A stretch of DNA of 60,621 nt. It comes from Ignavibacteriota bacterium (GTDB taxonomy: Bacteria > Bacteroidota > Ignavibacteria > UBA10030 > SZUA-254). A program made the position numbers and the translations under genes. The stretch spans positions 1 to 60,621 of the forward strand of contig JANYJZ010000029.1 in the NCBI GenBank assembly GCA_025358305.1, read 5' to 3'. This document shows positions 1-60,621 of the stretch, one piece after another. The notes under the pieces were generated by a model that did not search any database, was not told the origin of the DNA, and was given only the letters and a program-made list of their open reading frames with translations. Each line of letters begins with the position of its first letter. Positions within the stretch are counted from its first letter, which is position 1.

Positions 1-19
1 CCCCCCCCCCCCCCCCCCC
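1..19. other. Poly-C run at the window edge
   Basis: Nineteen consecutive C residues open the window, directly before normal-looking sequence. Nothing downstream resembles it. A homopolymer exactly at the edge is most easily read as a contig-end or sequencing artefact rather than biology. Confidence 0.8.
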
Positions 20-41
20 GCATGCCGACATTGGGGGTCTC

Positions 42-70
42 TTGACATTTGAGCGGGGAATTGATACAAT
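42..70 (+). promoter_or_regulatory. Sigma-70 type promoter of the T9SS protein gene
   Basis: A perfect -35 box TTGACA (42-47) is separated by exactly 17 bp from TACAAT (65-70, one mismatch to TATAAT). Transcription would start near 77, giving a leader of about 108 nt before the ATG at 185. Confidence 0.8.
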
Positions 71-184
71 AAGCAGGACATTGTCATCCGATTGTCCCCT
101 TTATGCCTCATTTGCGCGGGTTCCTTGCGACTTGACTGCCATCGCGCAAGTTTCTCACCCTGTTCCTTCATAGGAGCTCCTTGT

Positions 185-3100
185 ATGCATCTTCGTTCAG
201 CGTTCTGGCTCTTCCTCTGCGGTCTCGTCCTTGTCGCGTTGTGTCCCGAGAAGGGCCAAGCACAGGTGTGGCGCAAGCTCCACACGGCGGTCGGCTTCAA
301 CGTCGGGATCAACCCCCTGAACTCGAACACGTTCTACTGCGAGGGAACCTCCGGACAGGTGTGGATCTCCCGCGACAGGGGGCTCAACTGGTCGACGATG
401 GGCACGACCGTGCCCACATCCGGGATGCGCCATATCTTCGTCGCTCCGCGGGACACGATGACGGTCTTCGTTGTCGCTTTCTCCGGCGGGCTCTGGAGGA
501 CGACGAACGAAGGGGCAACGTGGACGCAGGTCATCGGCGGCGCCTACGGCATCGACGGCGAGAGCATGGACTACGACAAGGTCCACCCCGACACGATGTT
601 CGCGGGCAATTACAGCGACGGGTCCGTGTACCGAAGCCTGGACCGCGGCGTGACGTGGACTTTTCGGGGCATCTCCGGCCCCAGGCTCTGTGCGTTGACG
701 GTCCGTCCCGACAGTTCAAATATCATTTTTGCCGGGACAAGCGCCAGCACCATTTCGAAAAGCATCGACTACGGCGCGACCTGGAAGGTCGTGAACAACG
801 GCGGTGTGCAGGAGGTCCCCAAGCTCGTGGTGAACCCGAACAACCCGCTCATCGCCTATGCGACGACGAACAGCAACGGAGACCCTGCGCTCGATTCCCT
901 CTGCTCTTTCTGGAAGACGACCGACGGAGGGGAGACGTGGTTCAAGACGGCACTGCAGAAGCTCGCAAACTGGTCCGCGGCCATGGACGTCCAGCATCCG
1001 GAGACCCTGTGGGTCGGAAAGTTCGGCGCAGGCGTGACACTGAGCGGCATGACGCGTACGACCGACGGCGGAGCGTCCTTCAAGGATTATAACCGCGGGA
1101 TCCCCGCGAACTTCGATTCCTGGAACCTCCGCGTCCACCCGCTCGATCCGACGGTCGTCCTGCAGGCCGGGACGATCAATGCATTCGGCCCCGGCGGCGT
1201 CTACCGCTTCATGGATACCTCGGCGACGAGGGTGCAAGGAACGGTACGGGACTCCGTCACGCACGCGCTCGTCAAGGCGACCCTGACCCTCATCAATGTC
1301 CCCGACTCGATCTATCAGCGGAGCACGTACGAGTTCGGCTATTATCCGGGCGATCCCACGCTCACACCGACCGTCCATATAGAGGCCCCGGGATACTACC
1401 CGAAGGACACCGTCCTGGTGTTCGTCAACGGCACTGTCCAGACGCATGACATCCTTCTCACTCCTCTGCCGTTCAACTCGATCAACGGCTCCGTCTATTG
1501 GGATGCGACTGACAATGGAGTGAAAGATCCGGGAGATCCGCTCCTCTCCGGCTGGCAGATCAATCTCAGCGGCCCGGTGAGCGGTTCCACTCTCTCCGAC
1601 GCGCAGGGGAGATTCTTCTTCGACTCGCTCTCCACGGGAACGTACACGATAACCGAGACCGTGCCGGCAGGCTGGGTCCAGGGCGCCACACCGTGCGGAT
1701 TCTCCTATACGATTACCTTTGTCGCGGGTACGAGCGTCGAGGGTGAGGACTTTGGGAATATCGAAATGGACCCCGGCGCCCAGCTCCTCTTTGAGGATTT
1801 CACGACGCCGACCTTCCCCCCGCCATGCTGGTCCATCCAGGATATCAACGGCGGCTTGACATGGCATCGGATCACATCCAATAATCATTCGGAGCCGGCT
1901 TCCGCCCGCGTCGGAGTCGGCAACCTCGGCGAAGGGAAGCACGACGATTGGCTCTTCACCCGGCCCATGCAATTGAAGGCGGGAAACACATATACGCTGA
2001 GCTGGTGGGAGCGGACATTTGTAAACGGGGCAGCGACCGGAATCGACAGCCTCGCGGTCGCGGTGGGGACAGCGCAGAATGCCGCCGGCATGACACACGT
2101 ACTGAGTTCCCGCGGAATCAATACGAGTCTCGCCTACGCGTTCGTCACTCAATCATTGACAGTGAGCTCCGACGGCGTGTACTACATCGGATTTCATGAC
2201 TTCTCCGCTGACGGCAACACCTTGCGTATCGACGACGTGACACTGACGTTTGGGAGCAGTTTTGCCACCGGGTCCATCAGCGGTACGAAGTTCAATGACA
2301 TGAACGATAACGGCATCATCGACGGTCTCGACGTCGGCATCCAGAGCTGGAAGATCAGGCTCTCCGGCGATGCGGTTGATTCGACGCTCACTGACATCAA
2401 CGGCAATTACACCTTCTTTGCACTTGCTCCCGGAAACTACACCGTGAGCGAGGCGGCCCAGCCCGGCTGGACGCAGACGTTCCCGCTGTCCGGGTCCTAT
2501 TCGATCGTCCTTGGCGCCGGTCAGAACCTGCCGGGGAGGAGTTTTGGGAATTTCCACCCGAACACCATCATCGTGCGAAATTTTGAGGATGCCGACGGCA
2601 ACCTCGCAACGACGGGCGACCGCACGCCGAAGCCGTGGCACCTCGAAGTGCAGTTTTCGACGGCGACGGGGCCGGTGGTCGTCATTACGTCGGGGGAGAC
2701 CGGCAATCTCAGCGTAGGAAACCTCCCGTTGGACGATTACGCCGCGGCCGCGGCCGATAGCGCCGGATGGATCCGGCTCGGATACGCGATCGACGGCGTG
2801 GATTACGCGAGCAATGATTCACTCGTCGAGGTGGACGTCGTCAGCGGCGAGACGCACACAATCGACTTCATCAGCGCATCGCCCGCCTACAGCCGGCGCA
2901 TGCGCACCGCTTCAGCAAAAGGTTGGGCCACGGCGGTCGACAAGGCATTGAAGCCGAAGTCGGTGAAGCGAAAGGCGGACAAGGTGGACTTCAAGATGAG
3001 CCTGTCGGTCTCCACGACGGCGATGCCGGTGCTCGAACTCAAGTTCAATATGGCGATCGAGCATCTGACGGTGTACTCGTCGGTCGCCAAGAGCGATACC

Positions 3101-4315
3101 CTCCCGTATTCCGCGCTCACGATCGATCCAAAACGGAAGCTGTGGACCTATACGTTCAGTCCGGCCCCCGTAGCGAGTACGACCATCCAGGTCGACGGGC
3201 GGGGATTGACGGGAAAACTCGTCAAGGCCAGTTACGTATGGTCGGATCCCGTGGCCGCGACGAAGCGCAAGGGGACGGTACCCGACCTCGCGAGCAGCTT
3301 CATCCTCAACGTACCGGGCCTGCCGAAACCGAACCTCAACAACGTCGGCGAAGAGCTCTTCCCGAGCGGGTTTGGCCAGGCGTCGCCGTACTTCGGCGCC
3401 GGCATGCTCGTCGGGGTTCCCCAGGGCGCGAAGCTCGCCCAGTCGGTGCGTCTGACGAAATATACAAACCTCCATAAGTCGCTCATCGTCGACAAGACGG
3501 GGCAGATGCATGCGAGTCTGAGCCTCACCTGCCTCGATTCCACCGACGACGGCAAGCCGATCACAAAGCAGATGAGCGTCCTTCCGCCGACGAAGCAGGA
3601 CAACCTCCTCTTCGCCGAACTCGTCGCGCTGAAGCTCAATGTCGCATCGAGCGTCATGGAGAAGTTCCCCGGCGGGCTGGGGGAACTGACGTTCGTCGAC
3701 ACCGCGCTCGGGGGGAACCCGTTCAACGGTCAGATGGTGAGCGACATCGTCACGAAGGCGGATTCCATGCTCTCCTGCCTCACGCTGACCTCGAAGGTCC
3801 CGGTGCCGACGCTCTCGGATCTCTACGACGTCCTCCACAAGCTCAACGCGGCGTTCTCCGATTCAGTGAACGACAAGGATACGATCAGTTTCGCGGCGAA
3901 GACGAAGCTCACGGGCGTCCGCCGTCTCATCGACGTGCCGTATCTCCGGACGACCCCCGGGATCGCGCCGGTCATCATGGCGTCCCCGCCGGTCGTCGAA
4001 GGGCTGGTCCCGTCGACGCTCCTACTGTCGCAGAACTATCCTAATCCCTTCAACCCGACGACGACGATCAGGTTTGCACTCCCGTCGATGTCCGTCGTCT
4101 CGCTGAAGATCTACAACATGCTCGGTCAGGAGGTCGCGGTCTTGATCAACAGGGAAGTAGTGGATGAAGGAGAGAGCGAGATCGAGTTCGACGCCGGCCG
4201 GCTTCCCTCGGGCGTCTATTTCTACCGTCTCGTCGCGAACGAACTCTCTGAGGATGGCGAGGCCACGGTCGGTCAGCCGATGACGAACGTGAAGAAGATG
4301 ATTCTCGTGAAGTAG
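185..4315 (+). CDS. Large secreted Asp-box / SdrD-B protein with T9SS C-terminal sorting domain
   Basis: Predicted cell-surface or secreted protein of 1376 residues, exported by Sec and then the type IX system. The ATG at 185 is chosen over an upstream in-frame TTG at 92 because AGGAG lies about 8 nt before it and the N-terminus is a classical signal peptide ending near GQAQ. Residues about 55-305 carry at least six Asp-box motifs (S/T-x-D-x-G-x-T-W, e.g. TTDGGETW), a beta-propeller signature. Then come an SdrD-B-like domain (about 430-505), a choice-of-anchor-J/MAM-like domain (about 530-690), a second SdrD-B domain (about 696-766), a long unassigned region, and the sorting domain from about 1279 (QNYPNPFNP; LPSGVYFYRL). 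No catalytic site is recognisable. Surface adhesion or polymer binding is inference. Confidence 0.85.
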   Translation: MHLRSAFWLFLCGLVLVALCPEKGQAQVWRKLHTAVGFNVGINPLNSNTFYCEGTSGQVWISRDRGLNWSTMGTTVPTSGMRHIFVAPRDTMTVFVVAFSGGLWRTTNEGATWTQVIGGAYGIDGESMDYDKVHPDTMFAGNYSDGSVYRSLDRGVTWTFRGISGPRLCALTVRPDSSNIIFAGTSASTISKSIDYGATWKVVNNGGVQEVPKLVVNPNNPLIAYATTNSNGDPALDSLCSFWKTTDGGETWFKTALQKLANWSAAMDVQHPETLWVGKFGAGVTLSGMTRTTDGGASFKDYNRGIPANFDSWNLRVHPLDPTVVLQAGTINAFGPGGVYRFMDTSATRVQGTVRDSVTHALVKATLTLINVPDSIYQRSTYEFGYYPGDPTLTPTVHIEAPGYYPKDTVLVFVNGTVQTHDILLTPLPFNSINGSVYWDATDNGVKDPGDPLLSGWQINLSGPVSGSTLSDAQGRFFFDSLSTGTYTITETVPAGWVQGATPCGFSYTITFVAGTSVEGEDFGNIEMDPGAQLLFEDFTTPTFPPPCWSIQDINGGLTWHRITSNNHSEPASARVGVGNLGEGKHDDWLFTRPMQLKAGNTYTLSWWERTFVNGAATGIDSLAVAVGTAQNAAGMTHVLSSRGINTSLAYAFVTQSLTVSSDGVYYIGFHDFSADGNTLRIDDVTLTFGSSFATGSISGTKFNDMNDNGIIDGLDVGIQSWKIRLSGDAVDSTLTDINGNYTFFALAPGNYTVSEAAQPGWTQTFPLSGSYSIVLGAGQNLPGRSFGNFHPNTIIVRNFEDADGNLATTGDRTPKPWHLEVQFSTATGPVVVITSGETGNLSVGNLPLDDYAAAAADSAGWIRLGYAIDGVDYASNDSLVEVDVVSGETHTIDFISASPAYSRRMRTASAKGWATAVDKALKPKSVKRKADKVDFKMSLSVSTTAMPVLELKFNMAIEHLTVYSSVAKSDTLPYSALTIDPKRKLWTYTFSPAPVASTTIQVDGRGLTGKLVKASYVWSDPVAATKRKGTVPDLASSFILNVPGLPKPNLNNVGEELFPSGFGQASPYFGAGMLVGVPQGAKLAQSVRLTKYTNLHKSLIVDKTGQMHASLSLTCLDSTDDGKPITKQMSVLPPTKQDNLLFAELVALKLNVASSVMEKFPGGLGELTFVDTALGGNPFNGQMVSDIVTKADSMLSCLTLTSKVPVPTLSDLYDVLHKLNAAFSDSVNDKDTISFAAKTKLTGVRRLIDVPYLRTTPGIAPVIMASPPVVEGLVPSTLLLSQNYPNPFNPTTTIRFALPSMSVVSLKIYNMLGQEVAVLINREVVDEGESEIEFDAGRLPSGVYFYRLVANELSEDGEATVGQPMTNVKKMILVK

Positions 4316-4340
4316 GCAGAGGAAGAAATGCCGCAGTAAC

Positions 4341-4370
4341 ACAAAGGGAGAGCCGAGGCTCTCCCTTTGT
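4341..4370. terminator. Bidirectional hairpin terminator between convergent genes
   Basis: ACAAAGGGAGAGCC (4341-4354) and its exact reverse complement (4357-4370) form a 14-bp perfect inverted repeat with almost no loop; in RNA the apex opens to a CGAG tetraloop. It lies between the stops of two convergent genes, and its A/T-rich outer arms can serve as a U-tract on either strand. Confidence 0.75.
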
Positions 4371-4388
4371 CGTATGCGGACCGGTCGG

Positions 4389-5966
4389 TCAGCTCCGAAG
4401 CTGCCGCCACCAGTTGTTGACGACGTCTGCGACGTCGGTCACCGTCGTCTTATTGTTCCACTTGTCGTAGAACTTCACGTCGCTGCTCGCGGGTCCGGGA
4501 TCGGGCATGTCGATGATGACGCGGGACGGCAGCGGCACGGAATCCCCAATGATGAACGCCTCGCCCTGCTGCAGCGTCGGGAGAATATCGATGAGGTTGG
4601 CCATCGCGTCGGGAACGAGCTTGCGGACGTACTCCTGGTCGTGGGGGTTCAGGAGCCGCATGGAGATGAAGTTATTGCACTGCGCGGTGATCGTCTCGGA
4701 GATTTCCGACGGTCGCTGGCTGACGATCATGCAGCTCACGCCGTACTTCCTGCCTTCCTTCGCGATCCGTTCCACGGTCTTCCGCGCCGCCTGGCTGCGG
4801 CCCGTCGGCGACAAGTACGTGTGGGCCTCCTCGAAGACGATGAGGATCGGAAAATCCTGCCGCGCCGTGTTCCAGAGGTTGAAGTCGTAAATGATCCTCC
4901 CGACGAGGGAGACGAGCACGTTCGACACGTCGGAGGGAACACGGCTCAAGTCGATGACGGTGACGTGCCTCCCGGTATCGAAGGCGAAGAGCTGCGAGAG
5001 GAGGTCGGCGAACGTCTCCGAAGATCGGAAGACCTTCGGCCGGAACAGGAACTCGTACCGCTTGTCGGTGAGCTTGCTCTCCAGCCGCACAAGAAACCTC
5101 GTGAACTGCCCATAGAACGGGCCTTCCTTGCCGCTCAGTGTCCTCTCCGTGTCGAGCGAGCGCATGCGCGCGCTCACGTCGAGGAAATCGAAATAGACGG
5201 GCGTGTCGATGGTGATGTAGTCCTTCATGAGGAGGTTCTTCCCACGCTTGGAATCGAGGATCGCCTCCTTCATGACCATCATCTGATTCATCGCGGAGGG
5301 TTCCGTCTCGTCGATGAGCGTCTCAACAAGTTCGTCGAAGTTCATCAGCCAGTAGGGAAGCTCGAGTTCGGTGATCTTGATGTGGTTTCCCGTGTCTGCG
5401 AACGCGGCGTGGTATTCGCCGTGAAGGTCCAGGAGGACGATATGCGTGTTCTCGAACGCGGCGACCTTTTGGAGGACCGATGCCGTCGTGCACGATTTGC
5501 CGGAGCCGGTGGAGCCGAAGAGCGCGATATGCTTCGAGAAGAACTTGTTCGGATTGAGGTAGAGCCGCTCTTCGCTGTTCGTTGAAAGGGTCCCGAGGGA
5601 GAAGTTCTCGTTCCGGTAGAAGGAGAAGATGAGCGAGAGGTCGTCCGGGCTTGCCGTATAGACCGACGAGCCGACCGCGGGATACGTCGAAATGCCGCGC
5701 TCGAACCGTCCGTTGAGAAGCGTCCCGATGAGCTGGATCTCGATCGAGTGGGACATGGTGGAACCGGGGGTGTCGGGCCTGACGCAGCTGACGCTGCCGA
5801 TGATCGAGAGCCCGTCGTCGTAGATCATGACGTACGTACCGAGTCTGCCCGCCTTGAGGGGCGAAAATTCCTCGGCCGACCCGTCCGTCGAAGCGCTGAC
5901 GAGAGATGCTGTGACCGACGTGCTGGTCACCGTCGTGATTGTTCCCAGGAGCTGAAATTGGTCCAT
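4389..5966 (-). CDS. herA: HerA-like hexameric DNA-translocating ATPase (DUF87)
   Basis: HerA/FtsK-superfamily ATPase of 525 residues. HerA-type proteins form hexameric rings that move duplex DNA, usually together with a NurA nuclease in end resection. The N-terminal ~130 residues fit the beta-rich HAS-barrel region. The Walker A GSTGSGKS is at 151-158, the Walker B IVFEEAH near 378, and a sensor-like SQRPSEIS follows. The C-terminal region contains LLNPHDQEYV, common in bacterial HerA-like proteins. No NurA gene is adjacent, so the partner is unknown. It follows the SpoIIE-type phosphatase gene by 27 nt on the same strand, which suggests co-transcription. Confidence 0.85.
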   Translation of the reverse strand: MDQFQLLGTITTVTSTSVTASLVSASTDGSAEEFSPLKAGRLGTYVMIYDDGLSIIGSVSCVRPDTPGSTMSHSIEIQLIGTLLNGRFERGISTYPAVGSSVYTASPDDLSLIFSFYRNENFSLGTLSTNSEERLYLNPNKFFSKHIALFGSTGSGKSCTTASVLQKVAAFENTHIVLLDLHGEYHAAFADTGNHIKITELELPYWLMNFDELVETLIDETEPSAMNQMMVMKEAILDSKRGKNLLMKDYITIDTPVYFDFLDVSARMRSLDTERTLSGKEGPFYGQFTRFLVRLESKLTDKRYEFLFRPKVFRSSETFADLLSQLFAFDTGRHVTVIDLSRVPSDVSNVLVSLVGRIIYDFNLWNTARQDFPILIVFEEAHTYLSPTGRSQAARKTVERIAKEGRKYGVSCMIVSQRPSEISETITAQCNNFISMRLLNPHDQEYVRKLVPDAMANLIDILPTLQQGEAFIIGDSVPLPSRVIIDMPDPGPASSDVKFYDKWNNKTTVTDVADVVNNWWRQLRS

Positions 5967-5993
5967 AGCGTCGTTGATGTCCTTTCCTTGCCG

Positions 5994-7226
5994 TTAACCG
6001 GTGCGTTTTACCGTCACGATCGTTTTGTCGTCGGTCTGCGTCCCGAGCGTGTTGAAGCGCTGTACATCCTCGAGGATGATCTGGGTGATGATCTTGGAGC
6101 TCTCCTTGGCGTGTTTCTGGACGAGTTTCAGGATGCGCTGCTCGCCGTAGAATTCATTGCGTTGGTTCGTCGCCTCCGACACGCCGTCGGTGTAGAGGAG
6201 GAGGACGTCCCCCTTCCCCATGAGGATGTTCCCGGTCTTGAACGTCTCGGTGGGAAAGGGCCCCAGGAACGGCCCGGTCGCCTCGAGCATCTCGGATTTG
6301 CGCGAGGAGGGGCGGTAGAGGATGGGGGAGTTGTGACCGCAGTTGGCGAACAGCACAAGGCCGTTCTTGTCGTCGCTCAGTTCGCCGTAAAAGAGGGAGA
6401 CGAACTGCTCCTCCGAGAAGGTCTTGTTCAAGAGCTTGTTCACGCGCGAGAGGAGCGAGCTGATCTTCGTCTGGAACTCGAAGCCCATGCGGATGGCCCC
6501 GGAGGTGTAGAGGGCCTGCGCCGCCGCCGAGAGCCCCTTGCTCGCGGCGTCGCCGATGACGAACCCCAGCCGTTCGGTATCGCCGTCGACCTGGAGGTAA
6601 TCGAAGAAGTCGCCGCCGACGATCCGGTCCGGCAGCGAGATCCCGTAAAGCTCATACGCGTGAAAGTGCATCTCGTGCTCAGGGAGGATGCTCTTTTGGA
6701 TCTCCCGCGCTTTGTCGAGATCCTGCTCGAGCACGAGCGCCTTCCGCTCGATCTTCTTCGTGCGGAGCGCGGAACTGAGCGACGAGCTGATGATGTTAAG
6801 GGTTGCGGTGAGGTTCTCGTTCATGTGCTCGGCGTTGAAGGCGAGGACGTACCGGTACAGCGCGTGGCCGCGCCATTGGAGCTTGTCGCCGATCCCGGTG
6901 GCCGAATAGTTCAGGATCCCCCGTTTCCGCAGGTACTGGTCCTGCTCGTTGCCGAGGACGGTGCGGAGCTTCGGGAGCTCATAGAAGAGCGGGTAGTCCT
7001 TGACCTTGATCCGGTAATGGGGCTTGATGTGCTCCATATCGCCGACTTGATGGAGCAGTTCGTAGCTGCCGCTCCGTGCGTCGAACCGCCAGGTGCGGCC
7101 CCCCCGGATATGGATCTCTTCGTTATGGACGATCTCGTGCAGGACGTTCTTGAGAAGGTCCTCCTCCTTCTCGAAGCTCTTTGACGCGATGGATTCGATA
7201 GTGCGGTACAGTTTTCTCAGCTGCAT
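5994..7226 (-). CDS. GAF-like / SpoIIE-type PP2C serine phosphatase (RsbU-like)
   Basis: Protein of 410 residues. The first ~180 residues fit a GAF-type sensor region. A helical linker (about 180-200, with a KAREIQKSILPE segment typical of RsbU proteins) leads into a SpoIIE/PP2C phosphatase domain. Metal-binding motifs are visible: VGGDFFDY, GDAASKGLSAA, FANCGHNSP and LYTDGVSEA. The family dephosphorylates anti-sigma-factor antagonists in partner-switching systems or other phospho-Ser targets. No RsbV/RsbW partner lies nearby, so the target is not known. A promoter with an overlapping palindrome lies just upstream (7240-7288), indicating dedicated control. herA follows on the same strand. Confidence 0.88.
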   Translation of the reverse strand: MQLRKLYRTIESIASKSFEKEEDLLKNVLHEIVHNEEIHIRGGRTWRFDARSGSYELLHQVGDMEHIKPHYRIKVKDYPLFYELPKLRTVLGNEQDQYLRKRGILNYSATGIGDKLQWRGHALYRYVLAFNAEHMNENLTATLNIISSSLSSALRTKKIERKALVLEQDLDKAREIQKSILPEHEMHFHAYELYGISLPDRIVGGDFFDYLQVDGDTERLGFVIGDAASKGLSAAAQALYTSGAIRMGFEFQTKISSLLSRVNKLLNKTFSEEQFVSLFYGELSDDKNGLVLFANCGHNSPILYRPSSRKSEMLEATGPFLGPFPTETFKTGNILMGKGDVLLLYTDGVSEATNQRNEFYGEQRILKLVQKHAKESSKIITQIILEDVQRFNTLGTQTDDKTIVTVKRTG

Positions 7227-7239
7227 TCGTCTTCAGTTC

Positions 7240-7288
7240 TTGGATGAAAATTTCATCCAAATGTAGCCTGAAAATCGCTCAAACGCAA
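7240..7288 (-). promoter_or_regulatory. Promoter with overlapping 21-bp palindromic operator
   Basis: On the minus strand TTGCGT (7283-7288) is followed after 17 bp by TACATT (7260-7265). Bases 7240-7260 form a perfect palindrome, TTGGATGAAA-A-TTTCATCCAA (10+1+10). It touches the -10 box and covers the expected start site, where a repressor would act. The phosphatase ATG is 14 nt further on. The same bases could also fold as an RNA hairpin, but no U-tract follows. Confidence 0.65.
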
Positions 7289-7289
7289 C

Positions 7290-7970
7290 TTAGGGATGGT
7301 ATCTCCGCTCGCCGGCCCGCACTGCGACGTTCAGGTGGTCCTCCTTCGTCGGGATCGCGCAGGAATACCGCTCGCTGTAGGAACAGTAGGGGTTGTACGC
7401 GTTGTTGAAATTCAGCGTGTAGAGCGCGTCCGGATCAGGCAGCTCCTCGCCGATCTCGAGATACCTTCCCACCTCGTAGGTCTCTTTCCCCGTCGTCTCG
7501 TCGGTAAACCAGACGGAGAGGAGCTGGCGGTACTGCTCGGGGATCCCGGGGTCTGACGGATCGTTCTTATAGACGTTGAGCCGAACCTCCGTTCCGGCGG
7601 CGGTGAACTGGAAGTAGCCGTAACGAAGCTCTTTGCGCGGTTCTCCCTTCGTCCCGTACACCGTCACGGGCGTGGGGGACGCGTAGCGGCGAAGCGGGAG
7701 CTGGAAGTACCAGCCGGCGTCGGGAGGGAACCATTTGATGCCGTCATAGTGCGCCGAAGTGTCGTTCAGGAACGGGCTTTCGGGGTTGGACCGAAAGAAC
7801 GAATCAGCTTCCGCCCGGTGCATCATGGTCTCCGCGAGGATCCTCGTGCTATCGGCTCCTGTGAGGAGCGCCACGGCGGGGGGCGTTTTTGCGCAGCCAC
7901 CGAAAAGGAGGCCCAGGGCCAACAGCGAGGAGGCCACCCGGCAGATCGCCGGCGATGTCTTTGGCGTCAT
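7290..7970 (-). CDS. DUF1684 lipoprotein
   Basis: Protein of 226 residues with a type II signal peptide: a hydrophobic stretch ending in the lipobox LFGGC (Cys at about 26), so it should be lipidated and membrane-anchored. The rest matches the DUF1684 family, with the recognisable C-terminal run containing [13 protein letters not shown] and C-A-I-P. The family is widespread in Bacteroidota and has no settled biochemical role. The start is supported by the intact signal peptide. The gene has its own promoter (8003-8031) and ends just before the promoter of the SpoIIE-type phosphatase gene. Confidence 0.85.
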
Positions 7971-8002
7971 GTTCTAAGAATTTAGAGATGAAATCTAAGG
8001 GA

Positions 8003-8031
8003 AAAGTAAGGATTCGTGGCACAAATTGCAA
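8003..8031 (-). promoter_or_regulatory. Promoter of the DUF1684 lipoprotein gene
   Basis: Minus-strand TTGCAA (8026-8031), 17-bp spacer, TACTTT (8003-8008). The expected start is near 7996, giving a leader of about 25 nt before the ATG at 7970. Confidence 0.65.
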
Positions 8032-8126
8032 CGTGCCGCGGCGGCGGCGGCGGAATATGCCGGCCCGTACGGCGAAAGGCGTTGGTCTGACGACGGAGCG
8101 GCTCCCCAGGGCGGGGGGCCTCCGCA

Positions 8127-8231
8127 TCACTTCCTGTATCTCTCCACCATGAACGAGACGCCGAGTGCAAGGAGCGTCCCGAGAGCGAAGAAGAGAAGAG
8201 GAACGACGTTTGTGAGAATATCTTTGAACAT
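8127..8231 (-). CDS. Small single-pass membrane protein, 34 residues
   Basis: Below usual gene-calling length. ATG at 8231, TGA at 8127-8129. The product starts MFKDILTN, has one hydrophobic helix (about residues 9-29, [19 protein letters not shown]), and ends in a charged tail, VERYRK. Size and topology resemble small membrane subunits such as those of cytochrome or transport complexes, but no specific family is recognised. A consensus promoter (8282-8310) lies about 45 nt upstream on the same strand with no other ORF to serve. The ribosome-binding site is weak. A chance ORF cannot be excluded. Confidence 0.5.
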
Positions 8232-8281
8232 GACTCTGTCGCCTGTGTAAATCTTTCGTGGATAGAACCGGCCTCACCTTC

Positions 8282-8310
8282 AACATATTGCCGGGCGGGC
8301 GTAAATACAA
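8282..8310 (-). promoter_or_regulatory. Promoter of the 34-residue membrane ORF
   Basis: Minus-strand TTGTAT (8305-8310), 17-bp spacer, TATGTT (8282-8287). Transcription would start near 8275 and read into the small ORF at 8231. Confidence 0.55.
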
Positions 8311-8402
8311 CGGGTGCTGTGACCTGGAGCAACGATTGGCCGCAGCGCACACGGGGGATCCTTCCGCCGCTCCGGCGATGAGCGCCATAATGCCCGATTT
8401 CA

Positions 8403-8464
8403 TTGCATTTCTCCGGGGTATTTGATACTTTAGGGACTCAGGCGACGCCCCCAACTGTCGCCTG
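8403..8464 (+). promoter_or_regulatory. uvrA promoter with inverted repeat at the transcript start
   Basis: TTGCAT (8403-8408), 17-bp spacer, TACTTT (8426-8431). Immediately after the predicted start (~8438) lies an 8-bp perfect inverted repeat, CAGGCGAC (8439-8446) and GTCGCCTG (8457-8464), with a 10-nt centre. It could be an operator, for example for SOS-type control of uvrA, or a 5' RNA hairpin. Confidence 0.55.
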
Positions 8465-8470
8465 TGCCGT

Positions 8471-11370
<2,900 letters not shown>

Positions 11371-11374
<4 letters not shown>

Positions 11375-11958
11375 CGTGAGAGCCGTGAGACGAACGCATT
11401 GCCCTTGATGTAGTACCGCCACCGTTTGTCCGCGGCGAGCCGGATCCCGATGCGCGTCGCCGACACGATCAGCGATGGACGCACCGGCTCCCCGGCAGCG
11501 ATCCTGATCGTGTTCCCGAGCAGGTCCGTTCCGTTCTCCTTCCGCGCGATACCGAACGCCTGGCAGAACTTCGCCGGCCCGTTCGTGAGGTCCTCCGCCT
11601 TGTGTCCGCCGTTCCTTCTCCGCTTCATGCCTGCAATGCCGCTCACCGGCTCCACCGCCCGAATGAGCACGGCATGGCCGACGCCGGCCTCTCCGGTGAC
11701 GACGTTCGCGCAAAAGTGCATCCCGTAGGTGAAGTAGACGTAGAGGTGTCCTCCGCGCCAGAACATGACGGCGTTCCGTTCCGTGCGGCCGTGAAACGCG
11801 TGGCTCGCAGGGTCGCGGTCCCCAAGATAGGCCTCCACCTCGACGATCTTACCGATGATTGTCGTGCGGGGGAGGGTGCGGATGATGTACGAGCCGAGGA
11901 GGTCCCTCGCGACGGTGCGTGCGGGCCGGAGGTAGAAACTGCGGGGAAGAGGCCGCAT
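11371..11958 (-). CDS. DNA-3-methyladenine glycosylase, AAG/MPG family
   Basis: Base-excision repair glycosylase of 195 residues that removes alkylated and deaminated purines such as 3-methyladenine and hypoxanthine. The family core is visible: RDLLGSYI, the catalytic segment KIVEVEAYLGDRDPASHA (Glu as general base), FHGRTERN, the VYFTYGMH strand and NGPAKFCQAFGI. It follows the aldehyde dehydrogenase gene by 18 nt, so it is probably the last gene of the long minus-strand repair operon. It converges on uvrA, and the two stops overlap. Confidence 0.95.
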
Positions 11959-11976
11959 GGAGATCGGCGGCGCGCG

Positions 11977-13608
11977 TCAGCGCTTAGTGAACTCTTTCAT
12001 GATCCGGTCGATCTCCGCCTCGCTGATGCCGGTGCCGAGGGCCTCGTGCGCCTGAGGAGGTGCCGCCGCCTTCTGTTCCTTGGCCGCGGGTGCCGGCAGA
12101 TTGGCGGCCTTCAGCCGGATGCGTTCGTCGATCTCGCTCATCCAGGACTTCCGAGGCGCGGCCTGATGCGCGTCGGGTTTCGAAGTGGCGGCCGCTACGG
12201 GCTTGCTCTCGGGCTTCGGGGCCGGTGCCTTCGTCGCGCCGCCTTCGGGGGGATTGATCGGTCGCGTTTCGAAGGCGAGCCGCTTCACGTTGAACATGTG
12301 CTTCGCGGAGACGTTCTCGGAGATGATCGAGCCGCCGAACGTCCCGGGCCCGAGGGTCAGGGAGGGGAGGAGCTCGTTGGTGTAGCCGACCGCGCCGAGC
12401 GCGGACTGCGTGTTCACGAGGATCCGGAACGCGGGCTTTTCGAGGGCGAACTTCATGATGATGTCCTCATCCATCGAGTGGATGACCATGGTGTGGCCGA
12501 TGCCGCCGAACTCGAGGAGCTCGATGCACCGCTCGCATCCCTCGCGCCAGTCGTTCACGGTGTAGAACGAAAGGACCGGGGAGAGCTTCTCCCGGGAGAG
12601 GGGGTATTCCCTCCCCACGCCGTTCATCTCCGCAATGAGCACCTGCGTTCCGGCGGGCGCCTGGATGCCCGCCTGCTGCGCGATGTACGAGGCCGGTTTG
12701 CCGACCATGTTCGCATTGATCGCGCCGCGCTGGTCGAACATGATGCGGCTGAGTTTCTCCTTCTCCTCGCCTTCCGCAAAGTGGCAGTTCCGGCGCTTGA
12801 ACTCCTCGACCACCGCGTTCTTGACGACGGTGTCGACGACGACCGAGGCTTCAGTGGAGCAGAGGACGCCGAGGTCGAACACCTTTCCCGAAACGATGTC
12901 CGCCACGGCCTTCTTCAGGTTGGCGCTCTTCTCAATGTACGCGGGAACGTTCCCTGAACCCACGCCGTAGGCGGGTTTACCCGAACTGTAGGCGCTCCTC
13001 ACCATCGGATTGCTTCCCGTGGCGAGGATGATGGAGATGAGCTTGTGTTTCATGAGCTCGCTCGTCGCCTCGAGGGTGGGCATGCTCAGGCACGCGATGA
13101 GGCCGTGGGGCGCGCCGGCGGACTCCGCGGCCTGGGCGAGGATGTTCATCGCCTCGACCGTGCACTTCGCCGCACGCGGGTGCGGGCTGGCGACGATCGC
13201 GTTCCTTCCCTTGACGGAGATGATGGCCTTGAACATCGCCGTCGACGTGGGGTTCGTCGACGGGATGAGGGCGCACACGACGCCCATCGGTTCCGCGATG
13301 TCGATGATACGCTTCTCGATGTCCTCCCGGATGACGCCGACGGACTTCAGATCCTTGATGGACTCCCATACCCTGCGCGTGGCGAACTCGTTCTTCAGCT
13401 TCTTGTCCTCCGGCTTGCCGAACCCGGTCTCCTCATGCGCCATGCGCCCGAGCCGTTCCGCCGCCGCGAACCCCGCATCCGCCATGGCTTTGACGATGCG
13501 GTCCACTCGGACCTGGTCGTAGGCGCGGAACTCGGTTTGGGCCTGTTTCGCCCTGCGGACGAGATCGCGCATTTCCTGAATTGATTGGAGGTCGTTGTCG
13601 AGCTGCAT
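11977..13608 (-). CDS. CoA-acylating aldehyde dehydrogenase with a C-terminal microcompartment-type targeting helix
   Basis: Protein of 543 residues in the EutE/PduP/AdhE N-domain class, converting an aldehyde, CoA and NAD+ to acyl-CoA. The first ~450 residues are the dehydrogenase, with AEPMGVVCALIPSTNPTST and the nucleophile in LGVLCSTEAS (Cys near 250). Residues ~452-525 are a Pro/Ala/Lys-rich linker interrupted by a short helix (WMSEIDERIRLKAANL). The last ~16 residues, ISEAEIDRIMKEFTKR, form an amphipathic helix. Linker plus terminal amphipathic helix is the hallmark of bacterial-microcompartment cargo. Two vertex-protein genes lie at 25.9-26.5 kb. The substrate is unknown, as is the reason for its place between the PPC-domain gene and aag. 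Confidence 0.85.
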   Translation of the reverse strand: MQLDNDLQSIQEMRDLVRRAKQAQTEFRAYDQVRVDRIVKAMADAGFAAAERLGRMAHEETGFGKPEDKKLKNEFATRRVWESIKDLKSVGVIREDIEKRIIDIAEPMGVVCALIPSTNPTSTAMFKAIISVKGRNAIVASPHPRAAKCTVEAMNILAQAAESAGAPHGLIACLSMPTLEATSELMKHKLISIILATGSNPMVRSAYSSGKPAYGVGSGNVPAYIEKSANLKKAVADIVSGKVFDLGVLCSTEASVVVDTVVKNAVVEEFKRRNCHFAEGEEKEKLSRIMFDQRGAINANMVGKPASYIAQQAGIQAPAGTQVLIAEMNGVGREYPLSREKLSPVLSFYTVNDWREGCERCIELLEFGGIGHTMVIHSMDEDIIMKFALEKPAFRILVNTQSALGAVGYTNELLPSLTLGPGTFGGSIISENVSAKHMFNVKRLAFETRPINPPEGGATKAPAPKPESKPVAAATSKPDAHQAAPRKSWMSEIDERIRLKAANLPAPAAKEQKAAAPPQAHEALGTGISEAEIDRIMKEFTKR

Positions 13609-13636
13609 AGGGTGTCCTTCGATTGGTGCGTCGGGG

Positions 13637-14062
13637 CTAGGGAAGCATGCCGGATGTCCAGAGGAACAGGCCGGTCCGCTCTTCTTTGGAGCGGCTGAGG
13701 CCTTCCCCGTCGAACTCGTCGATCGTCACCTCGCAGGCGAAGAGCTTCGTGCCCGGCAGGAGGTGTCCGCCGAACACCTTCCCGTGCGCGTCGCCGAGAA
13801 GGATGTGAACGTGGACAAAGGGGTTGCCGTCGCGGATGCTGATGTTGCCGTTGAGGTTCAGGATCTCCATTCCGCCGGAGAATTCAAGCGGATTATACGT
13901 CTTCGTTTGCTGGTCGTAATAGGCAACGACGGCGTGCGTCGTTGCGCCGATCGCCTGGATGCGCCCGAGTGTGATCCATTCGCGCCGGACGATCTCTGAA
14001 AGCGACTCATAGAGGTCCGCACCGTAGGGGAGCTGCCCCATGATCGTGCGCTTGATCGTCAT
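13637..14062 (-). CDS. PPC (DUF296) domain protein
   Basis: Protein of 141 residues consisting of one PPC/DUF296 domain, the trimeric fold found in plant AT-hook proteins and as stand-alone bacterial proteins often labelled PD1-like DNA-binding. Visible family features are [11 protein letters not shown] near the start, the [25 protein letters not shown] core (two strands with conserved His) and [11 protein letters not shown]. Its ATG overlaps the ruvB stop as ATGA, so translation is probably coupled. The aldehyde dehydrogenase gene follows after 28 nt. DNA binding is not proven for bacterial members. The pairing with the aldehyde dehydrogenase may be the more telling context. Confidence 0.85.
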
Positions 14063-15120
14063 TTGCCTATGAAGGGCAATGGTTGCTGGAGCACGGGACG
14101 CGCCGGGGGGGCGGTGATCTTCAGGTGCTCGTATGCACGGGCCGTGACCTCCCGGCCGCGCGGGGTCCGCGCGATGAATCCTTCCTGGAGCAGGAACGGC
14201 TCGTAGACCTCCTCGATCGTGCCGGGTTCCTCCCCGACGGCCATCGCGAGCGTATTGAGCCCGACGGGTCCGCCGTTGTATTTTTCCACGATCGCCCTCA
14301 GGATGCGCTTGTCCATGTCGTCGAGCCCGTACTCATCGACCTCGAGCATCCGCAGGGAATATTCCGCGACCTCCTTCTTGATCACGCCGTCATGGTGCGC
14401 GAGGGACTTTTCCGCCTGCGCGAAATCCCTGCATCGTTTGAGGAGCCGGTTCGCGATCCGGGGCGTCCCGCGGGAGCGCCGAGCGATCTCGGAGGCGCCG
14501 AGCGGGTCGAGGCGCACGTCGAGGATCGTTGCGGACCGCACGATGATCTGCTGGATCGTGTCAGTGAGGTAATAGTCGAGCCGGTTGGTGACGCCGAATC
14601 GGGACCGGAGCGGCGCCGTGAGAAGGCCCGCGCGGGTGGTGGCGCCGACAAGGGTGAACCGAGGAATGGACAGCTGCACCGACCGGGCGTTCGGGCCGCT
14701 GTCGATGACGATGTCGATCCGGTAATCCTCCATTGCGGAGTACAGGTATTCCTCGACGAGGGGATTGAGCCGGTGGATCTCGTCGATGAAGAGCACGTCG
14801 CCCTCGTTGAGGTTCGTCAGGACGCCGGCGAGGTTGTACGGCTTGTCGAGGGCGGGGCCGGATGTCGCGCGGATCTGGACCCCCATCTCGTTCGCGATGA
14901 TGTAGGCGAGCGTCGTCTTCCCGAGTCCCGGCGGGCCGGTGAGGAGGACGTGGTCGAGGCTCTCCCCGCGCTGCTTCGCGGCGGTGATGAACACTCGGAG
15001 GTTGTCGACGATCTTCTGCTGACCGACGAAATCGGCGAACCGCAGCGGACGCAAGGTCTGGTCGAGCTCGGCTTCGTTCTCGAGGCGGTCGGGGGTGGTA
15101 TGGTCTGCGCGCTTTCCCAT
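14059..15120 (-). CDS. ruvB: Holliday junction branch migration helicase RuvB
   Basis: Hexameric AAA+ motor of the RuvABC resolvasome; 353 residues, normal length. Motifs are intact: entry segment [12 protein letters not shown], Walker [10 protein letters not shown], Walker [11 protein letters not shown], sensor-1 [10 protein letters not shown], arginine finger segment APLRSRFG, and a C-terminal winged helix ending [12 protein letters not shown]. The ATG has no Shine-Dalgarno, but a consensus promoter (15127-15155) places the start site at or next to it, so the message may be leaderless. It lies 69 nt after ruvA, and its stop overlaps the PPC-domain gene start (ATGA). Confidence 0.97.
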
Positions 15121-15126
15121 TGTGTG

Positions 15127-15155
15127 AGAATTTACTCAGAAAGGGGATGAATTGC
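15127..15155 (-). promoter_or_regulatory. Internal promoter in front of ruvB, predicted leaderless
   Basis: Minus-strand TTGCAA (15150-15155), 17-bp spacer, TAAATT (15127-15132). Only six bases separate the -10 box from the ruvB ATG (15120), so transcription should start on or within a base or two of the start codon. Confidence 0.6.
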
Positions 15156-15189
15156 AATCGAAAACGGGACTCGCGCGGCGAGGGGAGGA

Positions 15190-15795
15190 CTATTGCGGCG
15201 TCGACTTCTGGAGCGCCTGTTTGATGAGATCTTCCACGGAGAGGCTCTTTCCTCCCGCTCTCGCCATGATCGCCCGGAGGGTCTGTTCGGCCGTGGCGCG
15301 TGTATAGCCGAGCGACATGAGTGCGACCATCGCTTCCGACTGGATCTTCAACTGCGCGCTCGTCGGTACGGGTCCGCGATCCTGGATCTCCAGGGGCCCG
15401 AGTTTGTCGCGCAGTTCGAGCACGATCCGTTCCGCGGTCTTCTTCCCCACGCCCGAGATCGACGTGAGCGCCCGGACGTCTCCCGCGGTGATCGCCTGCT
15501 TCAGTTCGGCGGGGCGCAATCCGGAGAGGATCCCTTGGGCCATCTTCGGCCCGATGCCGGTGATGGAGAGGAGGCTGCGGAAGAGCTCGCGTTCAGCTTC
15601 GGTGGCGAATCCGAAGAGCTGCATCGCGTCCTCGCGCACGTGGAGATGCGTGAGGATGACGGTCTGGGAGTTTGGGACGCCAAGCACCTCAAACGTCGAG
15701 AGGGGGATGCTCAGCTGGAACCCGACGCCGTGCACGTCGAGGATGAGCTCGGTCGGGCTCTTCGAGACGATCGTTCCGTGGAGGTGCGCGATCAT
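15190..15795 (-). CDS. ruvA: Holliday junction binding protein RuvA
   Basis: Tetrameric four-way-junction binding subunit that loads RuvB; 201 residues, standard length. An N-terminal OB fold (LHGTIVSKSPTELILDVHGVGF) is followed by two helix-hairpin-helix motifs (ITGIGPKMAQGIL and ISGVGKKTAERIVLEL) and the flexible C-terminal domain III that contacts RuvB (ALMSLGYTRATAEQTL). The ATG overlaps the ruvC stop by 4 nt, so the pair is translationally coupled. Confidence 0.97.
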   Translation of the reverse strand: MIAHLHGTIVSKSPTELILDVHGVGFQLSIPLSTFEVLGVPNSQTVILTHLHVREDAMQLFGFATEAERELFRSLLSITGIGPKMAQGILSGLRPAELKQAITAGDVRALTSISGVGKKTAERIVLELRDKLGPLEIQDRGPVPTSAQLKIQSEAMVALMSLGYTRATAEQTLRAIMARAGGKSLSVEDLIKQALQKSTPQ

Positions 15796-16349
15796 GTGGT
15801 GAGCGTGCGGCGCGGTGGGGAGATCTTTTCGGGATGGGCGGCGACGAACGCCTTCCAGGACTTCGCCTTCTGGCGTCCGGCGTGCCCCCGCTGGAGGTGG
15901 CAGAGGGCGACCGCGAGCGCATCGGACACGTCGAGCGGACGAGGTGGCTCCTTGAGCTTGAGGAGCGTCTTCACCATGTACTGCACTTGTTCCTTCGATG
16001 CCGAGCCGTTCCCGACGATCGCCTTCTTGACCTCGCGCGGGGAGTACTCGGAGGTCGGGATCTCGTGGTTCACCGCGGCGAGGATCGCGACGCCGCGCGC
16101 CTGGCCGAGTTTCAGCGCGGACTGCGCGTTCTTGCCGTAGAACGCCGTTTCGACGGCAAATTCATCGGGATGGTACTCTTGAATGACCTCGGTGAGCGAC
16201 GCATAGATGTGTTTCAAGCGTAGCGGCATCGCCCGTTCGCCGCCGTTCCGGATGGCGCCGCAGGCGAGGAGATCGACGCGGCCGGCTTCGGCGTCGATGA
16301 CGCCGAAGCCTGTCACAAGCGTGCCCGGATCGACGCCGAGGATGATCAT
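15792..16349 (-). CDS. ruvC: Crossover junction endodeoxyribonuclease RuvC
   Basis: Resolves Holliday junctions by paired nicks; 185 residues. Acidic catalytic residues sit in ILGVDPGT (first Asp), FAVETAFYGKN (Glu) and DVSDALAVALCH (C-terminal Asp pair), with the conserved ANHEIP..YSPREVKKAIVGNG segment between. The C-terminus extends about 20 residues past the catalytic helix and is basic. It follows yebC by 28 nt and overlaps ruvA by 4 nt; the yebC-ruvC-ruvA order is common in bacteria. Confidence 0.96.
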   Translation of the reverse strand: MIILGVDPGTLVTGFGVIDAEAGRVDLLACGAIRNGGERAMPLRLKHIYASLTEVIQEYHPDEFAVETAFYGKNAQSALKLGQARGVAILAAVNHEIPTSEYSPREVKKAIVGNGSASKEQVQYMVKTLLKLKEPPRPLDVSDALAVALCHLQRGHAGRQKAKSWKAFVAAHPEKISPPRRTLTT

Positions 16350-16377
16350 GCGCGTGCCTCTGGACCGATCGTTCTCA

Positions 16378-17130
16378 TCATTCCGCGTTGAAGGAGGCGA
16401 GGACCTTTTCGTCGATGTCGAAGTTCGAGTAGACGTGCTGGATGTCCTCGTTGTCTTCGAGGGCTTCCATGAGCTTGAGGACGGATTCGGCCTCTCTGCC
16501 TTCCACGCGGACCATGTTCTCCGGGATGAGCAGTACCTCCGCGTCCTCGAGCTTGATCCCTTTCGCTTCGAGGGCCTTCTTCACGCCGTCGAAGCTCTCC
16601 GGAGCGGTGACGATCTGGTAGACGTCCTCCTCGGTCCGCATGTCGTCGGCGCCGGCGTCGAGAATGATGCCCATAAGCTCGTCCTCGCCGTAGGCGGACG
16701 ATGGGACCGATATGAGTCCCTTCCTCCGGAACATGTACGAGACGGAATTCGCCGCTCCCATCTTGCCGTTGTGCTTCTCCAGGACGTGTCGGATCTCCGC
16801 GACGGTTCGGTTCTTGTTGTCGGTCACCGATTCGATGATAAGCGCAACGCCGCCGGGGCCGTACCCTTCGTAGGTCACTTCGTCGTAGACGACGCCGGGA
16901 AGTTCGCCGGTCCCCTTCTGGATGGCCCGCTTGATGTTGTCCGCGGGCATGTTCGCCGCCTGGGCTTTCTCGACGGCAAGGCGCAGGCGGGGATTCCCCT
17001 GGATGCTGCCGCCGCCGTCCCGGGCCGCGATGGTCATTTCTTTGCTGATGCGTGTGAAGAGGCGTCCGCGCTTCGCGTCGGTGACGCCCTTCTTGCGCTT
17101 GATCTTCGCCCATTTATTGTGGCCGGACAT
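16378..17130 (-). CDS. yebC: YebC/PmpR family regulator
   Basis: Protein of 250 residues in the YebC/PmpR/TACO1 family. Members act as DNA-binding regulators, and some assist translation of difficult proline stretches. The ATG at 17130 is chosen because the family start MSGHNKWAKIK begins exactly there with AAGGA upstream; a longer reading frame upstream runs into recJ. The landmarks RGRLFTRISKEM, YEGYGPGGVA and the acidic C-terminus IQHVYSNFD are present. Five bases separate it from the recJ stop, and ruvC follows. Confidence 0.95.
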   Translation of the reverse strand: MSGHNKWAKIKRKKGVTDAKRGRLFTRISKEMTIAARDGGGSIQGNPRLRLAVEKAQAANMPADNIKRAIQKGTGELPGVVYDEVTYEGYGPGGVALIIESVTDNKNRTVAEIRHVLEKHNGKMGAANSVSYMFRRKGLISVPSSAYGEDELMGIILDAGADDMRTEEDVYQIVTAPESFDGVKKALEAKGIKLEDAEVLLIPENMVRVEGREAESVLKLMEALEDNEDIQHVYSNFDIDEKVLASFNAE

Positions 17131-17135
17131 GGCAT

Positions 17136-18878
17136 TTATCCTTCTTGATGTTTGCGAATATCCTTTATTTTCAACTGGGGAAATGCGCCTGAGGTCGACG
17201 ATCCGGTGCTGGCGTTCGACGCCCACTCGTATTCGTCGACGGAGAAGACGAGGTCGAGGCTCCGGTACTGCGTCTTGACCTGTTCGAGGAGCGACCCGAG
17301 TCCGAAGCCGATCGCATCGAGGACGTTGCTGTTCTGCCGCACCCGAAACCGCAAGTGGTCCTTGCCGACGATCCGCGGCAGCCCGACGAGTTCCACGGAC
17401 CGGGTCAGGAAGATGGGGCGCATGTTGCCGGGACCGTACGGCGCGAACTCCTTGAGGATCTTGAGGAACCTCGGCGTGAGCTCGCCGAGGTTGATCTCGG
17501 CGTCGATCCGAAGCTCGGGGGTCCGGACCTCGTCCGACATGAGCTCGGCGACGGCGGCGTTGAACGCCGTGCGGAACCCGGCGACGCGGTCGAGCTCGAC
17601 GGCGAGGCCGGCGGCGTACTTGTGCCCGCCGAACTGGATGAGGTGGCTCTCGACGCGCTTGAGCGCCTTATGGATGTCGAACCCGACGATGCTCCGCGCG
17701 GAGCCCTTTGCGACGCCGTCGACGGTCGTCATCATGATCGTGGGGCGGTAGTATTTCTCGACGAGCCTCGAGGCGACGATGCCGATGACGCCCGGATGCC
17801 AGTGTTCCTGGTGGAGGACGATCGCCGGGTCGGACGCCGTCAGGAGGTGGGCCTCGACGAGTTCTTGGGCCTCGATAAACGTGTCCTCGTCGATCTTGCG
17901 CCGGTTGCGGTTCTCCTCCTCGAGGACCTGCGCCATGGCGTTCGCCTTCTCGGGGTCGTCGCTCGTGAGGAGCCTCACCGCCCGGGTGGCGTCGCCCATG
18001 CGGCCGACGGCGTTGATCCTCGGCGCGAGCACGAAGACGATCTGCCCCGTCGTGATCTTCCCCGGATGGGTCGCGGAACTCTCGATGAGGGCCTGGAGCC
18101 CGGGCCGCGGGTTCGCGTTGATCTGTTCCAGTCCGAGCTTCGTGATGATCCTGTTCTCCCCGACGAGGGGGACGATGTCCGCCGTCGTCGCGAGCGTCGC
18201 AAAATCGAGGTATGCGAAGACCTTCTCTTCCTCGTTGCGGCGTCGCGCGATCGCCTGCATGAGCTTGAACCCCACGCCGCATCCGCAGAGATATTTGAAC
18301 GGGTACGGGCAGTTCGGTTTCAACGGGTCAAGGACGGCGTAGGCGTCCGGGAGCCGCTCGCCCGGTTCATGGTGGTCGCAGATGATGACGTCCATGCCCT
18401 GGCTCCGCGCGTAGGTCACCTGTTCGACCGCGGTGATGCCGCAATCGATGGAGACGAGGAGCGTGGCGCCGAACTCTTTGCAGCGGTCGATGCCGAAGGT
18501 CGAGATCCCGTACCCTTCCTTGACGCGGTCGGGGATGTGGAACATCGTTGCGAGCCCGAGGCTCTTGAAGTAGAGGTAGAGCATTGCGGCGCTGTTCGTG
18601 CCGTCGACGTCGTAATCCCCGAAGATGAGGAGGCGTTCATTATTGGCGAGCGCCTGGTCGATCCGGCTCACCGCCCGTTCCATACCGTCCATGAGGAACG
18701 GATCGTGGAGGAGGGAGAGCTGCGGACGGAAGAATTCCTTCGCCTTCTCGTACGTGTTGATCCCGCGATGGACGAGTATCTTCGCGATCGGATCCGAGAC
18801 GTTGATCTCCTTCGCAAGCTGCGCGACGGACGCTGTGTCCTCGATCGGTGTAATGGTCCAGCGGTATTCTCGTCTCAT
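17136..18878 (-). CDS. recJ: Single-stranded-DNA-specific exonuclease RecJ
   Basis: 5'-3' ssDNA exonuclease of recombination and mismatch/base-excision repair; 580 residues from the ATG at 18878. DHH-family motifs are clear: LLIFGDYDVDGTNSAA (motif I), SIDCGIT, ICDHHEPG (DHH), the DHHA1 segment PGVIGIVASRLVEKYYRPTI and FGGHKYAAGL, then an OB-type C-terminal region. A TTG at 18920 would give 14 more residues and lies behind a GGAGG, but that GGAGG belongs to the hairpin following the RNase P RNA, so 18878 with AAGGA close by is preferred. yebC follows after 5 nt. Confidence 0.95.
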   Translation of the reverse strand: MRREYRWTITPIEDTASVAQLAKEINVSDPIAKILVHRGINTYEKAKEFFRPQLSLLHDPFLMDGMERAVSRIDQALANNERLLIFGDYDVDGTNSAAMLYLYFKSLGLATMFHIPDRVKEGYGISTFGIDRCKEFGATLLVSIDCGITAVEQVTYARSQGMDVIICDHHEPGERLPDAYAVLDPLKPNCPYPFKYLCGCGVGFKLMQAIARRRNEEEKVFAYLDFATLATTADIVPLVGENRIITKLGLEQINANPRPGLQALIESSATHPGKITTGQIVFVLAPRINAVGRMGDATRAVRLLTSDDPEKANAMAQVLEEENRNRRKIDEDTFIEAQELVEAHLLTASDPAIVLHQEHWHPGVIGIVASRLVEKYYRPTIMMTTVDGVAKGSARSIVGFDIHKALKRVESHLIQFGGHKYAAGLAVELDRVAGFRTAFNAAVAELMSDEVRTPELRIDAEINLGELTPRFLKILKEFAPYGPGNMRPIFLTRSVELVGLPRIVGKDHLRFRVRQNSNVLDAIGFGLGSLLEQVKTQYRSLDLVFSVDEYEWASNASTGSSTSGAFPQLKIKDIRKHQEG

Positions 18879-18920
18879 GGTCCTTCTAGTTTCATCTTGA
18901 ACGTGCGACTGGACAACCAA

Positions 18921-18948
18921 GGACCTCCCCCGGGATGGAGGGAAGTCC
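18921..18948 (-). terminator. Imperfect hairpin after the RNase P RNA
   Basis: GGACCTCCC (18921-18929) pairs with GGGAAGTCC (18940-18948) with one mismatch, directly downstream of the RNase P RNA 3' end on the minus strand. The following TTGGTTGT is only a weak U-tract, so read-through into recJ is likely. Confidence 0.45.
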
Positions 18949-18957
18949 GACGATCAA

Positions 18958-19371
18958 ACTGCGCGTCTGTAAGCCGAATTCTGTCCCCGGTGCGAACACC
19001 GGGCTGCAATCATTTATCTGGTTCCCCCTTCGCAGGAGGAATCTAGCGACCTACCCATCCCGCCGTCCCCTTGCGGAGACATGAGCGGACGACTCAGGTG
19101 TGGTGCGGGATATACGTGGTCTTGCTCCGAGTAGGGTTTGTCGACTCCCTGCATTACTGCAAGGATGGTGAGCTCTTACCTCGCCTTTTCACCCTTATCC
19201 CGGTCCGGTTGCCCGGATCGAGACGGTATGTTTTCTGTGACACTTTCCGTTGCCGGCGGCGTGGGCCGTTCGGCACCCTTCTGTTAGGAGGTACTCTGTC
19301 CTGTGGAGTTCGGACTTTCCTCCCCGCGGCCCTCTTGCGAGGACGCGCGGAGCGATTGCACGACGCGCAGT
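18958..19371 (-). ncRNA. rnpB: RNase P RNA, bacterial type A
   Basis: Catalytic RNA of ribonuclease P, which matures tRNA 5' ends; about 414 nt. On the minus strand it contains the universal blocks GAGGAAAGTCCG near the 5' side (19312-19323), AAGGGTGAAAAGGCG and GGTAAGAGCTCACC in the middle, and GGACAGAATTCGGCTTA at the 3' end. Ends are set by the P1 helix: ACTGCGCGTC at the 5' end pairs perfectly with GACGCGCAGT at the 3' end. A -10-like TAGAAT (19382-19387) lies the right distance upstream, without a good -35. It sits between the RNase HI gene and recJ on the same strand. The 3' end is uncertain by a few bases. Confidence 0.96.
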
Positions 19372-19395
19372 ACGTTGGAACATTCTATTGCAACT

Positions 19396-19812
19396 TCAGA
19401 TCTTGAGCGGGAGTTTGCTGTCGATTCCCGTGTTCGCGAGCAGGTCGGCGTCGCTGTTCTCCTCGCGGTCGATGTGGAGGATCTTGAACGTGAACGGCGC
19501 CTGCCGCACGATCAGCGTCGCCTCCTGGTACAATGTCCGGAGCATAGCGTCCTTGACGCGGTACTGGCCGCACATCTGCCGAACCATGAGCTGACTATCG
19601 GAGTGCACGATCAGGTGCCGGCATTCCATCGAGATCGCCTTGCGCAGGCAGGCGAGGAGTGCCTGGTATTCGGCGATGTTGTTCGTCGCGGTGCCGATGT
19701 AGCCTCCGCCGGAGTACAGGACGTTGCCGAGCTCGTCCCGAAAAATGATGCCGATACCGCTCTCGCCCGGGTTACCGCGCGACGCGCCGTCGGTGTGCGC
19801 GAACAGTGTCAT
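19396..19812 (-). CDS. Ribonuclease HI family protein
   Basis: Protein of 138 residues with the RNase H fold; degrades RNA in RNA:DNA hybrids. Start at the ATG 19812, giving MTLFAHTDGASRGNPG; upstream in-frame sequence belongs to the previous gene. Catalytic acids are visible in HTDGASRGNPG (Asp), NNIAEYQALL (Glu), VHSDSQLMVRQ (Asp) and the last Asp in DREENSDADLLAN. It is of the short type without the basic handle of the E. coli enzyme, closer to the YpdQ/archaeal-type RNase HI. The start overlaps the zinc-ribbon gene stop (TGATG). RNase P RNA lies just downstream. Confidence 0.92.
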   Translation of the reverse strand: MTLFAHTDGASRGNPGESGIGIIFRDELGNVLYSGGGYIGTATNNIAEYQALLACLRKAISMECRHLIVHSDSQLMVRQMCGQYRVKDAMLRTLYQEATLIVRQAPFTFKILHIDREENSDADLLANTGIDSKLPLKI

Positions 19813-20540
19813 CAAAGGGCCGGGCTTTTCTCCGCCACCTGGTCCGAGACGAGGATGCGTCCGCAGTGCTCGCACATGAACAATTTCGTGTTCTGCCGGA
19901 TCTCCAGCATCTTCTGGGGAGGCACGCGGCTGAAGCATCCTCCGCAGGCGCCGCGCTTCACAGGAACGACGGCCGTGCCGCCCTTCGCCCGCTGGATGCG
20001 TTCATAGCGGTCGAAGTCTTCCTTCTTGATGCGGGCGAGGAGCTTTTCCCTCTCGTGCCGGAACTTCAGTTCCTCTTTTTCGTGCTCCTTGTTCACCTCT
20101 TTGAGTTCCTTCTTGCGCTCGTCGTAGTCGACGCTGATCTCTTCGAGCTGGGTCGCGACGACGACGGCGTCGGTCTTTGCGAGCTGCATCCTCCCCTCGA
20201 GGAGCTCCATGTCCTTCTGAAGCTTGATGGAGCGCTCCTGCGCGAGTTCGATCTCCTTCGTCAGCGCGTCGTACTGCTTGTTGTTCTTCACCTGGAGTTG
20301 CTGCCCCTTATACTTTTCCGCTTTCTCCGCCAGGGTCACGATGTCGCTGTCGGCCTTGTCCCGCTCGACCTTCGACTGCTTCACCGTCTTCTCCAGCTCC
20401 TTGAGGCGCGACGTCATCTCGTTGACCTTCGCCTCGAGTTCCGCCACGACCGCAGGGAGGTCCCCTTTGAGTTCATGGATCTCCTGGAGCTGCAGATCGA
20501 CCTGTTGAAGTGCGTACAAGAGTCTTAACGTATTTTCCAC
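19812..20540 (-). CDS. Coiled-coil protein with C4 zinc ribbon (CdsZ/DUF164 type)
   Basis: Protein of 242 residues: a long heptad-rich helical hairpin (about 5-180) followed by a C4 zinc ribbon with CGGC near 200 and CEHC near 225. This architecture matches the widespread family that includes chlamydial CdsZ and Helicobacter HP0958, implicated as an RNA- or protein-binding chaperone or regulator. The gene almost always stands next to a Nif3-like gene, as here (11 nt apart). It is coupled to the RNase HI gene by a TGATG overlap. Confidence 0.9.
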   Translation of the reverse strand: MENTLRLLYALQQVDLQLQEIHELKGDLPAVVAELEAKVNEMTSRLKELEKTVKQSKVERDKADSDIVTLAEKAEKYKGQQLQVKNNKQYDALTKEIELAQERSIKLQKDMELLEGRMQLAKTDAVVVATQLEEISVDYDERKKELKEVNKEHEKEELKFRHEREKLLARIKKEDFDRYERIQRAKGGTAVVPVKRGACGGCFSRVPPQKMLEIRQNTKLFMCEHCGRILVSDQVAEKSPAL

Positions 20541-20551
20541 TCTGTTCTCCT

Positions 20552-21664
20552 TTATGACGAAAAGTATTGGACTGAGTTCTTGCTTGCGCGCGAAACAACG
20601 ATACGAATGTGTTCTTTCCGGACCTTGTCATTCTGCCGCAGGTACCGGGCGACGGCGGCGACGGCGGGAAGCTCCGTCTCATAATGCCCGGCGTCGATGA
20701 GCGCCATGCGCCCGTCCGGCTCCTGGAACGCGTGGTAGCGGATATCCGAGGTGACGAACGCGTCCGCTCCGCGCGCCATCGCCGCGGCCATGTACTCTGA
20801 ACCGCTCCCACCGCAGACCGCGACCGTCCGGATGAGGCTCTGGAGGTCACCGCAGTACCGGAGCGCGGGAACCTTCAGGCGCAAGCGCACGCGCGTGAGA
20901 AATTGTTTCAGCCGCATCGGCCGCTTGAGCGCGCCGATCGCCCCGGCGCCGACGGACGCGGAAGCGTTTTCGATCCGGTAGATGTCGTACGCCGGTTCTT
21001 CGTAGGGGTGCGCGGCCCGAAGCGCCCCGATGACCCGCTCCACGTTCCAATCGTCAGCGACCATCTCGAGCCGAAGCTCCTCTGCCTGTTCGAGCCGGCC
21101 TCCAGCGCCGACGAACGGCCGGGCGGCGGCGCCGGGGAGGAACGTCCCCATTCCGTCCGACATGTAGGAGCAGTTCGTGTACGCTCCGATCACGCCGGCC
21201 CCTTCGAGCGCCATCGCTGCGCGGAGGGTGTCGGCGTGTTCGCGCGGCACGAACGTGACGATCTTCTGCCGCCGGTGCTGTTCCGGCGAGAGGACGGCCG
21301 GTCCCTGGAGTTCAAGCGCCTGCGCCAGCGCGGACGAGACGCCGCCGGTAGCAACGTCGAGGTTCGTATGGGCGGTGAACACCGCGATGCCGCTCCGGAG
21401 GAGGGCCGAGACCATCCTGCCCGTCCGCTCACCCGTGTTGATGGAGCGAAGCGGGCGAAAGAACATTGGATGGTGGCTGATGATGACGTCGATCTTTTGC
21501 GCCCGCGCCTCTTCGATCACTGCGTCGGTCACGTCGAGTGCGACGAGGATCCCGCGGACCCGCTTGTTCATCGCGCCAAGCTCGAGGCCGACATTGTCCT
21601 TCTCCCACGCGAGCGAGGGATGTGCCCATGAGTCAAGGAGTCCTTTGATGTCATGGATCGTCAT
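20552..21664 (-). CDS. Nif3-like dinuclear metal protein (DUF34)
   Basis: Protein of 370 residues from the ATG at 21664. Nif3/DUF34 proteins form toroidal hexamers with a dimetal site; a true enzymatic role is unsettled, and the old GTP cyclohydrolase label should not be assumed. Metal-site motifs are present: ISHHPMFF near 64, TAHTNLDVA near 97 and DAGHYETELP near 327. The central inserted domain (about 130-240, with HPYEEPAYDI) is the PII-like insert of long bacterial members. No Shine-Dalgarno is obvious. The gene begins only 20 nt after a strong intrinsic terminator (21684-21714), so its expression may depend on read-through. Confidence 0.9.
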   Translation of the reverse strand: MTIHDIKGLLDSWAHPSLAWEKDNVGLELGAMNKRVRGILVALDVTDAVIEEARAQKIDVIISHHPMFFRPLRSINTGERTGRMVSALLRSGIAVFTAHTNLDVATGGVSSALAQALELQGPAVLSPEQHRRQKIVTFVPREHADTLRAAMALEGAGVIGAYTNCSYMSDGMGTFLPGAAARPFVGAGGRLEQAEELRLEMVADDWNVERVIGALRAAHPYEEPAYDIYRIENASASVGAGAIGALKRPMRLKQFLTRVRLRLKVPALRYCGDLQSLIRTVAVCGGSGSEYMAAAMARGADAFVTSDIRYHAFQEPDGRMALIDAGHYETELPAVAAVARYLRQNDKVRKEHIRIVVSRASKNSVQYFSS

Positions 21665-21683
21665 GCTGTCGGGCCGGGCTGAG

Positions 21684-21714
21684 AAAAAAAATGTCCCGTT
21701 ACGGGGAACGGGAC
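21684..21714 (-). terminator. Strong intrinsic terminator just ahead of the Nif3 gene
   Basis: On the minus strand GTCCCGTT and AACGGGAC (21693-21714, 8 bp, 6-nt loop) are followed by an uninterrupted run of eight T (21684-21691). It ends the short transcript of the 37-residue ORF and lies directly before the Nif3 start codon, as in transcription attenuators. Confidence 0.8.
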
Positions 21715-21728
21715 AAAAGGTGGTGCGT

Positions 21729-21842
21729 TCAAATCTTTCCTGACACAAGCTTGGCGATCCCTTCGGCGACCTGCTGCGTTTGGATCTTTCCAGCAGCGTG
21801 CGTCACCCGGGGGAAAAACATATGTCGTCCAACTCGCGTCAT
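21729..21842 (-). CDS. Small leaderless ORF (37 residues) with its own promoter and terminator
   Basis: ATG at 21842, TGA at 21729-21731. The product starts MTRVGRHMFFPRVTHAAG and ends VAEGIAKLVSGKI: basic, with a likely C-terminal amphipathic helix and no cysteines or membrane segment. An internal in-frame ATG at 21821 would give 30 residues. A consensus promoter (21852-21880) puts the transcript start within about three bases of the ATG, and an intrinsic terminator follows 15 nt after the stop, making a complete ~155-nt transcription unit. No family is recognised. It could be a small protein, a leader peptide controlling the Nif3 operon, or a small RNA. Confidence 0.55.
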   Translation of the reverse strand: MTRVGRHMFFPRVTHAAGKIQTQQVAEGIAKLVSGKI

Positions 21843-21851
21843 GTGTCTGTA

Positions 21852-21880
21852 AATATACGGAGATTGTATGAAAAAATCAA
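21852..21880 (-). promoter_or_regulatory. Promoter of the 37-residue ORF / Nif3 leader
   Basis: Minus-strand TTGATT (21875-21880), 17-bp spacer, TATATT (21852-21857). Predicted start about 21845, practically at the ATG (21842). Confidence 0.7.
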
Positions 21881-21926
21881 GGAATGGGAGCAAAAAACTC
21901 GAAAAGGGGGTACAAAGGGGGAAAGG

Positions 21927-22562
21927 CTACAGGCCCTGGGAGGTGATATCGCGAAGTTTGATGATCTGTTTTTCCAGGAGGGAGATATTGGCGTTCAGCT
22001 TGGTGAGGAGATCGCGTTCCTCGCTGGGGACCTGATGCCGAGAGAGGATATCCGTGCTGATCTTGATGGCCGCCAAGGGGTTGTTGAACTCGTGGCACAT
22101 GGTGACGATGAGCTCCTGGATGGCTTCCGAGGCGTGCTTGCGCTGTTCCGCCTCCTTGATGCGGTGCTTCAGGCTGACGCGGTCGAGGACACCAGCGATC
22201 GACCGGGGAAGCGTCGTCTCGATCATTTCCTCCTTGACAAGGTAGTCTTCGACCCCGTACTTCATGGCCTCGATGGCCACCCGGAAATCCTTGTTGGACG
22301 TAAGCAAAATGATCGGAATTGCGTTCTTTTCGTCAAAAAGCCGCTTTATGACCTCGATCCCGTTCGAATTCGGGAGGTAATAATCCATCAAGATAAGGTC
22401 CGTCTCAGGGTGCGCTTTGAGGTAGGCGACGGCGGCCTCGCCGTCGTTCACCCAATCCATGACGAACTGCCGGTTCTGAAAGGTCCGAAGATGGTGCTTG
22501 GTGATCGCCGCGTATTCCGCGTCGTCGTCAACCAGGAGAATATGTGTCGTAGGTTCAGCCAT
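21927..22562 (-). CDS. Response-regulator receiver fused to a HisKA dimerisation domain, no ATPase
   Basis: Protein of 211 residues. Residues 5-125 are a CheY-like receiver with the acid pocket VDDD (11-14), phospho-acceptor Asp60 (LILMDYY), Thr near 88 and Lys near 110. After a helical linker, residues 150-211 match a histidine-kinase DHp domain, with the H-box CHEFNNPLAAIK (His157). The reading frame stops there: no N, G1 or G2 box of the catalytic domain exists, and none lies downstream. It may act as a phosphotransfer or scaffold protein or accept phosphate from a kinase in trans. It is transcribed divergently from the GAF/GGDEF-like gene. Its promoter is at 22584-22612, with AAGGA before the ATG. 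Confidence 0.85.
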   Translation of the reverse strand: MAEPTTHILLVDDDAEYAAITKHHLRTFQNRQFVMDWVNDGEAAVAYLKAHPETDLILMDYYLPNSNGIEVIKRLFDEKNAIPIILLTSNKDFRVAIEAMKYGVEDYLVKEEMIETTLPRSIAGVLDRVSLKHRIKEAEQRKHASEAIQELIVTMCHEFNNPLAAIKISTDILSRHQVPSEERDLLTKLNANISLLEKQIIKLRDITSQGL

Positions 22563-22583
22563 GAATTCCTTCTCAGATCTTCA

Positions 22584-22612
22584 ATTATACGGCTTGTTCA
22601 CCTCACTTGCAA
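22584..22612 (-). promoter_or_regulatory. Promoter of the REC-HisKA gene
   Basis: Minus-strand TTGCAA (22607-22612), 17-bp spacer, TATAAT (22584-22589), a perfect -10. The start is near 22577 and the leader about 15 nt, including GAGAAGGA. Confidence 0.75.
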
Positions 22613-22696
22613 GGAATATCGTACACCGGATAGAAGGGAAAGGAATCCGGCCGACCCCGGGGGAGCTCGCGGCGAGGGGGGCGTACCGGTTCGGTA

Positions 22697-22727
22697 CCGC
22701 GAGAAAGACGTGCCGCGAGAAAGACGT
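22697..22727 (+). repeat. Tandem 15-bp direct repeat upstream of a promoter
   Basis: CCGCGAGAAAGACGT occurs twice (22697-22711 and 22713-22727), perfect copies one base apart. The second copy ends 9 nt before the -35 box of the GAF/GGDEF-like gene. A small inverted repeat, GTACCG-GTT-CGGTAC (22683-22697), abuts the first copy. Paired direct repeats at this place are typical activator sites. Confidence 0.7.
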
Positions 22728-22736
22728 CATTTCCAA

Positions 22737-22765
22737 TTGACTTTCATTGCACAAATGCGTAGATT
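22737..22765 (+). promoter_or_regulatory. Promoter of the GAF/GGDEF-like gene
   Basis: TTGACT (22737-22742), 17-bp spacer, TAGATT (22760-22765). Predicted start about 22772, leader about 48 nt. Confidence 0.65.
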
Positions 22766-22819
22766 TAGGCATTTTCCGAGGAACTCTATCCGCCACATTG
22801 TCAAGGAAAACCGGCCAGC

Positions 22820-24811
22820 ATGCTGAGGAAAGAAGAAGTAGAAAGCTTCTTTGAAAAATTGAGCGCCCATGACGGGATCGTTCTTGCCGTCGGCGTCGGA
22901 GCCTTGGTCCTCGGGATCCTCGTCGACGTCTTCGTCCTCCGGCTCATTTGCCTGCTCCTGGTTGTGGGATCTGCAGGCGTCACGGTGATGTTCCTCCGTT
23001 CGAAGCAGATCGTCGGAAATCGGCCCGCCGCTCCCCGATCGTCTCACGTCTGGCCACCATCAGAAGGCGCATCCATGAAGAAACTCGTGTTCGATGATTA
23101 TCAGTCCCCTGACGACGAGCCGATCCCTCCGGCGCCGGGCGACGACGAGCGCTCGCACGATCTCACGCCGAGGACGACGCGGGGGGCCCAGGCCATCGCC
23201 GATGCCCCGGCGATGAAGTTCCGTCCGTTCAAACCGACCGCGCGCCACGATGTCCACAACGCGGTCCGCGAATTCCAGATCTCCGATTTCTTCGACGCCG
23301 ACTCCGAGATCTACAAAGGCGACACCGAGCCGCGCGCCGAGTTTGACTTCCTCCTCCTGAAGGTCCTCACCGCGGTGAAAGAGGTGCTCTTCGCGCACTC
23401 GGTCGCGTTCTTCTGGGCGAACAGGGAGAAGCAGCAGATGGTCCTGGAAACGCGCGTCACCGAGAGCGAGCATTTCATACCGACGCGCCGCTTTTCCTTC
23501 GGGCACGATCTCGTGAGCAAGGTCGCGCTCACCGGAAAGCCCGAGCTCGTCACCGAGATCAACCCGAGCTCCGAGCGGGAGCTCTTCCCGTATTACAACG
23601 TGCCGGTCGCGGTGAAGTCATTCGCGGGCGTGCCGGTCTATTTCAGCAAGCCGTCCGCCGAGGCGCACGACGACCTGCCGGTGGGCGTCGTCATCGTCGA
23701 CGGGGTGGCCGAGGACGAGTTCGGTCCGGAGACCCTCGCGCTCCTTGGGCAATTCACGAAGCTCATTTCCGCGCTCATCAAGAGCTATACCGACAAGTAC
23801 GACCTCCTCCTCGATTCCGAGCTCCTGAGGTCGATTCGGAGGCTCCAGGAGCGGATCAAGAAGGACTTTTCGCCCGATGCGATCGTGCAGATCCTGGCGG
23901 AAGAGACCTCGAAGCTCATCAACTGGGACTATCTTTCGGTCGTCCTCTACGACGAGACCCGGCGTGCGTGGGTCGCGAAGAAGGTGACGAACCGCTCGCA
24001 CCATCCGTACATCACGCCGGAGCAGCCGATCGACTTTCCGGAGAGCATCGTTGGTCAGACGATCAAGAACAACCTCCACACGTCGATCGACAACCTCGAG
24101 GCGAGCGCGACGCCCCGGTATTTTCAGGGCGAGAAGCTTGAACGGAAGGGCGCCTTCGTTTCCGTGCCGATCAGCTCCCTCAACAAGTGCTACGGCGCCG
24201 TGAACATCGAGAGCCGGGAGCACTACAATTTTTCGCGCCAGGACACGGAGATGCTCTACCGCCTCGCGGAGAACGTCGCATCCGCCCTCGAGATACTCTA
24301 CCTCAACGAGATCATCAGCGAGTACGTCATCGTGGACGACGCGACGGGCATGTATTCGAAGAAGTTCTTCCTTCAAAAGGTCGAGGATGAGCTTCACCGG
24401 GCCGACGACACGGGCAGCGAACTGTCGCTCCTGTTCCTGACGATCGACAAGGCCGCCGAGGTGGAGCACCGCTTCGGCAAAGAGGGCTTTGAGCGCGTCA
24501 TCGTCGCGCTCGCGAAAGCGGTCAGAGCGAGCGTCCGGTCCTACGACGTCGTCGGCCGCTACGACTTCAACCGGTTTGGGATCGTCCTCGTCAACACGGC
24601 GTCGAACGAGGCGTACCTCTGGGCCGAGAAGATCCGGAAGAACGTCGCCGGCCACGTCATCAACCTCGACGGAAAGAGTTTCTCCGTCACGATCAGCATC
24701 GGCGTGTGCGGCGCGCTCGAGGGCATGCGCAAGGAAGAGTTGCTCGGCAACGCCACCGCGGTCATCAACCGGGCGTCGGAAGCCGGCGGCAATACCGTCA
24801 GAGTATTTTAA
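22820..24811 (+). CDS. Membrane-anchored protein with two GAF domains and a degenerate GGDEF domain
   Basis: Protein of 663 residues. Two closely spaced membrane helices (about 20-59) precede a charged, Pro-rich linker (60-150). Two GAF-type sensor domains follow (about 165-310 and 340-500), then a GGDEF-fold domain (about 505-663). The domain keeps its frame (DDATGMYSKKFFLQKVEDEL, VVGRY..., SVTISIGVCG and a final EAGGNTVRVF), but the signature GG(D/E)EF is replaced by DFNRF in VVGRYDFNRFGIVL. Metal and GTP-binding residues are therefore lost, and diguanylate cyclase activity is unlikely. Nucleotide binding or protein interaction is a possible remaining role. It is divergent from the REC-HisKA gene, with tandem 15-bp repeats between them. 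Confidence 0.85.
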   Translation: MLRKEEVESFFEKLSAHDGIVLAVGVGALVLGILVDVFVLRLICLLLVVGSAGVTVMFLRSKQIVGNRPAAPRSSHVWPPSEGASMKKLVFDDYQSPDDEPIPPAPGDDERSHDLTPRTTRGAQAIADAPAMKFRPFKPTARHDVHNAVREFQISDFFDADSEIYKGDTEPRAEFDFLLLKVLTAVKEVLFAHSVAFFWANREKQQMVLETRVTESEHFIPTRRFSFGHDLVSKVALTGKPELVTEINPSSERELFPYYNVPVAVKSFAGVPVYFSKPSAEAHDDLPVGVVIVDGVAEDEFGPETLALLGQFTKLISALIKSYTDKYDLLLDSELLRSIRRLQERIKKDFSPDAIVQILAEETSKLINWDYLSVVLYDETRRAWVAKKVTNRSHHPYITPEQPIDFPESIVGQTIKNNLHTSIDNLEASATPRYFQGEKLERKGAFVSVPISSLNKCYGAVNIESREHYNFSRQDTEMLYRLAENVASALEILYLNEIISEYVIVDDATGMYSKKFFLQKVEDELHRADDTGSELSLLFLTIDKAAEVEHRFGKEGFERVIVALAKAVRASVRSYDVVGRYDFNRFGIVLVNTASNEAYLWAEKIRKNVAGHVINLDGKSFSVTISIGVCGALEGMRKEELLGNATAVINRASEAGGNTVRVF

Positions 24812-24829
24812 CAACAAGGAGAACTATCC

Positions 24830-25024
24830 ATGGCAAAACAACAATCTTTTGCTGATAAAGCTGCGAAAGCTGCCGCCATCCCGGGCAAAAAGTGCCTGAA
24901 ATGCGGTTCGATCAAGCAGTCCATCCTCTACGTGAGCTCGGAGCCTTCAAAGAATGGCAGCATCCGGTTCAACCACCGCCGCGTGCAGGTCTGCAAGTGT
25001 AACGAGAAAGAGATCTACGCGTAA
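24830..25024 (+). CDS. Small zinc-binding protein, 64 residues
   Basis: Hypothetical protein preceded by AAGGAG. A lysine/alanine-rich N-terminus (ADKAAKAAAIPGKK) leads to a likely zinc site made of CLKC (Cys22, Cys25) and CKC (Cys55, Cys57). It lies 18 nt after the GGDEF-like gene and is probably co-transcribed with it. No characterised family is recognised; a nucleic-acid-associated zinc ribbon is the likeliest class. Confidence 0.75.
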   Translation: MAKQQSFADKAAKAAAIPGKKCLKCGSIKQSILYVSSEPSKNGSIRFNHRRVQVCKCNEKEIYA

Positions 25025-25139
25025 GACTCCCGTTGTTCGTGCATTTATTTGCTCCAGAGGATCATTGATGCGCGCCGGATCCGGCCCCGTCATCGCCGCC
25101 GGACGGACATGCCATAGCATCGTACTGCTCTAGGGGGTC

Positions 25140-25436
25140 ATGGAACACGGGTATCCGGTCATAGAGTTTGAAGCAGTGGTCACCGAGGGCGGAACGCTCG
25201 CCATCCCCGGACCGGTCGCACGCACGCTCGCGCCCGGAACGACCGTCGTCGTGCGGCTCACCCGCGGCTCTGTCCGCGGGGCGTTGCGCCGGCGCGGAGT
25301 GACGGAGGATGAGATCGAGTCGATCGCCGCGCGGCAGCTCGAACCGCGCGAGAACGTCGTCCGGTTCCTCGAAGCGGAAGGGTCGCTGTCGTCGAGCGCC
25401 CGGCTGCGTTCAAGGCCTCGGTCGGGAACGCCCTAG
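25140..25436 (+). CDS. AbrB-like putative antitoxin
   Basis: Protein of 98 residues. The first ~45 residues (FEAVVTEGGTLAIPGPVARTL, then TVVVRLT) look like a swapped-hairpin AbrB/SpoVT DNA-binding fold with the usual I-P-x-x-V pattern. The Arg-rich remainder would contact the toxin. Its stop overlaps the GTG of a PIN-domain gene by one base (TAGTG), the layout of a VapBC-type pair. A 12-bp palindrome, GCCGGATCCGGC (25074-25085), lies about 55 nt upstream and may be its operator. The assignment rests on context plus the short motif. Confidence 0.6.
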   Translation: MEHGYPVIEFEAVVTEGGTLAIPGPVARTLAPGTTVVVRLTRGSVRGALRRRGVTEDEIESIAARQLEPRENVVRFLEAEGSLSSSARLRSRPRSGTP

Positions 25437-25861
25437 TGGCGCCGGCTGCGCGGAAGATCATCGTTCACACCGATGTTCTTATCGACTTCCTGACGCACCG
25501 TTCACGCGGGAGATCGGTGCTGCGGCAGATCATGTCACGCTCGTTCTGTTACACGACCGTCTTCAACGCGATCGAGCTCTTCGCGCTCGCCCGTTCGGAG
25601 CGCGAGAAGCGCGCGGTCGCCGAAGCGCTTTCGTCCATGAAGATCCTCGGCCTCAACGCCAAGAACGCGCCGGCGTACGGCCGCCTCTTCGCTTCGCCCA
25701 GGAAGGCCGGGACGCTCGATCTTCTCGTGGCGGGGCTCTGCATCGAAAGCAAGCTTCCGTTGGTCACGGGAAAAGCGTCGGATTTTCGAGGGATCCGCGG
25801 GCTGAAGGTCCTCACGCCTGCCCAGCTCGAGAGGGAGTACCTGAGCGTCGGGAAGCGCTAA
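25436..25861 (+). CDS. PIN-domain ribonuclease, VapC-like toxin
   Basis: Protein of 141 residues starting at a GTG that overlaps the stop of the AbrB-like gene. PIN-fold acidic residues are in place: Asp in VHTDVLIDFL, Glu in FNAIELFALA, and Asp in LDLLVAGLCIE and KASDF. VapC toxins cut tRNA or rRNA in a Mg2+-dependent way; this target is unknown. The pair lies between a small zinc-protein gene and the microcompartment vertex genes, 42 nt before the first of them. Confidence 0.82.
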   Translation: MAPAARKIIVHTDVLIDFLTHRSRGRSVLRQIMSRSFCYTTVFNAIELFALARSEREKRAVAEALSSMKILGLNAKNAPAYGRLFASPRKAGTLDLLVAGLCIESKLPLVTGKASDFRGIRGLKVLTPAQLEREYLSVGKR

Positions 25862-25903
25862 CTTCGTACCGGGCAATTCGTACACTACTATCAGGGTGCC
25901 ACC

Positions 25904-26173
25904 ATGTTTCTCGGAAAAGTCATCGGAACGGTCTGGGCGACGCGCAAGGACGAAGAGCTCGTCGGCATGAAGTTCCAGATCGTCAAGCACGTCGCTCTGG
26001 ACTACACGCTGAAGGAGTCCTTCGTGGTGGCGGTCGATACCGTCCAGGCGGGCGTCGGAGACGTCGTCCTCGTCTGCAGCGGCAGCTCCGCGCGGCTGAC
26101 GGCGCAGACGAAGAACAAACCGGTCGACGCCGTCATCATGGCGGTCGTCGACAAGCTCGACATTCCGGACTGA
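25904..26173 (+). CDS. Bacterial microcompartment vertex protein, EutN/CcmL family (first copy)
   Basis: Protein of 89 residues, the standard size of BMC-P pentamers that cap the vertices of carboxysomes and metabolosomes. Family features: MFLGKVIGTVWATRKDE at the N-terminus, AVDTVQAGVGDVVLVCSGSSAR in the middle and the closing AVIMAVVDKLDI. Length and motifs are complete. It is followed after 41 nt by a second, diverged copy. No BMC-H/T shell gene or enzyme operon is adjacent; the likeliest cargo in view is the aldehyde dehydrogenase at 12-13.6 kb. Confidence 0.92.
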   Translation: MFLGKVIGTVWATRKDEELVGMKFQIVKHVALDYTLKESFVVAVDTVQAGVGDVVLVCSGSSARLTAQTKNKPVDAVIMAVVDKLDIPD

Positions 26174-26214
26174 GCGCAACCGGCGTTCAACGCAACGACG
26201 ACAAGGGACCAGCG

Positions 26215-26484
26215 ATGTTTTTCGCGAAAGTGATCGGAACGGTCTGGGCGACGAGGAAGGACGAGCATCTCCTCAACTTCAAGATCCAGATGATCCAGCC
26301 GCTCAACGCCAAGCGCGAGCCGGCGGGCGATCCGTTCGCCGCCGTCGATACGGTCGGCGCGGGGCCGGGAGAGACCGTGCTCTATATCTCCTCGCGCGAA
26401 GCGACCATACCGCTTCCCGTCGAGATGGCGCCGGTCGATGCGAGCATCGTCGGGATCGTCGACCGGATCGACCTCGCGACCTGA
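26215..26484 (+). CDS. Bacterial microcompartment vertex protein, EutN/CcmL family (second copy)
   Basis: Protein of 89 residues; ATG at 26215 with AAGGGA upstream (longer upstream frames read through the neighbours). It shares KVIGTVWATRKDE with the first copy and has the same AAVDTVGAGPGETVLYISSREA and SIVGIVDRIDL landmarks, but differs widely in between (it carries an extra NAKREPAGDPF loop). Two different vertex paralogues suggest distinct vertex positions or mixed pentamers. The primary sigma factor gene follows after 85 nt. Confidence 0.92.
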   Translation: MFFAKVIGTVWATRKDEHLLNFKIQMIQPLNAKREPAGDPFAAVDTVGAGPGETVLYISSREATIPLPVEMAPVDASIVGIVDRIDLAT

Positions 26485-26569
26485 GGGAACAAGAGCGGCG
26501 GCAGTAGCGTAAGAGGTAGAAGAACGGACACAGGATCGTATCTCGGCAGGCGCACTAACAAGGGATCTC

Positions 26570-27427
26570 ATGGCAAAAGTCAATAAGCAGTACACAAATC
26601 GCGAAAGTCAGTCGCTCGACAAGTATCTCCAGGAGATCGGCAGGGTCGAACTCCTCGATCCCGAGGAGGAGATAGACCTTGCCCGACGGATCAAGAAGGG
26701 CGACCAGAAGGCACTGGAAAAGCTCACGAAGGCGAACCTCCGTTTCGTCGTGAGCGTCGCCAAGCAGTACCAGAACCAGGGGCTCTCCTTGGGGGACCTC
26801 ATCAACGAGGGAAACCTCGGACTCATCAAGGCGGCCAAGCGGTTCGACGAGACGCGCGGATTCAAGTTCATCTCGTACGCGGTGTGGTGGATCCGGCAGT
26901 CGATCCTTCAGGCGCTCGCCGAACAGTCCCGGATCGTGCGCCTCCCCTTGAACCGCGTCGGGGCGCTCAATAAGATCGGGAAGGCCTTCAGCACGCTCGA
27001 GCAGGAGTTCGAGCGCGAACCGAGCGCGAGCGAGCTCGCCGAAGAGCTCGACATGTCACTCTTCGAGGTCGCCGATACGCTGAAGATCTCGGGACGCCAC
27101 CTTTCGATGGACGCGCCGTTCGCCCAAGGAGAGGATAATCGGCTCCTCGACGTCATCCAGGATGAACGGACGCCGCTTCCCGACCACGCGCTCATCAAGG
27201 AGTCCTTGAGCAAGGAGGTCGAACGCGCCCTCGGAACGCTCACGGAGCGCGAGGCGGAGGTCATACGGCTCTACTTCGGCCTCGGCCGCGAGCATTCCTT
27301 GACGCTCGAGGAGATCGGCGAGAAGTTTCAGCTCACCCGCGAGCGGGTCCGGCAGATCAAGGAAAAGGCCATCCGCCGCCTGCGGCACGCGTCGCGCAGC
27401 AAGCAGCTCCGGGCCTACCTCGGCTGA
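26570..27427 (+). CDS. rpoD: Primary RNA polymerase sigma factor, sigma-70 group 1
   Basis: Protein of 285 residues. As in Bacteroidota and Chlorobiota, region 1.1 and the non-conserved insert are missing. Regions in order: 1.2 ([15 protein letters not shown]), 2 ([46 protein letters not shown]), 3 ([13 protein letters not shown]) and 4 ([15 protein letters not shown], then [29 protein letters not shown]). The region 2.4 segment [10 protein letters not shown] is the canonical -10 reader. An AAGGGA site precedes the ATG. The uniform TTGnnn-17-TAnnnT promoters in this window presumably report its specificity. Confidence 0.95.
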
Positions 27428-27433
27428 CGCCCC

Positions 27434-28021
27434 GTGCGCCCACGTACCGCCTTCGACGGCACATCGATCCGATCGGTTCTACCCTGCGCCGGGACACTTG
27501 TCCTGGCGCTCGTCCTTTCGGCCTGTTCCGCCGCTTCTCCGCGGTTCACAAGCCGGAACACCGGAGAGCGTTCCGATACGTCCGCCGCGCCTCTGGCGAA
27601 AGTTGACGCCCCGGCGCGGGCCGAGAGCGGCCGGGAGACCAATCCGCGGATCGACCGGCATGCGATGCTCACGGTCATCATGTCCAAGATGGGCATCCCA
27701 TACGACTACAGCGGCGCCGACAGCCTCGGGATGGACTGTTCCGGGCTCGTGCAGTCGGTCTATCAGGAGGCCGTCGGCATCGCGCTTCCGCGCTCCAGCG
27801 CGGAGCAGTTCGCCGAAGGAATGCCGATCCGCCGGGATGACCTCGAGTTCGGCGATCTCGTCTTCTTCAATACGACGGGGAAGTCCCCCTCCCATGAAGG
27901 CGTCTATGTGGGTGACGGACTCTTCGCGCATGCAAGCGTTTCCAACGGCGTGACAGTGTCGTTTCTCGACCAGGAGTACTACCGCCAGCGTTACGTCGGC
28001 GCCCGCCGGATCGTACCGTAA
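27434..28021 (+). CDS. NlpC/P60 family peptidoglycan endopeptidase, lipoprotein
   Basis: Protein of 195 residues from a GTG, 7 nt after the sigma factor gene. The N-terminal hydrophobic stretch ends in a lipobox-like LVLSAC, so membrane anchoring is likely. After a disordered linker (about 35-75) comes an NlpC/P60 domain with the catalytic Cys in MDCSGLVQ, the conserved PRSSAEQF and GDLVFFNT, and the catalytic His in LFAHASVS. The family cleaves peptide stems in the cell wall. Co-transcription with the sigma factor is inferred from spacing. Confidence 0.9.
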   Translation: MRPRTAFDGTSIRSVLPCAGTLVLALVLSACSAASPRFTSRNTGERSDTSAAPLAKVDAPARAESGRETNPRIDRHAMLTVIMSKMGIPYDYSGADSLGMDCSGLVQSVYQEAVGIALPRSSAEQFAEGMPIRRDDLEFGDLVFFNTTGKSPSHEGVYVGDGLFAHASVSNGVTVSFLDQEYYRQRYVGARRIVP

Positions 28022-28026
28022 CGGTC

Positions 28027-28055
28027 TTGTTTTTCTCTCACGCTCTGCCTATATT
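28027..28055 (+). promoter_or_regulatory. Promoter of the def-fmt operon
   Basis: TTGTTT (28027-28032), 17-bp spacer, TATATT (28050-28055), extended to TATATTTG. The predicted start is near 28062, about 20 nt before the def ATG. Confidence 0.7.
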
Positions 28056-28082
28056 TGACTGAATTCACTATTGGATGTCCCC

Positions 28083-28640
28083 ATGTCCGTACTCCCCATT
28101 TTTACATACGGCGCCCCTGTTTTGCGCAGGAAGGCCGCCCCCCTCAAGTCGGTGACCGGCGGAACCGTCAAATTCATCATGGACATGTTCCAGACGATGC
28201 ACAATGCCCAGGGGATCGGGCTTGCCGCGACCCAGGTGGGGAGCCTCGACCGGATCGTCGTCATCGACATCTCCGACATCGAAGAGTACAAGGACATGCG
28301 TCCCATGACGCTCATCAATCCCGAGGTCATTCGCGCCGAAGGCGCGTGGACGATGGAGGAAGGCTGCCTGAGCCTTCCGGAGGTCCGCGACGACGTCGAA
28401 CGGGCGGAATCGATCACCGTGCGGTACAAGGATGCCGGGTTCAAGACGCTCGAGATCGACGCTTCGGGGATCCTGGGGAGGGTCCTCCTTCATGAGATCG
28501 ACCATCTCAACGGCGTGCTGTTCCTCGACCATCTCACGGACGCGCGGAAGAAGGCCCATAAGGACGTCCTGAAGCAGATCCAGCGCGGCGAGATCGAGGT
28601 CCCGTATCCCGTTGTCACTGCGGTGGACATTGCCGTCTGA
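28083..28640 (+). CDS. def: Peptide deformylase
   Basis: Removes the formyl group from nascent proteins; Fe2+/Zn2+ enzyme, 185 residues from the ATG at 28083 (a TTG at 28071 is possible but less likely). All three motifs are present: GIGLAATQVG (motif 1), EEGCLSLPEV with the metal Cys (motif 2) and LLHEIDHLNGVLF with the HExxH (motif 3). It sits directly before fmt, the functionally opposite enzyme, as in many bacteria. Confidence 0.96.
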   Translation: MSVLPIFTYGAPVLRRKAAPLKSVTGGTVKFIMDMFQTMHNAQGIGLAATQVGSLDRIVVIDISDIEEYKDMRPMTLINPEVIRAEGAWTMEEGCLSLPEVRDDVERAESITVRYKDAGFKTLEIDASGILGRVLLHEIDHLNGVLFLDHLTDARKKAHKDVLKQIQRGEIEVPYPVVTAVDIAV

Positions 28641-28665
28641 GTCCAGAACGCCCGACGAGAGACCG

Positions 28666-29589
28666 ATGCGCATCGTGTTCATGGGGACGCCGGAGTTCGC
28701 CCGGCCGAGCCTCGAGATCCTGCTGGCGAACGGATACGACATCGCCGCCGTCGTGACGGTGCCCGACAAGCCTGCCGGACGCGGGCAGCAGATGTCCGCC
28801 TCGGCCATCAAGCAATGCGCAGGGCGCCACGCTCTGCCGGTCCTCCAGCCGGTCCAGCTCAAGGATGCGGAGTTCGCTTCGGCGCTCCGCGCGCTCCGCG
28901 CGGACCTGTTCGTTGTGGTCGCATTCCGGATCCTCCCCGTCGAAGTGTTCACGATCCCGCGCCTCGGCGCCTTCAATCTCCATGCGTCGCTCCTTCCGAA
29001 GTACCGCGGTGCCGCGCCGATCAACTGGGCGATCATACGCGGCGAGAAGGAATCAGGCGTGACGACCTTCTTCCTGAAAGAGACGGTCGACACGGGGAAC
29101 GTCATTCTCCAGGCGCGCGTCCCGGTCGGGCCCGATATGACGGCCGGCGAGCTCCACGACACGCTTGCGGAGGTCGGGGCGGAGATCGTCCTTCACACCG
29201 TGCGGCTCATCGAGGCGGGGAAAGCGGTGCCGAAAGAGCAGGAGAGCACGTTCGTCACCCCCGCGCCGAAGATCTACAAGGAACAGTGCCGGATCGACTG
29301 GACCAGACCCGCCGTCGAAGTGCATAATTTCATCCGGGGGCTCTCTCCGCGCCCCTGCGCGTACACGGGCGACGGGAAGACGACGCTGAAGGTGTACCGT
29401 TCCGCCCTCGTCCCTGCGCCTCGCAGCGCGGCGCCCGGTGCCGTTGCCGTCGAGGACGGCCGGCTCTACTCCGGAACCGGTTCCGGCATGGTCGAACTCC
29501 TCGAGCTCCAGCAGGAGGGCAAGAAGCGTCTTTCTGTGGGCGAGTTCCTCCGAGGACATCATTTTTCACCGTCAACAATCCTTTCGTGA
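28666..29589 (+). CDS. fmt: Methionyl-tRNA formyltransferase
   Basis: Formylates initiator Met-tRNA with 10-formyl-THF; 307 residues from the ATG at 28666 (family start MRIVFMGTPEFARPSL). The catalytic core shows FNLHASLLPKYRGAAPINWAI (Asn-His), TTFFLKETVDTGN (Asp) and a C-terminal OB-fold domain (FIRGLSPRPCAYT). It lies 25 nt after def. The rhodanese gene follows after 4 nt, so all probably form one operon from the 28.05 kb promoter. Confidence 0.96.
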   Translation: MRIVFMGTPEFARPSLEILLANGYDIAAVVTVPDKPAGRGQQMSASAIKQCAGRHALPVLQPVQLKDAEFASALRALRADLFVVVAFRILPVEVFTIPRLGAFNLHASLLPKYRGAAPINWAIIRGEKESGVTTFFLKETVDTGNVILQARVPVGPDMTAGELHDTLAEVGAEIVLHTVRLIEAGKAVPKEQESTFVTPAPKIYKEQCRIDWTRPAVEVHNFIRGLSPRPCAYTGDGKTTLKVYRSALVPAPRSAAPGAVAVEDGRLYSGTGSGMVELLELQQEGKKRLSVGEFLRGHHFSPSTILS

Positions 29590-29593
29590 TCCT

Positions 29594-30247
29594 ATGAACG
29601 GTCGACATTCCGTCTTACGCGAAATAGCCGCCATCGTCGTGCTGGCGGTCGTGCTTTCGCTGTCGTACAACGCGTTCTCTGCGAAGGGGCTCCCCCTTGT
29701 GCGGATCCCACCGGTGAAGGTGGAGGTCTCGGACTCGGTGCTCTTCTCGACCGTGGAGAAGGTGTCCCGGGACACGCTCCCGACTCCCGCGTCGGCGAAG
29801 GGGAACCCCCCGGTCATTGCGCCGCTTCACGAGCGAGCCCTGCGCAATCCGGATTCCGCGGCCGCGGCCGTGGTGCACGAGAACGCTGCGAAGCGCGCCC
29901 TCCTGAAGATCATCAAGCTCGATCAGCTGAAGCGGCTCCTCGCGCAGCACCGTGGCGTCCTCCTGGACGCGCGTTCGGAGGAGGACTTCGCCAAGGGTCA
30001 CATCCGCGGAGCGAAGAACGTCTTCGCCCTCGAGGTCGAAAAATATTTTGAGCAGATCGTGGCCATCCCGCGCGACACGCTCGTCATCATCTATTGCAAC
30101 AACGCCGAGTGCCACTTGGGACGGTCCCTCGCCGAGTTCATGCAGTCGATCAACTTCTCCAATCTTGTCCTCTATGACGACGGGTGGGACGGATGGACGG
30201 CGGCGCAGATGCCCGTGGATACGACGAAGAGCGGGAAACAGCCATGA
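29594..30247 (+). CDS. Membrane-anchored rhodanese-like sulfurtransferase
   Basis: Protein of 217 residues starting at the ATG 4 nt after fmt. One N-terminal membrane helix (IAAIVVLAVVLSLSYNAF) and a ~90-residue spacer place the C-terminal rhodanese domain outside the cytoplasm. The domain has the usual LLDARSEEDFAKGHIRGAKN and the active-site Cys in IIYCNNAECHLG, followed by RSLAEFM. Its stop overlaps the start of a MauE/DoxX-like membrane protein (ATGA). The pair probably handles thiol or sulfur redox chemistry at the membrane; the substrate is not evident. Confidence 0.88.
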   Translation: MNGRHSVLREIAAIVVLAVVLSLSYNAFSAKGLPLVRIPPVKVEVSDSVLFSTVEKVSRDTLPTPASAKGNPPVIAPLHERALRNPDSAAAAVVHENAAKRALLKIIKLDQLKRLLAQHRGVLLDARSEEDFAKGHIRGAKNVFALEVEKYFEQIVAIPRDTLVIIYCNNAECHLGRSLAEFMQSINFSNLVLYDDGWDGWTAAQMPVDTTKSGKQP

Positions 30248-30708
30248 AGGCCCTCCTGTCGCATAGAGTCCTCCTCCTCTTTTCCCGGACGGTGCTCGGG
30301 ATCGTGTTCGTTCTGGCGGGGATGGACAAGATCGCCTTTCCGGACGCCTTTGCCGCCTCGGTCGAGGCGTACAAGCTCGTGCCGTACGGCGCGGTGAACA
30401 TCGTCGCTCTGATCCTTCCCTGGCTCGAACTCATTTGCGGCATCTTTCTCCTCGGCGGAGAGTATCTCCGCGGGAGCAGCGCGGTCCTCTCGTCGCTGCT
30501 CGTGGTCTTTGTCTTCGGCATCATGTCGGCGATGATGCGCGGATTGAAGATCGATTGCGGCTGCTTCGGCAAGGAGCACGCAACGCCCGTGAGCTGGATG
30601 AAGGTCGTCGAGGACACGGGGTTGTTCCTTCTCGGCATCCACATCCTCCTCTTCTCCGGGCGGAAGGAGAGGGCCGCCTCCTCGGCTCCGGTCGCCGAAA
30701 GCGTCTGA
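30244..30708 (+). CDS. MauE/DoxX-family membrane protein
   Basis: Integral membrane protein of 154 residues with four predicted helices; ATG at 30244 overlaps the rhodanese stop. Characteristic features are GIVFVLAGMDKIAFP in helix 1, the Pro-Trp-Leu-Glu segment of helix 2, and the CxC-containing loop LKIDCGCFGKE, a MauE-family hallmark. The relatives MauE, DoxD and DoxX act in disulfide or thiosulfate redox processes. The coupled rhodanese suggests a two-protein thiol relay. Confidence 0.87.
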   Translation: MKALLSHRVLLLFSRTVLGIVFVLAGMDKIAFPDAFAASVEAYKLVPYGAVNIVALILPWLELICGIFLLGGEYLRGSSAVLSSLLVVFVFGIMSAMMRGLKIDCGCFGKEHATPVSWMKVVEDTGLFLLGIHILLFSGRKERAASSAPVAESV

Positions 30709-30761
30709 TGGGCCTCTCACACCGCCGATCAGCGTGAATGGGGCGTTCCCTGCACGGAGCG

Positions 30762-30790
30762 TTGCTTCCCTTGGAAATTTATCCTATATT
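30762..30790 (+). promoter_or_regulatory. Promoter of the membrane protein / parAB operon
   Basis: TTGCTT (30762-30767), 17-bp spacer, TATATT (30785-30790). The start is near 30797, leading into the four-helix membrane protein gene and then parA. Confidence 0.65.
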
Positions 30791-30840
30791 TCACGCGAAG
30801 ATTCTCTCGCTCTCCCAATGTACCATACGCTGAGGCGCAC

Positions 30841-31302
30841 TTGACGTTCGTTCTCTGGGTCTGCCGCAGCATGCACATCTTCGGGGTCACTGTCTGGCTC
30901 GGCGGGCTGATGTTCCAGAGCGCTGTCGCGCTTCCCGTAACGCAGTTCGAAGGCGCCGAGGCCCAGATGGCGATGCGCAAAATCAGCCGCCGGTTCGTCG
31001 ATTTCATCTGGATGAGCGTCTGGACGATCTGCATCACCGGCGTCCTCATGATGCTCCTGAGCCCGAGATTCGTGTGGTTCCAGTACCCCGACCAATGGTC
31101 GGTTCTGCTGGGCGTCAAGCAGGTCATCTTCGTCCTCATGATGCTCTACGCGTTCGGCCACGCGCGGATGCTGCGCTTGATGGAGACGGGGTCGGGCGAG
31201 GCGGGGGAATTGTTCCGCCACCGCGCCAATCAGTTCCGGAAGATCAGCATCGCGCTCGGCATACTCGCCGTGCTTCTCGGTGCGGCAATGAACCTCTCAT
31301 GA
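30841..31302 (+). CDS. Four-helix membrane protein, CopD-like
   Basis: Protein of 153 residues with four predicted membrane helices. The start is a TTG at 30841 behind GAGG; an ATG 11 codons on (MHIFGVTVWLGG) is an alternative. The HIFGVTVWLGGLMF segment, with a His at the helix start, resembles the CopD/DUF2269-type membrane family, which binds copper or haem in some members. Function is not established. The stop overlaps the parA start (ATGA), so it is translated together with the partition genes. Confidence 0.7.
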   Translation: MTFVLWVCRSMHIFGVTVWLGGLMFQSAVALPVTQFEGAEAQMAMRKISRRFVDFIWMSVWTICITGVLMMLLSPRFVWFQYPDQWSVLLGVKQVIFVLMMLYAFGHARMLRLMETGSGEAGELFRHRANQFRKISIALGILAVLLGAAMNLS

Positions 31303-32096
31303 CAAAGATCGTCACCATAACGAATCAGAAGGGTGGCGTCGGCAAGACAACGACGGCGATCAATCTCGCCGCCGGCGTCGCCGTCGCCGAGGTCTCCACG
31401 CTCCTGGTGGATCTTGATCCGCAGGCGAACTCCACGAGCGGGCTCGGTTTCGACGCCCGGGAGAAGCGCAAAAGCATCTACGACGCCCTCATCAACGACG
31501 TCGATCCGCACGAGGCTATCGTCCGGACGGAAATGCCGTACCTTTCGCTCCTCCCGTCCCACATCAACCTCGTCGGGGCCGAGGTCGAGCTCGTCGACAT
31601 GGAGGCGAGGGAGCAGATCATCAAGAATGTCCTTAAAAAGGTCCAGGGTGAGTACGAGTACATCTTTATCGACTGTCCGCCGTCCCTCGGGCTCCTTACC
31701 CTCAACGGCCTCGTGGCCGCCGATTCCGTCCTTATTCCCGTCCAGTGCGAATACTTCGCGCTCGAAGGGCTCGGTCAGCTCCTCAACACGATCACGATCG
31801 TCCAGGGCAACCTCAATCCCCGTCTGCAGATCGAAGGCGTGCTCATGACGATGTTCGACAGCAGGCTGCGGCTCTCGAACCAGATCGTCGAGGAAGTGAA
31901 GAAGCATTTCGGAAGCAAGGTCTATTCCACGATCATCACACGCAATGTCCGACTGAGCGAAGCGCCGAGTTACGGCAAGCCCGTCCTGCTCTACGAGGCG
32001 GTCTCCTCCGGCGCACGCAACTACATGGAGCTCGCCCGCGAGTTCCTTCAGCGACAGCAACCGGCCGCCGTCTCCCCGGCCACATCAGCGACCTGA
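31299..32096 (+). CDS. parA: Chromosome partitioning ATPase ParA (Soj)
   Basis: Walker-type ATPase of 265 residues that segregates origin regions with ParB. Deviant Walker A KGGVGKTTT (11-19), LLVDLDPQANST, Walker B YIFIDCPPSLG and the C-terminal IITRNVRLSEAPSYGKP are all intact. The ATG at 31299 overlaps the upstream stop. parB follows after 2 nt. Confidence 0.97.
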   Translation: MTKIVTITNQKGGVGKTTTAINLAAGVAVAEVSTLLVDLDPQANSTSGLGFDAREKRKSIYDALINDVDPHEAIVRTEMPYLSLLPSHINLVGAEVELVDMEAREQIIKNVLKKVQGEYEYIFIDCPPSLGLLTLNGLVAADSVLIPVQCEYFALEGLGQLLNTITIVQGNLNPRLQIEGVLMTMFDSRLRLSNQIVEEVKKHFGSKVYSTIITRNVRLSEAPSYGKPVLLYEAVSSGARNYMELAREFLQRQQPAAVSPATSAT

Positions 32097-32098
32097 CT

Positions 32099-33013
32099 AT
32101 GTCACGACCGAAAGGTGGGCTTGGCAAGGGATTGTCGGCGCTCATCCGCCCTCCCGAACAGATCGAGCAGCCGGCGTTCCGCGTTCAGGCGGAGGCCCCG
32201 GCCGCGATCGGCTCGATCTCCCGCATCGAGATCTCCCAGATCCGTCCCAATCCGTTCCAGCCGCGCGCGGACTTCGACCAGCAGGCCCTCGACGAGCTCA
32301 AGGAATCGATCCGCGAGAAAGGCGTCATCCAGGCGGTCACCGTCCGGAGGCGCGCTGACGGCCTTTATGAGCTCATCTCGGGCGAGCGGCGCATCCGGGC
32401 CTCCACCGAACTCGGCCTGACGACCATACCGGCCTACCTCCTCGAGGTGAAGACGGACGAGGAGATGCTCGAACTCGCCCTGATCGAGAACCTCCAGCGC
32501 GAACACCTCAACCCGATCGAGATCGCGATCTCCTATCAGCGGCTCATGGCCGACGTCGGTCTCATGCCCGAGGACGTCGCGAAGAAGGTGAGCAAGGACC
32601 GGACGACGGTGGTGAACTTCCTTCGGCTCCTGAAGCTACCCACGCCGATCCAGGACTCGCTGCGCAAGGGGCAGCTCTCGATGGGGCACGCCCGCGCGCT
32701 CGTGGGGCTTTCCGATGTGAAGGTCCAGCTCCGCCTCTTCGAGCAGATCATCAAAAAGGAGCTTAACGTCCGCCAGGTCGAACGGCTCGTTCGGGAGCAG
32801 GGGAAGAAATCAGAAAAGAAGGCGGGTGCCGCCGCGCCGCGGTCGACCGGCGACGACACGATAAAGAGCATCTCGGAGAGACTTCAGCAGGTTCTCGCCA
32901 CCCGCGTCCGGATCAACGCCCGCGAGGCGGGCAAAGGCGAGATCATCATCGAATATTACTCGCACGACGATCTCGGCCGGCTTTTCGACCTTATCTCATC
33001 CATCGAACACTGA
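32099..33013 (+). CDS. parB: Chromosome partitioning protein ParB (Spo0J)
   Basis: Centromere-binding CTPase clamp, 304 residues from the ATG at 32099 ([16 protein letters not shown], the typical ParA-activating N-terminus). The CTP-binding ParB/Srx domain shows IRPNPFQPR and [12 protein letters not shown]; then come [14 protein letters not shown], the helix-turn-helix region ([34 protein letters not shown]) and the C-terminal dimer domain. RidA follows after 7 nt. Confidence 0.97.
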
Positions 33014-33020
33014 GAGGACC

Positions 33021-33410
33021 ATGACAAAACTACGCGTTCTCACCACCAACGCTCCCGCGCCGATCGGCCCCTACAGCCAGGGCATTGTGGCGTCCGGGTC
33101 GTTCCTCTACACGGCGGGGCAGATCCCCCTTGACCCCAGATCCGGCCAGCTCGTCCAGGGCGATATCAAGACGCAAACCCGCCAGGCGCTCGAAAACGTT
33201 AAGGCGATACTCGTCGAAGGCGGAGCGTCCATGGCGGACGTCGTCAAGACCGTCGTGTTCCTCAAGGATATGAATGAATTTGCGGGCATGAATGAGGTCT
33301 ACGGCGAGTACTTCGGCGACACGCCTCCCGCGCGTTCGACGGTGGAGGTTGCCCGTCTTCCCCGCGACGTCAAAGTGGAGATCGAAGCGATCGCCGCCCT
33401 CGGGCGCTGA
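33021..33410 (+). CDS. ridA: RidA family enamine/imine deaminase
   Basis: Protein of 129 residues, complete. RidA hydrolyses reactive enamines and imines from amino-acid metabolism. Motifs: [44 protein letters not shown] and the active-site Arg in [13 protein letters not shown]. It sits between parB and the DUF5683 gene, an insertion into the usual parA-parB-DUF5683 order. Confidence 0.95.
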
Positions 33411-33420
33411 GGGCCGCCCC

Positions 33421-34026
33421 ATGCGACCCCGTTCAGACCGGACGACGCTCTATGACTTGCTCGCGGGACTCGTTCTCCTTCTTGTGCTCCTGTCGTGTCC
33501 CTCTCCGGCCCGTTCCCAGACCGATTCCCTTCCCCATGTGCGCGATACGAGCCGCGCCGCAGTGCCGCCGGCGGACCTGACGAACATGCGGGGGACCGCG
33601 CTTCCCGCGCAGCCGCGCGCGAGGAAGTCGCCCTGGCTCGCGGTGGGCCTTTCCGCCGCGCTTCCGGGCGCCGGGCAGATCTATACAAAGAGCTACTGGA
33701 AAGTGCCGGTGATCTGGGGTCTCGGGGGGTATTGGGTGTACGAGTGGGTGAAGCAGAATGACAAGTACAAGGACTTCCGGTCGCAGTACAGCGCGAGTGT
33801 CACGCCGGTCACGCCCCAGGGGAGCGAGCAGCTCCTGAACTTGCGGAACTTCTACCGCGACCAGCGCGACAGCTTCTCCTGGTACATGGGCTTCCTCTAT
33901 TTTCTCAATCTCGTCGACGCGTACGTCGACGCTCAGCTCTACGACTTCGACGTCTCGCCGGAACTCACCCTCGACGGCCGGGTCTCGCCGTCGTTTCGGG
34001 CGACCGTGCGCCTTCCGCTTCGCTAG
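33421..34026 (+). CDS. DUF5683 domain protein with signal peptide
   Basis: Protein of 201 residues. ATG at 33421; the N-terminal hydrophobic segment (LLAGLVLLLVLLSCP) ending ARSQ is a signal peptide or a lipobox-like variant. The DUF5683 body begins KSPWLAVGLSAALPGAGQIY, followed by the YWKVPVIWGLGGYWVYEW helix and a second membrane segment. The family lies downstream of parAB in many Bacteroidota; its role is unknown, with a cell-envelope location likely. The stop is 15 nt from that of the convergent ABC-F gene. Confidence 0.85.
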   Translation: MRPRSDRTTLYDLLAGLVLLLVLLSCPSPARSQTDSLPHVRDTSRAAVPPADLTNMRGTALPAQPRARKSPWLAVGLSAALPGAGQIYTKSYWKVPVIWGLGGYWVYEWVKQNDKYKDFRSQYSASVTPVTPQGSEQLLNLRNFYRDQRDSFSWYMGFLYFLNLVDAYVDAQLYDFDVSPELTLDGRVSPSFRATVRLPLR

Positions 34027-34040
34027 AGATCCCGCCCCGG

Positions 34041-36002
34041 TCAGGACGCCGCGTCGCGTTCCAGCTCGTTGATCTCCTCGGTGACGCCGTTCCAGGAGGC
34101 GTACCTCGCCTGGAGCAGCTCCTGGATTTCCTTGTACTCCTGCGTGGTCTTCCTCGCGCTTTCCCCGTCCTTGTAGAAATCCGCGTCCGCCATGAGCTCT
34201 TCGATCTCGAGCTTGCGTTTTTCCGCCCGTTCGATCTCCTGTTCAAGCTTCTCGAGCCGCTGGCGCGCTGGCCGGAGCTTTTTTGAGAGCTGTTGCCGCT
34301 TCTCCGCGTCGGACCGCTTCCGTTCCTTGCCGCCGGTCTCGGGGACCTGCTTCGCTTCCACCTTGGAGGCGCGCGCCGCGCTCGCCAGCGCGGTCTGTTC
34401 GCTTTTCTTCTTCTGGATGTAGTCGCTGATGGACCCAAGGAAGGTCCGGATGCCGTTCGTGCTCACCTCAAGGACCTTGTTGACGAGCGGGTCGAGGAAC
34501 GAACGATCGTGCGACACGATGATGTAGGTTCCGTCGTATTCGAGGAGCGCCTCCTGGAGGACCATCTTGGATCGCATATCGAGATGGTTCGTCGGTTCGT
34601 CCATGACGAGGACGTTCGCCGGCTGGAGGAGCATCTTCGCCAGGGCGAGACGGCTCTTCTCGCCTCCGGAGAGGACCGAGACCTTCTTGAAGACGTCGTC
34701 GCCGTGGAAGAGGAACGAGCCCAGGATGGTGCGGAGCTTCCGGCGGATGTCTCCGACGGCGACGTCGTCGACGATCTCGAGGACCTCCTTGGACATGTCG
34801 AGCTCTTCTGCCTGGTGCTGCGCAAAGTAGGAGAGGATGACGTTGTAGCCGACGATCCGTTCGCCGCCGGTGAGCGGCTCCACGCCCGCGACGATGCGCG
34901 AGAAGGTGGACTTCCCCGCGCCGTTCACGCCGACGATGGCGATGCGGTCACCGCGCTCGATGACGTAGTCCAGTCCAGCGAAGACAGTGTGGTCGCCGTA
35001 GCGCTTCACGATGTGCTTGAGTTCCATGACCTTCACGCCGCTCGGCTGGGGCTGCGGAAAATGGAACTGGATCTGTTCCTCGTCGTCCTCGACTTCGATA
35101 CGTTCCACCTTGTCGAGCTGCTTGATCCTGCTCTGGACCTGGCGCGCTTTCGTCGCCTTGTAGCGGAACCGGTCGATGAACTTCTCCGTCTGCTCGATCT
35201 GCTTTTGCTGGTTCTTGAAGGCATTCATCTGGAGCTCGCGGCGGACTACCTTCTCCCGTTCGTAGAACGAGTAGTTTCCGGAATAGGATTCCATCTTCCC
35301 CATCCCCAGGGCGAGGGTCTTCGTCGTGAGGCTGTCGAGGAACGCGCGGTCATGGGAGACCAGGATGATGGCGCCGTTATATTGGTCGAGATACGCCTCG
35401 AGCCACTGGAGGGACTCGAGATCGAGATGGTTCGTCGGTTCGTCGAGGAGGAGCACCGACGGCTCCTTCAAGAGGAGCTTCGCCAGGGCGATGCGCATCT
35501 GCCAGCCTCCGCTGAATTCCTCGGTCTGCCGCTCGAAATCGGAGACCGAGAACCCGAGGCCCATGAGGACCCGCTCGATCTTCGACTGCATCCGAAACGC
35601 ATCGAGGTCCTCGAGCTTGTGCTGGAGCTCCCCGAAGATCTCGATGATCTCCATGTACTCGGGGAGCATCGGGTCGGTCGTCTCGAGCTGGCGGTGGACG
35701 AGGTCGAGCTCCTGCTGGACCTCCTGGATGTCCTCGAAAGCGGTCTCCACCTCTTTCGTGAGCGACTTGCCGCTGGCGATGACGCCGTCCTGGGGGAGGT
35801 AGCCGACCGTGACGTACTCCGCCTTCCCGATCGATCCGTTGTCCCCGGGCACGATCCCCGCGATGACCTTGAGAAGCGTCGACTTTCCGGCCCCGTTTGA
35901 CCCGACGAGGCCGATTCTGTCGTGCGCGCCGATCATGAACGAGAGGTCGTCGAACAGGGTTCGGCCGCCGAATTGCATGGAGATGTGTTCGAGTGCTAGC
36001 AC
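34041..36002 (-). CDS. ABC-F family ATPase
   Basis: Ribosome-associated ABC-F protein of 653 residues without membrane domains. Two ABC cassettes: Walker A GSNGAGKST (34-42) and GVNGAGKST (near 360), signatures EFSGGWQMR and VLSGGEKSRLA, Walker B LLLDEPTNHLD and LVMDEPTNHLD. An inter-domain linker (arm/P-site tip) lies near 245-320 and a C-terminal charged coiled coil (about 540-653) is of the Uup/YdiF type. Members free stalled ribosomes or give antibiotic resistance; which applies here cannot be told. The start is a GTG at 36002 with no strong ribosome-binding site. Confidence 0.92.
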   Translation of the reverse strand: MLALEHISMQFGGRTLFDDLSFMIGAHDRIGLVGSNGAGKSTLLKVIAGIVPGDNGSIGKAEYVTVGYLPQDGVIASGKSLTKEVETAFEDIQEVQQELDLVHRQLETTDPMLPEYMEIIEIFGELQHKLEDLDAFRMQSKIERVLMGLGFSVSDFERQTEEFSGGWQMRIALAKLLLKEPSVLLLDEPTNHLDLESLQWLEAYLDQYNGAIILVSHDRAFLDSLTTKTLALGMGKMESYSGNYSFYEREKVVRRELQMNAFKNQQKQIEQTEKFIDRFRYKATKARQVQSRIKQLDKVERIEVEDDEEQIQFHFPQPQPSGVKVMELKHIVKRYGDHTVFAGLDYVIERGDRIAIVGVNGAGKSTFSRIVAGVEPLTGGERIVGYNVILSYFAQHQAEELDMSKEVLEIVDDVAVGDIRRKLRTILGSFLFHGDDVFKKVSVLSGGEKSRLALAKMLLQPANVLVMDEPTNHLDMRSKMVLQEALLEYDGTYIIVSHDRSFLDPLVNKVLEVSTNGIRTFLGSISDYIQKKKSEQTALASAARASKVEAKQVPETGGKERKRSDAEKRQQLSKKLRPARQRLEKLEQEIERAEKRKLEIEELMADADFYKDGESARKTTQEYKEIQELLQARYASWNGVTEEINELERDAAS

Positions 36003-36064
36003 TGGGGTTGCATGGACGTTGATGGGAAGTCAAAATATACGAAAATCGCCGATGAAATCGTAGA

Positions 36065-36101
36065 AATAAAATGCCCCCCGCCGAACAGGGGCGGGGGGCA
36101 T
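36065..36101 (-). terminator. Intrinsic terminator of the Asp-box protein gene
   Basis: ATGCCCCCCGCC (36071-36082) and GGCGGGGGGCAT (36090-36101) form a 12-bp stem with a 7-nt loop. On the minus strand it is followed by TTTATTT. It lies 36 nt after the stop at 36137. Confidence 0.85.
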
Positions 36102-36136
36102 CTGGAGGAACGAATGCTGCGTTTTCGGCGGCAGTG

Positions 36137-38818
36137 CTACCGGGTCTCGATCCCCGGGGCGATGTTCACCTGGAGCTTCTGCTTTTGCGACGTCTTGCCG
36201 TACGACATCGTGACCGTGTATTCGCCGCTCGGCACGAACTTCTGGCCTTCCCCGCCATACCCGTTGAGGAGGTCTTGGGTCATCTTCAAGTCCCACGCCA
36301 CGCGGTTGAGCCCCGGCGTGCCGGGGCCGCTCAGATTCGCGACCGTCTGACCGGCCGTGTTCGCGACGGAGATCTTCACGCCGTCACCGGTGAAATCCTT
36401 CACCCAGTAGGTCATGAGTGCGCCGTCCGGGGGGTTGGGCCCGCGGAAGACCGTTCCGCCGGTCCAATCGACGGAACCGGGGAGGGGATAATACCCGCTG
36501 GCTGCCCGCAGTGTAAAGAGGTGCGCAGGCTTCTCGCGGATGGAGTCCGCGAGCTCCTCCAGGGCCCGGATGTCGTCGATGACGAAGATGCTCCGGCCGT
36601 GCGTGGCGACGACGAGGTCCCGGTCGCGCGGATGGATGGCGATGTCGTCGACGGCGACTGTCGGCATCTCGCCGAGCCGCGTCCAGTTCGCCCCGCGGTC
36701 GAGCGAAACGAAGAGGTGGAACTCCGTTCCGGCGAAGAGGAGGTTCGGGTTTTGCACGTCCTCGCGGACGACCTTCACCGGGCCGTCGGCGGGGAGGTTC
36801 CCGGCGATGCTCTGCCAGCTCTTGCCGCCGTCGGAAGTGCGGTAGACGAGCGGCGCGTACTTCCCGGAGCGGTGACCGTCGACGGCGAGGTATGCGACCT
36901 TCGCGTCCTGATGTCCGGGTTCGATCCGGCTCATCCACATGTCCTTCGCTTCGCGGGGCAGGCTCCCCGTGAGGTCGTTCCAGTTGATCCCGCCGTTCTC
37001 CGTCATCCAGAGTTTTCCGTCATCGGTCCCGGCCCAGAGCATCTGCGGCATGAGCGGGGATTCGGCGAGCGTATAGACAACGCCGTAGTTCTCCGCTCCG
37101 CTGCCGGTCGTCATGATCCGCGCGGGGTTCTGTGTGGAGAGATCAGGGCTGATGGGGCTCCAGTGCTCGCCCCGGTCCGTCAGCCGAAACACCCTGTTGC
37201 CGGCGAGATACATCGTGCCCTTCGCATGGCGGCTCGCGATGAACGGCGAGTTCCAGTGGAACCGGAACGCCGGCTGTCCTTCCGCAGGTTGCGGCCGAAG
37301 GTCCTTGAACTCGCCCGTGGCGAGGTTCAGCCGGTGGATGTAGCCTTCTTGGGATTCCCCGTAGACCGTGGAGGAGTCGAACGCATCGAACACGCAGTAG
37401 AATCCGTCCCCGCCGCCGATGTTGATCCAGTCGGAATTGACGATCGCGTCGCGGGTCCGGGTCATGCTCGGTCCGACCCAGTTGAGGTTGTCCTGCAGCC
37501 CGCCGGCGATCCGGTACGGGGTGCTCATGTCGAGCGTGATCCGGTAGAATTCACCGGCTGCGATGCGGTTGAGGTGCTCCCAGCCTTTGCCGCCGGCGAG
37601 GCTCTTGTAGATCCCGCCGTCGGTGCCGAGGAGAAGCTTCTGCGGATTGCGCGGGTCGATCGCGAGGGCGTGCAGGTCCGGATGGACCTTTTCGAAGTAA
37701 TCCTCCCGAAACGTCTTGCCGCTGTCCTCCGAGACGTGGAATGCGAACCCGAGGACGTAGACCTTCTTGTCGTTCGTCGGGTCGACCCGGATCTGACTGA
37801 AGTAGAACGGCCTGGGATCGAGGGGACTCATGCGCGTCCAGTGCTCGCCGGCGTCGTCCGACCGAAAGACACCGCCGCTCTTGCTTCGGACATTGTCGAT
37901 GTTGGAGGTCCCGCCGTCGTCGCTCTGGACGACGGCGTAGACGATGTCGGGATTCTTCGCGTACAGGGCGAGCCCGATGCGCCCGGTGCGCTTGGGCAGT
38001 CCGGTCTCAAGCTTCTTCCATGTCGCGCCTCCGTCGGTGCTCTTGAAGATGCCGCCGAGATCCTTTCCGTCGGTGAGGGGGGGGCCTGAGGTGAAGGACC
38101 ACGCCGTGCGCTGGCGTGCGTAGAGCGCCGCGTAGAGCACGTCGGGATGCGTCGGGTTCACCGCCACGTCGCCGCAGCCGACGAGGCTTTCGTGCGAGGG
38201 CGCGTTGAGGACGAGCTTCCAGTTCTTCCCTGCATCCGTCGTCTTATAGAGTCCGCGCGCGGCTCCGGGCGTCCAGAGGTCGCCCATCGCGGCGGCCCAC
38301 GCCGTCGTACTGTCCGTGGGATGGACAGCGATCCTGGCGATGGTTTTCGTCTCCTTGAGGCCGGTGTTCTTCCAGCTGCCGCCTCCGTCGGTGGAGAGGT
38401 ACACGCCTTTGCCCCAGCTTGAACTGTTCCGGTCGTTCGCTTCGCCGGTCCCGACCCAGACATACTTCGCATTCGACGGAGCGATCGTCACCGCGCCGAT
38501 GGCGGCCACTTCCTCCTTGTCGAAGATGCCGGAGAAGGAACCGCCGTCGTTCGAGGTCTTCATCAGTCCTCCAGTGCCGAGGGCGACGTAGAATGTGTAC
38601 GGATCGGTCGGGTCGATCGCGATGTCGGAAACGCGGCCGCCCATGACCGCCGGGCCGATGCCGCGGGCTCCAAGCGACTTCAGGGCGAACTCCTCGATCG
38701 GTTTCGATGCCCCGGATCGGTGATCGAGCGCTGCGGCGGGTTGCGCCAGGAGCGCGATCGAGACAAGGGCGAACAGGATGCGTGCGGCCTGGAGCCGCTG
38801 GCGGGACGCGTGCGTCAT
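36137..38818 (-). CDS. Secreted Asp-box (BNR/VPS10-like) beta-propeller protein
   Basis: Exported protein of 893 residues; ATG at 38818 with GGAG upstream and a signal peptide ending near PAAALD. Many Asp-box/BNR repeats (e.g. STDGGGSWK, TTDAGKNWK, STDGGATWK, DDAGEHWTR, TSDGGKSWQ) imply one or two large beta-propellers of the sortilin/'exo-alpha-sialidase-like' kind. The C-terminal ~80 residues (ISVANTAGQTVANLSGPG...GEYTVTM) resemble a FlgD-type Ig domain. No sialidase catalytic residues can be assigned, so an enzyme name is not justified. There is no T9SS sorting domain. Its own promoter is at 38881-38909 and its terminator at 36065-36101. Confidence 0.85.
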   Translation of the reverse strand: MTHASRQRLQAARILFALVSIALLAQPAAALDHRSGASKPIEEFALKSLGARGIGPAVMGGRVSDIAIDPTDPYTFYVALGTGGLMKTSNDGGSFSGIFDKEEVAAIGAVTIAPSNAKYVWVGTGEANDRNSSSWGKGVYLSTDGGGSWKNTGLKETKTIARIAVHPTDSTTAWAAAMGDLWTPGAARGLYKTTDAGKNWKLVLNAPSHESLVGCGDVAVNPTHPDVLYAALYARQRTAWSFTSGPPLTDGKDLGGIFKSTDGGATWKKLETGLPKRTGRIGLALYAKNPDIVYAVVQSDDGGTSNIDNVRSKSGGVFRSDDAGEHWTRMSPLDPRPFYFSQIRVDPTNDKKVYVLGFAFHVSEDSGKTFREDYFEKVHPDLHALAIDPRNPQKLLLGTDGGIYKSLAGGKGWEHLNRIAAGEFYRITLDMSTPYRIAGGLQDNLNWVGPSMTRTRDAIVNSDWINIGGGDGFYCVFDAFDSSTVYGESQEGYIHRLNLATGEFKDLRPQPAEGQPAFRFHWNSPFIASRHAKGTMYLAGNRVFRLTDRGEHWSPISPDLSTQNPARIMTTGSGAENYGVVYTLAESPLMPQMLWAGTDDGKLWMTENGGINWNDLTGSLPREAKDMWMSRIEPGHQDAKVAYLAVDGHRSGKYAPLVYRTSDGGKSWQSIAGNLPADGPVKVVREDVQNPNLLFAGTEFHLFVSLDRGANWTRLGEMPTVAVDDIAIHPRDRDLVVATHGRSIFVIDDIRALEELADSIREKPAHLFTLRAASGYYPLPGSVDWTGGTVFRGPNPPDGALMTYWVKDFTGDGVKISVANTAGQTVANLSGPGTPGLNRVAWDLKMTQDLLNGYGGEGQKFVPSGEYTVTMSYGKTSQKQKLQVNIAPGIETR

Positions 38819-38880
38819 GGGAACATCTCCTCTGGGTGTCAGTCGTGCCCCTCGGGGAAGGGGGGCAGTAGTTGGGGAAT

Positions 38881-38916
38881 AATATACACGATTGGCCGGG
38901 TGCATGCAACACCCGG
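38881..38916 (-). promoter_or_regulatory. Promoter with inverted repeat around the -35 box
   Basis: Minus-strand TTGCAT (38904-38909), 17-bp spacer, TATATT (38881-38886). CCGGGTG (38896-38902) and CACCCGG (38910-38916) form a 7-bp inverted repeat that brackets the -35 box, the expected position of an operator. It could alternatively help stop transcripts of the upstream expansin-fusion gene. Confidence 0.6.
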
Positions 38917-38942
38917 ATACAAACGGCGACGGGCCTCCGATT

Positions 38943-41699
38943 TTACGGGAATTGGGAGGTCCCGGGGACGGTCGTGTCCGCAGCGGGGGCGATGCCGGTG
39001 TCGATCAGGACGTTTCCGAAGATATCGGTGACGCGGAAGGTGTAGGGGCCGGGCCCCATCCCGCTCGCATTGAGGAAATAATTGTACGACGTGCGCGTCA
39101 CGCTCTTGTAGACGCCGGGACTCACCATATATTCGAACTGCGCGATCGGGTTCCGGGCGTTGCGGACCTGCACGGCGGTCCACCACTGGTTGCTCCCGTC
39201 CTTGAAATGGTAGGCGATGGGTCCGGCCACGGCGCAGGGTCGCAGGTGCCACGAGATGGGCACATGCCCGAGCGGAATGTCCCCGACCAGCGCGAACGCG
39301 GTCGGACTGAGGTCGATGCCTCCCAGCGCGCACCCCGCACAGCGGTCGACGATGCGGATGTCGATCGTGCCCTTCGGCCCGGTGACCGTGGCGCACGCTC
39401 CGCAGATCGCAGAGTTCGCGTATTCGGTCGCGTTCATCGCGCCGACCAACAGATCGTTCGGCGTCGGGTCGAACATGCAGTTCCCGCCGCCGTCCGCGAA
39501 GGTGTAGTACGTGGCGGTGCCCGTATGCACGGCGGACATGAGGCCGGCGGACGTGAGGACAAGAGTGCCGGGCGTGCCAACCTTCACCCAGTACGCGCCG
39601 CCCGGAACGAGTGTATCCGCTCCAAAATATCCGCCGTCGTATCCGTAGAACGCCGACAGGACGATTCCCGGAGGATTTTGGATGATCGCTGCAACAGGCA
39701 CGCGCGCCGCGACAGTACCGATCATGTTCCACCCGGCCTTGACTGCGACCGAATCTGTCTGGACCGGCGTGCCAGTGAGCGCTACCTGCTGGCTGTCGCT
39801 GAATTTGATCCAGTATCCCGTGCCGACCACGAGGGAGTCCTTTTGCAGGTATCCGGCGGACGGGTCATAGGTGAACGCGGCGGATGTCGCGGTGGGAAAG
39901 AGCACGCTCATCCTGGGATCGGGGACGGCAAGGGGGAGCGAGACCATGTTCCACGATTTCCGGACCGTGTAGGCGGCGCTGTATGTGCTCCCGGTCGTGA
40001 ACGCGCGGACCGAAGAGTATGGTCCGTAACCCGCTGCGTTCTTGCCTCGGACATGCCAATAGTAGAGCGTACTGACCGATAGACCCGAGATCTGGTGGAC
40101 CGTGTCGGCAATGAGCGAATCGTCGGCCAGGGGAGAGGCAAAGAGCGAGTCCGTGCCCACCTGGATCTCGTAGGTCGCGGCGCCGCTCGCCGTCTGCCAC
40201 CGGAGACTCAGCACGGTCGGCTGGTCGGCCGCGCCAGGCGCGGGGGCGACAAGAAACGTCGCCGACGGGGGCACGGCGGGCACTGTAGTGGTGAAACTGC
40301 GAGTTCCGGAATAGGGACCCGACCCCGCGCCGTTCTTCGCGCGGACCCTCCAGGAAAAGGTGGTGGAACCGACAAGCGGGCCCACCTGGAGGAGAGTATC
40401 GGTGAGTGTGGAGTCGTCCACGACGGTCGAAGCGAACGAGGGGCTCGTCGACACCTGGAGACGGTAGGATGTCGCGCTGAGCGAAGGCCCCCACGAGAGG
40501 GACGGAGTGAGGCTCACGCCGGTCGCTCCGCTCCCCGGCTGGTCAAGGACCGGCGCTGGGGGCGGCGTGAGCACGAGCTTGTACACCTTCCCGGAATAGA
40601 CCCCGCAGACATAGATCTCTCCCGATTGGTCGAGTCCAAACGAGGAAATGTTCACTCCCGTGTTGAACAGAAAGGTGTTGGTAGGACCGCCGAGGGCGAG
40701 GCGGTTGAACGACCAGATCTCCCCTGTGCAGTAGTCTCCGTAGATGTACGTACCGTCAAGCGCTGGCAGCGCGCTTCCCCGGTAGAGAAAGCCTCCGGTG
40801 ATCGAACACCGGCCGCTCACATGCTCGTAATCGAAAAGTGGCAGGTCGATGCCGGTGGTATCGTAGGAGTTGAAACAGTGGGAGCCTTCCAGGAGGTTCC
40901 AGCCGAGGTTCGCGCCGTTCCTGATCGTGTCGATCTCCTCCCACGTCCCCTGGCCGACGTCGCCGACCCAGAGCGTCCCGCCTCCTGCAGGGTCGAAGCT
41001 GAAGCGCCACGGGTTGCGGAGCCCGTACGCGTAGATCTCTTGCCGCTTCCCGGAGAGATTTCCGGCAAAGGGATTCGACGGTGGGATCGCGTAGTTGTTG
41101 CCGTTCGAGGCCGCATCGACGTTGATGCGGAGGATCTTCCCGAGAAGGACGGACGTGTTCTGGCCGTTGTTCAGTGGATCGCCTCCGCTCCCGCCGTCCC
41201 CCATGCCGATGTAGAGATATCCGTCGGTGCCGAAGGCGAGCTGGCCGCCGTTGTGGTTCTCGTAGGGTTGCGCGATGGTGAGGAGGACGAGCTCGCTTCC
41301 CCGCACGACGGAGTCCGGATTCGAAGCGCTCACCTGGAAGCGCGAGATGACGGTCCTGAGGGGGTTGTCCCTCGTGTAGTCGACGTAGATGTAGCGGTTG
41401 GAGGCGAACTGCGGATGGAAGGCGAGACCGAGAAGGCCCAGTTCTCCGCCGCTTACGATGCTGTCGGTGAGATCGAGGAACGTCGCGGTCGTCGTCTGCA
41501 CGGGATTGTTCGGAAAGACCTGGACCGTGCCCCCCTGCTCGACGACGAAGATCCGATCGGATGCGTCCTCTGCGTGGTAGAGGCCGACCGGAGAGTTGAA
41601 GGAGAGGTTCGGAAAGACGTCGACCTTGTCGTACTGCGCCGACCCGCGTGCTGCACAGAGCAGGAGGGCGGCTGCGATCAAGAGGACAGGGGATCTCAT
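38943..41699 (-). CDS. Secreted glucose/sorbosone dehydrogenase - fibronectin III (x2) - expansin fusion
   Basis: Protein of 918 residues; ATG at 41699, signal peptide ending GSAQ. Domains: a glucose/sorbosone-dehydrogenase propeller (about 20-365; LGLLGLAFHPQF, NHNGGQLAFGTDGYLYIGMGDGG region, RNPWRFSFDP); two fibronectin-III domains (about 370-555); a region with two WNM(V/I) repeats (about 565-710); and a C-terminal bacterial expansin of about 210 residues. The expansin part keeps the barrel landmarks GTATYY, GPKGTIDIRIVDRCAG (catalytic-type Asp) and GIDLSPTAFALVGD, and in the second domain the WWTAVQVRN pair and TSYNYF, which correspond to the polysaccharide-binding Trp-Trp and Tyr of EXLX1. 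It starts within the acetyltransferase stop (ATGA) and lacks a T9SS domain. Confidence 0.88.
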   Translation of the reverse strand: MRSPVLLIAAALLLCAARGSAQYDKVDVFPNLSFNSPVGLYHAEDASDRIFVVEQGGTVQVFPNNPVQTTTATFLDLTDSIVSGGELGLLGLAFHPQFASNRYIYVDYTRDNPLRTVISRFQVSASNPDSVVRGSELVLLTIAQPYENHNGGQLAFGTDGYLYIGMGDGGSGGDPLNNGQNTSVLLGKILRINVDAASNGNNYAIPPSNPFAGNLSGKRQEIYAYGLRNPWRFSFDPAGGGTLWVGDVGQGTWEEIDTIRNGANLGWNLLEGSHCFNSYDTTGIDLPLFDYEHVSGRCSITGGFLYRGSALPALDGTYIYGDYCTGEIWSFNRLALGGPTNTFLFNTGVNISSFGLDQSGEIYVCGVYSGKVYKLVLTPPPAPVLDQPGSGATGVSLTPSLSWGPSLSATSYRLQVSTSPSFASTVVDDSTLTDTLLQVGPLVGSTTFSWRVRAKNGAGSGPYSGTRSFTTTVPAVPPSATFLVAPAPGAADQPTVLSLRWQTASGAATYEIQVGTDSLFASPLADDSLIADTVHQISGLSVSTLYYWHVRGKNAAGYGPYSSVRAFTTGSTYSAAYTVRKSWNMVSLPLAVPDPRMSVLFPTATSAAFTYDPSAGYLQKDSLVVGTGYWIKFSDSQQVALTGTPVQTDSVAVKAGWNMIGTVAARVPVAAIIQNPPGIVLSAFYGYDGGYFGADTLVPGGAYWVKVGTPGTLVLTSAGLMSAVHTGTATYYTFADGGGNCMFDPTPNDLLVGAMNATEYANSAICGACATVTGPKGTIDIRIVDRCAGCALGGIDLSPTAFALVGDIPLGHVPISWHLRPCAVAGPIAYHFKDGSNQWWTAVQVRNARNPIAQFEYMVSPGVYKSVTRTSYNYFLNASGMGPGPYTFRVTDIFGNVLIDTGIAPAADTTVPGTSQFP

Positions 41700-42242
41700 A
41701 TGGGCGTATCTCCTTTTATCTTGGCGTATGAGTAGCAGTCTCTCGGCAGGTCCGACCCCGCGTGGTACATCCACCGGCGCAAGACTCCTCCGCGCGATAG
41801 TCCGACTTTCTCCAGCACCCGGACCGACGCGCTGTTGTCGATGTCGCATACCGCCCAGAGGCGATGGATGCCCTTCTGGTCGAGCGCCAGGGCCGATTCT
41901 GTCGCGTAGCCCTGATTCCAGTGCGTGCGGGCGATGACGTACCCGAAATCGGCCCGCGGGGGCGTGATGCGCGGAGCGATCATGCCGATCATCTCTCCCG
42001 GGCCCTTGGTCTCGATGGCCCAGGTGAATTCCGTCCGCTGCTTCCAGGCGTCCGCGGTGCGCTTCAGGAACTGCCGCGTTTCGCCGATGTCGCGGTGCGG
42101 CGACCAGAGAAGGTACTGCGTGACACCCGGATCCTGCGCGTAACCCCTGAAGACGGCCTCTGCATCGCCCGATACCGGCGGCCTCAGGCCAAGCCTCTCC
42201 GCCCGAGAATCTCTCGGGAGGTATGGGAGTCTCGAGGTGCAT
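41696..42242 (-). pseudogene. GNAT acetyltransferase (RimJ/RimL type), apparent N-terminal frameshift
   Basis: The conceptual product begins MHLETPIP at an ATG (42242) with AGGGA upstream and a promoter behind it. About 10 codons in, the family sequence moves to another frame: LGLRPPVSGDAEAVFRGYA, then QYLLWSPHRD, FTWAIETKGPGEMIGMI, GYVIARTHWNQGYATES (acetyl-CoA loop) and NSASVRVLEKVGL, to the stop at 41696-41698. The break coincides with a perfect palindrome (42202-42218); removing 19 nt around it restores one frame. It may be a true pseudogene, a sequencing error, or a gene with a non-standard start. The stop overlaps the expansin-fusion start (ATGA). Confidence 0.6.
42202..42218. repeat. 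Perfect short palindrome at the acetyltransferase frame break
   Basis: CCCGAGA (42202-42208), ATC, TCTCGGG (42212-42218). It lies exactly where the GNAT reading frame changes. Confidence 0.6.
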
Positions 42243-42259
42243 CCGGTTCCCTGACATCA

Positions 42260-42288
42260 AAAATACGCGAATTTGGCCTCAAACACAA
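42260..42288 (-). promoter_or_regulatory. Promoter of the GNAT / expansin-fusion unit
   Basis: Minus-strand TTGTGT (42283-42288), 17-bp spacer, TATTTT (42260-42265). The start is near 42253, about 11 nt before the ATG at 42242. Confidence 0.65.
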
Positions 42289-42341
42289 GCAGGATCGAAA
42301 ATTCAGTGGTTCTGCCCTAAGGTAGTGTGCGAGGTGTATCA

Positions 42342-42358
42342 TTAACAATTTCATAACA
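42342..42358 (+). promoter_or_regulatory. Predicted Pho box upstream of the phosphate porin gene
   Basis: TTAACA-ATTTC-ATAACA, two 6-bp half-sites 11 bp apart. The 11-base core TTAACAATTTC recurs at 45062 and, with its last base changed, at 50322, each time in front of phosphate genes. The layout matches the Gram-positive PhoP/PhoB direct repeat (TTAACA, 5-bp gap). Confidence 0.7.
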
Positions 42359-42443
42359 TGGGATTCATCTCTGGGTAATACGTCAGGAGTACATTGGTGT
42401 CGAATTCGACGGCGCTGCCGATCCCACACTCACGGAGAACACT

Positions 42444-43784
42444 ATGAAAGCGATACATGTATTGTTTATTCTGCTCCTTCTGGCTGCGTGGCCTGTCGTA
42501 CTCCGCGCGCAGGAGGACGGCGACACGACCAAGGCCAAAGGAGGCCAGGCGGTCGAGGAACTTAAGGGACAGGTTGACGGGATGAACGAGACGCTCATTG
42601 AAATGAAGAACACGCTCGATGCGCTGAAGAAGGTCAAAATCTCCGGTTACATCCAGGCGCAATACCAGAGCGCCGATACGGCCGCCGCGAAGAGTTTCGC
42701 CGGAGGGGATTTTCCGGCGAACGTGCGTTCGCGTTTCATGGTCCGGCGCGGCAGGCTGAAGGTCAACTATGACAACGACCTGACGCAGTACGTCCTTCAG
42801 ATCGACGTGACGCAGAACGGCATCGGGATCAAGGATGCGTATGCATCCATCCGTGACCCATGGATCAGGACCGGCGTGTTCACCGCCGGCATCTTCGACC
42901 GGCCGTTCGGATTCGAGATCTCGTACTCGTCGAGCAGTCGCGAAACGCCCGAGCGCTCGCGCATGTTTCAGACGCTCTTTCCGGGAGAGCGGGAGGTCGG
43001 CGCGAAGCTGGAACTCAACGCGGAGACAGGGCTCTGGAGCACGCTGAATCTCAAGGCGGGCCTGTTCAACGGCGTGCTGAACAACGCCAACGAGAACGAC
43101 CGCAACAAGGACTTCATCGGGCGGCTCGGCATCGCGCTTCCGTTCGAGGAGCAGAACCTCGCCGTGGACGGCGGTATCTCGCTGTACGACGGCAAGGTTA
43201 CGACGAACTCGAAGTTCGTCTATGATATTAATCCCGCATCACCAGCGAAAGCGTACCGCATCGACTCCTCCGCGTCGAACGTGGGGAACAGCTACGGCCG
43301 GGTCTACGTCGGGGGGGACATGCAGGTCTACTACGACCTCCCGGTGATCGGCGGGTTCTCGCTGCGCGGGGAGTACATCACCGGCACGCAGCCGGGATCA
43401 TCCGCGTCGAATTCCTTCTACAACCCCGGCGCGACGGTGACGCCGATCTACCTGCGGAAGATGGCCGGCTGGTACGTCAACCTCGTTCAGAACGTCGGGG
43501 TCCAGAACCAGTTCATCGCAAAGTACGACGTGTACGACCCGAACACCGACCTCGACGGATCGCAGATCGGCGCCCCCGGGACGTCGCATACGGCTGGAGA
43601 TGTGAAGTTCTCCACGCTTGGCCTGGGCTGGATCTACCACTGGGACGCGAACGTGAAGTTCGTTCTCTACTACGACATGGTCCGCAACGAAAAGGTCAAC
43701 GCCGCCGCCTCGGGCGCGCTCGCACCGTTCCGGGCGGACCTCAGGGACGACGTCATGACGGTCAGGATGCAGTACAAGTTTTAA
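42444..43784 (+). CDS. Phosphate-selective outer-membrane porin, OprO/OprP family
   Basis: Protein of 446 residues; ATG preceded by GGAG. A signal peptide (cleavage near VLRAQ) and a short coiled coil (about 35-65, EELKGQVDGMNETLIEMKNTL, which would trimerise) precede a beta-barrel with alternating strands from KISGYIQAQYQ to the terminal ...VRMQYKF, with the C-terminal Phe needed for barrel assembly. The SRFMVRRGRLKVNYD segment is typical of Porin_O_P. A predicted Pho box lies about 85 nt upstream, and pstS follows after 71 nt, so phosphate uptake across the outer membrane is the likely role. Confidence 0.9.
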   Translation: MKAIHVLFILLLLAAWPVVLRAQEDGDTTKAKGGQAVEELKGQVDGMNETLIEMKNTLDALKKVKISGYIQAQYQSADTAAAKSFAGGDFPANVRSRFMVRRGRLKVNYDNDLTQYVLQIDVTQNGIGIKDAYASIRDPWIRTGVFTAGIFDRPFGFEISYSSSSRETPERSRMFQTLFPGEREVGAKLELNAETGLWSTLNLKAGLFNGVLNNANENDRNKDFIGRLGIALPFEEQNLAVDGGISLYDGKVTTNSKFVYDINPASPAKAYRIDSSASNVGNSYGRVYVGGDMQVYYDLPVIGGFSLRGEYITGTQPGSSASNSFYNPGATVTPIYLRKMAGWYVNLVQNVGVQNQFIAKYDVYDPNTDLDGSQIGAPGTSHTAGDVKFSTLGLGWIYHWDANVKFVLYYDMVRNEKVNAAASGALAPFRADLRDDVMTVRMQYKF

Positions 43785-43801
43785 TTCACACACACACCGC
43801 T

Positions 43802-43830
43802 GGCCCGGCTCAATCGCGTCGCGCCGGGCC
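43802..43830 (+). terminator. Hairpin between the porin gene and pstS
   Basis: GGCCCGGC (43802-43809) and GCCGGGCC (43823-43830), 8-bp stem, 13-nt loop, no U-tract. Such intercistronic hairpins often cause partial termination or stabilise the upstream message. Confidence 0.5.
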
Positions 43831-43855
43831 GGCACATCGAACGAAAGGAAATTAA

Positions 43856-44680
43856 ATGAAATCACTCCTATTGGCAGTTGCGGTCATGTTCCTCACCTTC
43901 GGGTTCCGGGACCAGAACGAAACGATTACGGTCAAGGGCTCGGACACGATGGTGATCCTTGCCCAGCGCTGGGCCGAGGTCTACATGTCGAAGCATCCGG
44001 AGGTCTCCATCCAGGTAACCGGGGGCGGTTCGGGCACGGGCATCGCGGCGCTCATCAACGGCACGACGGATATCTGCGATGCGTCGCGTCCGATGAAGAA
44101 GAGCGAGCGGGAGAAGCTCAAGCAGCGGTTCAATACGCTCGGCGTCGAGATCAAGTCGGCGAAGGACGGCCTCGCGCTCTACGTCAACGAAGCCAACCCG
44201 GTGCAGGAGCTCACTCTTGCGCAGATCAAGGATATCTATACGGGCAAGGCGACGAACTGGAAGGCGTTCGGCGGACCGGATGCGAAGATCATCCTCTACA
44301 GCCGCGAGAACAATTCCGGTACGTACGTCTACTTCAAGGATAACGTGCTTGAAGGGGAGGATTTTTCGGCGGCGGCGCAGAATATGCCGGGAACGGCCGC
44401 CGTGGTGAACGCGGTTGCAAAGGACAAGTTCGGCGTTGGCTACGGAGGTGCGGCGTACGGCAAGGGAATCAAGTTCCTCAAGGTGAAGCAGGATGCCTCC
44501 TCGAAGGCCTACGAGCCAACAGCGGAGAGCGTGAAAAGCGGCGACTATCCGATCACACGTTTTCTGTTCATGTACACCAGAAGCAAGCCCACTGGCGCGT
44601 TGAAGGAGTACATCGACTGGATCATCAGCAACGAGGGGCAGGATATCGTGACGAAGGTGGGGTACTTTCCCGTGAAGTAG
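43856..44680 (+). CDS. pstS: Phosphate-binding protein PstS (first copy)
   Basis: Periplasmic phosphate receptor of the PstSCAB ABC importer; 274 residues with AAGGA before the ATG. After a short signal peptide the mature protein begins ETITVKGSDTMVILAQRW. Phosphate-binding loops are visible: KGSDTM, GGGSGTGIAAL, DICDASRPMKKSE and SRENNSGTYVYF. It closely resembles the second copy at 49.4 kb throughout. It follows the porin gene, whose Pho box probably controls both, and is followed by a hairpin. Confidence 0.95.
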   Translation: MKSLLLAVAVMFLTFGFRDQNETITVKGSDTMVILAQRWAEVYMSKHPEVSIQVTGGGSGTGIAALINGTTDICDASRPMKKSEREKLKQRFNTLGVEIKSAKDGLALYVNEANPVQELTLAQIKDIYTGKATNWKAFGGPDAKIILYSRENNSGTYVYFKDNVLEGEDFSAAAQNMPGTAAVVNAVAKDKFGVGYGGAAYGKGIKFLKVKQDASSKAYEPTAESVKSGDYPITRFLFMYTRSKPTGALKEYIDWIISNEGQDIVTKVGYFPVK

Positions 44681-44687
44681 TTTCGCC

Positions 44688-44714
44688 CGCGTCCCGCCTC
44701 TCCGGCGGGACGCG
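44688..44714. terminator. Hairpin after pstS (first copy)
   Basis: CGCGTCCCGCC (44688-44698), loop TCTCC, GGCGGGACGCG (44704-44714): an 11-bp perfect stem between convergent genes. There is no clear T-run on either side. Confidence 0.6.
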
Positions 44715-44719
44715 GAGTT

Positions 44720-44947
44720 CTATGCCGCAGGGAAAGGTTCACCCGTCAGGATGACCCGCGCGAGCTTCCTGCCTGCGGTGTCGCGGCGGTGATACGAATC
44801 CTGGGCCGTATGAACGTCGACCATTCCCAACCTCCTCCCGCACTGGGCACATTCCATCATATAGAATCGTGACGGCAAGTCCCTCGGCTGAAACGAGCTC
44901 TTGACGATTTCCGACGAACCACATTGATCGCAGTTCTTGATAAGCAT
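44720..44947 (-). CDS. Small zinc-ribbon protein, 75 residues
   Basis: Hypothetical protein with two CxxC pairs (CDQC at 6-9, CAQC at 33-36), the arrangement of a zinc ribbon, then a basic tail (YHRRDTAGRKLARVI). It lies convergent to pstS and divergent from phoB inside the phosphate cluster. No known family; the coding call rests on the conserved-looking cysteine spacing and an AGAAGAG before the ATG. Confidence 0.65.
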   Translation of the reverse strand: MLIKNCDQCGSSEIVKSSFQPRDLPSRFYMMECAQCGRRLGMVDVHTAQDSYHRRDTAGRKLARVILTGEPFPAA

Positions 44948-45061
44948 CTCTTCTGCCTCTGTTAAAAGTGGTACAGGTACGCGTGGTGTGAAGAACGACG
45001 TGTGGCTTGCAAGATATTCAACCGCCGCCGGAAAATCAATGCGCCCGCCGACTTTATTTTG

Positions 45062-45078
45062 TTAACAATTTCATAACC
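45062..45078 (+). promoter_or_regulatory. Predicted Pho box upstream of phoB
   Basis: TTAACA-ATTTC-ATAACC (45062-45078). Sixteen of 17 positions are identical to the site before the porin gene. About 100 nt before the phoB start, consistent with autoregulation. Confidence 0.7.
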
Positions 45079-45179
45079 TGGAAGCAATCGTTTGGTAGCC
45101 GTCAGGTCCGATATTGAGTTCTATGCGGTTAGGCCGGCGCGCATGTGCCCTTCCGACCGTCAGTTCACACCAAGGGACG

Positions 45180-45890
45180 ATGCAAAAGTTCATGTCAACC
45201 ACGATATTGATCGTCGACGACGAGAGGGACATCGTCAAGGCGCTTGCCTATAACCTCCAGAAGCACGGCCATCGCGTCTTGACCGCATTCAGCGGCAGGG
45301 AAGCGCTTTCTGAGGCGCAGAAGCTCCCGGACCTCATCCTCCTCGACGTCATGCTCCCGGACATCGACGGGTGGGACGTCGCACGCGCACTCAAACGCGA
45401 GAAGCGGACCTCGGGCATTCCGTTCTTCTTCGTGACGGCGAAGGGGTCAGAGATGGACGAGGTCATCGGCCTGGAACTCGGTGCGGTCGATTTCATCCGG
45501 AAGCCGATCGGGATGGAAGCGCTCCTTGCGCGCATACGCTCCGTTTTACGCAACCGGGATGCGGCGGGAGCGCCTTCGGATGGGCGGCCGGATGTGCTCC
45601 GGATGAACGGCCTAGAGATCAATTTGTCGAGCTTCAGCGCCACACTCGACGGGAAAGAGATCTCCTTCCCGAAGAAGGAGTTCGAGCTCCTTTCGTATCT
45701 CGCCCAGCATCCGGGGTACGTGTTCTCCCGGGAATTCCTCCTGAGTGCCATCTGGGGGAAGGACGCCGCCTCGGCGTCACGGACGGTCGATGTGCATATC
45801 CGGAAGATCCGTGAGAAGCTTGGTCCCCAAGCGGGACACATCGTCACGGTGAAGCGGGTCGGCTATCGGTTCTCCTCGGAACATCCCTGA
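45180..45890 (+). CDS. phoB: PhoB-like OmpR-family response regulator
   Basis: Protein of 236 residues; the ATG at 45180 is chosen for its AAGGGA (longer TTG start at 45114; internal ATG at 45192). The receiver domain has the acidic pocket VDDE (12-15), phospho-acceptor Asp56 (LILLDVMLPD), Thr86 and Lys108. The C-terminal winged helix is complete (FPKKEFELLSYLAQHPG, RTVDVHIRKIREKLG, VKRVGYRF). The phosphate context and a Pho-box-like site upstream make it the regulon's activator. No membrane PhoR kinase is next to it; the closest kinase is the soluble GAF protein at 53.9-55.7 kb. Confidence 0.9.
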   Translation: MQKFMSTTILIVDDERDIVKALAYNLQKHGHRVLTAFSGREALSEAQKLPDLILLDVMLPDIDGWDVARALKREKRTSGIPFFFVTAKGSEMDEVIGLELGAVDFIRKPIGMEALLARIRSVLRNRDAAGAPSDGRPDVLRMNGLEINLSSFSATLDGKEISFPKKEFELLSYLAQHPGYVFSREFLLSAIWGKDAASASRTVDVHIRKIREKLGPQAGHIVTVKRVGYRFSSEHP

Positions 45891-45905
45891 GGCGGCAGAA
45901 CGACG

Positions 45906-46409
45906 ATGCAGATCTACCTCATGCGCCACGGAACGGCTGTCTCGAAGGGAACCCTCATCTACCCGCACGATGACCGGCCGCTTACTTCCGCGGGCATTCG
46001 GGAAATGACCAAGGCGTCCCGCGGTATGGTGAAGCTCATCCCCTCGCTCGATGCGATCCTTTCCAGCCCGATGAAGCGCTCGTTGAAGAGCGCGGCGATC
46101 GTTGCAGGCGCTTTCGGAGCGGTTTCGCTGGTGAAGGCCAGCGCCTCGTTGCTTCCGGGCGGGGACATCCGCCGAGTCAAGGAGGGTCTCGCGGCGTCGG
46201 GAGCGGACGCGCGCGTCCTTCTCGTGGGGCACGAACCGGACATCGCTCTGCTCGCATCCCTGCTCCTGGGTCTGAGGGCGCCCGTGCTCCAGTTTAAGAA
46301 GGGAGCCCTGTGCAGGATCGACCTCGAGGCTCCGCCGGCGCGGCGCGCCGGAAAGCTGATCTGGCATCTTACATCGAAGCATATGAGACTCATCGCGGAC
46401 GCATCATGA
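45906..46409 (+). CDS. SixA-like histidine-phosphatase family protein
   Basis: Histidine-phosphatase superfamily protein of 167 residues. The RHG motif (YLMRHGTAVSKG), ILSSPMKRSLKSA and the second catalytic His in LLVGHEPDIALLA are intact. SixA enzymes remove phosphate from phosphohistidine on signalling phosphotransfer domains. Following phoB by 15 nt, it could dephosphorylate a phosphorelay, or another phospho-substrate in the operon. Its stop overlaps the first kinase-like gene (ATGA). Confidence 0.88.
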   Translation: MQIYLMRHGTAVSKGTLIYPHDDRPLTSAGIREMTKASRGMVKLIPSLDAILSSPMKRSLKSAAIVAGAFGAVSLVKASASLLPGGDIRRVKEGLAASGADARVLLVGHEPDIALLASLLLGLRAPVLQFKKGALCRIDLEAPPARRAGKLIWHLTSKHMRLIADAS

Positions 46410-47134
46410 TCACTCACTCCAGACGACCAACGTTCTCCGAACCGCATCCCTATCCAGGCCGCCTCATCATCGTCGAAGGGATCGACGGTTCCGGAAAGTC
46501 GACGCAGCTGCAGCTCCTGAACAAGTGGCTCGTGAATTCCGGCTACCGAGTGTTCTTCACGGAGTGGAACTCCTCCGCCCTCGTGAAGGAGACCATCCGA
46601 CGCGGAAAAAAGAGGAATCTCCTCACCCCGACGACGTTCAGCATCCTCCACGCCACCGATTTTGCGGACCGGCTCGTCCATCTCATTGTGCCCCCGCTGA
46701 AGGCAGGAATGATCGTCCTCGCGGACAGGTATGTGTACACTGCCTTTTCCCGCGACGTCGTGCGCGGCGTCCATCCCGCCTGGGTCCGCAACCTCTACGA
46801 GTTCGCGGTGAAACCCGATCTCGCGCTCTATTTCAAAGTGCCAATCGAAGTGTCGCTCAAACGCATCCTCAACGGCAGGATCAATCTCAAGTTCCACGAG
46901 GCTGGCATGGACCTCGGGCTGAGCGACAACCCGAGCGAGAGCTTCAAGCTCTTCCAGAACCGCATCCTCGAGGAGTACGACAAGATCTCCAAGGAGTATG
47001 ACCTCACGGTCATCGACGGGACGGCGACGATCCACAGACAGCAGGAGCTCCTCCGGAAGATGACGAAAGAGATGCTGCAGGACTTCAGGCCGATGCCGTA
47101 CCTACAGAAGAAGGAGAACATCTATGTCCGCTAG
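46406..47134 (+). CDS. Thymidylate-kinase-like P-loop kinase (first of a tandem pair)
   Basis: Protein of 242 residues with a canonical TMPK fold: P-loop IVEGIDGSGKSTQ (about 24), ADRYVYTAFSRDVV (DR motif), and a LID-side segment with HEAGMDLGLS. The bona fide house-keeping enzyme is ~210 residues; this one has N- and C-terminal extensions. Its phosphate-regulon position, between a SixA phosphatase and Ppx/GppA, argues against a simple dTMP role. The start overlaps the sixA stop, and its end overlaps the second copy by 11 nt. The substrate is unknown; nucleotide or polyphosphate-linked phosphotransfer is a hypothesis. Confidence 0.8.
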   Translation: MITHSRRPTFSEPHPYPGRLIIVEGIDGSGKSTQLQLLNKWLVNSGYRVFFTEWNSSALVKETIRRGKKRNLLTPTTFSILHATDFADRLVHLIVPPLKAGMIVLADRYVYTAFSRDVVRGVHPAWVRNLYEFAVKPDLALYFKVPIEVSLKRILNGRINLKFHEAGMDLGLSDNPSESFKLFQNRILEEYDKISKEYDLTVIDGTATIHRQQELLRKMTKEMLQDFRPMPYLQKKENIYVR

Positions 47135-47870
47135 GAAGGGGAAGATCTATTTCGGTACAGGTCTGCCCTATTTCGACGCGTCGGAGATCAAAGGAAAGCT
47201 TATCGTCATTGAGGGGACGGACGGGGTAGGACGCTCCACGCAGATTGAAAACCTCCGTCAATGGCTTGAGATCAAGGGGTACGGCGTTGCGACGACGGGG
47301 TGGACGCGCTCCCCGCTCATCAGCAAGGCGATTGACGATGCGAAAGCCGGCCACACGCTCAATGTCAACACGTTTAGCCTTCTCTACGCGGCCGATTTCG
47401 CCGACAGGCTCGAGAACGAGATCATACCGGCGCTCAAAGCGGGATTCATCGTCATCGCAGACCGGTATATCTACACGGCGTTCGCCCGCTCGATCGTCCG
47501 GGGGGCCGACCCGAAGTGGATCCACAAGGTCTTCGGATTCGCGCTCGAACCGGCGGCCGTCTTTTACATGAAGATCGGGATCGAAGACCTCATCCCGCGC
47601 GTGATCAACAGCCAGACGATGACGAAACGGTATTGGGAGGAGCAGTCGGGTGAGGGTATGGACTACTGGGAGTCCGGGATGGATCTGCGCCTCGGCGAAG
47701 ACTTCTACGACAGCTTCATCAAGTACCAACGCCTCATCCTCCGCGAATTCAATGCGATGGCCCGACGGTTCAAGTTCATCGTGGTTGATTCCTCTATCAG
47801 CTTCGAAGAGACGAATAAAGCGCTCAAACTCGGCATAGGATCGATACTCGAACATGACGAAGCGTCGTAA
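47124..47870 (+). CDS. Thymidylate-kinase-like protein with altered P-loop (second of a tandem pair)
   Basis: Protein of 248 residues, a diverged paralogue of the preceding gene. Shared landmarks are the P-loop region IEGTDGVGRSTQ, YAADFADRLENEIIPALKAG, ADRYIYTAFARSIVRG and WESGMDLRLG. The P-loop lysine is replaced by Arg (GVGRST instead of GxGKST), which usually abolishes or greatly weakens ATP hydrolysis or transfer. This suggests a pseudokinase or regulatory subunit, perhaps pairing with the first copy. It overlaps its neighbours on both sides (11 and 17 nt), so the operon is tightly coupled. Confidence 0.8.
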   Translation: MSARKGKIYFGTGLPYFDASEIKGKLIVIEGTDGVGRSTQIENLRQWLEIKGYGVATTGWTRSPLISKAIDDAKAGHTLNVNTFSLLYAADFADRLENEIIPALKAGFIVIADRYIYTAFARSIVRGADPKWIHKVFGFALEPAAVFYMKIGIEDLIPRVINSQTMTKRYWEEQSGEGMDYWESGMDLRLGEDFYDSFIKYQRLILREFNAMARRFKFIVVDSSISFEETNKALKLGIGSILEHDEAS

Positions 47871-49422
47871 GCCTCTCGCGGCCATCGATATTGGCACAAA
47901 CTCCGTCCACCTCGTCGTCGTCGATGCCGATACGGCGACGGGAAAGTTCAAGGTCCTCGACCGGGAAAAGGAGATCGTGCGGCTCGGCGGCGGATCGAAG
48001 GACATGAAGCGGCTGTCGCCCGCGGCGATGCGGAGGGGAATCGAGGCGCTCGACCGGTTCCGGCGCATCGCTGAGACGTTCCACGCGCCCATCAGGGCGA
48101 TCGCGACCAGCGCCGTGCGGGAGGCCGCGAATCAGGGCGAGTTCCTCAAGCGCGTCAGGTCGGAATGCGGGCTGAAGGTCGACATCGTTTCCGGAGCGGA
48201 GGAAGCGCGGCTGATCTACCTGGGCATCCTCCAGGCCCTCCCGGTGTACGATCACCGGGTCCTCCTTATCGATGTCGGCGGCGGAAGCACGGAGTTCCTT
48301 GTCGGAAAGAAGCGGTTCGTCGAATACGACGCCAGCCTGAAGATGGGAGCGGTGCGACTGACGCTGATGTTCTTCGGATCGTCGGGGGTGAACCAGAAGT
48401 CGGTGCGCCGGTGTCGTGAGTTCATCCGCGGCCTCATGAATCCCGTGACCCGCGCGATCGGTGAACGGACGTTTGAAACGGTCGTTGGGTCGTCGGGGAC
48501 GATCCTGACCCTCGCCGCGATGATCCGGGCCGTGCGCGGGGGGGATGCCTCCGCGAGGCTCAATAACTTCACGTTCAGCCGCGAGGAGCTCTCCGGCGTC
48601 ACGGAGAAGATCCTCGGGGCGCGGAGCGACGCGGAGCGTTCCAAGCTCGCCGGCATGGATCCGCGCCGCGCCGACATCATCGTCGCCGGCGCCCTTATCG
48701 TTGACGAGGCGTTCAACGCCCTCGCTGTGCGCCGCATGACGGTGTCGGAATACGCCTTGCGCGAGGGGATCATCCTCGACTTCCTCGAACAGCAACGGGC
48801 GCGGAAACGGCATCACCGGCTCGACAACATCCGGTACGCGAGCGTCATCCACCTCGCAGCAAGCGTCAGCGACGACCAGCGGCATGCGCAACATGTCAGT
48901 GCTCTCGCGCTCCGGCTGTTCGACCAGACCAAGAGGCTTCACGGGATGGGGGATGCCGAGCGGGGGTTCCTTGAGGCGGCGGCGATCATGCACGAGGTCG
49001 GGTTGTTCATCTCGCACGACCAGCATCACCGTCATTCGTACTATCTCATCCGAAACGCCGAGCTCCTTGGCTTCACGGAGAACGAGAAGGAGATCATCGC
49101 CAATATTGCCCGGTACCACCGCAAGAGCCATCCGAAGCTCAAGCATGAAGGGTTTCAGACCCTCTCGTCCGACGAGCAAATGACCGTGAGACGGCTTGCG
49201 GGTATGCTGCGCATCGCAGACGGACTCGACAGGACGCACTCCTCTTCGGTCGCAGATGTGCACTGCAAGGTGTCGCGTTCGTCGGTCCTCCTTTCGATCA
49301 CGGCAAAGCGCGGTGCGTCCTTCGAACTCGAACTCTGGGGGGCGGACCGAAAGAAGGCCTTGTTCGAAGAATCGTTCGGAAGATCGGTGAAGTTCAACAG
49401 TTCAGGTCGCAATCATCAATGA
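47854..49422 (+). CDS. ppx: Exopolyphosphatase / pppGpp phosphatase, Ppx/GppA family
   Basis: Protein of 522 residues, close to long proteobacterial Ppx. The actin-like phosphatase domains show AIDIGTNSVHLVV, IATSAVREAAN, VSGAEEARLIYLG and LLIDVGGGSTEFLV. A C-terminal HD-like helical domain (about 320-520) carries IMHEVGLFISHDQHHRHSYYLI. The family degrades inorganic polyphosphate and/or the pppGpp 5'-phosphate. Its Pho-box operon makes polyphosphate mobilisation the likelier role. It overlaps the kinase-like gene by 17 nt, and pstS follows. Confidence 0.92.
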   Translation: MTKRRKPLAAIDIGTNSVHLVVVDADTATGKFKVLDREKEIVRLGGGSKDMKRLSPAAMRRGIEALDRFRRIAETFHAPIRAIATSAVREAANQGEFLKRVRSECGLKVDIVSGAEEARLIYLGILQALPVYDHRVLLIDVGGGSTEFLVGKKRFVEYDASLKMGAVRLTLMFFGSSGVNQKSVRRCREFIRGLMNPVTRAIGERTFETVVGSSGTILTLAAMIRAVRGGDASARLNNFTFSREELSGVTEKILGARSDAERSKLAGMDPRRADIIVAGALIVDEAFNALAVRRMTVSEYALREGIILDFLEQQRARKRHHRLDNIRYASVIHLAASVSDDQRHAQHVSALALRLFDQTKRLHGMGDAERGFLEAAAIMHEVGLFISHDQHHRHSYYLIRNAELLGFTENEKEIIANIARYHRKSHPKLKHEGFQTLSSDEQMTVRRLAGMLRIADGLDRTHSSSVADVHCKVSRSSVLLSITAKRGASFELELWGADRKKALFEESFGRSVKFNSSGRNHQ

Positions 49423-49436
49423 AAGGGTTGTCAATC

Positions 49437-50270
49437 ATGGCCACAAGATTTCTCTGCGTCATCCTCATCATCGCCACCGTTACCGGCTTCACGGGAGGGA
49501 GTACGACGATCACTGTCAAGGGCTCCGACACGATGGTCATCCTGAGCCAGCGGTGGGCCGAAGAATACATGAAGCTCCATCCCAACGTCTCCATCCAGGT
49601 GACTGGCGGCGGGTCCGGGACCGGTATCTCGGCGCTCATCAACGGCACGGCCGATATCTGCAACGCCTCGCGTCCGATGAAGGACGCGGAGAAGGGTCAG
49701 CTCAAAGAGAAGTACGGATCGGCGGGTGTCGAAGTGAAGTGCGCCGTCGACGGCCTTTCGATCTACGTGAACGAATCCAACCCGGTCAAGGAACTTTCCC
49801 TGCGGCAGCTGAAGGGCATCTACACGGGGAAGGTGCGGAACTGGAAGGAGGTCGGAGGGCCGGACGGCGGGATCGTCCTCTACAGCCGGGAGAACAACTC
49901 GGGTACGTACGCGTACTTCAAGGATGACGTCCTTCTCGGAGAGGACTTCGACGTCCGGTGCCAGAACATGCCCGGAACCGCGGCTGTCGTCAGCGCTGTC
50001 GTCCATGACAAGCTCGGCATCGGATACGGCGGCGTCGCCTACGGGGCAGGCGTGAAGGATGTCGCGGTGCGGAAGGACTCCGCCTCGGTGGCGTACGCGC
50101 CCTCGGTCGAGAACATCAAGAAGGGGCTTTATCCGATCTCCCGCTATCTCTACATGTATCTCCGTGAGCGGCCCTCTGGTGAGGCGAAGCTGTTCATCGA
50201 CTGGGTTCTCGGGAAGGAGGGGCAGGAGCTCGTGGCGAAGGTTGGCTACGTCCCGCTGAAGCAGAAGTGA
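49437..50270 (+). CDS. pstS: Phosphate-binding protein PstS (second copy)
   Basis: Protein of 277 residues from the ATG at 49437, chosen for AAAGGG 9-10 nt upstream; an ATG at 49419 overlapping the ppx stop (ATGA) would add six residues. The signal peptide (MATRFLCVILIIATVTG) and mature start STTITVKGSDTMVILSQRW are clear. The same binding loops as the first PstS are present (GGGSGTGISAL, NASRPMKD, SRENNSGTYAYF). The two copies differ mainly in surface positions, e.g. CNASRPM for CDASRPM. It is the last gene of the phoB operon; pstCAB follow under a separate Pho box. Confidence 0.93.
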   Translation: MATRFLCVILIIATVTGFTGGSTTITVKGSDTMVILSQRWAEEYMKLHPNVSIQVTGGGSGTGISALINGTADICNASRPMKDAEKGQLKEKYGSAGVEVKCAVDGLSIYVNESNPVKELSLRQLKGIYTGKVRNWKEVGGPDGGIVLYSRENNSGTYAYFKDDVLLGEDFDVRCQNMPGTAAVVSAVVHDKLGIGYGGVAYGAGVKDVAVRKDSASVAYAPSVENIKKGLYPISRYLYMYLRERPSGEAKLFIDWVLGKEGQELVAKVGYVPLKQK

Positions 50271-50321
50271 CTGGCGGCAACTAGCCCGGCCGCCCTCAAA
50301 TGGGCAGCTTCCACCGGAGGA

Positions 50322-50338
50322 TTAACAATTTGTTAACA
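50322..50338 (+). promoter_or_regulatory. Predicted Pho box upstream of pstC
   Basis: TTAACA-ATTTG-TTAACA, a perfect direct repeat and the best of the three sites. A -10-like CATAAT lies at 50354-50359, 15 nt downstream, with no recognisable -35 box, as expected for an activator-dependent promoter. Confidence 0.75.
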
Positions 50339-50443
50339 TTAGGATATCATAGCCATAATATGCAATTCGTACCTTGTGAAGCTACGGAAGCCTGAAACGG
50401 GCTTCCCGCCGCGCAACGCCGCGGGCGTTTTCCCCTGACACTT

Positions 50444-51526
50444 TTGAATATTGTCTCCACTCCTGTGAAACCGCGCAAGAACGATGCTCCAACGGGCCGG
50501 GCGGCCCTCCTCCGGAAGCGGGTTCGTCCCGTCGAATTCCTCGCGGAGTATATCATCAAGGCCGTGTCGTTCGTTTCGTTCGCCGTCATCATCCTCATCT
50601 TCATCTTCGTCTTTCGCGAGGCTGCCCCGCTCTTCTACCAGAGCGAACACCATGCCGCCGCCGAAGAGGTTGCCCAGGAGACGTACGGCGACGATTCCGC
50701 CGATCAATCCGCGGCCCCGGCCAAGGAGAAGGCCTCCGTGGACAATGCCGGCGCGGAATCTCCCGCGACCTTCCAAAATCTGGCCGGAACGGAATGGCAG
50801 CCCGTCTCCTCGAAGCCGAAGTTCGGCCTGCTGCCCCTCATGCTCGGAAGCTTCAAGGTGACGATGATCTCCGTTCTCATCGCAGCACCGATCGCGGTCT
50901 TCGTGGCGCTCTTTACCTCCTTCTTCGCCCCTAAGTGGCTTCAGCAGATCCTCAAGCCGACAGTCGAATTTCTCTCGGGCTTTCCGTCTGTCGTCATCGG
51001 ATTCTTCGCACTTGTCGAGATCGCGACCCTATTTCAGAACCTCTTTGGCTACGAGTACCGCCTTAACGCGTTCGTCGGCGGCGTTGCCCTGTCCCTCGCG
51101 GTCATCCCGATCATCTATACGGTGACGGACGACGCCCTCTCGGCCATCCCTTCGTACATGACCGAAGCGAGCCTCGCTCTCGGCGCGACGCGCTGGCAGA
51201 CAGCCCTCTTCGTCGTCCTTCCGGCCGCCACGCCGGGCATCTTCGCAGCGGTCCTCCTCGGCATCGGAAGGGCGTTCGGCGAGACCATGATCGTTCTCAT
51301 GGCGACCGGCAACGCCGCGCTCATGTCGCTTGACATCTTCCAGCCCGTCAGGACGATGTCCGCGACGATCGGCGCGGAAATGGCGGAAGTGGTCTTCGGG
51401 GATACGCACTACAACGTCCTCTTTCTCATCGGGTCGATCCTCTTCCTCTTCACGTTTGCCCTCAATGCCGTCGCCGAGTTTTATGTACGCGCCCGTCTCA
51501 TGAAGCGCTTCGGGGGTTCTGCATGA
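50444..51526 (+). CDS. pstC: Phosphate ABC transporter permease PstC
   Basis: Inner-membrane permease of the Pst importer, 360 residues. The start is uncertain: TTG at 50444, or GTG at 50465; neither has a good ribosome-binding site. A first membrane helix (about 40-60) is followed by a large hydrophilic periplasmic loop (about 65-125) containing NLAGTEWQPVSSKPKFG, seen in other PstC proteins with this extended loop. The binding-protein-dependent permease domain follows, with the EAA-type loop [26 protein letters not shown]. It overlaps pstA by 4 nt. Confidence 0.92.
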   Translation: MNIVSTPVKPRKNDAPTGRAALLRKRVRPVEFLAEYIIKAVSFVSFAVIILIFIFVFREAAPLFYQSEHHAAAEEVAQETYGDDSADQSAAPAKEKASVDNAGAESPATFQNLAGTEWQPVSSKPKFGLLPLMLGSFKVTMISVLIAAPIAVFVALFTSFFAPKWLQQILKPTVEFLSGFPSVVIGFFALVEIATLFQNLFGYEYRLNAFVGGVALSLAVIPIIYTVTDDALSAIPSYMTEASLALGATRWQTALFVVLPAATPGIFAAVLLGIGRAFGETMIVLMATGNAALMSLDIFQPVRTMSATIGAEMAEVVFGDTHYNVLFLIGSILFLFTFALNAVAEFYVRARLMKRFGGSA

Positions 51527-52416
51527 AAAAGAAGCTCATCGGGGGGGTCGTCGTCGGAGTGTCGGCGCTTTGCACGTTCGTCGTCGTGCTCATCATCGTC
51601 GGACTCATCGCTGCGATCTTCATCGGCGGCAAAAGCAAGCTCTCCGTGGAGTTTTTCCTGAGCGCGCCGACCGAAGGGATGACGGCCGGCGGCATCTTTC
51701 CGGCGATTGTCGGGACCGCGCTCCTGGTGATCGTCATGTCGATCGTCGGAGTGCCGATCGGTACGATCACGGCGATCTACCTTACGGAGTATGCGCGGCA
51801 GGGTTCCGTGTTCACCAAGATGATCCGGTTCGCGGTGAATACGCTCGCGGGCGTGCCGGCGGTCGTGTTCGGCCTGTTCGGGCTTGGGTTCTTTGTGCAG
51901 TTCCTTGGGTCCGGGATCGACCGCGCACTCGGGGGGGCCGAACTCCGGTGGGGTCAACCGAACCTCCTCTGGGCGAGCCTCACGATGGCGCTCTTGACAT
52001 TGCCGGTGGTCATCGTTTCCGTCGAGGAAGCACTGCGTGCCGTGCCGAAGGACCTCAGAGAGGCGAGCCTCGCTCTCGGGGCGACAAAATTCCAGACGAT
52101 CAGAAAGGTCGTCATGCCGAATGCCATGACCGGCGTTCTCACCGGGACGATCCTCGCGGTGGGCAGGGGGGCGGGAGAGGTCGCGCCGATCCTCTTCACC
52201 GGGGTCGCGTATTTTCTGCCGCACCTCCCCAAGTCGCTTTCGGACCAGTTCATGCAGCTCGGATACCACCTCTACGTGATGGCGACGCAGTCGTCGGATG
52301 TCGAGGCAACGCTCGGGATCCAATATGCGAGTGCGTTCGTTTTGCTATTGCTGACATTTGTCTTAAATTTGGTCGCGGTCCTTTTTCGCTATCGTATGCG
52401 CGTAAAACATGCTTAG
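51523..52416 (+). CDS. pstA: Phosphate ABC transporter permease PstA
   Basis: Second permease subunit, 297 residues; ATG overlaps the pstC stop. Six predicted membrane helices; the cytoplasmic coupling loop [26 protein letters not shown] and the preceding [12 protein letters not shown] are typical. The C-terminus ends [17 protein letters not shown]. pstB starts inside its last codons. Confidence 0.95.
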
Positions 52417-53191
52417 TACTGTCACCACGGCCGGCGTCCGGCCGAAACTCTCGACAAAGAATCTCAACCTCTTCTACGGCTCCAAGCAGGCGTTGAATGA
52501 CATTTCCGTGAACATGCCGGAACACCGCGTCACCGCGCTCATCGGACCTTCCGGGTGCGGCAAGTCGACATTCCTCCGTTCATTGAACAGGATGAACGAT
52601 CTCATCGCCAACGTCAAAGTCACCGGTAGCGTATTCGTCGGGGATGTGGACATCTACGGCGAGCGCATCGATGTCGTGGAACTGCGGAAGAGGGTGGGGA
52701 TGATCTTCCAGAAATCGAACCCTTTTCCGAAGTCGATCTACGACAACGTGGCCTACGGACCGCGGATCAATGGGGTCCGGGTAAAACGCGTCCTCGACGA
52801 GATCGTCGAGCGGAGCCTCCGCCGGGCCGCCTTGTGGGAAGAGGTAAGTGGCGACCTGAAGAAGAGCGGTCTCGCCCTTTCCGGCGGACAGCAGCAGCGG
52901 CTCTGCATCGCCCGCGCCCTCGCGGTCGACCCTGAGGTGCTCCTCATGGATGAACCTGCGAGCGCGCTCGATCCCATCGCGACAGCGAAGATCGAAGAGC
53001 TCATGTACGAGCTGAAGGAAAATTATACGATCGTCATCGTCACGCACAACATGCAGCAGGCCGCGCGCGTCAGCGACTATACCGCGTTCTTCTATATGGG
53101 GAAGCTCATCGAGTATGACGAGACAAAGCGGCTCTTTACGACGCCGAAGCAGAAGCAGACCGAAGAGTACATCACGGGAAGATTCGGATGA
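52409..53191 (+). CDS. pstB: Phosphate ABC transporter ATPase PstB
   Basis: Cytoplasmic ATPase of the importer, 260 residues. Walker [10 protein letters not shown] near 51, Q-loop region [23 protein letters not shown], signature [15 protein letters not shown], Walker [13 protein letters not shown] and switch His IVTHNMQQA. The PstB-specific TRLFTTPK-like ending reads [16 protein letters not shown]. It overlaps pstA by 8 nt; phoU follows after 32 nt. Confidence 0.97.
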
Positions 53192-53223
53192 CGACATTCA
53201 ACTGACAACGCGGGAGAGGAACC

Positions 53224-53898
53224 ATGCAGAGGCATTTTGAGAAGGAACTGGAGAGCCTCCAGACCACGATCATCAAGATGGGGAGCGCGGCGGAGGAGGC
53301 CTTGCGGCTCTCGATCGCGTCGCTCCTTGACGCATCGGTGGACGTCGCCGAGCGGGTCATCGAGAACGACGACAGGATCAATTCGCTCGAAGTGGAGATC
53401 GACAACGCGATCGTCGACCTGCTCGCACTCCAGCAGCCAGTCGCGGTCGACCTGCGGATGATCCTCGCGGCGCAGAAGATCAACAACGACCTCGAGCGCA
53501 TCGGGGACCACGCCGTCAACATCGCGCAGTCCGCGATCCCCCTGGCGAGGCGGAAGCCGTCGGACTCTCTCCTGGAGCTCCCGAAGATGGCGGAGATCGT
53601 TCAACAGATGGTGCGCGACGCGCTCGACGGGTTCATCCACCGGGAGGTGAGCCTCGGTACGAAGGTCTTGGAGCAGGACGACACGATCGACGACATGAAC
53701 AAGAGCATGACGCGGCAGGTGATAGAACTCATGAAGAGCGACCAGAAGAGCATCGAGACCGGTCTGGACCTCATCCGGGTCAGCAGGAACTTCGAGCGCG
53801 TGGCGGACCTCGCGACGAACATCGCCGAGGAAGTGATCTTTATCGCCCAGGCCAGAGTCGTGAAGCACAACGCAGGCGAGCCGCCCCGGCAGCCCTGA
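53224..53898 (+). CDS. phoU: Phosphate-signalling protein PhoU
   Basis: Helical protein of 224 residues with two PhoU repeats. MQRHFEKELESLQTTIIKMG opens the first three-helix bundle, and DLRMILAAQKINNDLERIGDHAVNIA and RVADLATNIAEEVIF are the two metal-binding E/DxxxD motifs. PhoU links Pst transport status to kinase signalling. GAGAGGAACC precedes the ATG. Its stop faces that of the histidine kinase gene, only 6 nt away. Confidence 0.96.
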   Translation: MQRHFEKELESLQTTIIKMGSAAEEALRLSIASLLDASVDVAERVIENDDRINSLEVEIDNAIVDLLALQQPVAVDLRMILAAQKINNDLERIGDHAVNIAQSAIPLARRKPSDSLLELPKMAEIVQQMVRDALDGFIHREVSLGTKVLEQDDTIDDMNKSMTRQVIELMKSDQKSIETGLDLIRVSRNFERVADLATNIAEEVIFIAQARVVKHNAGEPPRQP

Positions 53899-53904
53899 CG
53901 GACG

Positions 53905-55707
53905 CTACTGCTGCGCCTTCTTCATTACGACCTTCATCGTCGTCCCGGCGCCGAGCTCGCTTTCGATCCAGATCTTGCCGCCGTGGGCTTCCACGATCTC
54001 GCGGCATATCCAGAGCCCCAGTCCCGCACCCTTGATTTCCTTCGCTTCCGCGGTGTCGACGCGGGAGAACTTCTGGAAGAGCTTGCTCACCTTTTCCTGC
54101 GGTATGCCGATCCCCTGATCCGCCACCGAGATCATGATCTGCTCGGCCGAGTCGTTCGTCACCGTGATCGTGATCTTTCCCCCCTTCGGCGAATACTTCA
54201 CTGCGTTGCTCACGAGGTTCTGCAGGACCTGCCGGAGCTTCGCCTGGTCACCCTTGATGAACATTGCGTTCGGGTCCACCGTGTACTCGAACAGGTGCCG
54301 GCTCGAGAACTTCACCATCGAGACCGCGTCCTGTATGAGCCGCTCGATGTTGACGATCTTGAAGTAATAGGTGAGCTGGCCCGATTCCATCTTCGTGATG
54401 GAGAGGGTGTCCTCCGCGAGCTGGTTGAGGCGGACCGCCTGGTCGACGATGAGCTGCATGTATTCCTTGCCGCGCGGCACGTTCTGGAGCGCCTCGTTCT
54501 TCAGGAGCGAACGTCCGGCGAGCATGATGCTCGACAGGGGCGACCGGAAGTCGTGCGAGACGATCCCGAGGAACTCCGACTTCAATTTGTCAAGCTCGGT
54601 CATCTTCATATACGCCCTGTTGATCTCGTCGTACAGCCTGGCGTTCTTGATCGCCGAACCGAGCTGGTCGCAGAGCGACCCGAGGACGACCGCGTCCGTG
54701 TCGTCGAAGGCGTGGAGCTTCGTGTCCTCGACGTTGAGAACGCCGATGACCTCGCCGTCGACGGTGATGGGGAGGCTCAGTTCCGATTTCGTGCTGTGGT
54801 ACTCGTATGCGAGGTACCGCGGGTCCTGTGACACGTCGTTCGCGAGGACCCGCTCGCCGTGCTTCACCACCCACCCGATGAACCCGTCGCCGACCTTCTG
54901 GCGGTACCCGTGCGGAAGGAAGTCGACAAAACTTCCGGCGTGCGCTTCGAGGCTGAGATGTTCCCCGTTCTCCGAGAGGAGGAAGATCGTGACGTCGAAA
55001 TAATTGAAGTTCTTCTGGATCGTCGCCGCGGCGAGATGGAGGAGCTCCTCAAGGTTGAGCGTCCCGGTGAGCTCGCCGGAGACCTCGTTGATGAGCTCGA
55101 TCTGCGTGATGCGCTTCCGAGCGTCCTCGAAGACCGAGACGTGCTTCAGCGAGGTCCCGACGTGATGGGCGAAGAGCTGCGCGACCGCCGCGTCCTCTTC
55201 CGTATAGACGTCGCTCATCGTCGAGCCGAAAAGGAGGGACCCGACCACCTCCGTGCCTGTCTTCATCGGAACGATGAGAAACGACGCGACGCCGAACTCC
55301 TTCAGCTTTCCTTCGATGACGTGGCTGAACGCGGGGCCCGAGCCAGCGCCTTCGATGATCGACGCCTGGTTCTTGATGACCCAGCCGAGCATCCCCTCGT
55401 CCATGCTGAAATGTTTGTGGTTGAGATCGGCGGAATCGGCGACGGGCGAAAGCGTCGTGATCACGTAATGGCTGGCGGAGCGATTGGCGATGCCGAGGAG
55501 GCAGACGTCGTACTTCAGGAGCCACTTTGCCTCCGACCGGACCACTTCGAAGATCTCGTCGCGGCTTCCCGCGCGCTCGATCTGGAGCGCGATCTCGAAC
55601 AGGGAGCCGAGCCGGGGGAGGATCGCAGCTCCTTCTGCGGCGAGGCCTTGCGTTCTCGCCTTCACGCTGCCGGAACCTGCTGCTTCGTCTGGTCGGTTGT
55701 TCGTCAT
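53905..55707 (-). CDS. Soluble GAF-GAF-HisKA-HATPase sensor histidine kinase
   Basis: Protein of 600 residues from the ATG at 55707; no membrane helix or signal peptide. Two GAF domains (about 40-190 and 205-365, with LIVPMKTGTEVVGSLLFG and LPITVDGEVIGVLNVED) precede a HisKA domain (H-box GIVSHDFRSPLSS near 397) and a complete HATPase domain (LQNLVSNAVKYSPKGG, ISVADQGIGIP, KGAGLGLWICREIVEAHGG). No partner regulator is adjacent in its operon. It lies next to the pst-phoU genes, and no PhoR is in view, so it may phosphorylate PhoB, but this is speculative. It follows purM by 34 nt. Confidence 0.9.
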   Translation of the reverse strand: MTNNRPDEAAGSGSVKARTQGLAAEGAAILPRLGSLFEIALQIERAGSRDEIFEVVRSEAKWLLKYDVCLLGIANRSASHYVITTLSPVADSADLNHKHFSMDEGMLGWVIKNQASIIEGAGSGPAFSHVIEGKLKEFGVASFLIVPMKTGTEVVGSLLFGSTMSDVYTEEDAAVAQLFAHHVGTSLKHVSVFEDARKRITQIELINEVSGELTGTLNLEELLHLAAATIQKNFNYFDVTIFLLSENGEHLSLEAHAGSFVDFLPHGYRQKVGDGFIGWVVKHGERVLANDVSQDPRYLAYEYHSTKSELSLPITVDGEVIGVLNVEDTKLHAFDDTDAVVLGSLCDQLGSAIKNARLYDEINRAYMKMTELDKLKSEFLGIVSHDFRSPLSSIMLAGRSLLKNEALQNVPRGKEYMQLIVDQAVRLNQLAEDTLSITKMESGQLTYYFKIVNIERLIQDAVSMVKFSSRHLFEYTVDPNAMFIKGDQAKLRQVLQNLVSNAVKYSPKGGKITITVTNDSAEQIMISVADQGIGIPQEKVSKLFQKFSRVDTAEAKEIKGAGLGLWICREIVEAHGGKIWIESELGAGTTMKVVMKKAQQ

Positions 55708-55741
55708 GGTCGCACGATCCTTCCTTCGATGTGGCAAATGT

Positions 55742-56743
55742 TCATTCCGGGACGACGTCGCCGATGACAAACGGCCGTTCGCCCATGTTCTGAAGCGTCC
55801 GGAGGATCTTCTCCGCGCCCGTGTTCGACGCGATGAAGATCAGGCCGACGCCGAGATTGAAGGCCCGCCGCATGTCCTTCTCCGGCACGCGTCCCGTCTT
55901 CTGAATGAGAGAAAAGATGGCGGGACGCTCCCAGCGCCGCCAGTCGATCTTGAGCGCCAGTCCCTTCGGGACGACGCGGGACGTATTGCCGACGATGCCG
56001 CCGCCGGTGATATGCGCCATGGCGTGCAGGCCCGGGACCGACGCGACCGCACGGATCGCGCCGAGGTACGACCGGTGGACCGCAAGAAGGGCCTCGCCGA
56101 GCCGCATGCCGAGCTCGTCGATATGGTCGTCGTGCTCGAACTTTTCAAACAGGACCGTTCTGGCGAGCGAGTAGCCGTTCGTATGGAGACCGGTGGAAGG
56201 GAGGGCGACGAGCACGTCGCCGGCTGCGACCTTCCGTCCGTCGACGATCTTCTTCTTATCGACGACGCCGACGATCATCCCTGCGATGTCGTATTCCTGG
56301 TCCCGGTAGAACCCCGGCATCTCCGCGGTCTCCCCGCCGACGAGGGAGCAGCCGTTCTCCTTGCAGGCGACCACCATGCCGCCGACGACGACGGCGGCGA
56401 CGGCCGGGAGAAGTTTGCCGGTCGCGAAATAATCGAGAAAGAAAAGCGGCGTAGCGCCGCAGACAGCGATGTCGTTCACGCAGTGGTTGACGAGGTCCTG
56501 GCCGATGGTGTCGTGCCGTTCCATGAGGAAGGCGACTTTGAGCTTCGTCCCGACGCCGTCGACGCTCGAGACGAGCACCGGTTCCCGCAAATCCTTGAAC
56601 GAGGCGCTATAGAACGAGCCAAATGCGCCGATGTCGGCCAGAACGGCCTTCGAAAAGGTCGACCGCACGCGTTCCTTGATGCTCCCGACAAAGACGTCGC
56701 CCGCGGCGATGCTGACCCCTGCTTGTTCGTACGTTTTACTCAA
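55742..56743 (-). CDS. purM: Phosphoribosylformylglycinamidine cyclo-ligase (AIR synthetase)
   Basis: Purine biosynthesis step 5, ATP-dependent; 333 residues. The start is a TTG at 56743 with GAAGG at ideal spacing, giving LSKTYEQAGVSIAAGD as the family N-terminus; an upstream ATG (56848) would add 35 unrelated residues. Motifs are clear: SSVDGVGTKLKVAF, VNHCVNDIAVCGATPLFFLDY, LVGGETAEMPGFY, LPSTGLHTNGYSLAR and HITGGGIVGN. A weak promoter candidate (TTGTGC 56811-56816, 18 bp, TATAGT 56787-56792) lies upstream. Confidence 0.95.
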   Translation of the reverse strand: MSKTYEQAGVSIAAGDVFVGSIKERVRSTFSKAVLADIGAFGSFYSASFKDLREPVLVSSVDGVGTKLKVAFLMERHDTIGQDLVNHCVNDIAVCGATPLFFLDYFATGKLLPAVAAVVVGGMVVACKENGCSLVGGETAEMPGFYRDQEYDIAGMIVGVVDKKKIVDGRKVAAGDVLVALPSTGLHTNGYSLARTVLFEKFEHDDHIDELGMRLGEALLAVHRSYLGAIRAVASVPGLHAMAHITGGGIVGNTSRVVPKGLALKIDWRRWERPAIFSLIQKTGRVPEKDMRRAFNLGVGLIFIASNTGAEKILRTLQNMGERPFVIGDVVPE

Positions 56744-56833
56744 TCTGGCCTTCTCCGTAGAATGTTCCCTAAATCGCGTTAATATAACTATATCTGATCT
56801 TAAAAAAAAAGCACAATCGCAAAAATTTTCCCC

Positions 56834-56862
56834 TTGCAGAAGTGCCATTCTGTCGCTATATT
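56834..56862 (+). promoter_or_regulatory. Promoter of the FAH-family gene
   Basis: TTGCAG (56834-56839), 17-bp spacer, TATATT (56857-56862), extended to TATATTTG. The start is about 56869; the leader is only about 14 nt. Confidence 0.7.
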
Positions 56863-56882
56863 TGAGGGTCTACTAAGAAAAT

Positions 56883-57545
56883 ATGATAATTTTGCAATTT
56901 ATCGATAGTCAGAAGACGTTGGCACTCGGGAAGATCGTCTGCCTCGGCCGGAATTATGCCGAACACGCGAAGGAAATGCACACTGAGGTGCCTTCCTTTC
57001 CTGTGATCTTCCTCAAGCCCCCGTCCGCCGTGATCTCTGACGGGATGACGATCGTCCGCCCAAGCATTTCCCGGGAGATGCACCACGAGGTGGAACTCGT
57101 CGTCGCGATCGGGAAAAGGGGGAAGAATATCCCGGCCTCGGCCGCCCTCTCGCACGTGTGCGGATACGCCGTCGGCCTTGACATGACGCTTCGAGACGTC
57201 CAGAGCGAGGCGAAGAAGAAAGGGCTCCCCTGGAGCGTTGCCAAGGGGTTCGATACGTCGGCGCCAGTTTCCGCGATCGTCCCGTCGTCGCGGATCCCCG
57301 ACCCCCAGGCTCTGACGATCTCCTGCAAGGTCAACGGTGCCGTTCGGCAGCGCACATCCACGGGCAAGATGATCTTCTCCGTTCCCGCCATGATTGAGTA
57401 CGTCTCGTCCATCTTCACGCTCGAGGAAGGGGACCTCCTCTTTACGGGCACGCCCGAAGGCGTCGGGCCCGTGAACGCGGGCGACGTCATCTCCGCTGAT
57501 CTCGAAGGCTTCACTTCCATCACGCTCCACGTCGCGGCCGCCTAG
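56883..57545 (+). CDS. Fumarylacetoacetate-hydrolase family enzyme (acylpyruvase-like)
   Basis: Protein of 220 residues, the size of the FAHD1/YcgM class that hydrolyses acylpyruvates or decarboxylates oxaloacetate. KIVCLGRNYAEHAKEM opens the family core. The metal ligands lie in MHHEVELVVAIGKRG (E-x-E) and GYAVGLDMTLRDVQ (Asp); KGFDTSAPVS and FTGTPEGVGPVNAGD are further landmarks. The M23 peptidase gene follows closely and may be co-transcribed. The exact substrate cannot be told from sequence. Confidence 0.92.
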   Translation: MIILQFIDSQKTLALGKIVCLGRNYAEHAKEMHTEVPSFPVIFLKPPSAVISDGMTIVRPSISREMHHEVELVVAIGKRGKNIPASAALSHVCGYAVGLDMTLRDVQSEAKKKGLPWSVAKGFDTSAPVSAIVPSSRIPDPQALTISCKVNGAVRQRTSTGKMIFSVPAMIEYVSSIFTLEEGDLLFTGTPEGVGPVNAGDVISADLEGFTSITLHVAAA

Positions 57546-57611
57546 AGGAACGAGAGCATCCTACGGCATTTCATCATATCGGTCGTCATCGTCGCCCTGC
57601 AGCTCTCCCCG

Positions 57612-59849
57612 GTGATGCTTGTCTCGGTCGCCGTCGCCGACAGACCGGCTTCGCTCGGCGCGTCCCATACCGCCGCTGCTTCCTTCGATTCGGTCCGGAC
57701 AGACCTCAGCGACTATATCTGGCCGACCGACGCGAGCACCCGGATCACCTCGTCGTTCGCCGAATACCGGTCGACGCACTTCCACGGCGGTATCGACATC
57801 AGCACGAACGGACAAACGGGCTACAAGGCGTTCGCCGTGCGCGACGGGTACGTCTACAAGATCGTCGTGGCCCCGAACGGCTATGGCAAGATGCTCTATC
57901 TCCGGCACAACGACGGGTACGTCAGCACCTACGCCCATCTCAAGGGATTCAACGAGGAGATCAGCCGCGTCGTGCGGGAGGAACAGTACCGCAAGGGTTC
58001 CTACCCGGTCGATCTGACCCTTCCTCCGGGACAGATCACGGTGAAGAAAGGGGATGTCGTCGCCTATACCGGCGACACGGGCTTCGGCCCGCCGCACCTC
58101 CACTTCGAGATCCGCGACGAGAACCTCAACCCGGTGAACCCGCTCCTCCTCACGAACTTCACGCACGAGGACAACATCGCGCCGGCGATCCGCCGGTTCA
58201 TGGTGGAGCCCTTGGACGCGTCTTCCACCGTCGAACAAAAGAACGAGCCGCGGTACTACTCGCGCTTTCCCGGTTCGAAGAAGGGCCTCCGCCTCCCCCA
58301 AACGATCCGGCTCCACGGCCGCATCGGCTTCGGCGTCGAGGCGCTGGACCGAGCGGAGGGTTCCTGGAGCCGCTCCGGCATCCACCGAATGGAGCTCTAC
58401 GTCGATGACCGCCTCACTTATGCGATGCAGCTCGACCGCATCCCGATGCTCGAGTCGAAGATGATCCTCCTCGCCTACGATCTCCCGACGATCCGGGACG
58501 GCAAGGGGAAGTTCCAGAAGCTCTATATCGACGAGGGAAACGACCTGCCGATCTACGAGAACCGCCCTGTGGGCTCGGGGATCATCGTCACCGATGACCT
58601 GCCGGAAGGCATGCACGACTTCCGGGTCGTCTGCATGGACATGAGCGGCAATTCAACGAAGCTCGAAGGGACGTTCATCGCGAACCATCGCCCCCGCGTC
58701 GCCGTCCGCACGGTCGACAGCGACGGGATCGTCCTTGTCGGCGAGGGTCTGGAGAACGTCGCCCGATGCACGATCTATGGCAAGAAGAACTTCTCGCCGG
58801 TCTGGTCCCAGCACACGCTCGAGAAGGGACGGTTCGAGCAGGACGGGACCGGGATCGAGCTGCCGGTCGACACGAAGCCGTATGACATCGTGAAGATCGT
58901 CGTCGAATCGAAGTCCGGCTCGCAGTCGGCGCCGCTGTTCTGTTACCTGCGGAAGCCCGACGGGCCCGAGCACAAGGTCTTCCTGGACCACGAGGTCGTC
59001 GGGAACAGCATACGGGTGACCGTGAGCTCCGCAGGCATCCTGACGGCCATCCCGGCGGTCGTGCTCACCGAAGGTACCCGCAATCGTCCCGTCCCGATGG
59101 AGGCGGTCGACCTCTCTACGTACGTCGGGGTCATCGCACTCTCCGACGAGGTCAACGGCCGGAGGATCCTCCACGCCGACGCGGAGGTGAATCGGAAGAC
59201 GGTCACCGCCGACGACGACTTCGAGGTGTTCCCGCTCCCCTCGAAACGCACCGGCTCCTTTGAGACGGGTCCCGGCGGCCTGCACGTTGTGTACGACTCC
59301 GCAGCGGTCTACTCGCCGCTGTTCATAAATATCACGGGAGAGCCGGGCAAGCACGGGGAGGTCTATTCCCTCGAGCCCCAGGATGTCCTTCTCTCCCGCG
59401 GGATCACCGTCACCCTCCCCGCGCCCGCGGCCGCCGCGAACGAACGGGTCGGCCTCTACTTCCGCGCCTCCGGAAGTTGGGTCTTCCAGACCTCGCAAGT
59501 CGATCCCGGGGGCAAGAGCTACTCCGCGCTTCTCGACCGGACGCTCGGCGATCTCGCCCTCTTCGCCGACGATCAGAAGCCGTCCGTCGGCAGGCTCAAA
59601 GTGCTGCCCAGAGGCGGAAAGCTCCACGTCGCATTCCGGTACACGGACAATCTCTCCGGTGTTGACGCGAACGAAATAAAGCTGTACATTGATGATGCAC
59701 TCGCGGTCCCCGAAGTTGACGGCGAAAAGAAGCGGGCATCGTACGAGTCCAGCGAACCCCTTCCGCGTGGAAAACACCGCTTGGTGGTCTCTCTCCGCGA
59801 CCGCGCCGGCAACCTGACCGAGGAAGTGCGGACCTTCACCGTCCGGTAG
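57612..59849 (+). CDS. M23-family metallopeptidase, secreted, with large C-terminal extension
   Basis: Protein of 745 residues from the GTG at 57612. The M23/LytM domain (about 35-190) has its zinc ligands in HFHGGIDIS and [16 protein letters not shown]. The following ~550 residues are beta-rich, probably several Ig-like modules (final ones: [23 protein letters not shown] and [14 protein letters not shown]). Upstream, the same frame is open back to the FAH stop and encodes a good signal peptide (FIISVVIVALQL...), with AGAGGA 8 nt before an ATC codon at 57558. The true start may therefore be an unusual ATC, or a mutated or misread ATG. Role: probably cell-wall hydrolysis, or a LytM-type envelope factor. 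Confidence 0.88.
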
Positions 59850-59907
59850 CCCTCTGGACAGGCGAGTGCTTCGCGCCTCCGCCGCTCATAATCGAACACT
59901 CTTCACA

Positions 59908-60621
59908 ATGTCTGAACTTCCAAAAGCATACGTCGCAAAGGACGCAGAAGCAAAGTGGTATCCCTGGTGGGAGAAGAAGGGTTTCTTCCACGCGCGCGTC
60001 AATCCCGCGAGAAAGCCGTACACTGTCGTCATTCCGCCGCCGAACATCACCGGCATCCTCCACATGGGGCACGTCCTGAACAACACCATACAGGACGTCT
60101 TCGTGCGCTGGAAGAGGATGCAGGGATTTGAGACGCTCTGGATGCCCGGGACGGACCACGCGGGGATCGCCACGCAGAACGTCGTGGAGAAGACGCTCGC
60201 GAAGGAAGGGAAGACGAGGCATGACCTCGGCCGCGACGAGTTCCTGAAGCGCGTCTGGAAATGGAAGGAGCTCTACGGAAGCACGATCATCCAGCAGCTG
60301 AAGACCCTTGGGGTCTCCTGCGACTGGGAGCGCGAGCGCTTCACGATGGACGAGGGCCTGTCCGAGGCTGTCCAGGAGATCTTTGTCCGCCTCTACGAGA
60401 AGGGCCTCATCTACCGGGGCAAGTACATTGTGAACTGGTGCCCGAAGGATCACACGGCGATCAGCGACGACGAGGTGAACCCCGTCGAACAGCAGGACAA
60501 GCTCTACTACATCCGGTATCCGATCAAAGACTCCTCGGAGTTCGCGGTCGTCGCGACCACCCGGCCGGAGACCATCCTCGGCGACACCGGTTTCGCCGTC
60601 AATACCCGCGACCAGCGCTAC
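59908..60621 (+). CDS. valS: Valyl-tRNA synthetase, N-terminal part (runs off the window)
   Basis: First 238 codons of a class Ia aminoacyl-tRNA synthetase, open to the window end. [21 protein letters not shown] is the usual ValS N-terminus. The HIGH motif appears as [18 protein letters not shown], then [18 protein letters not shown] and the start of the CP1 editing domain ([18 protein letters not shown]). The KMSKS motif lies outside. It begins 58 nt after the M23 gene; no clear promoter is seen. Confidence 0.96.

Follow-up and report, generated by a model that had tools for sequence, protein, structure and literature searches.

Natural fusions of bacterial expansins include GH5-expansin proteins of Xanthomonadaceae, the GH5-CBM2-expansin protein CelA of Clavibacter, and fusions with CBM, dockerin and F5/8C modules (excerpts of PMC5072189, PMC7729394 and PMC11040781); the partners named in the excerpts of PMC5072189 are GH5, cellulose- or chitin-binding modules, dockerin and F5/8C. 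According to passages of the two other sources, an additional domain, in most cases CBM2 or GH5, is present in fewer than 1% of the surveyed expansins (PMC11040781), and fusion to a carbohydrate-active domain occurs in about 10% of expansin-bearing bacterial species (PMC7729394). Domain D2 of expansins is itself counted as CBM63 (a passage of PMC11040781). For EXLX1, the excerpts of PMC5072189 describe Asp82 as the more critical aspartate of domain D1 and also name Asp71, Thr14, Tyr73 and Tyr157; Thr14 and Tyr73 of D1 matter for creep and are not family-defining. Among propellers of the glucose/sorbosone dehydrogenase (GSDH) type, the fungal CcPDH carries a CBM1, removal of which harmed its work with LPMOs (part of PMC5960967). 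The gene considered here, located in a window of 60,621 nucleotides (the whole stretch of DNA that was analysed), encodes an EXLX1-type expansin behind a GSDH-superfamily propeller.

Organization of the fused gene and its expansin module

A single open reading frame of 918 amino acids, without an internal stop or frame break, occupies positions 38943-41699 of the minus strand. It encodes, in this order, a Sec-type signal, a complete six-bladed GSDH-superfamily propeller, two fibronectin-III-like modules, a two-repeat WNM module and an EXLX1-type expansin (Table 1). One polypeptide with these domains had been proposed in the original prediction, and the GSDH, fn3 and expansin profile matches bear this out; the Sec-type signal, read by eye, agrees with the prediction that the protein is probably exported. 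In the PDB sequence search, the N-terminal part matched hedgehog-interacting protein (HHIP) first, then 3das, 2ism and sGDH, and the C-terminal part matched 9ms5, 4jcw and 2bh0 (EXLX1), with six distinct expansin chain sequences matched. The fn3-like modules were found as two Pfam stretches (E 1.3e-8). A scan of positions 38600-42000 revealed no promoter site; within the fused gene one terminator-like site was found, where the mean for shuffled sequence was higher, 1.3.

Table 1. Features of the fused gene, with positions in the window
Feature	Positions	Strand	Basis
Whole fused gene	38943..41699	-	918 codons + stop
Shine-Dalgarno-like stretch AAAAGGAG 5' of ATG	41710..41717	-	read by eye
Sec-type signal peptide, residues 1-21, cleavage near GSA/Q	41637..41699	-	by eye
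GSDH-superfamily six-bladed propeller, HHIP-like, residues 22-380	40560..41636	-	Pfam, PDB, model, fold search
His149, equivalent of catalytic His (His144 of sGDH)	41253..41255	-	profile alignment
Arg228-Asn229, equivalent of PQQ-site Arg-Asn	41013..41018	-	profile alignment
Two fibronectin-III-like modules, residues 381-573	39981..40559	-	Pfam
WNM module, two repeats, residues 574-722	39534..39980	-	genome-wide matches, model
Complete expansin, residues 723-918 (D1 double-psi barrel, then D2)	38946..39533	-	profile match + alignment
Asp785, equivalent of EXLX1 Asp71	39345..39347	-	alignment to 2bh0
Asp796 (in GIDLSP), equivalent of EXLX1 Asp82	39312..39314	-	alignment to 2bh0
Trp839-Trp840, equivalent of EXLX1 Trp125-Trp126	39180..39185	-	alignment to 2bh0
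Tyr872, equivalent of EXLX1 Tyr157	39084..39086	-	alignment to 2bh0

The expansin profile NF041144 (expansin_EXLX1, NCBIfam) matched residues 727-918 over profile positions 1-194 of 194, with E 9.8e-69 and 230.5 bits against a cut-off of 100; the last 210 residues are accordingly recognized as an expansin with both domains complete, as had been predicted. The Pfam profile DPBB_1 remained under its cut-off (20.6 bits vs 28.8). The barrel aspartate assigned earlier to the motif IVDRCAG is kept as Asp785, but this residue corresponds to Asp71 of EXLX1, Asp82 being represented by Asp796 in GIDLSP. The proposed Trp-Trp/Tyr binding surface was confirmed by the alignment of W839, W840 and Y872 with EXLX1 W125, W126 and Y157, and K833 aligns with K119; the EXLX1 numbers Trp125, Trp126 and Lys119 are those that we assume. 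Two D1 residues are not kept, Thr14 being replaced by Tyr732 and Tyr73 by Cys787. The second replacement is variation inside the expansin family, because the solved expansins 4jcw and 9ms5 also carry Cys at this place. Judged on the full-length match, the D1 aspartates and the D2 aromatic line W839/W840/Y872, the predicted module is a member of the EXLX1 type.

The fused expansin keeps 57 of the 61 positions (0.93) that do not vary among 12 further expansins of the order, for which leave-one-out values were 0.897-1.0. In 15/15 other copies of the order over the cut-off, one Cys was seen by eye to precede the domain by a few residues and another to follow just after QFP, and both are absent from the fused expansin; a terminal disulphide may have been lost when the expansin became embedded, which fits a domain cut to fit. 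In the tree, the fused expansin is placed among expansins of Ignavibacteria/Chlorobi, on its own branch of 0.35 changes per column. Horizontal gain of the expansin was considered, but the fork in the tree has a support of 82/33 and points to no donor.

Propeller module and the PQQ site

The N-terminal module is a GSDH-superfamily propeller by its PF07995 match (residues 35-323, E 1.9e-40) and its fold, and it reaches to about residue 380, past the Pfam match, in the model and the structural alignment. The AlphaFold2 model of residues 21-380, made with 21 sequences, had pLDDT 86.6 and pTM 0.90, with model residues 150-159 below 50. The top chain in VIA-align was HHIP (Z 39.9, rmsd 2.6, 333 aligned residues, 31% identity); Z values were 36.0-39.9 for HHIP entries, 33.9-36.1 for bacterial aldose dehydrogenases and sGDH, and 27.8-29.3 for AA12, so the weaker HHIP rows tie with the top dehydrogenases. 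In Foldseek, every listed HHIP chain stood above the dehydrogenases, and in the PDB sequence comparison HHIP was clearly ahead (5.6e-34 vs 9.5e-19 for the best dehydrogenase). Profile comparison with four aldose dehydrogenases gave probability 100 and E 1.5e-47; TIGR03606, the profile of glucose/sorbosone PQQ dehydrogenase, was far under its cut-off (73 vs 435).

In sGDH and the Asd enzymes, Lys377 and two C-terminal Arg pair with the carboxylates of PQQ; the Asd residues that we take to be equal to these three were placed by motif, and the residue numbers Arg406 and Asn229 are likewise presumed. The numbers His144, Lys377 and Arg408 are those in passages of PMC6881789. Profile alignment showed half of the PQQ-site residues to be present: His149, Arg228 and Asn229 are invariant in 21/21 aligned rows. 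The places of Lys377 and the two C-terminal Arg are taken by Cys324, Asn350 and Ser352; Lys or Arg occurs at residues 324, 350 and 352 in 0/21 rows; close to these places, Arg is present in one row at 326 and in one row at 349. The propeller keeps 44 of 45 positions invariant in 20 relatives. The Arg-Asn pair is also absent from HHIP, which has His-Asp instead of Arg228-Asn229, and by these residues the bacterial group therefore stands between HHIP and the dehydrogenases.

In the genome, PqqC, the sole PQQ-synthesis gene covered, was represented by a best score of 56.2 bits against a cut-off of 240, with no match above it; PQQ may be obtained by uptake. Matches to LPMO_10 and GH9 were absent from the genome, and GH5 was represented by one weak match of 23.4 bits, or 29.2 together with its neighbours, for a cut-off of 23.5. 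With no GH9 and only this GH5 match, the genome lends no support to a cellulolytic life. In the fused protein, Pfam matches at E up to 1 included no cytochrome, and the AA12 context of CcPDH, namely the AA8 cytochrome and CBM1, was absent.

A PQQ-dependent sugar dehydrogenase, as suggested by the original prediction, is not supported: the protein is not classed as a PQQ dehydrogenase, because HHIP is closest, the three basic contacts are absent and PqqC is far under its cut-off. Relatives of the propeller are often annotated as 'PQQ-dependent sugar dehydrogenase' in public records, and the annotation deserves a test, because 21 aligned propellers are without half of the usual PQQ contacts.

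Spacer, location and distribution of the parts

The WNM module is commonplace in the genome, with 47 matches including that of the fused gene. Thirty WNM loci were read by eye: in 28 the module is followed by a type IX secretion (T9SS) tail, directly or with about 110 residues between, one locus stops four residues after the module, and one, the fused gene, continues into the expansin. The WNM model had pLDDT 88.4 and pTM 0.52, and Foldseek found no PDB match for the fold at E 0.001 or better. The same-family homologue L003, the best among the matches listed outside the genome itself (53% over residues 22-723), has two fn3 modules by eye, then WNM and a T9SS tail, the tail being found also by Pfam. 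WNM followed by a T9SS tail was also found in L004 and L005, with one fn3 module each by eye, and in L006, with none by eye; these four are the closest same-family homologues among the matches listed. Two such homologues at a greater distance, L017 and L020 (33-34% identical), stop directly after WNM, and L022 is cut off. Since two homologues thus end tail-less and a third is incomplete, we infer, rather than observe, that a T9SS tail was replaced.

The fused protein contains no T9SS sorting domain of the type PF18962, the only tail type covered by the Pfam search, and its signal has no canonical lipobox by eye; PF18962 has 112 matches in the genome. Among the 15 separate expansins of the order, four (L033, L035, L047 and L048) are T9SS cargo, and most of the other 11 are lipoprotein-like by eye. 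Contact with external cellulose is not a given, because neither a PF18962 tail nor a canonical lipobox was found; with a recognized sorting tail absent, a periplasmic location is predicted to be at least as likely as one outside.

The whole protein was compared with 60 relatives, of which 59 match some part, and no fusion was found among the matches listed. The expansin model detected 16 copies over the cut-off in 12 of 98 genomes of the order, all but the fused copy in frames of 242-464 amino acids; a sample of 391 genomes of the class yielded 18 copies in 14 genomes, the others no longer than 464 amino acids and with no new fusion, and a sample of 395 genomes of the phylum yielded 7 copies in 4 genomes with no fusion, the three sets overlapping. 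A GTDB r220 scan, which recognizes an expansin only through either of two exact peptide patterns and so misses distant ones, showed GSDH in the frame or flanks of 0/80 loci among the best 80 of 90 relatives; the longest expansin frame was 478 amino acids, and the DNA covered, 952 kb altogether, extended at most 7 kb to either side and less far near contig ends. As a control, the same GSDH profile detected YliI of E. coli (E 8.7e-43) as well as a homologue from Nonomuraea. No relative was found among viral contigs, and none of the 227 matching plasmid records had a single place covering 80% of the query. The genome itself has one expansin match and two GSDH matches. Relatives carry the propeller and expansin parts apart, and among the genomes searched the fusion occurs in one only. 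Separation of the halves by a frameshift in related genomes, considered in the original prediction, does not arise, because no relative has the fusion.

Seven stretches round the propeller or expansin genes of relatives shared no neighbourhood with the window (blastp at E 1e-15 with two targets each). What matched was the parts of the fusion, the frames antisense to them and the T9SS tails of ORF 65-4312, besides one weak match (30% over 223 amino acids) to the end of ORF 53908-55839. No paper on a bacterial fusion of expansin and sugar dehydrogenase was found in the literature searched. The survey of Chase et al. 2020 (New Phytol), which by its title is said to deal with expansin fusions, was outside its scope. 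The order propeller-fn3-fn3-WNM-expansin, for which no described protein had been known at the outset, is absent from the literature and databases searched and from the fusion lists in the excerpts of PMC5072189 and PMC11040781.

Interpretation and comparison with known systems

As far as sequence can say, the fusion is real, and an assembly chimera of two genes is very unlikely. The genome is in 42 contigs and is probably a metagenome bin, no second genome has the joint, and third-position GC makes its largest step between modules there, from 0.765 in WNM to 0.883 in the expansin (0.816-0.881 in five neighbour genes). Against a chimera, the joint of propeller/WNM and expansin is in frame and at a domain boundary, GC has no break across it, the codon score of the expansin (0.370) is inside the 0.312-0.461 span of the five neighbour genes, no other WNM copy of the genome exceeds 53% protein identity to this one, and the expansin is the sole one of the genome. 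More weight, within the range of the unlikely, belongs to a recent neutral or mis-sorted fusion, in which the expansin came behind WNM via deletion or recombination and the halves do not cooperate. The single genome fits it, and selective retention is for the same reason unproven; the absence of both a T9SS tail and the flanking Cys points the same way. Neither half looks decayed, because neither is markedly depleted in conserved residues, and the expansin domain, having no stop or frame break despite its long branch, is under constraint, not necessarily as a fusion. Clavibacter CelA serves both sides: removal of the expansin left its cellulase activity unaffected, but the expansin part was required for disease symptoms (excerpts of PMC5072189), so a fused expansin can matter.

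The mechanism suggested by the original prediction, in which a PQQ-dependent sugar dehydrogenase would oxidise sugars or the ends of glucans and the fused expansin would at the same time loosen cellulose, is improbable. The GSDH match and the invariant His and Arg-Asn agree with such an enzyme, and propeller activity may still exist, because the fungal CcSDH is PQQ-dependent though several contacts usual in bacterial enzymes are missing (part of PMC4133262). CcPDH itself, however, retains one of the two C-terminal arginines, Arg621 (a passage of PMC6881789), whereas the aligned rows here have no Lys or Arg at the three places, and the PqqC score, the absence of LPMO_10 and the lack of a cytochrome match also argue against it.

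We prefer, tentatively and with somewhat less than even confidence, a chimeric exported protein in which the expansin stands where the T9SS tail sits in the closest GSDH/HHIP-like homologues and which would have a polysaccharide-targeting role. Targeting is the simplest function, because D2 itself is counted as CBM63. The expansin would serve above all for CBM63-like binding of polysaccharide, possibly with loosening as well; by way of the fn3-fn3-WNM spacer it would keep the propeller at a surface of beta-glucan or peptidoglycan, and there the propeller might bind or oxidise sugar via some cofactor. A more elaborate version, quite improbable at present, is that the expansin replaces the lost secretion tail, parks the propeller on the polymer and frees single glucan chains that the propeller oxidises or captures; if true, cellulose or peptidoglycan would in this way be loosened oxidatively without an LPMO. 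The protein also offers a construct for asking whether expansin binding aids a sugar-active domain on a polymer.

With EXLX1-type expansins (NF041144; B. subtilis YoaJ 2bh0, 4jcw, 9ms5) the fused protein shares the complete D1-D2 and the D71, D82, K119, WW and Tyr places, but here they stand behind a 720-residue propeller-fn3-fn3-WNM part, the flanking Cys of the order relatives are missing, and the Thr14 and Tyr73 places differ from EXLX1. HHIP and bacterial HHIP-like GSDH proteins match the propeller best in both sequence and fold, whereas HHIP differs at the Arg-Asn pair and has no expansin. CcPDH of Coprinopsis, an AA12 pyranose dehydrogenase (AA8-AA12-CBM1), likewise joins a six-bladed propeller of the GSDH type to a module that binds cellulose; in contrast, here no cytochrome was matched, an expansin replaces CBM1, and the AA12 fold match is below those of HHIP and the bacterial enzymes. 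In Pseudoalteromonas WP_237113707.1, known from annotation alone, a bacterial GSDH propeller is also combined with carbohydrate-binding modules, with matches to three CBM26 stretches, GSDH, PKD and cytochrome c in a stretch incomplete at its end; the modules there are starch-binding, whereas here the partner is an expansin. A GSDH-type propeller on a carbohydrate-binding module is thus not new as an idea. In known fused expansins the expansin is likewise one module within a larger protein that is exported, but the GSDH/HHIP-like propeller is not among the partners listed in the excerpts of PMC5072189, PMC7729394 and PMC11040781; the predicted fusion is new in its partner, and it widens the small set of natural expansin fusions by one class of partner.

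The WNM module and the block that follows it

The WNM module consists of two repeats and is all-beta, with 47 matches in the genome holding the window (G000), the window copy included. Structure prediction gave a locally confident model, and a Foldseek search of the PDB with this model returned no match at E 0.001 or better. By eye, a type IX secretion (T9SS) sorting tail lies directly after or further downstream of the module in 28 of the 30 loci read in this genome.

Many WNM proteins of the same genome (loci L165–L193) also contain an additional conserved block of about 110 residues between the module and the T9SS tail, with a motif like ELPPAPPAGxFDARFAS.

Features in the window and in loci fetched for comparison
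Feature	Location	Strand	Remark
WNM module	window 39534–39980	–	46 other places in G000
Two neighbouring ORFs	window 46310–47134 and 47124–47870		thymidylate-kinase-like, by eye
Expansin frame, genome G012	L036 1489–2871	–	G012 in the same family as the window's genome
Tandem expansin pair, genome G023	contig C21, L034
Tandem expansin pair, genome G028	contig C16, L032
Pseudoalteromonas plasmid pPBSW1 protein	L197 1813–7203		annotated 'starch-binding protein'

Expansin genes in relatives

The expansins of both tandem pairs are apparently all lipoproteins. In the G012 frame, sequence that by eye is formiminotransferase-cyclodeaminase-like leads in frame into a lipoprotein-like expansin; this frame probably represents two genes read as one.

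Other window genes and GSDH propellers elsewhere

The two thymidylate-kinase-like ORFs of the window overlap by a few bases.

Loci L013 and L009 each contain two GSDH/HHIP-like frames in tandem. In the plasmid pPBSW1 protein, a GSDH propeller shares a single polypeptide with three stretches of CBM26 and with matches to PKD, cytochrome c and PSD3/PSD5.
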